37,290 bases of DNA from an uncultured Lamprocystis sp. (GTDB lineage: Bacteria; Pseudomonadota; Gammaproteobacteria; Chromatiales; Chromatiaceae), in the NCBI RefSeq assembly GCF_903933125.1, contig NZ_CAIZIZ010000045.1:1-37290 (forward strand). Direction: 5' to 3'. Of the stretch, positions 1 through 37,290 are shown piece after piece. The notes beneath the pieces were generated by a model. The model was not told the DNA's origin, made no database searches, and saw only the letters and a program-made list of their open reading frames with translations. How positions within the stretch are numbered: the first letter of the stretch is position 1; each line of letters begins with the position of its first letter. The translations under genes were made by a program, and so were the position numbers.

Positions 1-126
1 CGCCGCGGGCCACGCCCGCCGATGGATGGCGGCTGGTCGCGACGATCGGCCGCCGCAACCCCCGGCTCAGCACACGCTTCGGCACCGCCGTGGCGTCACG
101 TGCGGGGCCTGCGCCCAGCTGCAAAA

Positions 127-375
127 ATGGCCAAAGTCGAGATTACGCCACCCAAGTGGATCGAGGTCAAGCATTTGTTTGAAACCCGCCAGGACCTGCA
201 ACTGCCGGGGGTCAAGGGCGCTCTATGGGCTGCATACAACGCCGTCACCACCTTTGAAGACTATCGGGAAGCCCGCGACGACACCCGAGCCAAACGCCTG
301 GACCGGGCGTGGTTCGGCAGCGGGGCGGACCTCAAGGTCAAGGCCCTGACCGAAGCTCTTCGGTTCGCGGCCTAG
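127..375 (+). pseudogene. C-terminal remnant of a DUF932 (phage/plasmid-related) protein
   Basis: The 82 residues from the ATG at 127 look like the C-terminal end of DUF932 proteins, a family of about 300 residues or more found on plasmids, prophages and integrated elements. The recognisable parts are LPGVKGALWAAYNAVT followed by a charged stretch and LDRAWFGSGADLKVKALTEAL. The frame stays open to the window edge, but the translation of 1-126 is low-complexity and does not resemble the family, so this is probably a 3' fragment rather than a gene cut by the window border. No ribosome-binding site is evident before the ATG. The function of the family is unknown. It may mark an old mobile-element insertion next to the toxin-antitoxin pair downstream. 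The family call comes from pattern memory and needs a profile search. Confidence 0.5.
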
Positions 376-445
376 CGCGGCTTCGCGCGAGACTAAAATC
401 CCAATAACCCCGATCGACGCCCATCGAGATTCGGAGACATACCCC

Positions 446-709
446 ATGAACGCTGCCCTTGACGACATCGTGCCCCTCGACTACCTGGACGGCCGCATTA
501 CCGTCCATCCGGACATCTGCAATGGGCATCCAACTATCCGCGGGCGGCGCATCACGGTCGAGACCATCCTCGGGTTCCTGAGCGCCGGCGAATCCCAGGA
601 TGAGATTCTGCTTCAGTATCCGTCGCTTGAGCCAGCGGACATCGACGCCTGCCTGCGCTTCGCCGCGGAGTTGATGGCTCACCGTTACACCTTGCAGCGA
701 GTGGCCTGA
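446..709 (+). CDS. DUF433 antitoxin-like protein
   Basis: This 87-residue protein has the DUF433 pattern: a short N-terminal strand ending in ITVHPDICNGHPTIRGRRIT, then a helix-turn-helix-like region with ETILGFLSAGESQDEILLQYPSL and DIDACLRFAAEL. DUF433 proteins are small DNA-binding-type proteins usually encoded just upstream of a PIN-like DUF5615 protein, and the pair is regarded as a VapBC-like toxin-antitoxin module. A GGAG motif lies about 10 bases before the ATG. The stop codon overlaps the start of the next gene (TGATG), which implies translational coupling. The protein would be cytoplasmic, neutralising its partner and probably repressing its own promoter; both roles are inferred from the family. 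The domain call is firm; activity as an antitoxin is not shown by sequence. Confidence 0.85.
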   Translation: MNAALDDIVPLDYLDGRITVHPDICNGHPTIRGRRITVETILGFLSAGESQDEILLQYPSLEPADIDACLRFAAELMAHRYTLQRVA

Positions 710-1050
710 TGCTGCGTTTTTTGATCGACGTCAACCTGCCCTACCGCTTCTCGGTTTGGTCCGGGGACGCGTTTGCTCACATGCGCGACATCGGCGAGAC
801 CTGGACCGACACCAGAATTTGGCAGTACGCCCGGGAGCGGGACCTAGTCATCGTTACAAAGGATACGGACTTCTCCGATCGCGCGATGATCAGCACGCCG
901 CCGCCTCGGGTCGTGCACCTGCGCTTTGGCAACATGCGGATGCGGGAGTTCCACGTTTTGATCTCTCGTCTGTGGCCGAGCATCGTCGATTTGAGCGCGG
1001 CGAATCGGCTGATTCGGGTCTATCAAGACCGTATTGAGGCCGTCGAATGA
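709..1050 (+). CDS. DUF5615 PIN-like toxin, partner of the DUF433 protein
   Basis: This 113-residue protein begins with LRFLIDVNLP and continues with a central VIVTKDTDFSDRA block. This is the DUF5615/Mut7-C-like PIN fold, in which clustered acidic residues (here D7, D52 and D54) would bind the metal for RNA cleavage. The family is the toxin half of DUF433/DUF5615 modules. The ATG overlaps the stop of the antitoxin gene, so the order antitoxin then toxin is canonical. The length is typical and no truncation is seen. The RNA target is unknown. Downstream (1051-1188) I see no further gene. Family assignment is strong; ribonuclease activity is inferred from fold and operon structure. Confidence 0.82.
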   Translation: MLRFLIDVNLPYRFSVWSGDAFAHMRDIGETWTDTRIWQYARERDLVIVTKDTDFSDRAMISTPPPRVVHLRFGNMRMREFHVLISRLWPSIVDLSAANRLIRVYQDRIEAVE

Positions 1051-1188
1051 CGGGGGGAACCCGAGCAAGTCAACGGGTATCTGGAAAGGCACTGCGGCAT
1101 CGCGCGACTAAACCGCGCCAGCTCCAGCAATCGTCGCGTCCGCCGGGGCCGATCCCAGCCAACAACATTGCACCGCGCTGGGCGCGGT

Positions 1189-2064
1189 CTAATCCCCGCG
1201 CAACTCGATATGGTCCGACAACAGCAGGTCCTGTGTCGCGGTGACCACGGCCTGCAAGGGTCCGGTCAAGGCCGGCCGCGCGATCGACTCGCGGGTGACC
1301 CCCTCCGCGCGGCCGTAGAGGCTGAGTCGCAGGTGCTCGAGGGTGCGGACATGCAGTTGCAGGTCGGTCAGGATGCGCTCGAACTCGCTGCGGGTCGGGG
1401 CCGTGCCCAGCGCCTGAAACAACTCGGCAAGGGCGCCGAACAGCGGCAGCGCCTCAGCGCCCAGGCCAAATTCCGCGGGCGCATAGGCGACCTGCTGTTC
1501 GGACACCCGCCCCACCCAAACCCGAAAACTCGCCTTTTGGATGGCGTGGTAGAGCGGGGTTTCGGAAATCAGGAACAGCAGCAGGTGACGCGGGTTGGCG
1601 AAATACCGGCCGCCGCGCACCTCCCAGAAGCAATCCGCGATCAGCCGATGGATACGGATATGCTCACGGAAGTCCGCGGCCTGGAGCTGATCGAGGATCA
1701 GGACCGTCGGCTCACCCTCGCTTTGGGCGCAGGCCTCGCTGACCGTTTGATCCAGCGCGTCGATGGGCGGCTCGGTCCGACCCAGTTCGTCCTGGCTGGG
1801 CGGCAGGATCACCTCCGGCAGGGCCGGATGGGCCTCGGTGAAGTCCAGGTAAAGGCAGTGGGGAAACTCCAGTGCGCGCGCCAGTGCGGTGGCGAAGGCG
1901 GTCTTGCGGCGCTCGCCGTCACCTTCGATAGCGAGCGTGCGCAGGGTGCGGGTCGGGCCTTCGAGCACGCAACGGACCTGGAATTCGTAGTCGTCGTTCG
2001 ACTCGAATCCGCACTGGGCCATTTTTTCGCGTAAGCTTGGCATTTGTTTTTTCATCGGAGACAT
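1189..2064 (-). CDS. P-loop-like ATPase with degenerate Walker A, unknown role
   Basis: This 291-residue protein looks like an AAA-type ATP-binding protein. Around residues 47-58 there is IEGDGERRKTAFATALARAL, which sits where a Walker A would be but lacks the usual GK pair (it reads GDGERRKT). Near residue 120 TVLILDQLQ resembles a Walker B strand with D in place of DE. LLLFLISETPLYHAI resembles a sensor-1-type strand. The C-terminal 90 residues are helical. The first ATG (2064) has no clear ribosome-binding site, and ATGs at 2055 and 2043 are equally possible. It is divergent from the PEP-CTERM gene with a 167-bp AT-rich gap between. I do not recognise the family. It could be a regulator-type ATPase that binds nucleotide weakly or not at all. 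Confidence 0.6.
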   Translation of the reverse strand: MSPMKKQMPSLREKMAQCGFESNDDYEFQVRCVLEGPTRTLRTLAIEGDGERRKTAFATALARALEFPHCLYLDFTEAHPALPEVILPPSQDELGRTEPPIDALDQTVSEACAQSEGEPTVLILDQLQAADFREHIRIHRLIADCFWEVRGGRYFANPRHLLLFLISETPLYHAIQKASFRVWVGRVSEQQVAYAPAEFGLGAEALPLFGALAELFQALGTAPTRSEFERILTDLQLHVRTLEHLRLSLYGRAEGVTRESIARPALTGPLQAVVTATQDLLLSDHIELRGD

Positions 2065-2156
2065 TGTCAGAAAATTTTACACTCACTCGATCGACTTCTG
2101 GTGCTCCGTGTTTTTTCTGGCATTATATTATTGTTTAAATGCATAAAAATTCAGCC

Positions 2157-2172
2157 TGGCGTAATTTATGCT
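2157..2172 (+). promoter_or_regulatory. Candidate sigma-54 (-24/-12) promoter for the PEP-CTERM gene
   Basis: The sequence TGGCGTAATTTATGCT has GG and GC dinucleotides exactly 12 bp apart, the invariant spacing of sigma-54 promoters (consensus TGGCAC-N5-TTGC). A start site would fall near 2183, leaving about a 50-base leader before the ATG at 2232. PEP-CTERM/exosortase systems are known to use the PrsK/PrsR two-component system with sigma-54, so the context fits. The surrounding 2065-2231 stretch is strongly AT-rich, which raises the chance of a random match. Confidence 0.5.
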
Positions 2173-2231
2173 TAACTAAAACGTAAGCACCGATAGTCGA
2201 CGCCGCTCGCTCCAAACTTTGGATCAAACGC

Positions 2232-2897
2232 ATGAAAAAGCAGATTCAGCTTGTCCTGGCCCTAGCCGGTCTTCTCACCTTTGGATCCGCCAGCGCCTTG
2301 ATCATCGACTCCTTTGATTTTCCTGCGGATGGTGACCTCGTCGGGATTCGGAACGGCGCCGCATTTCCAAGGCTGACCACCACGACACTAGACGTCGGCG
2401 ACCGTTTCATCGGCACCTCCCGCACCCTCTCGGTAACCTCCACCACCCCTGTATCTGCACAAAGTACAGGGGAACTCAATGGGCTCACACCTGACGCCCT
2501 CGATATGCAAAACTCTGTCGTGGCGATCGGCACGTTCACGGTCAGTTGGGACGGTATCGACCACATCGACCTGACTGAGAACGGTACGATTCTCGGTTTC
2601 CAGCTGACCATTCCAGAGGCCATCGACAACCCCCTGATCGTGACCTTCAGCGCCGGTGCCGCGAGTGTCACCAGAACCTTCCCGAACGGCACCCAGGGTA
2701 GCGGTTTTTTCATTCCTTTCGGCAATCAAGACTTCTCCGACGTCACGCGCTTGACGGCCAGCTTCACGGGTTCTGCGGGCTGGGATGCCGTTGTTCAGTT
2801 GATCGGAACCGCCCCAATCCCGGGCACCTTACTTCTGATGGGTGTCGGCCTCCTGGGACTGGCGCGCTGGGGCAAACGCGCCGGAGGACAGGGCTGA
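2232..2897 (+). CDS. Exported PEP-CTERM sorting-domain protein
   Basis: This 221-residue secreted protein starts with a signal peptide (MKKQIQLVLALAGLLTFGSA, probably cut after SASA). The middle is beta-rich and Thr/Ser-rich with several aspartates and no cysteine. The C-terminus carries a PEP-CTERM tail: PIPGTLLLMGVGLLGLARW then a basic KR end, with PIPGT in place of the usual PEP motif. In this family the tail is recognised by an exosortase (XrtA/EpsH type) in the inner membrane, cut, and the protein is delivered to the outer surface or biofilm matrix. The body resembles no enzyme I know and may be a structural surface protein. No exosortase gene is in the window. A PrsT-like TPR gene follows 195 bp downstream on the same strand. 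The tail call is firm; the function of the body is unknown. Confidence 0.8.
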   Translation: MKKQIQLVLALAGLLTFGSASALIIDSFDFPADGDLVGIRNGAAFPRLTTTTLDVGDRFIGTSRTLSVTSTTPVSAQSTGELNGLTPDALDMQNSVVAIGTFTVSWDGIDHIDLTENGTILGFQLTIPEAIDNPLIVTFSAGAASVTRTFPNGTQGSGFFIPFGNQDFSDVTRLTASFTGSAGWDAVVQLIGTAPIPGTLLLMGVGLLGLARWGKRAGGQG

Positions 2898-3091
2898 TCC
2901 GACCGTTCAGATCGGTCTGGGCGCGGACTCACGGCAGCCCAACACCATCGCCGCTTATCCGGTTTGCGACGCTCCGATCTTCGGTTAAGGTAAGCTGAGG
3001 GGCGCGTAATGCGCGATCCGGACTGTGGCACTTGTGCACTTCGGGATCGCGGCCCGCGCCAAACCCGTTCAGCACCTGAGATCACACGTCT

Positions 3092-4924
3092 ATGCCCTGC
3101 ATTGCCCGCCTGCGCACCGCCCTGGCCGCCGCGGTAATTGCGCCCTATCTGTTGTGCATCCCGGTCATCAGTCAGGCGGATGCCATTGATGACGCCACGT
3201 CGTCCTGGCAATCCGGGGATGCCCGCACCGCAATGATCCTGCTCCGCGACCACCTGGAGCGAAACGGGCCGAGCGCCACTGCACGCCTGCTCCTGGGACG
3301 CGTCTATCTCGACCAGTTAGCGGGGGCCGCCGCTGAACAGTCGTTCCGGCAGGCAATCATTGATGGTCGATTCGAGCCGACGGACTATCCGGTAGAGCTG
3401 GCCGAGGCGCGGCTGCTGCAAGGCAAGTTCACGCAGGTCATCGAGGACCCCGCGACCTTGGCCGCCTCCGATCCGGCCGATCGGGCGCAACTGCACGCCA
3501 TTCGCGGTGAAGCCTATCTGGCACTGGACCAACAGGAGCAAGCCGACACCGAGTTCCACATGGCCTTGGGGTTCGTCCCGAACCATGCCCGGACGCTGCT
3601 GGGTCAAGCCAAGCTGGCGCTGATGCAGGGCAGTCCGGAGCGCGCGCGGGACGTTCTGGACCATGCCGTGGCGCTCCACCCGCATGATGCGCGCGTCCTG
3701 GAGTCGCTGGGCGAGGCCCAGTTCGGTGACGGACAGTTTGTCGAAGCCGACGCGGCCTTCACCGAGGCGATCGGCTACGGCCGCAGTGACTGGATGGTCC
3801 AGTACAAGCGCGCCATGACCCGCCTGGAACTTGGTCAGTTAGATCTGGCCGCGGCGGATATCGCGGCAGCCGCTCAGCAGAGTCCCAATTTTCCGGGGCT
3901 CAACTATGCCCGCGGCATTCTGCTGCTTAAGCAAGAACAACCGGAACAGGCCCTGGCTGACCTCTTGCTGTACTTACGCGAGCGGCCCAAAGACCCCCAG
4001 GCAGCCTATCTGGCCGGAACCGCGCTCTACCAATTGGGCCGTTACCATGAGTCCGAGGAATATCTGGAGCGTGCTTACCGCGCCGCTCCGGAAACACCGA
4101 CCCGCGCCGCCGCCCTGGCCGCGGTGCGGCTTGCGCGCAAGGATTTCGCGGGTGCCGAGGCCCTGTTGCGGCCCTTTGCCGATCAGCCGGACGCGGCCCC
4201 CGGAATCCAGGAACTCCTGGGTCAGGCGGTCCGGGGCCAGGGTCGGGCGGCTGAGGCACGCGACCTCCTGACCGCGGCGGTCACCGCGCGCCCTGACGGC
4301 GCCATGACCCGCTTGCGGCTCGCCGAATCCATGCTGGCGGCCGGGGATCCGGTCGGCGCCGAGCCGGAACTGCGGGCGGTGCTGCAGGCGAGCCCTGCGA
4401 ATCAAATCGCCCGGCTGATGCTGATCCGGATCTACCTGGAGAAGCCGGACCCCAAGGCTGCGCTGACCGAGGCCGAGGCCCTGATCGCCATCGCTCCGAA
4501 CGATGCCCGCGCCCTGAATGCCCTGGGCCTTGCCCATCAAGTCAATGGTGACCCGACGGCGGCACGCACCGCCTTTGCACGCGCACTGAAAAACGACCCC
4601 GGTTTTGCCGACGCGGCCTTCAATCTGGTCGCCGCCGCGCGGCGCGAGCCTGATCCCCAGGTCGCCGGGGCACTGTGCGAACAGGTGCTGGCCGCCCAGC
4701 CAGGGCACGCCAATGCCATCTTGCTGCTGGCCCAACTCGAGGTCACGGCGGGCCGGCGTAAGGCCGCGCTCGACCGCCTGAGCGAGGCGCTCGCCAAGGA
4801 GTCGGGGAACCTGGCACTGCGGCTCAACCTCGCGCGCGGTTATCTGCCGCGGGCGCGATCCCCGCCGCGCAACGCATCCTCAAAGACCGACCGCAGACCG
4901 CAGCCGCCGACCCCGCTTTCCTGA
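3092..4924 (+). CDS. prsT: PrsT-like TPR-repeat protein, N-terminal part (frameshifted)
   Basis: This 610-residue reading frame begins with a signal sequence (residues 1-30, ending near ISQADA) and continues with about a dozen and a half TPR repeats, for example LLLGRVYLDQLAGAAAEQSF and LNALGLAHQVNGDPTAARTA. PrsT proteins of XrtA/PEP-CTERM systems are TPR lipoproteins of about 900 residues, thought to serve matrix export and sorting at the envelope. The last 25 residues (from about 4847) are Arg/Pro-rich and lose the TPR pattern, while frame +1 from 4846 continues it. A single missing base near 4846 (CTGCCG for CTGGCCG) explains this. Together the two frames give about 924 residues, matching the family. 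The signal peptide has no clear lipobox (a cysteine lies at residue 22, preceded by LL), unlike the lipoproteins for which the family is named. Confidence 0.75.
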   Translation: MPCIARLRTALAAAVIAPYLLCIPVISQADAIDDATSSWQSGDARTAMILLRDHLERNGPSATARLLLGRVYLDQLAGAAAEQSFRQAIIDGRFEPTDYPVELAEARLLQGKFTQVIEDPATLAASDPADRAQLHAIRGEAYLALDQQEQADTEFHMALGFVPNHARTLLGQAKLALMQGSPERARDVLDHAVALHPHDARVLESLGEAQFGDGQFVEADAAFTEAIGYGRSDWMVQYKRAMTRLELGQLDLAAADIAAAAQQSPNFPGLNYARGILLLKQEQPEQALADLLLYLRERPKDPQAAYLAGTALYQLGRYHESEEYLERAYRAAPETPTRAAALAAVRLARKDFAGAEALLRPFADQPDAAPGIQELLGQAVRGQGRAAEARDLLTAAVTARPDGAMTRLRLAESMLAAGDPVGAEPELRAVLQASPANQIARLMLIRIYLEKPDPKAALTEAEALIAIAPNDARALNALGLAHQVNGDPTAARTAFARALKNDPGFADAAFNLVAAARREPDPQVAGALCEQVLAAQPGHANAILLLAQLEVTAGRRKAALDRLSEALAKESGNLALRLNLARGYLPRARSPPRNASSKTDRRPQPPTPLS

Positions 4925-5868
4925 TGGTGCAGGCGCAAGCCGATCTGGCGGCCGGCCAGACCCCCGAGGCCATCCAGACCCTGGAATCCCTGATCCAGTT
5001 GCAGCCGAATTCGGCGCCGGTCCGCTTCCTGCTCGCGACCGCCTATGCCGCGACCAACCGGGTCTTGGAGATGCAATGGCAGTTGCTGGAAGGCTACCGG
5101 ATCGATCCCCAATCCCCGTTGGCGACGGAGACCCTGGATCGCGTGGCCGCCGCCTTGCCGGATTCGCCGTTCAAGAATCTCCTCGTGAATACGCTTCAGG
5201 ACCAGACCGGCGACAGCGCCGCGATTCTCCTGTTGCAGGCCCGTCTCGCACTTGCCGCGGAGCACTATCCGGACGCCCTGAGAATACTTGGTGATCTGGT
5301 GCAGGCGAGGCCGGACGATCGCGCGCTCTTCATCGAGTTCCTGAACGCCCAGGTCAAGGCCGATGAACTTTTTCCCGCGAGTCAGACCGCCCAAGCCTGG
5401 GTCGGCGCCCATCCCGACGATCATGAGGCCCGCGGTTTGCTGGCCCAGATCGACGCCCGGCGCGGGCGCGTCGCGCAAGCCCTCCAGACCTACCGTGAAC
5501 TGCTGCGGGAAGACCCACAAAACGCAAAATACAACAACAACCTGGCAATGCTGCTGATCGACCGGGAGCCGGCCGCGGCCGTCACCTACGCACGCGCCGC
5601 CGCCGCGGTGGCACCGCAGGACCCGGCGGTGGCGGACACTCTGGGCCTGGCGCTGCTCGCCGCCGGTGACGCTCAGGGCGCGGTGCAGGCCTTGGCCAAG
5701 GCGTATGCCGCCCTGCCCCAAGAGCCCACCGTCGCCTTCCACTACGCCCGCGCCCTGGCGGCGGACGGGGATCCGGCCCAGGCCCATACGGTGTTACTGA
5801 CGATCACGGATCTCGCCTTTCCGGAGCAGGCGCAAGCGCAGGAGTTGCTCAGACAGCTTGCGCCCTGA
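4924..5868 (+). CDS. prsT: PrsT-like TPR-repeat protein, C-terminal part (out of frame)
   Basis: This frame holds the remaining TPR repeats of the PrsT-like protein. The homology starts upstream of the ATG, at about 4846, where the +1 frame reads AAGAIPAAQRILKDR and continues unbroken into the sequence from 4924. The first in-frame ATG at 4924 overlaps the stop of the preceding frame as TGATG, so reinitiation could produce a separate 314-residue fragment, but it would lack about 26 TPR residues and any signal peptide. Conserved helix pairs include NNNLAMLLIDREPAAAVTYA and VADTLGLALLAAGDAQGAV. The simplest reading is one gene of about 2.8 kb with a one-base deletion, either real or an assembly error. 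Coding quality is good up to the stop at 5868, so any inactivation is recent. Confidence 0.75.
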   Translation: MVQAQADLAAGQTPEAIQTLESLIQLQPNSAPVRFLLATAYAATNRVLEMQWQLLEGYRIDPQSPLATETLDRVAAALPDSPFKNLLVNTLQDQTGDSAAILLLQARLALAAEHYPDALRILGDLVQARPDDRALFIEFLNAQVKADELFPASQTAQAWVGAHPDDHEARGLLAQIDARRGRVAQALQTYRELLREDPQNAKYNNNLAMLLIDREPAAAVTYARAAAAVAPQDPAVADTLGLALLAAGDAQGAVQALAKAYAALPQEPTVAFHYARALAADGDPAQAHTVLLTITDLAFPEQAQAQELLRQLAP

Positions 5869-5880
5869 ACAGCCGCGGAC

Positions 5881-5938
5881 GGTCCGCATAGCGGACCCTA
5901 CGGTAACGTCGTGACCTGTAGGGTCCGCTGTGCGGACC
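5881..5938. repeat. Palindromic intergenic repeat (REP-like), copy 1
   Basis: Two 21-base arms (5881-5901 and 5918-5938) are inverted complements with one mismatch around a 16-base centre. The left arm starts GGTCCGCATAGCGGACCCTA. It sits 12 bases after the stop of the TPR gene, and the flanking AGCCGCGGAC is also shared with a near-identical element at 19712-19769. It could form a strong hairpin and act as a transcript end or a REP/BIME-type element; there is no T-run. Confidence 0.75.
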
Positions 5939-5995
5939 GACGACCGTGCGAATCGCGCGATGGCCGGTCTTATGACCAAGGCCAGCCCGCCGGAC

Positions 5996-6361
5996 TCAGG
6001 CGGCCGGCAGCACCATAGGGCTGCGCTTTTGCGGGTTGGCCCGAAACAGCACGGCAACATTGCCGATGCGGGTGACGAGCACCGACCCGGTGCGCTCGAC
6101 CATCGGGGTGAGGATGGCATCGCGCAGCGCCCGGTCACCGACGTTGATCTTGACCTTGAGTAACTCATGGTGACTCAGCGCCAGTTCGAGCTCCGCCAGC
6201 ACCGCCTCGGTGAGTCCCGCCTGGCCGACCATGACCACCGGTTTCAGCGGATGGGCCTCGCCCCTGAGCCAACGCCGCTGCCCCGGTGTGATCGTCGGCG
6301 TGATTGCCGGAGTGATCGCCGGCGTGATTGCCGGAGTGATCGAGCTTGAGATCGCCATCAT
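5996..6361 (-). CDS. yhbY: YhbY-type CRM-domain RNA-binding protein (ribosome assembly)
   Basis: From residue 27 on, this 121-residue protein matches the E. coli YhbY/CRM domain: LRGEAHPLKPVVMVGQAGLT, with the GxxG RNA-binding loop GQAG, then AELELALSHHELLKVKI and the closing VLFRANP. YhbY binds precursors of the large ribosomal subunit. E. coli YhbY is 97 residues; the extra N-terminus here is made of repeated Ile-Thr-Pro-Ala units (see the tandem repeat at 6290-6340). The start is uncertain between the adjacent ATGs at 6361 and 6358, and no strong ribosome-binding site is visible. It is not next to rlmE/ftsH as in many gammaproteobacteria. The C-terminus points toward the palindromic repeat after the TPR gene, with which it is convergent. 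Family identity is firm. Confidence 0.9.
   Translation of the reverse strand: MMAISSSITPAITPAITPAITPTITPGQRRWLRGEAHPLKPVVMVGQAGLTEAVLAELELALSHHELLKVKINVGDRALRDAILTPMVERTGSVLVTRIGNVAVLFRANPQKRSPMVLPAA
6290..6340 (-). repeat. 12-bp tandem repeat encoding Ile-Thr-Pro-Ala in yhbY
   Basis: About four and a quarter units of ATCAC(T/G)CCGGC(A/G) run in frame through the start of yhbY. They alternate in third-position bases, so a 24-bp higher unit is also visible. The length is a multiple of three per unit, so slippage would change only the N-terminal tail. Confidence 0.85.
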
Positions 6362-6415
6362 GAGTTTGTATCCGTAAGTCGCGCCGATGCGTTGAGTCCG
6401 CCGCCAAACAAAGGT

Positions 6416-7156
6416 TTACGCCGGATCAGTCGGATCGGGCACCGGAACCGGCGCTGGCGCGGGGGTGAACAGGTCGGCGCCGACCTGATCGAGCTGCTGA
6501 TAAACCCGCCGCACCCAAACCTTCACCCGCTGGCGGTCCATGAGGCCCAGGCCGGAGTCGCGGTTGTGGGTCGCGGCCCACAGACTGGTGCCCTGATGAT
6601 CGATCTTACGCATGGTGCCGGCGTGCAACTCGGGCAAGTCGATGACCGCCGCCCCCAGCCACTGGGCACGGGTCCGGACCGGGGACGATTCGAAGGCGGA
6701 GAAGTCCTTCCCGCGGCCATAGTTTTTCACCACCACATAGGAAGCCGCGTGGTCGTAACGCTCAAACAGGGCGTCGAGCAGGGCGATGCCGTCGGCGCCG
6801 TCGTCGAGCACATGCCAGAACACCACCGGAACCTGCTCGTCCGCGGCCAGGCGGAGCAGATCGTTCTGCTCGATCCAGCGGTGCAGCGGCAGCGAGGTCT
6901 GGGCGGCCAGGTCCACCAGGACATCCTGATCGGCCGCCAGTGCGGCCTCCATCAACTGATCGGCGCTCTCGAACTCATCCAGCGCGATAGGCCGGCTGAA
7001 ACCCGCGTAGAAGCGCAGCAGGGCGCCGTGTGAACGGTCGGTATCGAAGGCGGTAAAGGGACGCTGGTGATCAATGTGATACTGGGTCAGGAGCCGCGCC
7101 AGGACGGACTTGCCGACCCCGCCCTTCTCACCGCCGACGAAATGGATCTTACTCAT
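6416..7156 (-). CDS. ParA/MinD-superfamily ATPase (MobD/TraL-like)
   Basis: The chosen ATG at 7156 gives a 246-residue protein beginning MSKIHFVGGEKGGVGKSVLA, a deviant Walker A motif (KGGVGKS, with the signature lysine) of the ParA/MinD/SIMIBI class. FTAFDTDRSHGALLRFYAGF follows as switch I, and VLVDLAAQT as the Walker B strand. The C-terminal GLMDRQRVKVWVRRVYQQLDQ is typical of the TraL/MobD-like group linked to conjugative elements. The open frame runs upstream to 7423 but that part is repeat DNA, so the short start is preferred. No ParB, relaxase or Mob gene is adjacent, and the gene stands alone between yhbY and a long inverted repeat. Its partner and cargo are unknown. The protein ends in a Pro/Ala/Val-rich tail. 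Confidence 0.8.
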   Translation of the reverse strand: MSKIHFVGGEKGGVGKSVLARLLTQYHIDHQRPFTAFDTDRSHGALLRFYAGFSRPIALDEFESADQLMEAALAADQDVLVDLAAQTSLPLHRWIEQNDLLRLAADEQVPVVFWHVLDDGADGIALLDALFERYDHAASYVVVKNYGRGKDFSAFESSPVRTRAQWLGAAVIDLPELHAGTMRKIDHQGTSLWAATHNRDSGLGLMDRQRVKVWVRRVYQQLDQVGADLFTPAPAPVPVPDPTDPA

Positions 7157-7325
7157 GCTGTCGCCTGTCTGTGTGTAAATGGACTCGGCGAGCGGAGACT
7201 CGCCGGGGCCGCATGGTAGATCCTCGAGCGGCCGGCTTCCAGCAGCCGGAGTGATCTTCAGCAGTCGTCGGTCCTGACCATGGTTCCGGCCAGTGCCTGT
7301 GAAGCGCGAACTGAAGGCTCCCGTC

Positions 7326-7427
7326 CCCCGTGGGAGCGGCGTCCCGCCGCGATGCGGTGCCGCGGTAACCTCGAACGCTGCGGCTGCGCGCCCGGCCCCA
7401 TCGCGGCGGGACGCCGCTCCCACGGGG
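7326..7427. repeat. Perfect 29-bp inverted repeat in the 7157-7482 gap
   Basis: Arms 7326-7354 and 7399-7427 are perfect inverted complements (core GTGGGAGCGGCGTCCCGCCG) around a 44-base centre. The 326-base gap between the ParA-like gene and the diheme cytochrome gene holds no convincing coding sequence. The element lies downstream of the cytochrome operon and upstream of the ParA-like gene, so it may end cytochrome transcripts. Similar GTGGGAGCGGC-type repeats occur widely in gammaproteobacterial intergenic DNA. Confidence 0.8.
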
Positions 7428-7482
7428 TCGCTACGCGACTTTCACGGCAAAATCCCCGGCGACCGACGACCGACGGATCGTC

Positions 7483-8061
7483 TCAATCCTCGAAGCGTCC
7501 GACACCCGGTATGTTCACCTGATCCTCGCTAAAATCGCCGGTATCCGCCCCGCGGTGGCAGGCCTGACAATTGCCGAAGCTGCCGACCTTGGGGTTGTTC
7601 TTGACGTAGCGCACCGGAACTTCGTCGTGCTTGCGCTGAAAATACGCCGTTTGGGTGATCCGCGGCGGCCCTTCGCCCTGAATCGGACGCGCCGCGAAGG
7701 CGCGTGAGCGGACCCGGTCGTTGCGGTCCGCGGCGTTACCCTCGAGGTAGGTGAGCAGTTCGGCAGTGACCGCCGGGTCCAGCGTGGCGTCGTCGCCGAA
7801 GTGATTGTCCAGCGTGCCCATGACCTGCGCCCAGGACGCGGCGGGCAGCAGCCCCGGCTGGTAGGCGAAGTGGCAGCCGCCGCATTCGGCGCGATAGTGC
7901 GCGTTGGTCACCCGCGCCAGGTCGCCGCGGGCCATCAGACCCTTGCCTTCACGATGGCCCTTGCGGTCGCCGTCGTCATCGTCGTGCTCGCTCCAGGCGA
8001 GACCGCTCGCCCCGAGGGCGATCAGGGCCGCGCCCGCGGCGGCAATGAATGCCTTACTCAT
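7483..8061 (-). CDS. Diheme cytochrome c (DHC family), electron partner of SHP
   Basis: The ATG at 8061 has a GGAG motif 11 bases upstream and yields 192 residues starting with a signal peptide (MSKAFIAAAGAALIALGASG), then a His/Asp-rich linker (HDDDDGDRKGHREGK). Two heme-binding motifs follow, CGGCH at residues 60-64 and CQACH near 165-169. This matches the DHC family, soluble periplasmic diheme cytochromes known in Rhodobacter sphaeroides to pass electrons to SHP. It is the last of three genes in the order cytochrome b561-like, SHP, DHC, separated from SHP by about 25 bases. The three would form a route from the quinone pool through the membrane cytochrome b and DHC to SHP. The predicted mature protein is about 170 residues, a usual length. 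The family call is strong; electron flow is inferred from studied relatives. Confidence 0.9.
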   Translation of the reverse strand: MSKAFIAAAGAALIALGASGLAWSEHDDDDGDRKGHREGKGLMARGDLARVTNAHYRAECGGCHFAYQPGLLPAASWAQVMGTLDNHFGDDATLDPAVTAELLTYLEGNAADRNDRVRSRAFAARPIQGEGPPRITQTAYFQRKHDEVPVRYVKNNPKVGSFGNCQACHRGADTGDFSEDQVNIPGVGRFED

Positions 8062-8086
8062 CAGTTCGATCTCCGGTTGTTGCATC

Positions 8087-8497
8087 TCAAAGCGACTGGA
8101 TGTACCGCACGAAGTCGCCTTTCTCCTGCGGCGTGCAATCGCGCCCCAGGGTCCAGCGGCAGTTGCGGCCGAACCACTTCTCCACCTTGGCGGGGTCCGT
8201 CAGCCGCTCGGAATTGGCGGAAACGGCCAGGGGCTCGATGGGTTTGCCGGTCGTCGCATGCTTGCCGGACTTGGTCAGGTCCGTTCCGTGGCAGGTGACA
8301 CAACTGCGCTGTTCGCCGGACCCTTCCGGCTGGTGTTTCGCGGTCCAGGCACGCGCGCCGGCGGCAGCGCTGAAGGGGCCGGCGCCTTGCCCCTGATAGG
8401 TTGCAAGCAGATCGTCGCCGGTGGCGGCGGACACCAGAGGGGTGCCCAGACCGAGGCCGACGGCCAGTGCGAATACAGTCATTGTTGTCGAATTCAT
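8087..8497 (-). CDS. shp: SHP (sphaeroides heme protein) family, DUF1924 cytochrome c
   Basis: The ATG at 8497 is preceded by AGGAG and overlaps the stop of the cytochrome b gene (ATGA). The 136-residue product has a signal peptide probably cut after residue 24 (LVSA), one heme motif CVTCH at 66-70, and a C-terminal part with WFGRNCRW...GRDC. SHP from Rhodobacter sphaeroides is an oxygen-binding monoheme cytochrome whose sixth heme ligand is Asn88 of the 112-residue mature form. Here the mature length would also be 112 and N112 would become N88, next to C113, which could pair with C121. That agreement is strong evidence for the SHP family. SHP is reported to bind O2 and NO-type ligands, but its physiological substrate is unsettled. 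It is periplasmic and would be reduced by the adjacent diheme cytochrome. Confidence 0.9.
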   Translation of the reverse strand: MNSTTMTVFALAVGLGLGTPLVSAATGDDLLATYQGQGAGPFSAAAGARAWTAKHQPEGSGEQRSCVTCHGTDLTKSGKHATTGKPIEPLAVSANSERLTDPAKVEKWFGRNCRWTLGRDCTPQEKGDFVRYIQSL

Positions 8498-9123
8498 TGA
8501 GATACTCCTCTCTTGTAACCATCGATCATGCCGCGGATCAGGTTTTCGCGGTGTTGCAGGCTGGCCAGGACGACCCCCAGCAGGTGGAGGGGGATGAGAC
8601 ACAGGGTCGCGTTAGCGACGAACTCATGGACTTCCGCCAGATCATGCGCCGTCGCCGCCGAGACCCCCTGCAGATACGGGGCCAGGGGTCCGGCGAACTC
8701 TCCGGCACCCAGCACGGCCATGCCGGTCAAGGCGGTCGCAGTGACCCCCGCCAACAGCGCGATCACCATCGCCGCACCGGCCGGGTTATGACCCAGATAG
8801 CGGGCGGCCCGACCGCGCAGGACATCCCCCAGATAGGCCAGGGTGACCCGCGGACCGCGCACGAAATCCCACCAACGGGCGTGGCGGGGACCGATCAGGC
8901 CCCACAGCAACCGCGCACCGATCAGGGTCAGCGCGATGTAGCCGGCCCAGGTGTGGAGCCCCAGCAGTTCATCCTCGGTCAGAAACGCAATCAGCACGGC
9001 GGCGCCGAGCGCCCAGTGGAAGAAGCGCACAAAAGGGTCCCAGATACGCACGCGATCCGCCGACAGCGTCGCGGTAGCGCGCGGCCCCTGCTGGCCGGCG
9101 GCATGTTCGTTGGTGTTATTCAT
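8494..9123 (-). CDS. Cytochrome b561-like membrane electron-transfer protein
   Basis: This 209-residue integral membrane protein has four predicted helices and the histidine pattern of bacterial cytochrome b561/hydrogenase b-type proteins. It contains RIWDPFVRFFHWALG (H36), LLGLHTWAGYIALTLIGARL (H57) and, in the last helix pair, LAEVHEFVANATLCLIPLH. Those histidines would bind two b hemes and the protein would oxidise quinol and reduce the periplasmic diheme cytochrome. It is the first gene of the cytochrome operon, overlaps shp by 4 bases and is divergent from the PepSY gene across 146 bp. A second gene of this type survives only as a 5' fragment at 12879-12992. The N-terminal 20 residues are cytoplasmic and hydrophilic. 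The family is certain; the electron route is inferred from the gene cluster. Confidence 0.9.
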   Translation of the reverse strand: MNNTNEHAAGQQGPRATATLSADRVRIWDPFVRFFHWALGAAVLIAFLTEDELLGLHTWAGYIALTLIGARLLWGLIGPRHARWWDFVRGPRVTLAYLGDVLRGRAARYLGHNPAGAAMVIALLAGVTATALTGMAVLGAGEFAGPLAPYLQGVSAATAHDLAEVHEFVANATLCLIPLHLLGVVLASLQHRENLIRGMIDGYKRGVSQ

Positions 9124-9226
9124 CGTGGTCGATCGCTCCCGGCAGGTTTGGCCGCTGGTTCGACACGCGATTCGATCCAGCGGTTACACTGTGCCGCAAC
9201 GACCATGAACGCCGACTGAGCAGAAC

Positions 9227-9244
9227 TGTCAGCGGATTGACAGG
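9227..9244. promoter_or_regulatory. Direct-repeat operator, site 1 (between cytochrome and regulator operons)
   Basis: TGTCAGCGGATTGACAGG carries two GTCAG/GACAG half-sites 11 bp apart, the spacing expected for a dimer of an OmpR/PhoB-type regulator bound to one face of the helix. It lies between the divergent cytochrome b and PepSY genes. TACAAT follows at 9256-9261, but that would leave the PepSY ATG at 9270 almost leaderless, so the -10 assignment is weak. Matching sites occur at 13128 and 15850. Confidence 0.55.
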
Positions 9245-9269
9245 ATGGATTGGCCTACAATCCAAGGTC

Positions 9270-9605
9270 ATGCCGACCCATCACTTCCGCCTGATCATTG
9301 GTTTGCCGCTGCTGCTGGCAACTGGGTGGTCCACCGTGCATGGGGCCCCCCATGAATGGGAAGACGATGATCACAGTCATGATCGCGCCCGACGGGCCAC
9401 GGAGCGCGGTGAGATCCTCAACCTGTCCGAGGTCTACCGGCGGGTCGCCGCCAAGGTTCCAGGCCGTGTACTTGAGGCGGAACTGGAGCGGGAGTACGGG
9501 CGCTGGGTCTACGAGCTGACGATCCTGGACCCGCGGGGTCGGCTCCAGGAGATCGAACTGGATGCGCGTACCGGCGTGATCCTGGACCATGAGGAGGAAA
9601 AATAA
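9270..9605 (+). CDS. Periplasmic PepSY-domain protein of a two-component operon
   Basis: With the ATG at 9270, the 111-residue product has a signal peptide (MPTHHFRLIIGLPLLLATGW...VHG), a short acidic/His cluster (HEWEDDDHSHD), and a single PepSY domain (VYRRVAAKVPGRVLEAELE, then WVYELTILDPRGRLQEIELD and GVILDHEEE). Small PepSY proteins encoded before an OmpR-type regulator and its kinase are common in Proteobacteria and are presumed periplasmic modulators of the sensor. The stop overlaps the start of the regulator gene (TAATG). The frame extends to a TTG at 9237, inside the operator, so the later ATG with AAGG upstream is preferred. The His/Asp stretch could bind metal, an inference only. 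Confidence 0.82.
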   Translation: MPTHHFRLIIGLPLLLATGWSTVHGAPHEWEDDDHSHDRARRATERGEILNLSEVYRRVAAKVPGRVLEAELEREYGRWVYELTILDPRGRLQEIELDARTGVILDHEEEK

Positions 9606-10288
9606 TGCGTATCCTGGTGGTGGAGGATGACCCTCGTACCGTTGATATCCTGATCCGCGCGCTGACCGCCGCCGGTTATCTGGCGGACCACACGGGTGAT
9701 GGTGAAGACGCCTGGTTTCGCGGCGATACCGAACCCTACGCGGCGGTGATCCTCGACCTGGGGCTGCGGGGCATGGATGGGCTCGCGGTGCTTAAGCGCT
9801 GGCGCGCCGCCGGCCGCGACCTGCCGGTGCTGATCCTCACCGCCCGCGGGGATTGGAGCGAGCGCGTGGAGGGGATCGATGCCGGCGCCGATGACTACCT
9901 GCCCAAGCCCTTCCGGGTGGAAGAACTGCTGGCGCGCCTGCGCGCCATCCTGCGGCGTGCCGCCGGACAGACCTCGCCGATCCTGCGGGCCGGCGGACTG
10001 GCTTTGGACACCCGACAGATGGGGGTGAGCCTGGACGGCATCCCGATCCATCTCTCGCCCCAGGAATACCGTCTGCTGTGTGTCCTGCTGCATCACAAGG
10101 GCTCGGTGGTCTCGCAAGGCGAACTGGCCGATCAGATCTACGCCGACGGCATCGAGCGCGACACCAACGGCGTGGAGGTCCTGGTCGGCCGGCTGCGCCG
10201 CAAACTCGGCGCCGATCTGATCCAGACCCGCCGCGGCTTCGGGTACCTGATGGACGATCCCGACCACGCATCCACTCACGATCAATGA
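9605..10288 (+). CDS. OmpR/PmrA-family response regulator
   Basis: This 227-residue regulator has a receiver domain (residues 1-115) with the acidic pocket E7/D8/D9, phosphorylation site D51 in AVILDLGLRGMDG, T79 and K101 in DDYLPKPF. A winged-helix DNA-binding domain (130-225) follows, with LSPQEYRLLCVLLHHKGSVV and VEVLVGRLRRKLGADLIQT. It would be phosphorylated by the kinase encoded 55 bases downstream and bind tandem direct repeats. The 11-bp-period TGTCAG repeats at 9227, 13128 and 15850 are the natural candidates for its targets. It is translationally coupled to the PepSY gene. Every key residue of a working regulator is present. The signal is unknown; in related SHP clusters a two-component system is often adjacent, so redox or an oxygen/nitrogen oxide cue is plausible. 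Confidence 0.93.
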   Translation: MRILVVEDDPRTVDILIRALTAAGYLADHTGDGEDAWFRGDTEPYAAVILDLGLRGMDGLAVLKRWRAAGRDLPVLILTARGDWSERVEGIDAGADDYLPKPFRVEELLARLRAILRRAAGQTSPILRAGGLALDTRQMGVSLDGIPIHLSPQEYRLLCVLLHHKGSVVSQGELADQIYADGIERDTNGVEVLVGRLRRKLGADLIQTRRGFGYLMDDPDHASTHDQ

Positions 10289-10343
10289 CGCGTCAAGAAC
10301 GAGAAACGCAAAACCAACAACGACGGGTAGAGACAGCCACACA

Positions 10344-11735
10344 ATGACCCGCCGCTCACTGCGTTTTCGACTGCTCCTGGCGGCCGCCCTGTCGATCACT
10401 TTAGCCCTGGTCGCCGCCGGGGTCGGGCTCACGGCGCTGTTCGAACACCATGTGACGCGGCGGCTGGAGGCGCAGCTCGACGAGACCCTGGGCCAGATTC
10501 TGGGACACCTGGGCACCACCCCGGGTGGACGTCTGCGGTTCGATCCGATCCTGGCCGATCCGCGTTTCCAGACCCCCTTGAGTGGACTCTACTGGCAGAT
10601 TCAGGACGAGGATCGGCCGACTTTGCTGCGCTCACGTTCGCTGTGGGACGTGGTGCTGGACCTCCCTGCGGACGTCCTGCCGGACGGGGCGCTGCACCGT
10701 CATCAACTGCCCGGGCCCGCCGGCCAGTCGCTGCTGGTCTTGGAGCGTGGGGTGCTGTTCCAGGTCGGGCCGGACGAGCGGCGGGTGCGGGTGGCCGTCG
10801 CCCTGGACCGGCGGGAGTTGGCCCAAGCGGGTCGCGACTTCGCCGCCGACATCGTCCCCTATCTGGTGTTGCTGGGCGCGGTGCTGTGCCTGGCCGCCTG
10901 GGGCCAGGTCCGCATTGGCCTGGCCCCGCTGGACGCCGTGCGGCGGGGCGTGCGCGCGATCCGCTCGGGAGAGGCGCAGCGCCTGCCGGCCGATTACCCC
11001 GACGAGGTTCAGCCGCTGGCCGAAGAGGTCAACTCGCTGCTCGATGCGCAGGCACAGGCGATCGAGCGCGCGCGGGCCTGGACCGCTGACCTGGCCCACG
11101 GCCTGAAGACCCCGCTGGTGGTGCTGGCGGCCGATGCCGAGCGTCTGCGCGACCTGGGTCAAACCGAGTTGGCGGACGATCTGGACGGACTGGCCCAAAC
11201 CATGCGCCGACGGGTAGATCGGGAGTTGATTCGCGCCCGTGTGCGGGCACGGGCCGGCGCCCGCGCCGACGCCCGCGAAGGCGTCGGCCCCGCGCGCCGG
11301 GCGAGTGAGCCGCGGGCGGATCTGCCTGACACTTTGAGCCGCGTGGTCCGCGCCCTGGAGCGCACCCCCAACGGGTCACGCCTGCATTGGGAACTGGACT
11401 GTCCCGACCGGATATCGGTGGCGATCCTCCCCGAGGACTTGGCCGAACTCCTGGGCAACTGTCTGGAAAACGCGTCCAACTGGGCGAGCACGCGGGTGCG
11501 GGTGCGGACCGAGACCGGTGACCGCATCAGGGTGCAGATCGAGGACGACGGTCCCGGTGTCCCGGACGACGACCTGAAGGACTTGGGCCAACGCGGCTTG
11601 AGATTGGACGAGCGCATTCAGGGCTCCGGTCTGGGCCTGGCCATCGCGCAGGACATCTGCGACGCCTACGGCGGCGACCTGGCCTTCGGCCGCGCCGACT
11701 TGGGCGGATTCGCGGTGACCCTGCGCCTGCCCTAA
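10344..11735 (+). CDS. Membrane sensor histidine kinase, partner of the regulator
   Basis: This 463-residue kinase has one helix at residues 10-32, a periplasmic domain of about 135 residues, a second helix near 168-190, a HAMP-like linker (PLDAVRRGVRAIRSGEAQRL), and a phospho-acceptor motif ADLAHGLKTPL with H252. ATP-binding boxes follow: N box LAELLGNCLENASNWA, G1 IEDDGPGVPDD and G2 GSGLGLAIAQDICDAYGG. The HGLKTPL form is of the PhoQ/QseC type. A basic Arg/Ala-rich insert (about residues 293-325, RARVRARAGARADAREG) separates the dimerisation helix pair from the ATPase domain and is unusual. It sits in one operon with the PepSY protein and regulator. The periplasmic domain resembles no ligand-binding fold I can name. 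All catalytic boxes are intact, so it should be active. Confidence 0.92.
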   Translation: MTRRSLRFRLLLAAALSITLALVAAGVGLTALFEHHVTRRLEAQLDETLGQILGHLGTTPGGRLRFDPILADPRFQTPLSGLYWQIQDEDRPTLLRSRSLWDVVLDLPADVLPDGALHRHQLPGPAGQSLLVLERGVLFQVGPDERRVRVAVALDRRELAQAGRDFAADIVPYLVLLGAVLCLAAWGQVRIGLAPLDAVRRGVRAIRSGEAQRLPADYPDEVQPLAEEVNSLLDAQAQAIERARAWTADLAHGLKTPLVVLAADAERLRDLGQTELADDLDGLAQTMRRRVDRELIRARVRARAGARADAREGVGPARRASEPRADLPDTLSRVVRALERTPNGSRLHWELDCPDRISVAILPEDLAELLGNCLENASNWASTRVRVRTETGDRIRVQIEDDGPGVPDDDLKDLGQRGLRLDERIQGSGLGLAIAQDICDAYGGDLAFGRADLGGFAVTLRLP

Positions 11736-11770
11736 CCGTCGGGCGTGATATAGCCTGCGGCCGTGAGAAC

Positions 11771-11840
11771 CGGATGTAGGGGCGGGTTTCAAACCCGCCC
11801 CTACACCAAGGGTCTGTCTGGATATCAGGTACAAGAAGGC
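11771..11840. repeat. Interspersed hairpin repeat, copy 1
   Basis: A 14-base perfect inverted repeat (11776-11789 and 11791-11804, arm GTAGGGGCGGGTTT) is followed by CACCAAGGGTCTGTCTGG and ATATCAGGTAC. The same hairpin plus tail recurs at 15957-16024, so the unit is about 70 bp rather than a bare terminator. It lies 40 bases after the kinase stop codon and may end that transcript. Confidence 0.75.
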
Positions 11841-12076
11841 GACCGGCCGGGCGGCCTGAGACCCAAAGCACGGCACTTGACACGGAACGGCGTGCTTGGC
11901 ACGGCCATCGAGACCGCCGCACCGCCGAGAAAACACAACGGTCGGCCGTCCACCCGCGCGGCCTTAGAGTAAACTGCGTGTCATCTCGCGAGGCCGGACC
12001 AATCCGACGCCCCCGCGCTGTCGATATCACCGATAAGTAACATCCTGTCCCCTAAACCTGGTCGAAGAGGTGTCAA

Positions 12077-12241
12077 ATGGCCACTCCCAATTATGCGTTC
12101 GAGAAGCGTCAACGAGACCTTGCCAAGAAGCAGAAGAAGGAAGAGAAGCGCAAGCGGAAAACCACACCCAGCGACGACCAACCGCAAGCGATTGAGGAAA
12201 CGGTCGAGCCGCAATCGGACGACGACACGACGAGCACCTGA
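12077..12241 (+). CDS. Small conserved basic protein (54 residues)
   Basis: A GAGGTG motif lies seven bases before the ATG, and the 54-residue product begins MATPNYAFEKRQRDLAKKQ, then a Lys/Glu/Arg-rich helix and an acidic tail ending DDDTTST. This N-terminal pattern (NYAFEKRQR followed by many lysines) is familiar to me from small hypothetical proteins in many gammaproteobacteria. It would be a highly charged, probably helical and partly disordered cytoplasmic protein. The function is unknown; nucleic-acid or ribosome binding is possible from its charge but unproven. It sits alone, convergent with the zinc-ribbon gene. It is short enough to be missed by gene finders. Confidence 0.75.
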   Translation: MATPNYAFEKRQRDLAKKQKKEEKRKRKTTPSDDQPQAIEETVEPQSDDDTTST

Positions 12242-12366
12242 TCCGGTGACAGCGCCCCTGGCCTAGCGCCACTGCAAGCGGCCAACCGCCGCCGGGCGCC
12301 GGGCCATCCGGCGCTCAGGCGCGCGTCTTGCGGGGTCCGCCGTCGTGAATCGCCGGACCGGACGCG

Positions 12367-12750
12367 TCAGTCGTCCCCGCCGAAGATTTCAGCGAGCCAG
12401 GAGCCCCGCCGCCGGTTTTGGTGCTGCCCATGCCCCCGGTCGTGATCGCCGACGGAATACCGTTCCCGATCATGATCGTGATCATGGTCCTTCTCACGGT
12501 GACGATCATGGTCGTGGTCGGACCGTGCCGGCCCAAAGCCGGGAAGATTTCCGCCCAGGAAACTGACACCCGTTGCCGGGCCCGGCGCGGGCGCCTGACC
12601 ACCGACCCCATCGGGCTGCCGGCTCATCGCGATCAGTTTTTCCAACTCGCCCCGATCCAGCCACATCCCTTTACATCCGGGGCAGATGTCGATAGAAACG
12701 CCAAGGCGCTCGACTTCTTTCATTCGCTCGTCGCATACGGGACACTGCAT
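12367..12750 (-). CDS. TFIIB-type zinc-ribbon protein with His/Asp-rich tail
   Basis: From the ATG at 12750, the 127-residue protein starts MQCPVCDERMKEVERLGV and has a second pair in ICPGCKGMWLDRGELEKLI. This is the bacterial zf-TFIIB domain with four cysteines binding one zinc and the conserved GxWLDxGEL ending. The domain is found in small proteins of unknown role. Residues 75-115 form an unusual tail of HDHD, DRHREKDHDHDHDRER and DHDRGHGQH, a likely metal-binding or phase-separating stretch. A Gly/Asp C-terminus (EIFGGDD) ends the protein. The frame runs upstream to 12816, but the short start has GAGAG before it and places the first cysteine at residue 3 as in relatives. Metal storage or sensing is a guess from composition. 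Confidence 0.82.
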   Translation of the reverse strand: MQCPVCDERMKEVERLGVSIDICPGCKGMWLDRGELEKLIAMSRQPDGVGGQAPAPGPATGVSFLGGNLPGFGPARSDHDHDRHREKDHDHDHDRERYSVGDHDRGHGQHQNRRRGSWLAEIFGGDD

Positions 12751-12878
12751 TGCATTCTCTCTCAATTTGATTGGCATTCGGTCTAAGGACTCGGATCGGG
12801 GCTGACATTGGCGCAATAGTCACTGCGCGCTGCATCCGATCCGTGGATGCCACATGTCGATGCCCGACTTACTTGCGC

Positions 12879-12992
12879 TTAACGCACGAAGGGATCCCAG
12901 ACGCGCACGCGCTCAGTTGCGTCGGGAGCGGGCGCCAAATGGCGCGGTGTCAGGTCACCAAGCGCTGCAGTGGTATCGGCGGGGTTGGTCAT
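12879..12992 (-). pseudogene. Broken 5' end of a second cytochrome b561-like gene
   Basis: Reading down from the ATG at 12992, preceded by AGGAG, 37 residues end in TERVRVWDPFVR and then hit a stop. The same RVRIWDPFVR is at the start of the intact cytochrome b gene at 9123, where FFHW and the membrane helices follow. Here everything after that point is lost and unrelated sequence follows. The preceding residues differ (MTNPADTTAALGDL versus MNNTNEHAAGQQG), so this is a diverged paralogue, not a recent duplicate. Its upstream DNA holds the same direct-repeat operator (13128-13145) as the intact operon. It is therefore the relic of a second cytochrome operon whose control region now fronts the efflux/peroxidase genes. 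Confidence 0.8.
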
Positions 12993-13127
12993 TGACGATC
13001 TCCTGGGAAGGTGTGCGGTCGCGTCGGGACTCTGTCGAAGGCCCAAGCCAACCGGGATCCGGTCCTTACGCGGCCGGGCTCGGAACCTAATCTAACGCGA
13101 CACCCATGAAGACCCTCTGTCGGGAGT

Positions 13128-13145
13128 TGTCAGCGAACCGTCAGC
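13128..13145. promoter_or_regulatory. Direct-repeat operator, site 2 (upstream of efflux/peroxidase genes)
   Basis: TGTCAGCGAACCGTCAGC has two perfect GTCAG half-sites 11 bp apart. GATAAT at 13156-13161 is a fair -10 element just downstream, so the site would overlap the -35 region, as expected for an activator of the OmpR class. The efflux gene starts at 13210. This is the best of the three matches. Confidence 0.6.
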
Positions 13146-13209
13146 AATGCGGGCCGATAATGACGCTCAGCAGAGGCCGCGAAGCACAAGTGCACAGGAG
13201 CAACAACCC

Positions 13210-14229
13210 ATGGGTCAGGAAACGGTCGACAGTCCTCCGTCGCCGGCAGTCGCCGCGCTGTCCGCGGACCAGACGGGGCGACTCCTGCGCCTCGCCACCT
13301 ATGCCTCGGTGAGCACGGCCGTGCTACTCATCCTGGCCAAGCTCGTGGCTTGGATCATGACCGGCTCGGTGAGCGTGCTCGCCTCCCTGGTGGACTCCAC
13401 CATGGACGCGGGTGCCTCGCTGGTGAACCTGTTTGCCGTCCACTGGTCGCTCATGCCACCGGACACTGAGCATCGATTCGGCCACGGCAAGGCCCAGGCA
13501 CTCGCCGCGCTGGGGCAAGCGACCTTCATCGCCGGCTCCGCTGGTTTTCTGCTCCTCCAGGCCGGCGAGCGACTGCTGCATCCCCAACCACTGGCGGAAC
13601 TCGGCGTGGGCTTCGCGGTGATCGCGCTCGCCATCGCCGCGACCCTGGCCCTGCTCGCCTTCCAACATCATGTCATTCGCCGCACCAATTCCCCGGCGAT
13701 CCGGGCGGATGCGCTCCACTACGCGACCGATCTCGCCACCAACCTGGCGACCATGGGCGCCCTGGCCCTGGCCTGGGCCGGCTGGCCCGGTTTCGACCCC
13801 CTGTTCGGGCTGGGCATCGGTGCTTATGTATCGTATAGTGCCTGGCAGATCGGCCGGGAGGCGGTCCATCTCCTGATGGACCAGGAACTCCCGGAGGACC
13901 AGCGTCGGCACATCGCCGCGCTGGCGGCGGCCGTGCCTGGGGTGCGCGGCGTTCATGGGCTGCGCACGCGCCAGTCCGGTCAATCCGCAATCATCCAGCT
14001 CCATCTGGAGCTGGATGACGACCTGCCGCTGGCCAGTGCCCACCGCCTCGCATTGGACGCCGAGGCAGCGATTCGCGCCCACTTTGCGGGCGCCGACATC
14101 ACCATCCATCAGGATCCCGCAAGCCTCGGCGTGGAGTCGGACGACATCGCGGAACATGCCGCGAACGCCAGCCGCCACGCTCGAACGGCTGTTCCCCCTG
14201 CGGCTTCGCCGCCCATCTGCTCCCTTTAA
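13210..14229 (+). CDS. Cation diffusion facilitator (FieF/YiiP-type) metal efflux pump
   Basis: AGGAG precedes the ATG at 13210 by 9 bases; the product has 339 residues and six predicted helices. The transport-site tetrad of FieF/YiiP is present: D62 and D66 in LVDSTMDAGASL, and H170 and D174 in ADALHYATDLATN. The family's EHRFGHGKAQALA signature lies at 87-99. The cytoplasmic C-terminal domain (about 225-310) has the usual VRGVHGLRTRQSGQ and LHLELDDDLPL. Members export Zn(II), Fe(II) or Mn(II) from the cytoplasm by proton exchange. The DDHD tetrad is that of Zn/Fe-type pumps. A 25-residue Ala/Pro-rich tail is extra. It is 31 bases upstream of a cytochrome c peroxidase gene and probably co-transcribed, suggesting iron or peroxide stress. 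Substrate is inferred. Confidence 0.92.
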   Translation: MGQETVDSPPSPAVAALSADQTGRLLRLATYASVSTAVLLILAKLVAWIMTGSVSVLASLVDSTMDAGASLVNLFAVHWSLMPPDTEHRFGHGKAQALAALGQATFIAGSAGFLLLQAGERLLHPQPLAELGVGFAVIALAIAATLALLAFQHHVIRRTNSPAIRADALHYATDLATNLATMGALALAWAGWPGFDPLFGLGIGAYVSYSAWQIGREAVHLLMDQELPEDQRRHIAALAAAVPGVRGVHGLRTRQSGQSAIIQLHLELDDDLPLASAHRLALDAEAAIRAHFAGADITIHQDPASLGVESDDIAEHAANASRHARTAVPPAASPPICSL

Positions 14230-14260
14230 CCGACCCAATAGCGTACCAAGGAGATTCAGT

Positions 14261-15337
14261 ATGCGTCTGAAAGCCACTCTGCTGCTCGGCAGTCTCATGA
14301 CCCTCGGCATCGCCAATCCGTCCCTCGCGGCCGATTGGCAGGTCTTACCCGATCAAGCCCCATTCCCGGCCGATAACCCCCCGAACGAAGCCAAAATCGA
14401 ACTCGGCAAGATCCTGTTTTTCGATCCGCGGTTCTCCGAGCACGGCACCCTGTCATGCAATTCCTGCCACAATGTGATGGCCGGCGGGGACGACAACCGC
14501 CCCAACTCCATCGGTATGCACGACGCCCGCGGCGGGCGCAGCGCACCGACGGTCTGGAATGCGGCCTTTTACTCGGTCCAGTTCTGGGATGGGCGCGCCG
14601 CCACCCTGGAGGATCAAGCGAAGGGACCGGTGGCCAACCCCATCGAGATGGGCATGGCAAGCCTGGATGAAGCGATGGCCCGGGTCGCCCAGATTCCCGG
14701 TTACCAGCCGCTGTTCGAGGCCGCCTTCCCGGGCGAGACCAACCCGCTCACCGGCGACAATGCAGTCAAGGCGATCGCCGCCTTCGAGCGCACCCTGATC
14801 ACCCCCAATTCGCCCTATGACCGCTATGTGAAAGGCGACGCCGCGGCCATGAACGCGCAGCAGATCCGCGGCATGGAGACCTTCGATACGCTGGGCTGCA
14901 CGACTTGCCATTCGGGGGCCAATTTCAGCGGTCCGACACTGCCCATCGGAACCGGTTTCTTCATGAAGTTTCCCACCTATCCGGGCAGTACCTATGACGT
15001 CGCCTACAAGCTGAGCAAGGATCCGGGCCGCTACGAGGTGACCAAGAAAGAGGCCGATCGGCACCTGTTCCGGGTACCCACGCTGCGCAACGTCGCCCTG
15101 ACTGCACCGTACTTCAACAACGGCCAGGTACCCACCCTGGACAAGGCGGTACAGGTCATGGCCAAGGTCCAGTTGAACAAGGACCTCACCGAGGCCCAGA
15201 CCGCGGACTTGGTGGCCTTTCTCAACGCGCTGACCGGCGAATTCCCGGAGATGACGCTGCCGCGTCTGCCGGGAACACCGAACATGAGCGTGATCCCGCC
15301 GGTTGACCCGCACCTGAAGGTCAAGGCGCATCGTTAG
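14261..15337 (+). CDS. ccpA: Diheme cytochrome c peroxidase (CcpA/MauG family)
   Basis: AAGGAG lies 8-13 bases before the ATG; the 358-residue product has a signal peptide ending near SLAA and two heme motifs, CNSCH at 66-70 (peroxidatic domain) and CTTCH at 213-217 (electron-entry domain). The family landmarks LGKILFFDPRFS, GGRSAPTVWNAAF, QFWDGRAATLEDQA and FRVPTLRNVALTAPYFNNG are all present. Bacterial cytochrome c peroxidases reduce hydrogen peroxide to water in the periplasm with electrons from small cytochromes c. The length matches typical enzymes. It follows the efflux gene and should share its promoter with the operator at 13128. Two hairpins sit 10 bases after the stop. The SHP/diheme cytochromes nearby could donate electrons, an inference. 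Confidence 0.95.
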   Translation: MRLKATLLLGSLMTLGIANPSLAADWQVLPDQAPFPADNPPNEAKIELGKILFFDPRFSEHGTLSCNSCHNVMAGGDDNRPNSIGMHDARGGRSAPTVWNAAFYSVQFWDGRAATLEDQAKGPVANPIEMGMASLDEAMARVAQIPGYQPLFEAAFPGETNPLTGDNAVKAIAAFERTLITPNSPYDRYVKGDAAAMNAQQIRGMETFDTLGCTTCHSGANFSGPTLPIGTGFFMKFPTYPGSTYDVAYKLSKDPGRYEVTKKEADRHLFRVPTLRNVALTAPYFNNGQVPTLDKAVQVMAKVQLNKDLTEAQTADLVAFLNALTGEFPEMTLPRLPGTPNMSVIPPVDPHLKVKAHR

Positions 15338-15347
15338 GCGCTTCTCG

Positions 15348-15395
15348 TTCCCACGCTCCAGCGTGGGAATGCCGTCCGGCCGCTCCAGCGGCCGG
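15348..15395. terminator. Two tandem GC hairpins after the peroxidase gene
   Basis: TTCCCACGC / GCGTGGGAA (15348-15369) and CCGGCCGC / GCGGCCGG (15376-15395) form consecutive stems, both with the loop TCCA. A third palindrome, GGGTACGC / GCGTACCC, lies at 15419-15437. None has a long T-run. The first is a widespread intergenic repeat in proteobacteria, so a terminator role is only likely. Confidence 0.55.
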
Positions 15396-15500
15396 TGGCA
15401 CCACTTGAACATCCCGTAGGGTACGCATCGCGTACCCGCCAAGCCGCAGCCACTGCGGGGACTCGGCGCGAGACGTGTACAATGCGCCGATTTATTGCGA

Positions 15501-15746
15501 TCACGCTCCGCCACGATAGAGTTGCGCGGGATTGGCATCAACGAATCGGGCCATCGCCTCCTCAATTGAGGAGGCTCCTGAGATCAGTCGCTCCTCTCCG
15601 ATCCGGAGAGCGCTGTTGGCGGCGTTATAGCCAGGCTCTGCCATCCGCCGATTCCCAACCCATGCCGCGCCGCCCCTCCTGCGGAACGGCGCCTTCACCG
15701 GCAGCTGGTTAGTATTCTCAAGACGTGTGATCGCATATGCATTCAT
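15501..15746 (-). CDS. Possible 81-residue hypothetical protein
   Basis: The ATG at 15746 has a good AGGAG nine bases upstream. The product begins MNAYAITRLENTNQLPVKAP, has a basic Gly/Arg stretch (FRRRGGAAWVGNRR) and ends with a helix-like IEEAMARFVDANPAQLYRGGA. I do not recognise it, and it has no signal peptide or membrane segment. Support comes only from the ribosome-binding site and from a direct-repeat operator 104 bases upstream, the same distance as the operator lies from the cytochrome b start codon. It may be a fragment of a decayed gene; coding character is modest. Regulation by the nearby two-component system is possible. Confidence 0.35.
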   Translation of the reverse strand: MNAYAITRLENTNQLPVKAPFRRRGGAAWVGNRRMAEPGYNAANSALRIGEERLISGASSIEEAMARFVDANPAQLYRGGA

Positions 15747-15849
15747 CGGTTCGCGCTCCTATCGTTGCGTTGAAAGCGACCCGGCCGCGACTGATCGCGA
15801 CCTTGGGTGCAGATTAACGCCGCGCGGTTGACCGCACCCTGTGCGGTGT

Positions 15850-15867
15850 TGTCAGCCAACCATCAGG
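15850..15867. promoter_or_regulatory. Direct-repeat operator, site 3
   Basis: TGTCAGCCAACCATCAGG has one GTCAG and one ATCAG half-site 11 bp apart and shares AGC.AACC with site 2. The -10 candidate TATACT lies 20 bp beyond the second half-site, about one helical turn further than at site 2. It could serve the acyl-CoA synthetase gene or the divergent small frame at 15746. Confidence 0.45.
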
Positions 15868-15956
15868 AGGCGCGGATGCTGCCGGCTATACTGTCAAGAC
15901 AAAGAACCGCGGCGCGAGCAGCGCCCATGGCAGTTATAGCCGTCGGACGTGATAAC

Positions 15957-16024
15957 CGGACGTAAGGGCAGGTTTCAAACCCGCCCCTACACCAAGGGTC
16001 GGTTTGGATATCAGGTACGAAGGC
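15957..16024. repeat. Interspersed hairpin repeat, copy 2
   Basis: This is the second copy of the unit at 11771, with the same CACCAAGGGTC tail and ATATCAGGTAC end. The left arm has two changes (GTAAGGGCAGGTTT), so the stem is imperfect here while the right arm is unchanged. It lies inside the presumed leader of the acyl-CoA synthetase gene. Confidence 0.75.
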
Positions 16025-16133
16025 TATCAAGGGGCCGGCGCAGCGCCACTCGCAGACCGGCAATCAACTTCGGGGGTACAGGTGCCTTAGCAGTTCGCTG
16101 AACTGATTTCAGGCATTTCATAGGGGCCATACC

Positions 16134-17966
16134 ATGCACCTTGATGACGCCTCCCTGCCCATGAGCTGTATCGGCTGCGCTGCGGCCGGAACGCTTCCCG
16201 GACTCTTCCGGCAGCGGGTCGCGCAGTCTCCCGCGGCAGTCGCCTACCAGCAGTACGAGGACAAGACCTGGCGTGACTTCACCTGGTCGGAGGTTGCGGC
16301 ACGCGTCGCACGCTGGCAACAGGGACTGGTGGGCGAAGGGCTGCAACCCGGCGACCGGGTGGCGCTGAGCCTGCGCAACAGTGTCGACTGGGTCTGCTTT
16401 GACCAGGCCGCGCTTAGTCTCGGCCTGGTACCCGTGCCACTCTACACCACCGACAGCCCGGACAATCTGGCGCATATCCTCGGCGATTCCGGAGCGCGTC
16501 TACTGCTCCTGGATTCCGACCGCCGCTGGTCGGCCCTCGCCTCCAGGCGTCAATGTTTCCCGGATGTGCAGCGCGTGCTCTGCCTGCTGCGCGAAGCCCC
16601 GACCAACGATGAGAGCGTCCGGTACCTCACCGACTGGCTGCCCGACACGGCCGCCGCGGTGCCGGAGCAGGTCGCTGCACCGGACTCCCTGGCCACCATT
16701 GTCTACACCTCAGGGACGACCGGAAGACCCAAGGGGGTGATGTTGTCGCATCGCGGCATCCTCTGGACGGCAGAGGCCGTGCTGCGCCGCATTCCGGCCT
16801 GGCCCACGGACAGCTTCCTCTCCTTCCTGCCGCTGGCGCACGGTTTTGAGCGCACGGTCGGCTATTACCTGCCTATGATGGCGGGGAGCCGGATCAGCTT
16901 CGCGCGCTCGGTCGAGTTATTGCGCCAGGATCTGCTGATCGTGCGCCCGACCGTGTTGCTCGCTGTGCCCAGGGTGTATGACAAAATTTACCTGGCCATT
17001 CAGTCACGGCTTGGCGAACGGGGTCTCAAACGGCGGCTGTTCGACACCACCGTGGACCTGGGTTGGCAGCAATTCCGCGCGCGCCAGGGGCAGGTTCCGG
17101 CGCTCGGAGTGCTCCAGCGTCTGACCTTGCGCCTGCTGCGGCGCCTGGTTGCCGCGCAGGTGCTGGATCGACTCGGCGGTCGCCTGCGGGTCGCCGTCAG
17201 CGGCGGTGCGCCCCTTTCGCCGGTGGTGGCGCGCTTCTTCATCGGGCTCGGACTGCCGCTCACCGAGGGCTATGGGCTCACCGAGACCTCCCCCGTGCTG
17301 AGCAATGCCCGACCGGAGGACTGCATACCGGGTTCTGTCGGTCGCCCCTTGTCCGGACTGGAGGTCCGGATCGGACCGGCGGGCGAACTGCTCGTCCGCA
17401 CGCCCGGGGTGATGCTGGGCTACTGGAACCACCCCGAGGCGACCGCCCGCATGATCGATGCCGATGGATGGCTGCACACCGGCGATGTGGCCGACATTCG
17501 GGATGGGTCGCTCTACATCCGCGGACGACTGAAAGAGATTCTGGTCACCTCGGCGGGCGAGAAGGTGTCTCCCGTCGAGATGGAGATGGCCCTGACCATG
17601 GATCCGCTGTTCGCTCAGGCCATGATCCTGGGCGAGGGACGCCCCTATCTGGCGGCCTTGCTGGTACTGGAGCCGGACCTCTGGGCGCCCTTGGCCGAGC
17701 GGCTTGGGCTCGATCCGCGGGCGCCGACCGCGCTGCACCATCCGACGGCCGTCGCTGCCGTGTTGGCCAGGGTACGGGAGCGTCTCCGGCCGTTCCCGGG
17801 CTACGCTCAGGTACGCGCGGTACACCTGAGCCTGGAGCCCTGGACGATTGAGAACGGTCTCGTCACACCGACCACCAAGGTGAAGCGCTACGACCTGGAG
17901 GCCCGGTTCGCCCCGGTTATACGTCAGCTCTACCGGCATCGGGAGGTGCCACAGGATCCGGCTTGA
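16134..17966 (+). CDS. AMP-forming long-chain acyl-CoA synthetase (FadD15-like)
   Basis: This 610-residue enzyme has the adenylate-forming signatures in order: the P-loop-like YTSGTTGRPKGVMLSHRG at 191-208, a FLPLAHGFERTVGYY block, GYGLTETSPVLSNARP from 379, HTGDVADI and GRLKEILVTSAGEKVSP with the catalytic lysine. It would activate fatty acids with ATP to an acyl-adenylate and then acyl-CoA, at the inner face of the membrane. The arrangement and about 600-residue length fit the FadD15/long-chain group rather than acetate or O-succinylbenzoate ligases. An AGGGG motif lies before the ATG at 16134. It has no partner genes, and the upstream operator site raises the chance that the local regulator controls it. 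Substrate chain length cannot be read from sequence. Confidence 0.92.
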   Translation: MHLDDASLPMSCIGCAAAGTLPGLFRQRVAQSPAAVAYQQYEDKTWRDFTWSEVAARVARWQQGLVGEGLQPGDRVALSLRNSVDWVCFDQAALSLGLVPVPLYTTDSPDNLAHILGDSGARLLLLDSDRRWSALASRRQCFPDVQRVLCLLREAPTNDESVRYLTDWLPDTAAAVPEQVAAPDSLATIVYTSGTTGRPKGVMLSHRGILWTAEAVLRRIPAWPTDSFLSFLPLAHGFERTVGYYLPMMAGSRISFARSVELLRQDLLIVRPTVLLAVPRVYDKIYLAIQSRLGERGLKRRLFDTTVDLGWQQFRARQGQVPALGVLQRLTLRLLRRLVAAQVLDRLGGRLRVAVSGGAPLSPVVARFFIGLGLPLTEGYGLTETSPVLSNARPEDCIPGSVGRPLSGLEVRIGPAGELLVRTPGVMLGYWNHPEATARMIDADGWLHTGDVADIRDGSLYIRGRLKEILVTSAGEKVSPVEMEMALTMDPLFAQAMILGEGRPYLAALLVLEPDLWAPLAERLGLDPRAPTALHHPTAVAAVLARVRERLRPFPGYAQVRAVHLSLEPWTIENGLVTPTTKVKRYDLEARFAPVIRQLYRHREVPQDPA

Positions 17967-18087
17967 TTGGAGGACACAGAAACGCGCAGGGCACGCCGGA
18001 TGTTGGTTCGGCTTTGCCCGAAACGTCCTAAGGGAATGTTCGGGAACGGATCGACCGACGTGTGGGGGCGATTGTAGGGGCGACTGT

Positions 18088-18109
18088 AGGGGCGACTTCA
18101 GTCGCCCCT
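18088..18109. terminator. Bidirectional hairpin between convergent genes
   Basis: A perfect 10-bp stem (AGGGGCGACT / AGTCGCCCCT) with a two-base loop is followed by TTTAAA, between the convergent acyl-CoA synthetase and cold-shock genes. The arm GTAGGGGCGACT also occurs as near-direct repeats just upstream (18063-18086). It is a good terminator candidate for the synthetase transcript. Confidence 0.65.
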
Positions 18110-18170
18110 TTAAACCCTGGTCTCTCAGGCATGCGCCGTCTGGATTTTTATTCCCGGAAATCGCCCAAGG

Positions 18171-18377
18171 TCACATGAGTGGCTCGACCCTATCTGCCCG
18201 CGGACAGCGCTCGCCGCGCTCGACGAGGAATCGGACCCGTTGGCCTGTCGTCAGCGCTTTGAAGCCGTTCGTCATCAATGCATTGAAGCGGACGGACACG
18301 TCGTGGCCGCCGTCATCCCGGGCGATGAAACCGACCCCCCGATCCGCATTCCATATTTTTACCGTACCGGTCAACAT
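18171..18377 (-). CDS. Divergent cold-shock-domain protein
   Basis: From the ATG at 18377, the 68-residue product has the cold-shock fold pattern MLTGTVKIWNADRGVGFIA, then DVSVRFNAL and VRFLVERGE. RNP1 is RGVGFI instead of KGFGFI, and RNP2 is DVSVRF instead of DVFVHF, so three aromatic or histidine contacts normally used to stack on RNA bases are missing. Cold-shock proteins bind single-stranded nucleic acid and act as RNA chaperones; this one may bind weakly or differently. The AT-rich upstream stretch (18438-18520) is compatible with a promoter and long leader typical of csp genes. The longer frame to 18431 has no better start. Family is clear, canonical function doubtful. Confidence 0.75.
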   Translation of the reverse strand: MLTGTVKIWNADRGVGFIARDDGGHDVSVRFNALMTNGFKALTTGQRVRFLVERGERCPRADRVEPLM

Positions 18378-18803
18378 TTTCGCACTCTCTATAGCTCGGA
18401 TGGATTCGCGCGACCTACAACCACCGCGCACCTTGTACCGACTGAACTACGAGCCAGCAGCGCGAACCTACCATCAGACCAATCGCGAAACAACGCCTTT
18501 ATTATCATTTAATTAAAGACTTAGTTCTGCTTTGTCGGAACCATTCGCCCGGCGGGTGTGAGCGTCCGCGGCCTGCTGCCGCGGACAATGGCGTTTGCTG
18601 ATGATGTTCGCCCTGGCCGAGGCCCTGATCGGCCGCTCCGGTTGATTGATGCTGTCACTGTTCCATGTAGAATCGCTGGACCAAGGGGAAGATCACGTGA
18701 TCTTTTTCGCCGTTACACTTGGTCCCGCCGGTCAGGCCCGGGTGCCTGTTCCCCGAGGTCTGAGCCAAACCCTTATAAACCTGACAACTAGGGATCGTCC
18801 GCC
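18378..18803. other. 426-base gap with palindromes, no gene seen
   Basis: The gap between the divergent cold-shock and META genes holds an AT-rich block (18490-18525), a hairpin GTCCGCGGC / GCCGCGGAC (18567-18588), and a perfect 16-bp palindrome AAGATCACGTGATCTT (18689-18704) running into a T-tract. TTATAA near 18772 could be a -10 element for the META gene. No open frame here resembles a known protein. Confidence 0.6.
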
Positions 18804-19700
18804 ATGAACCACCCACCCGTGCCTGTCGTTCTTGCCCTGTTTGCCGCTGCGCTGATCGCGGCGGCCGAAGCCCCGGCAAACCCGGCCGCCGCACCCGCGC
18901 CGGCCCCGACGCTCAGCGCGCCGACACTCGAAGACACCTCGTGGTTACTCGCGGCCTATCGCGTCGGCGATGCCCTGGTCGAGGTCACCGCGGGCGCGCC
19001 GCCGGCCCGCTTTCAGCTCGCCGGAGGGCGGATCGCGGGAAGCCCCGGCTGCAATCGACTGGGCGGGGGCTACACCCTGGACGGGGACCGTCTCAGCTTC
19101 GACGCGAACCTGGCCTCAACCATGATGGCCTGCCCGGAGCCGCTGATGCAGCAGGAGCAGGCGGTTGCCGCGGCCCTGGTGAAGGTCGCGGCGTACCGGC
19201 TCGACGGTGAGTTGCTGGAATTCGCGGACGCCTCGGGCCAACCGCTGCTGCGTTTCCTGCGCCTCAAGCCCGCGCCACTGGTCGGCCAAGTCTGGCAACT
19301 GCAAGGCTACAACACTGGCAAACAAGCCATCGCCTCGGCGCTGAAGGGCACCGAGATCAATCTGGAGTTCCGCGACGACGGCACCCTGGGCGGCTCCGAC
19401 GGCTGTAACCGCTACATGAGCGGTTATACCCTGGAGGGCGAGACTCTGACCATCGGGCCGGTCGCCACCACCCGCATGGCCTGCAAGGGTCCGCAAGGGG
19501 CCGCGGAACAGGCGCGGGCCTACGCGGCGGCCCTGGGCACCGTTCGCGGCTACCGGATCGACGGCGGTGAACTGACCCTGCTTAATGGCGAGGGCAGCGT
19601 GGCGATCCGGCTGCGTGCCGCGGCGCCGGTCGTGGTTCCGGCTCCGGGCCCGACCCAGTCTTCGGAGCCGGTTGTGCAATCGGTACCAGCGCAGCCTTAA
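18804..19700 (+). CDS. Exported protein with two tandem META (HslJ-like) domains
   Basis: This 298-residue protein starts with a signal peptide (residues 1-21), a Pro/Ala-rich linker, and then two META domains. The first (about 40-155) has LEDTSWLLAAY, PGCNRLGGGYTLDGDRL and STMMACPEPLMQQEQA; the second (about 160-275) has LVGQVWQLQGY, DGCNRYMSGYTLEGETL and TTRMACKGPQG. META-domain proteins such as E. coli HslJ are heat-inducible and linked to resistance to novobiocin and envelope stress, with no known enzyme activity. The two domains are clearly related, an internal duplication, and both keep the GCNR and MAC signatures. The C-terminus is a Pro/Val-rich tail. The likely location is the periplasm. 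A REP-like hairpin follows the stop by 12 bases. Confidence 0.85.
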   Translation: MNHPPVPVVLALFAAALIAAAEAPANPAAAPAPAPTLSAPTLEDTSWLLAAYRVGDALVEVTAGAPPARFQLAGGRIAGSPGCNRLGGGYTLDGDRLSFDANLASTMMACPEPLMQQEQAVAAALVKVAAYRLDGELLEFADASGQPLLRFLRLKPAPLVGQVWQLQGYNTGKQAIASALKGTEINLEFRDDGTLGGSDGCNRYMSGYTLEGETLTIGPVATTRMACKGPQGAAEQARAYAAALGTVRGYRIDGGELTLLNGEGSVAIRLRAAAPVVVPAPGPTQSSEPVVQSVPAQP

Positions 19701-19711
19701 TAGCCGCGGAC

Positions 19712-19769
19712 GGTCCGCACTGCGGACCCTACGGTAACACCGTGACCTGTACGGTCCGCTGTGCGGACC
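19712..19769. repeat. Palindromic intergenic repeat (REP-like), copy 2
   Basis: Arms 19712-19732 and 19749-19769 match the element at 5881-5938 closely, including the flanking AGCCGCGGAC and the ACGGTAAC...GTGACC centre. Both copies start about 12 bases after a stop codon on the plus strand. The stem has two mismatches here. Confidence 0.75.
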
Positions 19770-19796
19770 GGCGACCTGAGTTAAAGAAGACGATCC

Positions 19797-20171
19797 ATGC
19801 CACTCGCTAACCCTCACCGCGCACTCAAGAGCAAAAAAGTCAACGATCTCTTTTTTCAGTTTTCCTGGCCGCTGCTTCATGCCTGTGTCACCGATCACCA
19901 GCAAGAGATGGCACTCGAACTCGCGAAAATGCTGTGGTTCCGCCTGGTGACCGGAACCGATACGGAAGAAGCGATTGCCCAAGACCTCAAGATCGTTTTT
20001 CCCGACAACCAAGCGTCTATCGCCGCTTTCGGATCATTGTATTTTTTCAAGATGAAGCCGGCATTGAAAGAAAGCACGATCAGGAAGCTAAAGCAGCATT
20101 TTGCGCGGCAGGAGAACCTGAATAACATCGGTGACGCACGGCTGGACGACGTATCGGACATGCTCGCTTAA
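19797..20171 (+). CDS. Unrecognised 124-residue protein before the MmeI-type gene
   Basis: I do not recognise this protein. It is mostly helical, cytoplasmic, with no signal peptide or cysteine motif; conserved-looking parts are VNDLFFQFSWPLLHACVTDH, LELAKMLWFRLVTGTDTEEA and FFKMKPALKESTIRKLKQHF. AAAGAAG precedes the ATG. The DNA is visibly less GC-rich than the flanking META gene, hinting at later acquisition with the restriction-modification gene that starts 115 bases downstream. It could be a controller or partner of that enzyme, but nothing in the sequence shows DNA binding. It could equally be an unrelated orphan. Confidence 0.65.
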   Translation: MPLANPHRALKSKKVNDLFFQFSWPLLHACVTDHQQEMALELAKMLWFRLVTGTDTEEAIAQDLKIVFPDNQASIAAFGSLYFFKMKPALKESTIRKLKQHFARQENLNNIGDARLDDVSDMLA

Positions 20172-20286
20172 GACCAGCAACGCCGGTTTTCTCGCGAAAG
20201 AAAAGGGATTCGATAACGAAAAGATACTTCGCAGTCAGCAGCCAAAATTAATACATCGTCAGTGAGAAGCAAGGAGTGATCAGCGC

Positions 20287-23193
20287 GTGACCCCCGACCA
20301 GTTCATCGACAAGTGGAAAGATGCAACCCTCAAGGAGCGCTCGGCCTCGCAAGAGCATTTTCTCGACCTCTGCCACCTACTGGATGAACCGACGCCGGCA
20401 CAGGCCGACCCGTCCGGATGCTGGTACTGCTTTGAAAAGGGCGCCGCCAAGGCTGGGGGAGGGGACGGCTGGGCGGACGTGTGGCGCCGCAACTGTTTCG
20501 GCTGGGAATACAAAGGCAAGGGGAAAGACCTCAAGGAAGCCTTCAAGCAGCTTCAGCTTTACACCCCTGCGCTGGAGTATCCGCCGCTCTTGATCGTCTG
20601 CGACCTGGACCGGATCGTCATCCATACCGCCTTCACCGGGACGGTGCCGGATGTGCATGTCCTGGCCCTGGAAGACCTGCGCGACGCCGGTAAGCGCCGG
20701 CTGCTGAAGTGGGCCTTCAGCGAACCCGAACGCTTGCGGCCAGGTCAGACCACCGCGGCCCTGACTGAGACCGCTGCCGGCCAGTTCGGCGCCCTCGCGC
20801 AGGCCCTCCGCGCCCGCGGACACGACCCCTGGACGGTCGGGCACTTCTGCATCCGGCTGCTGTTCTGCCTGTTCGCCGAGGACATCGAGCTACTGCCCCG
20901 GCAGATGTTCACCCGGCTGCTGGATGCCGGACTCAAGGACCCGGCGAGCCTGTCCGCGATGCTGGAGGATCTGTTCGGCGCCATGGCGACCGGCGGCCGT
21001 ATCGGCTTTGAGCCGGTGGACTGGTTCAACGGGGGCTTGTTCGACTCGCGCGACGCGCTGCCGCTGGAACGGGACGACATCAAGACGCTGCGCGCGCTGG
21101 CCGGGCTCGATTGGTCGGCCATCGAACCCTCGATCTTCGGAACGCTCTTCGAGCGTGGGCTCGATCCGGACAAGCGCAGCCAACTGGGCGCCCACTACAC
21201 CGACCGGGGTTCCATCATGCGGCTGGTGGACCCGGTGGTCCTCGATCCGCTACGGGATGAGTGGACCGCGAAGAAGGTGGAGATCGAGGGGCTGATGGCG
21301 AAGGCGGCCGCGGCGAAGTCGCCCGCCGCGCGCACCAAAAGCCAGAACGAGGCATTGGGCGTACTTCAACGCTTCCTGTCCAGGCTCGCAGACTTCCGGA
21401 TCCTCGACCCTGCCTGCGGCTCCGGCAATTTTCTGCTGCTATCGCTGCTCGGACTCAAGGACCTGGAGCATCGGGTCATCCTGGAGGCCGAGACCCTGGG
21501 GCTGCCCAGGGCCTTCCCGATGGTCGGGCCGGAATGCGTCCTGGGGATCGAGCTGAACCCCTACGCGGCCGAACTGGCGCGGGTTACGGTCTGGATCGGG
21601 GAGATCCAATGGATGCTGTCGCACGGGTTCAGTCTCTCGAAGAACCCGATTTTGAAGCCGCTGAATACTATCGAGCAGCGGGATGCGGTGGTGAATCCGG
21701 ACGGGACCGAGCCGGAGTGGCCGGCGGCGGATGTGATTGTGGGGAATCCGCCTTTCTTGGGTGGGAGCAAGAAGCGCGGCGCTCTGGGAGACGCCTATTT
21801 TGATGCACTCGACGGGATTTATACCGGACGGGTGCCCGCTGGGGCAGACCTGGTCACTTACTGGTTCGAGAAAGCGCGGGCGGAGATTGCGAGGGGGCGG
21901 ATCAGGTATGCCGGATTGGTGGCGACCAACAGCATCCGGCAGCCAGGGAACCGTCCGGTGCTTGATGCAATTACTCAATCAACGCGAATTTTTGACGCCT
22001 GGAGTGATGAAGCTTGGATTAACGAAGGTGCAGCAGTCCGAGTCTCGTTAGTCGCTTTTGGGGTTGCAGAGAAAATCGTTATGCCGCGCCTCAATGGTAA
22101 GTTGGTAACCGAGATTTACAGCGATTTATCAGGAACTTTAGTCGATGAAAAAGCAACTGGCTTTGATTTTACTCTGGCCGCTAGACTCGAAGAAAACAAG
22201 ATTGCATTCCAAGGTACAAAGAAATACGGTAATTTTGATATAAAAGGGGAACTTGCCAGAGTATGGCTGCGCGCACCTAACCCCAACGGCCGTCCGAACA
22301 GTGATGTTGTCAAACCTTGGTTAAACGGAAAAGATGTCGCGAGTCGTGCTTCCGATACCTGGATCATTGATTTCGGAGTCAGTATGCTAGAAGCTGATGC
22401 CGCTTTATATGAGTTACCATTTCAGCACATTCTGACTCAAGTTAAGCCTTACCGCAGTAGCATTAGAAGTGAAATAGCAAAAAAAGAATGGTGGATTCAT
22501 GAAAGGCCACGACCTAGTTTGCGACATGCGATTCAAGGACTTTCCCGCGTTATTGCAACCCCAATGACCGCAAAATACAGGATTTTCTTCTGGCTTGATA
22601 CGCGGATTCTTCCTGACCAGCAGCTTATTGTTATTTCGCGTTCCGACGATACCACCTTCGGCGTTCTGCACTCACGGATTCATGAGTTGTGGTCTTTACG
22701 GATGGGAACCAGCCTTGAGGATCGGCCGCGCTACACCCCAAGCACTACTTGTGAAACCTACCCCTTCCCCCCCGGCCTAACCCCCGCGGACACCGCTAGC
22801 CCCACCGAAGCCCTGGACTCCGGTATCGTCCTCCCGCCCGTGGCCCCTGAGCGCCGCCCTGTCGCCCTGGCTATCGCCGAGGCCGCCCACCGGCTCAACG
22901 CCCTGCGCGAGAACTGGCTGAACCCTTCTGCGTGGGTGGAGCGTATCCCGGAAGTCGTCCCCGGCTACCCGGATCGGATCATCCCGAAGCCTGAGTACGC
23001 GCCAGAGTTGAAGAAGCGGACCCTCACCAACCTCTACAACGTGCGTCCGACCTGGCTCGATAACGCGCACCAGGCGCTTGATGCGGCGGTTGCCGCTGCC
23101 TATGGGTGGAAGGACTACGGGCCGGAGATGGCTGACGAGGAGATTTTAAGGCGGCTGCTGGCGTTAAATCTGGAGCGATCAAAGGAGACATAA
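20287..23193 (+). CDS. Single-chain MmeI-type (type IIL) restriction-modification enzyme
   Basis: The gene uses a GTG start with AAGGAG ten bases upstream; the product has 968 residues. The N-terminal nuclease domain carries D64-x9-E74-Y-K76 (DVWRRNCFGWEYK), the same D-x9-ExK metal-binding spacing as MmeI. A helical spacer follows, then the methyltransferase with motif I DPACGSGNF at 374-382 and motif IV NPPF at 487-490, the N6-adenine type. The target recognition region (about 555-818) and a C-terminal helical domain complete the chain. Such enzymes methylate one strand of an asymmetric site and cut about 20 bases away, needing no separate specificity gene. The recognition-region DNA (about 21,950-22,740) is visibly richer in A+T than both flanks, a sign of domain exchange. 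All catalytic residues seen are intact. Confidence 0.9.
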   Translation: MTPDQFIDKWKDATLKERSASQEHFLDLCHLLDEPTPAQADPSGCWYCFEKGAAKAGGGDGWADVWRRNCFGWEYKGKGKDLKEAFKQLQLYTPALEYPPLLIVCDLDRIVIHTAFTGTVPDVHVLALEDLRDAGKRRLLKWAFSEPERLRPGQTTAALTETAAGQFGALAQALRARGHDPWTVGHFCIRLLFCLFAEDIELLPRQMFTRLLDAGLKDPASLSAMLEDLFGAMATGGRIGFEPVDWFNGGLFDSRDALPLERDDIKTLRALAGLDWSAIEPSIFGTLFERGLDPDKRSQLGAHYTDRGSIMRLVDPVVLDPLRDEWTAKKVEIEGLMAKAAAAKSPAARTKSQNEALGVLQRFLSRLADFRILDPACGSGNFLLLSLLGLKDLEHRVILEAETLGLPRAFPMVGPECVLGIELNPYAAELARVTVWIGEIQWMLSHGFSLSKNPILKPLNTIEQRDAVVNPDGTEPEWPAADVIVGNPPFLGGSKKRGALGDAYFDALDGIYTGRVPAGADLVTYWFEKARAEIARGRIRYAGLVATNSIRQPGNRPVLDAITQSTRIFDAWSDEAWINEGAAVRVSLVAFGVAEKIVMPRLNGKLVTEIYSDLSGTLVDEKATGFDFTLAARLEENKIAFQGTKKYGNFDIKGELARVWLRAPNPNGRPNSDVVKPWLNGKDVASRASDTWIIDFGVSMLEADAALYELPFQHILTQVKPYRSSIRSEIAKKEWWIHERPRPSLRHAIQGLSRVIATPMTAKYRIFFWLDTRILPDQQLIVISRSDDTTFGVLHSRIHELWSLRMGTSLEDRPRYTPSTTCETYPFPPGLTPADTASPTEALDSGIVLPPVAPERRPVALAIAEAAHRLNALRENWLNPSAWVERIPEVVPGYPDRIIPKPEYAPELKKRTLTNLYNVRPTWLDNAHQALDAAVAAAYGWKDYGPEMADEEILRRLLALNLERSKET

Positions 23194-23227
23194 AAATGAC
23201 CATGCTGACCCCGATGCGGCTGCTGCG

Positions 23228-23326
23228 GTGAGTACGGGTCTGGTCCTGCTCGACGCCTGGATTGCCGGCATTTTCTACTACGACGCACGTGGGGTCGCGC
23301 CGCAACTTGGCGAAGGCTCCCCCTAG
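23228..23326 (+). pseudogene. HIRAN-like N-terminal remnant
   Basis: From a GTG at 23228 the frame reads GLVLLDAWIAGIFYYDARGV, then APQLGEGSP and a stop. The pattern LLDA.IAG..YY....V...L..G.P matches the start of HIRAN domains as I recall them, after which L.L.REP.NP.D would follow; the match stops right there. A 124-bp palindromic element begins 9 bases after the stop. HIRAN domains bind DNA ends and are often found beside helicases and restriction systems. The piece lies 35 bases after the MmeI-type gene. The identification is based on 25 residues and is moderate. Confidence 0.45.
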
Positions 23327-23334
23327 CGTTACGC

Positions 23335-23458
23335 GGCCTCGATCAAGATTCCGGCCATTTAGGCTCGCCGGGTGCGTAGTCAGGCCATCCTGGCCTGACA
23401 CCGTCAGGGCTGGAAGCCCTGACTACGCACGCCGCTGGCCGGGGTTACGATCAAGGCC
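23335..23458. repeat. 124-bp palindromic element with cruciform potential, copy A
   Basis: The ends GGCCTCGATCAAGATTCCGG and a diverged inverted counterpart (CCGGGGTTACGATCAAGGCC) form terminal inverted repeats. Inside, TGCGTA / TACGCA enclose two hairpins, GTCAGGCCA / TGGCCTGAC and GTCAGGGCT / AGCCCTGAC, giving a multi-branch fold. Copy B at 28738-28861 is in opposite orientation with 8 differences in 124 positions by my alignment. No coding capacity. It resembles a MITE or large REP-type element. Confidence 0.85.
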
Positions 23459-23542
23459 GGCGTCGACGCCGATGCGCCAGGCGGCGCCGAAGGGATTACA
23501 ATCCTATGCTTCCTCCCCACGTCGCGCCCGAGGCGCCGTACC

Positions 23543-23773
23543 ATGTGTTGGGCCCGCTATCTTTTCGTCGGTGTCGTCATCGGACTCGGCACGCTGAGCA
23601 TGATCAGCGCCTGCGGTCAGAAGGGGCCGCTGTATCTGCCGGAGCAGGCTCCGGAGAACGCAGCGGCGACACCGTCCGAGCCGGCGACGCAAGCGGTCCC
23701 GGCGCCCGGTGCGGATGTCCCCAAGCCGGCCGACCGGGCCGCGGACGACGCGGGGCAGACATGGCCCCGCTAG
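23543..23773 (+). CDS. lptM: LptM (YifL)-type small lipoprotein
   Basis: This 76-residue protein has a hydrophobic N-terminus and a lipobox ending SAC at cysteine 24, followed by GQKGPLYLPEQ, the hallmark of LptM/YifL. In E. coli, LptM assists oxidative maturation of the LPS translocon LptD at the outer membrane. The remainder is a Pro/Ala-rich, presumably disordered tail ending in a few charged residues. lptM lies immediately upstream of lysA and dapF in many gammaproteobacteria, as here; the start of lysA is 112 bases after its stop. The first methionine is followed by CWARYLF; no other start is better placed. The family call is strong because of lipobox, motif and synteny. Confidence 0.9.
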   Translation: MCWARYLFVGVVIGLGTLSMISACGQKGPLYLPEQAPENAAATPSEPATQAVPAPGADVPKPADRAADDAGQTWPR

Positions 23774-23885
23774 GACCCGTAGCCGACGACGGCGTCGTGC
23801 GCGCCGCAAGGCACCCACCGCGGCCCCGAGTGTACCCTTCACTCGACCGATCAAGACACTGACCGAGACGCCCTCCGAGCATCGC

Positions 23886-25133
23886 ATGGACTATTTCAAC
23901 TATCAAGGCGCGCTGCTGCACGCTGAAGCGGTCCCGCTCACGGCGATTGCCGAGCGCTTCGGGACGCCCTGTTATGTCTATTCCCGGGCGACCCTGGAGC
24001 GGCACTGGCACGCGTTTGACCGCGCCTTCCACGACCACCCGCACCTGATCTGCTTCGCGGTCAAGGCCAACGCCAACCTGGGGGTGCTCAACGTCCTGGC
24101 GCGGCTCGGCTCCGGGTTCGACATCGTCTCAGTGGGCGAGTTGGAGCGGGTGTTGGCGGCGGGGGGCGAGCCCGCGCGGGTCATCTTCTCCGGTGTCGGC
24201 AAGCGCGAGGACGAGATCCGCCGTGCGCTCGAGGTCGGCATCCGCTGTTTCAACGTCGAGTCCGAACCCGAGTTGGAACGGATCGACCGGGTGGCCGGCG
24301 AACTCGGCTGCATCGCGCCCATCTCGCTGCGTGTCAACCCGGATGTGGACGCCGGCACCCACCCCTACATCGCCACCGGCCTCAAGGAGAACAAGTTCGG
24401 CATCGACATCCAGGCCGCCTTGGCGGTCTATCGCCGCGCCGCCGGCATGGCGAACCTGCGAATCACCGGGATCGACTGCCACATCGGTTCCCAACTCACC
24501 GATCTGGCGCCCTTTCTGGCGGCCCTGGAGCGGGTGCTGGAACTGGCCGATCGGCTGGCGCAGGACGGCATCGCCATCACGCACCTGGACCTGGGCGGGG
24601 GCCTGGGGATCCGCTATCGGGGCGAACACCCGCCGGAGCCGGGCGCCTATGCGGCGGCCCTGCTGCACCGCTTGGGCGGGCGCGGCTACGAGATCATCCT
24701 GGAGCCGGGGCGCGCCATCGTCGGCAACGCCGGCATCCTGCTGACCCGGGTGGAGTATCTGAAGCCGACCGAACATCGGCGTTTCGCTATCGTCGATGCC
24801 GCGATGAATGACCTGCTGCGCCCGGCGCTCTACCAGGCCAACCAGGAGATCGTGCCGGTGCGGCTGGATGCGGACGCCGTGCCCGCCCGTTACGACCTGG
24901 TGGGTCCGGTCTGCGAGACCGCGGATTTTCTGGGCAAGGACCGTCTGCTCGCCCTGGCGCCCGGCGATCTGCTGGCCATCCGCGGCAGCGGTGCCTATGG
25001 GTTCAGCATGAGTTCCAACTACAACAGCCGGCCGCGGGCCGCGGAGGTCATGGTGGATGGCGCCCAGGCGAGCCTGGTGCGGCGCCGCGAGACCATCGCC
25101 GACCTCTTCGCCGGGGAGTCAGTCCTATCATGA
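23886..25133 (+). CDS. lysA: Diaminopimelate decarboxylase
   Basis: The ATG at 23886 gives 415 residues, close to E. coli LysA (420). PLP would bind K60 in CFAVKANANLGVL. Other fold-III landmarks are SVGELERVLAAG, FNVESEPELERI, HIGSQLTDL, the phosphate-binding LDLGGGLGI, EPGRAIVGNAG, and GPVCETADFLGKDR with the active-site cysteine. The enzyme removes CO2 from meso-diaminopimelate to give L-lysine in the cytoplasm. The frame extends upstream into lptM, but that part is Arg-rich and unlike the family. Its stop overlaps the start of the methyltransferase gene (ATGA), so it is translationally coupled. The operon lptM-lysA-methyltransferase-dapF-DUF484-xerC joins lysine and peptidoglycan precursor supply to chromosome dimer resolution. 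Confidence 0.96.
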   Translation: MDYFNYQGALLHAEAVPLTAIAERFGTPCYVYSRATLERHWHAFDRAFHDHPHLICFAVKANANLGVLNVLARLGSGFDIVSVGELERVLAAGGEPARVIFSGVGKREDEIRRALEVGIRCFNVESEPELERIDRVAGELGCIAPISLRVNPDVDAGTHPYIATGLKENKFGIDIQAALAVYRRAAGMANLRITGIDCHIGSQLTDLAPFLAALERVLELADRLAQDGIAITHLDLGGGLGIRYRGEHPPEPGAYAAALLHRLGGRGYEIILEPGRAIVGNAGILLTRVEYLKPTEHRRFAIVDAAMNDLLRPALYQANQEIVPVRLDADAVPARYDLVGPVCETADFLGKDRLLALAPGDLLAIRGSGAYGFSMSSNYNSRPRAAEVMVDGAQASLVRRRETIADLFAGESVLS

Positions 25134-25804
25134 AACGTCGTCCCGAACCGGAACTCATGGAAGGGGCAGAGCAGGCCCTGGCCTATGCCCAGGCCGATTT
25201 CTCCGAGTCCAACACCCTGTTCATCAAGCTGCTCGCTGAACTGAAGCCGGGGCCGCTGCACGGTGCGCGCGCCCTGGACCTGGGCTGCGGGCCGGCCGAT
25301 ATCGTCTGCCGGTTCCTGCGCGCCTACCCGAACGCCACCTGCGATGCGGTCGACGGGTCGACCGCCATGCTGGACCAGGCCCGCGCTACCCTGGAGCGGG
25401 CACCCGGCCTCGCCCCGCGCTGCCGTCTGTTGTTGGAGTGCCTGCCCAGCCCCGCGCTGGCGCCGGGCCAGTATGATCTGGTCCTCTCCAACAGTCTGTT
25501 GCATCAACTGCATAACCCTCAGGTTCTGTGGCAGACCGTCCGTGAGACGGCGCGGCCCGGCGCCCTGGTGCTGGTCATGGACCTGATGCGGCCGGCTTCC
25601 GCCGGCTGGGCCGAGGCGCTGGTCGCGACCTATACCGCGAACGAACCGGAACTTCTGCGTACCGACTTCCGTAACTCGCTGTTCGCCGCCTTCGAGCCCA
25701 AGGAGGTCGAAGACCAACTGCAGGAGGCCGGATTGAGCGAATTGCAGGTGGGTGTGGTGAGCGACCGGCACCTGGCGGTGTTCGGGCGGCTGGCGGCACC
25801 GTGA
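25130..25804 (+). CDS. Class I SAM-dependent methyltransferase
   Basis: This 224-residue protein shows the Rossmann methyltransferase pattern: motif I ALDLGCGPADI (about 48-58), the acidic motif II strand CDAVDGSTAML, motif IV YDLVLSNSLLHQL, and a C-terminal strand pair ending VSDRHLAVFGRL. The substrate cannot be read from sequence. It overlaps lysA by 4 bases and is followed by a 248-base gap before dapF, so it is an insertion into the usual lysA-dapF arrangement. A function tied to lysine or peptidoglycan is not implied by the fold. A small-molecule methyltransferase is likely because no RNA- or DNA-binding domain is present. Confidence 0.85.
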   Translation: MKRRPEPELMEGAEQALAYAQADFSESNTLFIKLLAELKPGPLHGARALDLGCGPADIVCRFLRAYPNATCDAVDGSTAMLDQARATLERAPGLAPRCRLLLECLPSPALAPGQYDLVLSNSLLHQLHNPQVLWQTVRETARPGALVLVMDLMRPASAGWAEALVATYTANEPELLRTDFRNSLFAAFEPKEVEDQLQEAGLSELQVGVVSDRHLAVFGRLAAP

Positions 25805-25818
25805 GCAAGCCCCGGATT

Positions 25819-25880
25819 GATCCACAGATGTCACAGATGTTCACAGATGAAGAACAACGTGTGTGTTCATCTGTGGATCA
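25819..25880. repeat. Inverted repeat with CACAGATG units
   Basis: TGATCCACAGATG (25819-25831) and CATCTGTGGATCA (25868-25880) are perfect inverted complements, with two further direct copies of CACAGATG between them. It lies 15 bases after the methyltransferase stop and could end the lysA transcript or be a short mobile remnant. It does not resemble a rho-independent terminator, because the loop is 36 bases. Confidence 0.7.
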
Positions 25881-26052
25881 GTTTTCCGCCCCAGATGGCT
25901 TCGGCAGAAGCTGGCGGAACGATGATCAAGACCGGCCTTGGCGGAGACTCTTCGGTTTAAGATGGTCAATTTATTGACAGACATCGCCTAAGGCATCGCT
26001 GGCTTTGCGCACATTTGTTACGTGTCTATTCGCTGACCTGTCTCCGGATTTT

Positions 26053-26883
26053 ATGCACCTGAAATTCACCAAAATGCATGGTCTCGGCAACGACTTCGTC
26101 GTATTCGATGCCATCCGCCAACAGGTTGCGCTGGATGCGGCGGCCATTCGCCGCCTCGCGGATCGACACCGCGGGATCGGCTGCGATCAGGTGTTGTTGG
26201 TCGAACCGGCGCGTCTGCCCGGCACTGACTTCCATTACCGGATCTTCAATGCCGACGGCAGCGAGGTGGAGCAGTGCGGCAATGGCGCCCGCTGTTTCGC
26301 CCGCTTCGTCCGCGATCAGGGGCTCTCGGACAAAGATGCGATTCCGGTCGGGACCGCCGCGGGAGCCATACAGATCTTCGTCGAGGCGGACGGTCAGGTC
26401 CGGGTGGACATGGGGATTCCGGTGCTGGAGCCGGCCCGCATCCCCTTCCGGGCCGCGAAGCAGGCGCTGGTCTACCGGCTGTCGGTGGATGGACAGGCGG
26501 TCTCCATCGGCGCCGTGTCCATGGGTAACCCTCATGCCGTGCTGCTGGTGGAAGATGCCGACAATGCGCCGGTGGAGCGGCTCGGGCCGCGTCTCGAAAC
26601 GCACCCGCACTTTCCCCGGCGCGTCAACGTGGGTTTCATGCAGGTTCTGTCGCCCGAGCATATCCGGCTGCGGGTCTTTGAACGCGGCGTCGGCGAAACC
26701 CTGGCCTGCGGGACCGGCGCCTGTGCCGCGGTGGTCACCGGACGCTTGCGCGGGCTGCTCGCCGCGCGGGTCCAGGTCAGCCTGCCCGGCGGTGATCTTG
26801 TGATACAGTGGGACGGAAATGGTACACCGGTGCTGATGACCGGACCGGCGCAACGGGTCTTCGAGGGGGAGATCGAGCTATGA
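26053..26883 (+). CDS. dapF: Diaminopimelate epimerase
   Basis: The ATG at 26053 starts [20 protein letters not shown], the invariant N-terminus of DapF; the product has 276 residues (E. coli 274). The two catalytic cysteines are present, C75 in EQCGNGARC and C219 in [10 protein letters not shown], and the [12 protein letters not shown] motif is intact. The enzyme interconverts LL- and meso-diaminopimelate in the cytoplasm for lysine and peptidoglycan synthesis, without PLP. A TTGACA at 25974-25979 could be the -35 of its own promoter. Its stop overlaps the DUF484 gene start by 4 bases. Confidence 0.97.
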
Positions 26884-27734
26884 CCAAGACCAGGACCAAG
26901 CCGGGCACCGAGCCAGCTCAGGCGTCCGTCGACGCGGGAGCAGCGCAGACGGCTGCCGCGGAACAGATGGTGGCCGCCTATCTGCGCGATCACCCGGATT
27001 TCTTTGAACAGAATGCGGCGGTGCTGGCCAGCCTGAGTGTTCCGCACGCGCCGAGCGGTAGCGTGTCCTTGATCGAGCGCCAGGTCAAAGTCCTGCGCCG
27101 ACACCTGGAGGCCGAGCGCAGTCGCCTGGCACAGCTGATTGCCCGCGCTCGCGAGTACGAAGCGCTGTCCACCCGTCTGCACGTGCTGGTGCTGCAACTG
27201 ATCATCGCCCCGGACTTGAAACAGGTTGGTTCCGTACTTCAGGAGGCCCTGATGCGCGAGTTCAGCGCCCAGGCGGTCATGCTCAAACTCTTCCCGCTCG
27301 ACCCGGTGTCCGCGGACGCGGCGCGGGATCCGCTGACTGCCGCCTTCAAGGAGTTCCTCCTGCGCGAGCACGCCCTGTGCGGTCCGCTGGACGAGGAGAA
27401 GAACCGCCTCCTGTTCGGCGACCTCGGCGGTGAGGTCCAGTGCGCCGCGCTGATCCCGCTACGCGGGACCGGCTGTTCCGGCGTGCTGGCCATCGGCGCC
27501 GCCGACCCGGACCGCTTCAAGCCGGACATGCGCACCGACCTGCTGGATCGACTGGGGGAGGTCGTCAGCCATAAGCTGCAGGGACTCCAGGCGTCCTCCA
27601 GGCCACGCGTGGAGCCGTTGCCCGATCCGTTGAAGGCCGCGCTGCCCGTGATGCCGGAGGCGCCGGCACCGAAAAAGCCCCGCGCCCCACGGTCGCGCAA
27701 GCCGAAGGTCGTTGAGGACGTCAGTAGCGAATGA
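26880..27734 (+). CDS. DUF484 family protein (GAF-like)
   Basis: This 284-residue protein is the DUF484 family member always found between dapF and xerC in many gammaproteobacteria. The N-terminal part has [20 protein letters not shown] and [16 protein letters not shown], followed by a coiled coil and a GAF-like domain (about 115-240) with [19 protein letters not shown] and [13 protein letters not shown] basic Pro/Lys-rich tail ([14 protein letters not shown]) could contact nucleic acid. The function is not established; the conserved position next to xerC suggests a regulatory or structural link. Start and stop overlap neighbours as ATGA, so it is tightly coupled to both dapF and xerC. Confidence 0.9.
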
Positions 27735-28636
27735 GCGACGAGGCCGGTCCGATCGAGCCCTTTCTCGCCCACCTTGCCCATGAGCGGCGGCTGGCCGATC
27801 TGTCCATCACCAGTTACCGCGCCGACCTCGAGCGCATCAGCACCTGGCTGACCGATGCCGGGGGCGACGTCGACGCCATCACCCGGCTCGACCAGCCGCA
27901 AATCCGTCGTTACATCGCCTGGCGCCATCGCTCCGGCGTCGGCGGCCGCACCCTGCAACGTGAACTGTCCAGCCTGCGCAGTCTTTACCGCTGGCTGCTG
28001 CGCGAAGGACGGGTGCCCAATAACCCCGCGGTGGGCATCCGTGCGCCTAAGACCCCGCGCAAGCTCCCGGCCACCCTGGATGCGGACCAACTGTGCGGTC
28101 TGCTCGATCGCCCCGTCGATGACCTGCTCGCCATCCGCGACACGGCCATGATCGAACTCTTCTACTCATCCGGGCTGCGCCTGTCCGAGTTGGTCAGTGT
28201 CAATCTGGGCGACATCGATATGGCGGATGCCGCGTTGCGCGTCACCGGCAAAGGCGATAAGACCCGCGTGGTTCCGGTCGGTACCCAGGCACGCGAGGCC
28301 GTTGCGTACTGGATGCGTGTGCGTGCCAACCTGGCGGCCGGCGATGAACCGGCACTCTTCGTCAGCAGCCGGGGCAACCGCATCCACCCGCGCACGGTGC
28401 GCACCCGCGTCGCCCAGTGGGCACAGGAACAGGGTGCGGACCGTCACGTCCATCCCCACCTGCTGCGCCACTCATTCGCCAGCCACCTGCTGGAATCCTC
28501 CGGGGATCTGCGCGCGGTGCAGGAGCTGCTCGGCCACGCCGATATCAGCACTACCCAGATCTACACGCACCTGGATTTTCAGCATTTGGCGCAGGTCTAT
28601 GATCAGGCGCATCCGCGGGCGAAGCGTAAGAGTTGA
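27731..28636 (+). CDS. xerC: Tyrosine recombinase XerC
   Basis: This 301-residue recombinase has an N-terminal SAM-like DNA-binding domain (about 5-90) and a catalytic domain with R150 in SSGLRLSELV, a lysine in the beta-hairpin GKGDKTRVVPVG, the HxxR box HPHLLRHSFASHLL, a second histidine in LGHADIST, and nucleophile Y278 in QIYTHLDF. These are the six expected residues. Together with XerD it resolves chromosome dimers at dif under FtsK control. The gene is last in the lysA-dapF operon, where E. coli has it too. Length and motif spacing (R148, Y275 in E. coli) are normal, so it is the housekeeping enzyme rather than a phage integrase. Confidence 0.96.
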   Translation: MSDEAGPIEPFLAHLAHERRLADLSITSYRADLERISTWLTDAGGDVDAITRLDQPQIRRYIAWRHRSGVGGRTLQRELSSLRSLYRWLLREGRVPNNPAVGIRAPKTPRKLPATLDADQLCGLLDRPVDDLLAIRDTAMIELFYSSGLRLSELVSVNLGDIDMADAALRVTGKGDKTRVVPVGTQAREAVAYWMRVRANLAAGDEPALFVSSRGNRIHPRTVRTRVAQWAQEQGADRHVHPHLLRHSFASHLLESSGDLRAVQELLGHADISTTQIYTHLDFQHLAQVYDQAHPRAKRKS

Positions 28637-28737
28637 TAGCGCCCGGGAGCCGTTCACTCATAGGCTAAACAAGTCCATTAGGGGATGCCTTTGGGGCCTT
28701 GATCATCGTTCCGGCCGCGATCAGTTCCGAAATTTCT

Positions 28738-28861
28738 GGCCTTGATGGTAATCCCGGCCAGCGGCGTGCGTAGTCAGGGCTTCCAGCCCTGACCGTGTCA
28801 GGCCAGGATGGCCTGACTACGCATTCGGCGAGCTCAAGTGGCCGGAATCTTGATCGAGGCC
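28738..28861. repeat. 124-bp palindromic element with cruciform potential, copy B
   Basis: This is an inverted copy of the element at 23335-23458. A further partial end (GGCCTTGATCATCGTTCCGG, 28695-28714) sits just upstream, as if an older copy had been interrupted. Position: between the convergent xerC and solute-binding genes, where a terminator would be expected. Confidence 0.85.
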
Positions 28862-28907
28862 GCCTTTGGCATCTCGGTCGTTGTTTCACTTATTTCTGAC
28901 CATTTAC

Positions 28908-30059
28908 CTATCGGCTCTCGATCAGATGCTTGCGCAGCAGTTCCTTTTTGATCTCCTCATAGGTCTGCTTGTCGATATAGTTGTTCTTGTACAGCGACTC
29001 CGCCTCTTTGAGCTTGCGTTTGAGTTCATCGCCCGCTGCCGGACCCTTGGGCGGCACCGGGGCTGCCGCCGCCGATTTGTCCAATGACGGTATCCGCAGG
29101 GTCGCGCCGACGTTGAGGACATTGGCGTATTTCACCGTGTCCCGGTTGGCGGCATAGATGACGGGCCAGCGCGTCGGATCGTTGTAGAACGCCAGTGCGA
29201 TCCGCGACAGGGTGTCCCCCGGCTTGACGACATAGGTGCTCAGTGTCTCGGTCTTGACCGGTTCGGGTTCCATGTTCGGATCGAACTTGGAGTATTTCCC
29301 GATGATTCGGGCCAGAGTGCCGTTGTTCTTGATCTTCGTCAGAAACTCATTGATGAAGCCAAGCAGGTCGTTGTCCGCTTTGTTGACCCCGATGCCGTAC
29401 TGATCGGCCGACAGGGTGCCGTCCAAGACGAGGAGACCAGGGTTTTGAGAGGCATAGTGCTCGAGAAACACCTTGTCGTTGATGAGCGCATCCGTCTTGC
29501 CGCCGGTGAGCGCGGCATAGGTATCGGCGGTCGCGGTCACCAGGAAAAAATTGGCACCGGGCATCAGTTCGCTGATGAGCCGTTCGCCCGTACTGCCGCG
29601 GGTCGCCGTGACTGTCTTCCCGGTGAGATCCTTATAACTCTTGATCCGATCCTGGTCCTTGGCTCTGATCATGACCGCCAGTCCGGTCGTGAAATAGGGG
29701 TCGGAAAAGTCGATCACCTCCAGCCGCTCACGAGTAATGGAGAAGCTGGAGATCACCACATCCACTTTCTGTTTGAGCAGCAGCTCTTCGCGGGCTTTCG
29801 CGCCGGGGAGAATGGTCCACTCCGGTTTGACGCCCAGCGCATCGGCCAGCGCTCGCCCGAGGTCCGGATCGATGCCGACCAGTTCTCCGCGTTTGTCCCG
29901 GTACTGGATGGGCGGAATGTCATCCCGGATGCCGATGTTGATCACCCCGCTGCTCCTGATCTCAGCGAGACCGCGCGCTTCGGCGAGGCTCCACGGGAGC
30001 AGAATCGGTGCCAGGCCGAGGACAACGAGCAGCAACAGCCGGCGGTTGCGTGATTTCAT
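28908..30059 (-). CDS. Periplasmic solute-binding (SBP_bac_3) protein fused to LysM
   Basis: This 383-residue protein has a signal peptide (residues 1-28). A family-3 solute-binding domain (about 30-265) follows, with INIGIRDDIPPIQYRD, GIDPDLGRALADALG, DVVISSFSITRERLEVIDFS and GTLARIIGKY. Next come a LysM domain (about 278-326; YVVKPGDTLSRIALAFYND and NVLNVGATLRIPS) and a C-terminal SHOCT-like helix pair (SLYKNNYIDKQTYEEIKKEL). Such domains bind amino acids or small ligands; LysM would tether the protein to peptidoglycan, so this is a fixed sensor or scavenger rather than a free transport protein. No permease gene is nearby. AGGAG lies over the end of the preceding gene, 10 bases before its start, so it is co-transcribed with the zinc-ribbon/FGE-like gene and divergent from the tubulin-like gene. 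Confidence 0.88.
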   Translation of the reverse strand: MKSRNRRLLLLVVLGLAPILLPWSLAEARGLAEIRSSGVINIGIRDDIPPIQYRDKRGELVGIDPDLGRALADALGVKPEWTILPGAKAREELLLKQKVDVVISSFSITRERLEVIDFSDPYFTTGLAVMIRAKDQDRIKSYKDLTGKTVTATRGSTGERLISELMPGANFFLVTATADTYAALTGGKTDALINDKVFLEHYASQNPGLLVLDGTLSADQYGIGVNKADNDLLGFINEFLTKIKNNGTLARIIGKYSKFDPNMEPEPVKTETLSTYVVKPGDTLSRIALAFYNDPTRWPVIYAANRDTVKYANVLNVGATLRIPSLDKSAAAAPVPPKGPAAGDELKRKLKEAESLYKNNYIDKQTYEEIKKELLRKHLIESR

Positions 30060-30069
30060 CGCATGCTCC

Positions 30070-30981
30070 TTAATTGGCTGCCGGATCGGCGTCGCGGCAG
30101 GTTCGGAATCCGATGTAGTGATGATAGGTGCCTTTGGTGCCGAGGCGGTTCACCCGCTTCAGATCGGCGAGCGGGCGGCCTTCCCGGTCCCAATACCAGT
30201 AACCCCCCAGGAAAGCGGCCTCTTCGGTTCCCGAATCCACCCATTCGCTGACATTGCCAACCATATTGAGCAGGCCGTGGCTGTTCTCGTCGCGGTCATC
30301 GCTGACGCTGCGGGGCTTGTCCATGGTACTGCCGCCCAGCGCGGCCTTGGCGGGGTCGCTCAACTCATCACCCAGGGCAAAGAGCCATTCGCTTTCCCGG
30401 CACAAGCGTTTGCCGCTCTTTTCGGCGAATCGTTTGGCGTTCTCCCAGGTGATGTCGACCACCGGCAGGTCATCGGTGAAGCCTTTGGGGGAACGGTAAC
30501 CAGGGAACGCTGACCGATAGTCGCCGACGCTCACTTCAGTTCGGTCGATGAAAAAATCGGCGAGCTTGACCATATTCGGATCAACCGCCGCGGCAGGGGG
30601 CGGCGGCGGACCGGGTTCCGCTTGGGGCGGCGGGAGAACAGGCTCCGCTTGGGGCGGTGCCGGCAGCACCGATTCTGTCCGCGGCGGCGGCGGCTCCATC
30701 GGCTCCGCGACCGCCGGTGGTTCCGGTGCGGCCGCGGGCATCAGGTAGTCCCACAGGAACGTCATCGCCGCCACGGCGATGGCCGCCAGCACGACCAGGG
30801 CGATGACGCCGCCGATCAGCTTAGAGCGGTCCTTTCCCGGCTGGCTCACCATGAGACCCCGGCCGCATTCCGTGCAGACCGGCGCTGCACCCTCGGGGAT
30901 GCTGACGTCGGCCCCCGTGTCGGCCAGGGTGCAATTTCCGAAATTGGTGCATTTGCCGGTGCGGCCGGTCTGTTCGGCCAT
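30070..30981 (-). CDS. Zinc-ribbon, single-helix, Pro-rich, formylglycine-enzyme-like protein
   Basis: GGAGG precedes the ATG at 30981; the 303-residue product has an N-terminal four-cysteine region (KCTNFGNCTLADTGADVSIP ... PVCTECG) that could bind zinc in the cytoplasm. One membrane helix follows (about 57-79, LIGGVIALVVLAAIAVAAMTF), then a Pro/Glu-rich periplasmic stalk (82-130), and finally an FGE-sulfatase (SUMF1) fold domain (about 135-300). That domain has FIDRTEVSVGDYRSAFPGY, LPVVDITWENAKRFAEKSGK, RLCRESEWLFAL, LLNMVGNVSEWV and YHHYIGFRTCRD. FGE-type domains often serve as binding modules; I cannot tell whether the copper-site cysteines of true formylglycine enzymes are present. A role as a transmembrane connector between cytoplasm and envelope fits the architecture. 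Confidence 0.85.
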   Translation of the reverse strand: MAEQTGRTGKCTNFGNCTLADTGADVSIPEGAAPVCTECGRGLMVSQPGKDRSKLIGGVIALVVLAAIAVAAMTFLWDYLMPAAAPEPPAVAEPMEPPPPRTESVLPAPPQAEPVLPPPQAEPGPPPPPAAAVDPNMVKLADFFIDRTEVSVGDYRSAFPGYRSPKGFTDDLPVVDITWENAKRFAEKSGKRLCRESEWLFALGDELSDPAKAALGGSTMDKPRSVSDDRDENSHGLLNMVGNVSEWVDSGTEEAAFLGGYWYWDREGRPLADLKRVNRLGTKGTYHHYIGFRTCRDADPAAN

Positions 30982-31188
30982 GGTCAACCTCCGAAAACGG
31001 ATGCCGATGAACGGACAGGACATCCGAACGGCGGCTACACAACATGATGCGTGATCATAGCGACGCCGGGAGCGGCGGGCAAGGACGCATGACGAATCAC
31101 GGGCGCTTGCCCCATAATCACCCGACAGCCGGGCGCTCCCCACGGGGACAGGCTGTCAACTTGCCCTGTTTAACCCTGAGAATCGGCT
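30982..31188. promoter_or_regulatory. Divergent control region of the tubulin-like locus
   Basis: The 207 bp between the FGE-like gene and the tubulin-like gene must hold both promoters. CATAAT near 31113 is a possible -10 element for the plus strand. GCCGGGAGCGGCGGG and CCGACAGCCGGGCGC are G/C-rich and could form weak structures. No clear operator was recognised. Confidence 0.4.
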
Positions 31189-34188
31189 ATGAAGAACCAC
31201 CTGGTCATCGGTCTGGGCGGCACCGGGGGCAAAATCCTCCGTGCCCTGCGCAAGAACGTCTTTCAGGAGTACCGCGGCAGCGAGCCCGACCAGGTCAGGC
31301 TGCGCTATCTGTATGTCGATTCGAGCAAGGAGATGATGGCCATCGACGACGCCACCTGGCGTATTCTCGGGGAAAGCGTCCAACTGGCCACCCGCAGTCA
31401 GCTCCTGATCACCGGCGGGAACCTCAACCAGATACTCGACAATATCAGCGGGCATCCGAATATCCAGCCCTGGATCGGCAGCCGCGACCAATGGAAAGAC
31501 ATTCTGAGCAGCATCGTCGGGGAGACCCTGGGCGGCCAGAAACGCCGGCTCGGGCGCTTTCTGTTCGCCTGCAAGGCGCGCCAGTTCAAGGATCAGCTTA
31601 AGCAACTCGCCGGCGAACTCAGCACCGGCGGCGATGCCAGTGTGACCTTCCACGTCTGCTGCGGTCTGGCCGGCGGGACCGGCAGCGGTGCGGTGATCGA
31701 TACGGTGGCGCAGATTCGCGGGCTCTATCGCGATCCGCGCATGTACCGCATCGTGATCTATGCCCTGCTGCCCGAGGAAATTCCGAATCCGAATTGGGAC
31801 ACCGGCAATTACCACGCCAATGGCTATGCTGCGCTGCTCGAATTGAATGCGCTGAGCGTCGGCGCCTATCAGCCCCACGATATCGCCGAGCGGGGTGAGC
31901 GGCTCGCGCTCAGCGATCCGTTCAACGGCTGTTATCTCTTCTCCAATCGCAACGAAAACGGCCTGCAAGTGGACGTCGACAAGACGCTGCCCGGTGTCGT
32001 CGCCGATTTTCTGTTCCAGAAGCTGGTCGCCGTGCGCAATGCGGAGGCGATGAAACTCCTGGAGAAGATGGAGAATGCCGAGAACGGCGACGGCACCGCG
32101 GAGACCCGCCCGGGCAGCACCGCCCCTTTGCGCTCCAAGCGCTTTCTCACCTTCGGTATCAAGCGCCTGGCAGTCCCCGAGATGGAGATCCGGGAATATC
32201 TCACCTACCGCTTCGCCCGCCAGGCCGCCCTGCAACTGCGCTATAACAATTGGGACGATACCTTCGGGTTCCGGGATGAGCCGCGCAACCAGGATTTCGG
32301 CGAGTTCGTGCGCGACAGTCAGACACTGGAGCGCTGGTCGCTGACCGACGAGCACCTGACGCTGTCGCGCGGCATTCTGTCCGAGGAGATCAACAATAAG
32401 AAATGGAAGCCCATCGTCAACGAATGGTTGGATGTGCTGCCGCAACTCATGGGGCTGGTGCAGACTCAGGACGACAAGGTCTGGATTAATGAGATCGATA
32501 AGCTCATGGCGCAGCGCTTCGCGGAAAGTTACCGCGGCCTCGGCGTGCGCAAGTTCTATGAAACCAAACTTCAGGCGCGCAAGGACCATGTCCGTGAATT
32601 GCGCCGCCGGGTCGAGGGCGAGCTGTTCGATGAGTGGAAGAACGGCGTCAAGTCCATGCAGGATATCACCCGGTGTCTGGCTGCCCTCATCGCCGCGCTG
32701 GAAGAGCGGCTGCTGGGCACGGACGACCGCATCACCCGCGCCAAGAACAACGCCGACAGCGCCGAACAGCGGGTGGCGGTCAATCGGGCCGACTATGCGC
32801 AGGTCGGTCTGGTCTCGCAACTGCTCGGCAAGCGCCGCAACCTGCTCGATCTCCAGGGCGAGGCGCTGCGGGAACTCTATACCGCCCGCACCCAGGCGGA
32901 AGCCTGGGCCTTCGCCAAACGCTTGCTTCAGGAAGCCGTCAACGAGTTCAATGCGCTGGCGGCCGACGTCGCGGCCTGCACCCGGCTGGTGGATGAGTCC
33001 ATCAAGGAATTCAAGGAGCGCATCGACGCGCGCATCAACGATGGTGAAACACCTGATCTGCGCCAATCACTGGTGCGCTTCTACAATGCGGAGAACGTCC
33101 GCGGGTTCGCGCGCGATCTGGAGAAAGACCGCGGCGAACAGACCCGGCAGTCGCAGGCGGTGCGTCTCGCCCTCATCGAACAGATTGCCGCCGATCCGTC
33201 ATTTTCCGCCTTCCAGGCACGGATCAGCCGCCAGCGCTTCTTCGATGTGATGGAGCAGCGCTGTGCGCAAAGCTCACAGGCGGCGCATGACGCGCTGGTC
33301 GCGTCCAACCGTGACCGTCGTCCATTGCTCGGGGTCAACATCATCGGCCAATTGGAGCGGGAGTATTCGGGACGCACCGACGAGCTCAAGAAATTCATTC
33401 ACGATCTGGTCAACCAGGCGGGGAATTTCATCGAGTTCGACTCCCAGGCCGTCACCATGGGCGCGGCCAAGACCAAGGTCTCGCAGTTCCTGGTCATCCT
33501 CCCGGCGACCCCCGAGTTGGCTCAGTTCAGTGAAGACCTGGAGGCTCTGTTCCGCGACAACTTCCGCGGCGACATCCCGGTGGCCATCATCAAGAGCGAG
33601 ACCAAGCCCAATGAGATCACCCTGCTCGGGCTCACCAACCTGTTCCCGCTGCGGCTGGCCAAGGCCACCCGCTTCCTCAAGGAGCAATACGAGCGCCGTC
33701 TTGCCCAGGTCGACAATCCGGACCGGCTGAAGCTGGAGTTGCACGGCGAAGGCGACGGCACCCAGTGGCCCGAGATTGTCCTGGCCGATGAACGCGCCCA
33801 ACGCGACAAGGCCCTGCCGTCCCTGCTGCTGGCCAAGGCGCTGGGCCTCATCAGTACCGTCACCAGTCCGACCACGGGCCTCAACGAACTTTACCTGATC
33901 AGCGAAGACGCCGACGGCCTGCCGGTGCGCACCCGCCTCGGTAAGGGGCTGCCGGAGGTGTTCGAGACCATCGACCTCGCCGCCGCGCAACGGCTCGTCG
34001 ATGCGACCCAGGCGCAGTTGGCGGGAGACGCCTTCCGGCACGTCGACCAGCGTGCCGCGCTCCAGGCCGCCGTGCGTGATGAGTTGAAGCAGATCCTCGC
34101 CGAGCGGCGCAACGACTTCGAAGACCCGGTCTATCGCCGCTTCGAGGCGGCGGCGCGCGGGGCGATTCAGATTCTTAAGGGCGGTTGA
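31189..34188 (+). CDS. Large tubulin/FtsZ-superfamily GTPase (Tubulin_2-like)
   Basis: This 999-residue protein starts with a Rossmann-type nucleotide-binding fold: HLVIGLGGTGGKILRALRK (residues 4-22) and, at 162-167, the GGTGSG core of the tubulin signature within CGLAGGTGSGAVIDTVAQI. A large tail follows the GTPase-like half. Residues about 504-620 are strongly helical and coiled-coil-like, and 660-990 form a further alpha/beta region. The overall plan matches the Tubulin_2-type proteins annotated in many bacteria, which are related to FtsZ and tubulin and proposed by comparative genomics to remodel membranes or form filaments; experiments are few. No signal peptide or membrane helix is present. 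It is divergent from the FGE-like/LysM gene pair and stands alone on its strand. GTP binding is inferred from motifs; polymer formation is unproven. Confidence 0.85.
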   Translation: MKNHLVIGLGGTGGKILRALRKNVFQEYRGSEPDQVRLRYLYVDSSKEMMAIDDATWRILGESVQLATRSQLLITGGNLNQILDNISGHPNIQPWIGSRDQWKDILSSIVGETLGGQKRRLGRFLFACKARQFKDQLKQLAGELSTGGDASVTFHVCCGLAGGTGSGAVIDTVAQIRGLYRDPRMYRIVIYALLPEEIPNPNWDTGNYHANGYAALLELNALSVGAYQPHDIAERGERLALSDPFNGCYLFSNRNENGLQVDVDKTLPGVVADFLFQKLVAVRNAEAMKLLEKMENAENGDGTAETRPGSTAPLRSKRFLTFGIKRLAVPEMEIREYLTYRFARQAALQLRYNNWDDTFGFRDEPRNQDFGEFVRDSQTLERWSLTDEHLTLSRGILSEEINNKKWKPIVNEWLDVLPQLMGLVQTQDDKVWINEIDKLMAQRFAESYRGLGVRKFYETKLQARKDHVRELRRRVEGELFDEWKNGVKSMQDITRCLAALIAALEERLLGTDDRITRAKNNADSAEQRVAVNRADYAQVGLVSQLLGKRRNLLDLQGEALRELYTARTQAEAWAFAKRLLQEAVNEFNALAADVAACTRLVDESIKEFKERIDARINDGETPDLRQSLVRFYNAENVRGFARDLEKDRGEQTRQSQAVRLALIEQIAADPSFSAFQARISRQRFFDVMEQRCAQSSQAAHDALVASNRDRRPLLGVNIIGQLEREYSGRTDELKKFIHDLVNQAGNFIEFDSQAVTMGAAKTKVSQFLVILPATPELAQFSEDLEALFRDNFRGDIPVAIIKSETKPNEITLLGLTNLFPLRLAKATRFLKEQYERRLAQVDNPDRLKLELHGEGDGTQWPEIVLADERAQRDKALPSLLLAKALGLISTVTSPTTGLNELYLISEDADGLPVRTRLGKGLPEVFETIDLAAAQRLVDATQAQLAGDAFRHVDQRAALQAAVRDELKQILAERRNDFEDPVYRRFEAAARGAIQILKGG

Positions 34189-34250
34189 AGCCGTGTCCCA
34201 AAAAATGGTGTAGATAAGTCTGCCATTTCATCGCCTGAACCGCCTGCGGA

Positions 34251-34631
34251 TCAAGACCCGACCTCGGCCCGATAGCGCCAGCCTCGCGCCTCGGCCAAGA
34301 CGCGCAACTGCTTGGCCTTGCCCTCGACCTGCCGCTTCTGAAAGGCGGAAAAGTCGATGACCGCATGCTCGGGGAAGGGAGCGGGATCAGGTCGCGCAGG
34401 CAAGTCGAGCCCTGCGCACTCGGCAACGGTTACGGCCTGAACACCGCTGGATTGGAACCCCAGGCTGCCCGTGAAGTGCGCATAGGCGGCGCTGGGGTTG
34501 ATCAGATCTCCGTCGTAGACCGAAAGACACCCCGCGTCCTTGGGGGTGGGACGGAACGCTTGGGAGGAGACGCGGCCGTCTTGGATGAAGTTGCGATTAA
34601 TCTGGCGCAACAGTTCGGTTTCGGCCTTCAT
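34251..34631 (-). CDS. Conserved hypothetical protein of 126 residues
   Basis: I recall this small family as a recurrent hypothetical protein; its name and function are unknown to me. Visible blocks are LLRQINRNFIQDGRVSSQAF, RPTPKDAGCLSVYDGDLI, AVTVAECAGLDLPARPDP and PFPEHAVIDFSAF. It overlaps the end of the upstream 379-residue gene by 4 bases (ATGA), is cytoplasmic, and ends with a basic helix (KAKQLRVLAEARGWRYRAE). It belongs to a minus-strand run starting with an HsdM fragment and an ATPase. Toxin-like, antitoxin-like or defence roles are possible from context only. Confidence 0.7.
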   Translation of the reverse strand: MKAETELLRQINRNFIQDGRVSSQAFRPTPKDAGCLSVYDGDLINPSAAYAHFTGSLGFQSSGVQAVTVAECAGLDLPARPDPAPFPEHAVIDFSAFQKRQVEGKAKQLRVLAEARGWRYRAEVGS

Positions 34632-35767
34632 GCGCGCTCCACAGCAAGTCCCTGCTGCTGCTCAATTTCCGCAGTGATCATGGCCCAAGCCACGGGTTGC
34701 GCCAAGTCCAGTTCCTTCCAGTCGTCGACGTGGGTCCCGGTGTCAAGTGAATGCCACTCGCCGGCCCGGCGATCCAGGTCGATTTCCAGGCTAATCTCAT
34801 GAGTGCCGAGCGACCATTCTGCTTGGACGCCTCCTTCGGCAGTGGGATAGAGATAGGGTGGCGGGAGCAGGTCCGGGTAGTGTGAGCCAAAGCACCGGGC
34901 GAGCCAATCCAAGCCCTGCGGGCTAGGGGCGAATCCGCGGCCGTCGAGCCAGCCGTTTTTTAACCCACGCAGGTCGTCCAGCCTGGCCGCCACGTCGTTG
35001 GCGTCCAGGATGCCGATGTGCTCGACCTCGGCCAAGCCCTGCAGCCGTTCGTTGCGGTTGAACCGCCCGATGCCCCTCACTTGCACCCGGGTGCCCTTCT
35101 GGAACCCATTGAACGCTTCCAAAACCGTCGGCAGGTGTTGCAGAGCTAGGGGTGAAGTGACCCGCGGGCCGTTGGTCACCTGAAGATCGAAGGTCATGCG
35201 GTCTTGGTCGGCCTCCGGGATGGTGCCGCGCAACGTGACCTCTTCGGTCAGTTCGCGCGTCTGGGATGAGGCGAGCAAGAGTTTGCGACGGCTGGAGCGG
35301 GTCAGACGCGCCGGGCGATTCACATTCCGGGGATCGAAGATAATGGCCTCGCCCTCGCGCAGACTGCGGCCGATGCGGTCGAAATAGCCGAGCAAGGACT
35401 CAGGAAGGTAGTCCGAAATACGGCCGTCGCGGTTGGCGGCATCAATGGCCCCAAGGATGTGCTCGCGGCCCTGCTCGAAATAGACTTGACTACCGGGTGG
35501 GAAGAACCCGTCTGATTGGGCAAATAAGTCGATCCGCGGGATAGCGCTGCCCGGCTCGACCGCCGTCAGCTTGAGTGCGATGCCGTCGGTGAAGCCGCGG
35601 GGAGTGCGCTTTCGGTCCTCGTGATCCTGGAGATAGCGCCATTTGGCAACCTCAATGACCATTTCCTCCAGCACGGCCAGGTCCTTGAGCAGTTCCAGCG
35701 GGATCGCATGCGCGTCGAAGCGCTCACCCTCCATGCGCGGGCTCAAGAAAGGGATGGGATCGATCAT
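34628..35767 (-). CDS. Conserved hypothetical protein of 379 residues
   Basis: I do not know a function for this protein. It is cytoplasmic, with an N-terminal block DAHAIPLELLKDLAVLEEMV and EVAKWRYLQDHEDRKRTPRG, then GFTDGIALKLTAVEPGSAIP, a middle beta-rich region (about 175-260), and a C-terminal part containing LRGLKNGWLDGRGFAPSPQG and YLYPTAEGGVQAEWSLGTHE. The GW.DG...APSP...P.PEGG..EW pattern recurs in many small prokaryotic proteins linked to toxin-antitoxin or phage context. Its start codon has the same upstream string as the ATPase gene (CGGAGGT.ACCGCATGATC), suggesting both starts derive from a shared or duplicated leader. It lies just 4 bases after the ATPase stop and so is co-translated with it. 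Confidence 0.72.
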   Translation of the reverse strand: MIDPIPFLSPRMEGERFDAHAIPLELLKDLAVLEEMVIEVAKWRYLQDHEDRKRTPRGFTDGIALKLTAVEPGSAIPRIDLFAQSDGFFPPGSQVYFEQGREHILGAIDAANRDGRISDYLPESLLGYFDRIGRSLREGEAIIFDPRNVNRPARLTRSSRRKLLLASSQTRELTEEVTLRGTIPEADQDRMTFDLQVTNGPRVTSPLALQHLPTVLEAFNGFQKGTRVQVRGIGRFNRNERLQGLAEVEHIGILDANDVAARLDDLRGLKNGWLDGRGFAPSPQGLDWLARCFGSHYPDLLPPPYLYPTAEGGVQAEWSLGTHEISLEIDLDRRAGEWHSLDTGTHVDDWKELDLAQPVAWAMITAEIEQQQGLAVERA

Positions 35768-35771
35768 GCGG

Positions 35772-36860
35772 TTACCTCCGATCGGAGAGCTTCATCGTAT
35801 CGGGGATGCCGACATCGCGCAGCGGCCGAGTCTTGGTCACCCCGGTGACCTCACGCTCCAGGAGGAGGCCGCGGTCGCCGCCGAGATAGTCGATCACCTC
35901 GGCGTGGTGAGAGACGATCACCACCTGCGGCAGCCCGTCGCCGATGGCATCCTCAGCGCAAAGGAGCCATGGCTGAATCTCCGCGGCCGCCAGGAAATTG
36001 TCAGGCTCGTCCAGGAAGAGAAAACGCCCGGACTTATCCAGGAAATGGAGCAGGCCGTAAAGGACCAGGAGTACGCGTTGGCCGTCGGATAGCTCTTCGA
36101 GCGCCAACTCGTATTCTTCCTTACCGGAACCGAAGACCGCCACCAGTGTCCTGGCCTCAGACCCAACCTTTTCGAGCCTGAGCTTCTGGAAGCCTGGGAT
36201 GGTCGCCTGGAGAACCGCCCGGTAGTCAAAGCTGTCTCCGTGCTCCTGAAGCAGATGCCGGTACCAGGATGAAAAATTCTCCCCATTGCGACTGAGGGCC
36301 TGGCTCTCTTGGGGGGTATCGTTGACGAATGCGGCCGGGTTCAACCGGCAGACCTGGACCCTGCGCATGAGTTCAAGAAAGGCCGTCAAGCGCTGGTTAT
36401 CGTGGCGCGGCGGCACGCGGGCAAGGGCAGATTCGCTCCACTCAGCCGCGAACATGGGTCCCTCGCTGAGATTGTCGCGATACAGCTGTACGTCACCGTT
36501 CTCAAACAGGAACAGAGGTCCATCCGGAACTGCGAGTCGCTCTTCGATAATCCGCGCCCGGCGTCCGCCCGATTCGTGCTGAACCTTGAGGCGGTAGCGC
36601 ATTTCCTCGCCGCCGACCTGGATGTGTAACTCGACGACTTGGGTGTCACGGTCGCTCCAGCGGGTGCGGCTGGCGTAGGGCAGGACGGATTTGTCGTTGA
36701 CCTTGGCTTGCCCGGAAAGCAAGCGCTGCAGCCCATCGACCACATCGAGCACCGACGACTTGCCCGATCCGTTGAGGCCCGCTAACAGGTTGAAATTCTC
36801 AAGCTTCAGTTCGAAGTTCACCAGGCAGCGGAAGTTATCGACATAGAGGCGCGTGATCAT
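35772..36860 (-). CDS. AAA/SMC-like ATPase (OLD-type, no TOPRIM domain)
   Basis: This 362-residue ATPase begins with ITRLYVDNFRCLVNFELKLE and has Walker A GLNGSGKSS (about 29-37), a coiled or helical insert, the ABC-type signature LEELSDGQRVLLVLYGLLHF, Walker B FLFLDEPDNFL, and the switch histidine in VVIVSHHAEVIDYL. This is the RecF/SMC/OLD-like class used in several phage-defence systems (for example Gabija GajA, Septu, PARIS), but here no TOPRIM nuclease is fused and the partners are the two hypothetical proteins downstream. The start overlaps an HsdM N-terminal fragment (ATGA). Likely a DNA- or nucleotide-sensing motor of a defence module; that is inferred from family and context. All ATPase motifs are intact. 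Confidence 0.85.
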   Translation of the reverse strand: MITRLYVDNFRCLVNFELKLENFNLLAGLNGSGKSSVLDVVDGLQRLLSGQAKVNDKSVLPYASRTRWSDRDTQVVELHIQVGGEEMRYRLKVQHESGGRRARIIEERLAVPDGPLFLFENGDVQLYRDNLSEGPMFAAEWSESALARVPPRHDNQRLTAFLELMRRVQVCRLNPAAFVNDTPQESQALSRNGENFSSWYRHLLQEHGDSFDYRAVLQATIPGFQKLRLEKVGSEARTLVAVFGSGKEEYELALEELSDGQRVLLVLYGLLHFLDKSGRFLFLDEPDNFLAAAEIQPWLLCAEDAIGDGLPQVVIVSHHAEVIDYLGGDRGLLLEREVTGVTKTRPLRDVGIPDTMKLSDRR

Positions 36861-37045
36861 GCGGTCACCTCCGATAATAGGGTCAGCACCGCCTGCTTGG
36901 TCGGGGCCAGGATCCAGTCGAAGCGGCGCAGGACCGTCAGCGGCAGGATGACCTTGCGGGGCTCGTTGCGCTTATGGGGACCGCGCAGCAGGTTGCAGAT
37001 GTCCCGGATGAAAGCGGCGAGTTGGGCGTTGGTCTCCGAGTTCAT
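36857..37045 (-). pseudogene. hsdM: N-terminal fragment of a type I methyltransferase (HsdM)
   Basis: The 62-residue product reads LAAFIRDICNLLRGPHKRNE, then RKVILPLTVLRRFDWILAPT and KQAVLTLLSEVTA before the stop. This is the N-terminal helical segment of HsdM-type methyltransferases (FIW..ADLLRG.YK...YGKVILPFTVLRRLD..L..TK), which normally continue for about 450 more residues. Here it ends and its stop overlaps the ATPase start, so the piece was kept or reused as a leader for the ATPase module. No HsdR or HsdS is in the window. It may be translated and even functional as a short protein, or be a relic of a deletion joining a type I locus to the ATPase operon. Confidence 0.75.
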
Positions 37046-37242
37046 GCGCGTCGGTTGGGTTCCGTTGTTCAGGCAGCGCGGCGCGCTGACTTCGGTAACC
37101 AGCCATGATACCCGACGTGGGCGGGCGGCTGGCCTTCAACCTTGCCCGGGCAGCAATTCCAAATTTGGGCGGCACCGCGCGACCTCTGGTGGATGCGGCG
37201 CGCGCGACCGCCGTGCCGAGTCCCCGAGACCGAGCGGCGCGC

Positions 37243-37285
37243 CTTATCCACCCTACAACGGAGCCGGTTTCGTAGGGTGGATAAG
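37243..37285. repeat. Inverted repeat at the window end
   Basis: CTTATCCACCCTAC (37243-37256) and GTAGGGTGGATAAG (37272-37285) are perfect 14-base inverted complements with a 15-base loop. This motif is a common intergenic palindrome in gammaproteobacteria. It lies about 200 bases upstream of the HsdM fragment. Between 37046 and 37242 I see no convincing gene. Confidence 0.75.
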
Positions 37286-37290
37286 CGCAG

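Follow-up and report, generated by a model that had tools for sequence, protein, structure and literature searches.

The closest described relatives of the protein considered here are the FtsZl1 (Tubulin_2) proteins, which were described in 2010 with no known function and were proposed to remodel membranes (Makarova and Koonin 2010; PMC2875224). In the available part of that article, FtsZl1 proteins are given an N-terminal FtsZ-like domain, a long helical middle published as a coiled coil and a mostly helical end, no resemblance to the FtsZ or tubulin C-terminal domains is found in them, and OmpA- and VWA-containing proteins are placed nearby, including an FtsZl1-VWA-GTPase-OmpA operon. Its authors considered neighbours of the solute-binding protein (SBP) type too little conserved to count, and a reviewer printed with the article, G. 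Jekely, named a TRAP-type periplasmic gene beside FtsZl1 in Polaromonas.

The locus described below lies in a 37,290-nt stretch of DNA from an uncultured Lamprocystis sp. (contig NZ_CAIZIZ010000045.1; hereafter the window). A preliminary description had noted a 999-residue protein with GLGGTGGK and GGTGSG motifs, divergent across 207 bp from a two-gene operon encoding a head-helix-stalk-FGE protein and an SBP-LysM protein. This anatomy is borne out by the coordinates, by Pfam and by AF2 models, and the accompanying remark that membrane remodelling has been proposed for such proteins, with little experimental work behind it, is in line with what is available of PMC2875224. The features are as follows.

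28908..30059, minus strand: periplasmic solute-binding domain plus LysM, 383 aa (Pfam)
30070..30981, minus strand: membrane anchor with Cys4 head, one membrane helix, Pro-rich stalk and FGE-fold domain, 303 aa counted from the orthologue-supported ATG, the mechanical open reading frame and the gene caller starting further upstream (Pfam, orthologues)
30091..30573, minus strand: FGE-fold periplasmic domain of the anchor, residues 137-297 (Pfam, five-orthologue alignment)
30742..30825, minus strand: predicted membrane helix, residues 53-80 (AF2 helix)
30847..30975, minus strand: Cys4 head, about residues 3-45 (head HMM, E 1.2e-16)
30982..31188, no strand: divergent intergenic region, 207 bp (coordinates)
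31189..34188, plus strand: Tubulin_2/FtsZl1 protein, 999 aa (Pfam, AF2 model, VIA)
31210..31233, plus strand: T1-like motif GLGGTGGK, residues 8-15 (sequence)
31672..31689, plus strand: T4-like signature GGTGSG, residues 162-167 (sequence)
32071..32103, plus strand: conserved acidic loop ENAENGDGTAE, residues 295-305 (52-sequence alignment)
32242..33477, plus strand: helical insert, about residues 352-763, boundaries inferred (secondary structure of AF2 model)
32530..32559, plus strand: insert motif YRGLGVRKFY, residues 448-457 (alignment)
33478..33786, plus strand: predicted second half of the tubulin C-terminal domain, after the insert, about residues 764-866 (AF2 model, match range)

A predicted tubulin fold with an interrupted C-terminal domain

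The 999-aa protein is a member of FtsZl1: it matches PF13809 (Tubulin_2) at E 1.4e-70 (238.8 bits against a curated cut-off of 27) and has the N-terminal FtsZ-like domain reported for that family in the available part of PMC2875224. Residues G8, L9, G10, G11, T12, G13 and G14 of the T1-like motif are each shared by at least 90% of 52 relatives, and G162, G165 and G167 of GGTGSG are invariant (52/52). The T7 loop of FtsZ and tubulin follows helix H7 and reads NxDxx[DE]; unlike CetZ and the tubulins, the 999-aa protein has no recognised canonical T7 motif, and it differs from them also by an insert of about 410 residues and a long C-terminal tail. The acidic loop, conserved as ENAENGDGxxE, is by inference a candidate T7-type catalytic loop, with E305 found in 52/52 sequences, E298 and N299 in 50/52 and D301 in 35/52.

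The AF2 model has a mean pLDDT of 90.1 and a pTM of 0.75, and its predicted fold is shared with CetZ and tubulins (PDB 4b46, 3zid, 5o09). Among the 50 VIA rows shown, matches to CetZ/tubulin reach Z 24.8-27.1 and align 310-359 residues at 12-18% identity within model residues 1-866, the range that the list covers, the tail (867-999) lying beyond it; the CetZ1 match (Z 27.1) takes in 310 of 330 CetZ1 residues over model positions 2..839. When PDB sequences were searched with the tubulin alignment, the best match was a beta-tubulin at E 0.18. Two long helices lie in the modelled insert (490-537 and 548-613), followed mostly by helices plus some strands, and the elements E764-772, H775-791, E798-803 and E809-819 come after it. 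By model, the protein likewise has the long helical middle and mostly helical end given for FtsZl1 in the available text of PMC2875224, the middle being published there as a coiled coil and here read from predicted helices only. The tubulin C-terminal domain, to which that text reports no similarity, seems in the model to be present yet split by the helical insert, such that a two-domain tubulin fold is predicted. Membership of the tubulin superfamily is thus upheld by profile search and predicted structure alike.

A putative membrane anchor and its operon partner

The head of the anchor, with cysteines C11, C17, C36 and C39, forms a compact and confident part of the AF2 model (mean pLDDT 95-96 over residues 11-40) and may be a zinc ribbon; against the PDB it gave short matches to zinc-binding chains only. 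All four cysteines occur in 84/84 head proteins, a count for which the search itself selects, and a strong hydrophobic segment falls within the first 170 residues in 80/84. Mean pLDDT across the predicted membrane helix is 78 for residues 51-60, and 97 and 93 for residues 61-80.

The periplasmic domain shares PF03781 (FGE-sulfatase; E 7.2e-16, residues 137-250) with formylglycine-generating enzyme. A true FGE has a catalytic cysteine pair, which is missing from the anchor because its FGE domain, in the window copy and four orthologues, has just two cysteines, C194 and C295, far apart. A role as a sulfatase-maturing enzyme was rejected on this ground, and the domain probably serves binding or structure. 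The FGE part of the head-FGE model is poor (whole-model mean pLDDT 67.1); FGE chains lead its Foldseek list, with no PDB match under E 0.001.

Ten base pairs separate the two minus-strand genes. The 383-aa product of the second has an N-terminus that looks signal-like by eye, SBP_bac_3 (residues 40-257, E 3.7e-32, 111.3 bits against a cut-off of 26.4) and LysM (residues 276-324, E 9.4e-8, 32.3 bits against 20.9). Like MltF, it joins SBP_bac_3 to a peptidoglycan module; in contrast to MltF, it has LysM instead of a lytic transglycosylase and shares an operon with a putative tubulin anchor, and the NCBIfam MltF model matches it at 9.2e-16 and 57.3 bits, far under its cut-off of 354. None of the eight window proteins scanned at 26808-36860 matches VWA, so that the VWA member of the operon in the available account of Makarova and Koonin is missing here. 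Candidate defence genes lie directly downstream of the trio, at 34628-36860.

Head and tubulin as the recurrent pair

The three genes are neighbours elsewhere, in 5/8 genomes of one Chromatiaceae genus and in two different flanking contexts, and they are under purifying selection (dN/dS against the window copy 0.05-0.28 for three genes, four orthologues each). This speaks for an association beyond coincidence. The pair of FGE and SBP-LysM genes was found in one genus only. A specific three-gene system, as initially supposed, was rejected as too narrow because the trio is found in one genus while tubulin and head together are widespread; the recurrent pair is the tubulin and the Cys4-headed membrane protein, of which the FGE and SBP-LysM genes represent one local version.

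Among the best 80 of 229 relatives, the head stands beside the tubulin in 68 loci (at most 600 bp away in 65/80, at most 950 bp in all 68), by a main profile trained on those 80 loci; in 16 control loci from other clades of Tubulin_2, no head was detected. An independent profile made from five same-genus sequences recovered the head in 50/76 other loci, all 50 adjacent, and in 0/16 controls, and missed 26/76. By record annotation the head-tubulin loci span nine phyla, an assignment that may be wrong in places as the genomes are often binned. Loci L052, L053, L054 and L056, which repeat genomes G005, G002, G006 and G005, count among the 80 but not among the 84 head proteins or the 76. Flanking DNA is short in control loci L049, L050 and L051, L046-L048 (no head match in any of the three) were left out of the 16, and L037, which has two heads, counted as a head locus.

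Twelve of the 80 loci had no head at threshold. Four of them stop no more than 100 bp from the tubulin; L113 and L121 extend on both sides of it, with no head found; the tubulin ORFs of L059, L075 and L112 are odd or broken; and L118, L123 and L129, counted as misses, have Cys-rich N-termini that by eye resemble diverged heads. The head occurs in 7/55 related genomes, all seven among the eight with Tubulin_2, and the window's own genome has a single head, adjoining the 999-aa tubulin gene. The phylum sample holds Tubulin_2 in 8/398 genomes, seven of them over the family cut-off; just two of these eight, our own and G297, have a head, and none was found in G345, G236, G396, G389, G447 or G229, of which G345 and G236, matched weakly by the tubulin profile, represent other clades. 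Heads with no tubulin detected nearby occur in L152 and L153, and a weaker one in L162 (E 2e-10, next to unrelated genes) may be another zinc ribbon; in L150 the head adjoins a 220-aa tubulin remnant. Weaker phylum-sample matches were seen in G307 and G243, and that in G336 (L163) was not refound at E 0.1 in called genes. Are zinc-ribbon heads then a general mark of all Tubulin_2 loci? This was rejected because CxxC-type double knuckles are not enriched near the tubulin in the 16 control loci (3/77 genes within 5 kb versus 2/52 farther away).

The tubulin itself offers a candidate docking site for the head in the insert motif YRGLGVRKFY, whose R449, G452, V453 and F456 are invariant in the 52-row alignment, 47 rows of which are loci with a detected head. 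The strict pattern is found in 43/52 tubulins and in 0/18 tubulins from loci of the same genus and of G022 in which no head was detected, a contrast confounded with clade; in L121, L123 and L129 the motif is present and the head undetected.

Exchange of the outer domains

The outer part of head proteins varies between PstS-like plus OmpA, SBP_bac_3 plus LysM, FGE and VWA. In 42/80 loci a domain from one of three solute-binding families is encoded no more than 3 kb from the tubulin, in 41 of these on the head protein or the next gene, the exception being L120, where the match sits some 2 kb upstream of the tubulin and not with the head. OmpA lies within 3 kb in 24/80 loci, TAXI-like genes occur in 13/80, and VWA was found in relatives L037, L118 and L130, in likeness to the OmpA and VWA neighbours in the available part of PMC2875224. 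A PBP domain forms part of the anchored chain in 24/84 head proteins, mostly with OmpA (head, TM, PBP and OmpA in one chain in L031). In the acidobacterial locus L110 a single chain carries head, TM, SBP_bac_3 and LysM, and head-FGE fusions occur in Thiotrichaceae/Beggiatoa-like bacteria (L088, L089, L107).

In a tree of 52 tubulins (quick method, midpoint root, long branches for L130 and L037, partner labels by hand, 20 rows labelled 'other'), the window's tubulin clusters with PBP+OmpA-type relatives (support 96-100), which makes it likely that the outer part has been exchanged and the head retained. L123 and L129 are labelled VWA because they share a sequence cluster with L118 and L130 (Pfam gave nothing for L123), and L070 because of a match below cut-off; L127, meant to be VWA-labelled, is absent from the tree rows.

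What does the locus do?

We give roughly even odds to the locus being a receptor-coupled, membrane-tethered tubulin, a reading that draws on observed linkage, domain content, fusions, partner swapping and purifying selection and on a predicted fold and membrane helix. The 999-aa protein would be cytoplasmic, with a tubulin fold in which a long helical insert breaks up the C-terminal domain, and the head-TM-FGE protein would anchor it to the inner membrane, its zinc-ribbon-like head binding the tubulin on the cytoplasmic side, perhaps at the RxxGVxxFY motif of the insert. The helix would span the membrane and the Pro-rich stalk hold the outer domain in the periplasm, where SBP-LysM, seated on peptidoglycan, may bind a small ligand such as, possibly, an amino acid or a muropeptide. 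Ligand or cell-wall state could then be relayed through the FGE domain and the helix to the head, and change the recruitment or nucleotide state of the tubulin. The original suggestion that the envelope pair senses or anchors and that the tubulin may respond fits this head/TM/periplasm anatomy and the domain fusions.

It is conceivable, if rather unlikely, that tubulin filaments instead bend or scaffold the inner membrane, with head and periplasmic modules acting as a wall anchor only and passing no signal. Such a machine, in line with the published FtsZl1 proposal (PMC2875224, as available), would need an anchor like the head protein, and OmpA and LysM modules are wall anchors; three solute-binding families near the same spot would, however, be odd for a pure anchor. 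Those families, the TAXI-like genes and the TRAP-type gene beside Polaromonas FtsZl1 (available part of PMC2875224) would suit an SBP module that feeds a transporter regulated or positioned by the tubulin, close to the suggestion of Jekely. An ABC ATPase near the tubulin in L118 and L123 (Pfam) and in L129 and L130 (sequence cluster) points the same way, as does an FtsX-type permease in L123 and L130, with its cluster mate in L129. Against a transport accessory, the genes flanking the trio in the window encode neither a permease nor a transport ATPase, and a PBP within an anchored chain is unlike a free uptake binding protein; we regard it as improbable. Slightly more doubtful still is that only tubulin and head belong together and that the FGE and SBP-LysM genes are accidental passengers of one genus. 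Their confinement to 5/8 genomes of that genus would agree, but the trio is retained in two flanking contexts under purifying selection, and the same outer modules are fused to heads in the acidobacterium (SBP_bac_3-LysM) and the Thiotrichaceae/Beggiatoa-like bacteria (FGE).

Least credible is an anti-phage or stress-conflict system in which the tubulin is an NTP-switched scaffold and the periplasmic domains are sensors. The patchy distribution of Tubulin_2 in the phylum sample, the candidate defence genes downstream and a TIR-AAA gene near L059 speak for it; to our knowledge, the periplasmic anatomy of the trio is unlike that of known intracellular phage sensors, and the defence reading was rejected since PADLOC gave no match at E 0.01 for any of the three proteins.

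Implications for the Tubulin_2 family

A Cys4-headed membrane anchor is not described in the available part of PMC2875224, whose unnamed families A1-A2 and B1-B9 could include it; a literature search over open-access texts, mostly the beginnings of abstracts, brought up no evident paper on such an anchor and no experimental precedent for a receptor-tubulin system. Does the family retain the filament-forming fold? The predicted split C-terminal domain bears on this question, and the head of about 45 residues together with the conserved insert motif lends itself to a small, direct binding test. As a candidate bridge, the head-TM protein would meet the 2010 objection to FtsZl1 complexes, and solute-binding modules are recurrent near Tubulin_2. 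More tentatively than for this locus itself, several phyla may share a trans-envelope receptor-tubulin system in which a conserved zinc-ribbon adaptor links an NTPase of tubulin fold, its C-terminal domain split, to swappable periplasmic sensors (binding proteins of the phosphate, TAXI and amino-acid types, FGE and VWA), whereby solute or wall state would control a tubulin cytoskeleton.

Genomic context of the tubulin and its partners

The window is a single contig (G000:C45) within a 7.1-Mb genome, and the preliminary description of a tubulin-family gene divergent from a two-gene operon is borne out by Pfam, the coordinates and the domain content, with 207 bp separating the divergent tubulin and head-FGE genes, and 10 bp the head-FGE and SBP-LysM genes:

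31189-34188, + strand: Tubulin_2 protein, 999 aa (Pfam Tubulin_2, E 1.4e-70)
30070-30981, - strand: 303-aa protein with a four-cysteine head, one predicted membrane helix, a Pro-rich stalk and an FGE-fold domain
28908-30059, - strand: SBP_bac_3-LysM protein, 383 aa

Among the best 80 of 229 relatives, the closest named ones of the window tubulin come from Lamprocystis purpurea and Thiodictyon-type Chromatiaceae. Tubulin_2 is present in eight of the 55 genomes of our 'relatives' set, seven of them within the eight-genome genus of the window, where five genomes carry the whole trio (the window, L029, L030, L032 and L033). The flanking genes of the window are shared with L029 on both sides and with L030 on the right, the only side comparable because the L030 contig begins beside the SBP gene, whereas the trios of L032 and L033 are flanked by another gene set; the trio thus stays together in two surroundings. 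All three genes are under purifying selection, as judged from dN/dS against the window copies by a simple counting method (tubulin 0.05-0.11, head-FGE 0.20-0.28, SBP-LysM 0.13-0.23).

Other genes of the window and its genome may be recorded here. Directly downstream of the tubulin (34628-36860) lie two - strand genes, one encoding a candidate defence protein (PADLOC PDC-M32A, E 7.5e-149) and the other an AAA_21 ATPase; the same pair in L029 and L030 encloses a 183-aa gene that has no PADLOC match. A 968-aa protein at 20287-23193 matches a PADLOC type IIG restriction enzyme-methyltransferase (E 1.6e-292). Two more Tubulin_2 paralogues of this genome (G000:C302 and G000:C549; L027 and L028) belong to other clades and have different neighbours and no head.

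The head as recurrent partner

The recurrent partner of this tubulin is the cysteine-rich head. One scan with a ten-tubulin alignment yielded 229 related stretches; the 80 best were taken as loci and read, and a head profile (consensus CxNFGNCxxAD...CPECGxxL) was run on their six-frame translations. It matched in 68 of these best 80, less than 600 bp from the tubulin in 65 and less than 950 bp in the remaining three, usually immediately downstream on the same strand. Head-positive loci span nine phyla as named in the sequence records (Pseudomonadota 40, Verrucomicrobiota 9, Bacteroidota 9, Acidobacteriota 5 and five others with one each). Among the 12 loci with no match, the contig stops less than 100 bp from the tubulin in four, and three (L118, L123 and L129) have cysteine-rich N-termini that by eye resemble diverged heads, which leaves L059, L075, L112, L113 and L121.

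Since the main profile was trained on the same loci, a separate one was made from five same-genus heads only; it was found in 50 of 76 other loci, always adjoining the tubulin, and missed 26. At 16 loci with Tubulin_2 from other clades (15 in the window's genus, one in genome G022) neither profile detected a head. Across whole genomes, seven of the 55 relatives have the head, every one with Tubulin_2, and the window's genome has it exactly once. In a phylum sample of 398 genomes the head occurs in six and Tubulin_2 in eight; only the window's genome and G297, with the two genes 73 bp apart, have both. No head was detected in any of the six remaining Tubulin_2 genomes, of which G345 and G236 carry other Tubulin_2 clades. 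Against the pairing stand the tubulin-less surroundings of the head in L152, L153 and, with a weaker match, L162, as well as L150 (4377-6804), where the neighbour of the head protein is a C-terminal tubulin fragment of 220 aa that looks like a decayed copy.

Several neighbourhoods deserve separate mention. The divergent tubulin of L047 and L048, a member of the same broad group, precedes genes for an OmpA protein with a Cys-rich head, a large protein judged by eye to be a coiled-coil membrane protein, and one resembling OmpA/MotB. Upstream of the tubulin in 18 of the 80 loci, though not in the window trio, is a membrane protein of ~258 aa (cluster N2), by eye with hydrophobic segments close to either terminus; L031, the only member scanned, gave no Pfam match over the cut-off. 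Other-clade Tubulin_2 genes lie directly upstream of genes for proteins whose N-terminus is a double CxxC zinc ribbon (L036 13160-13876 and L050 340-1050), each with a stretch that, by eye, we take to be TerD-like.

Fold of the tubulin and a candidate docking motif

An AlphaFold2 model of the tubulin from 52 sequences reached a mean pLDDT of 90.1 and a pTM of 0.75, and Foldseek returned CetZ as the best solved match (E 8.1e-7). VIA-align gave Z 27.1 to CetZ 4b46 (310/330 residues, rmsd 4.0, model 2..839) and Z ~25 to tubulins (as many as 359 residues aligned, model to 866). So few aligned residues over a span of ~840-866, together with a strand-helix-strand-strand succession at 764-819 that follows a long run of helix, suggest a tubulin C-terminal domain that is there, though interrupted by an insert at ~352-763, whose exact boundaries we infer because the output gives only the first and last aligned residues. 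A 2010 paper on FtsZl1, in the part available, detected no similarity to the FtsZ/tubulin C-terminal domain (PMC2875224). No canonical T7 motif was seen in the tubulin; E305 is invariant in 52/52 sequences, and E298 and N299 are present in 50/52.

Within the insert, R449, G452, V453 and F456 are invariant in all 52 aligned rows, five of which come from loci with no detected head. The strict motif pattern occurs in 43 of 52 tubulins vs 0 of 18 from relatives' loci with no detected head; L121, L123 and L129 have the motif and no detected head. The motif is a candidate docking site for the head, with head presence confounded with clade.

A swappable outer part

A strong hydrophobic stretch lies in the first 170 residues of 80 of 84 head proteins, on which Pfam identified, among others, PBP_like_2 (24), OmpA (23), FGE (8) and SBP_bac_3 (1); VWA occurs on the second of the two L037 head proteins, and also on the L118 protein, a head by eye only. 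With profiles made from clusters whose members Pfam had identified, a solute-binding domain was found less than 3 kb from the tubulin in 42 of 80 loci (PstS-like 25, TAXI-like 13, SBP_bac_3 4), in 41 of the 42 on the head protein itself or encoded by the following gene. Five fusions are directly relevant to the window locus: an acidobacterial single chain of head, TM, SBP_bac_3 and LysM joins parts of both window partners (L110), a same-genus protein combines head, TM, PBP and OmpA (L031), and three fuse head and FGE (L088, L089 and L107). In the tree of 52 tubulins the window protein clusters with PBP+OmpA-type relatives (L031, L055, L057 and L058; support 96-100). Placing seven partner labels on this tree takes 16 changes, against a possible minimum of 6 and a shuffled mean of 26.7; partners thus track descent, yet are swapped repeatedly.

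Near tubulins the head is also carried by an M48 peptidase (L089 8502-9653) and by ankyrin repeats (L090 6240-7139). Elsewhere the tubulin lies near VWA-type proteins (by Pfam in L118 and L130, by sequence cluster in L123 and L129). An ABC ATPase comes next at these loci, joined by an FtsX-type permease at L123 and L130 (Pfam) and L129 (cluster); ATPase and permease in these last three make an FtsEX-like pair adjoining the tubulin. In L059, which has no head, a TIR-AAA protein (14080-15618) is encoded downstream of a 1360-aa tubulin ORF matched over query residues 1-868.

Possible function and significance

What might such an arrangement do? Gene linkage, fusions, partner swapping and selection are what the data show directly, whereas the folds and the membrane helix are predictions. 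Perhaps the head anchors the tubulin at the inner membrane and the state of a solute or of the wall is signalled by the outer modules via the membrane helix, a reading to which we give a probability of about one half and for which we infer zinc binding, a head-tubulin contact, a ligand and the direction of the signal. Regulated assembly of the tubulin as the output is rated below this tethering and coupling.

Tubulin_2 and FtsZl1 are two names for one family, which a 2023 study, in the part available, excluded as an FtsZ-like group with a history of its own (PMC9871819); a role in membrane remodelling is proposed in the available part of the 2010 paper (PMC2875224). The literature searched yielded no description of the head protein. 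The family is therefore known; new, as far as that literature goes, would be the anchor that bridges to the membrane, the repeated occurrence of solute-binding modules and the predicted split of the C-terminal domain.
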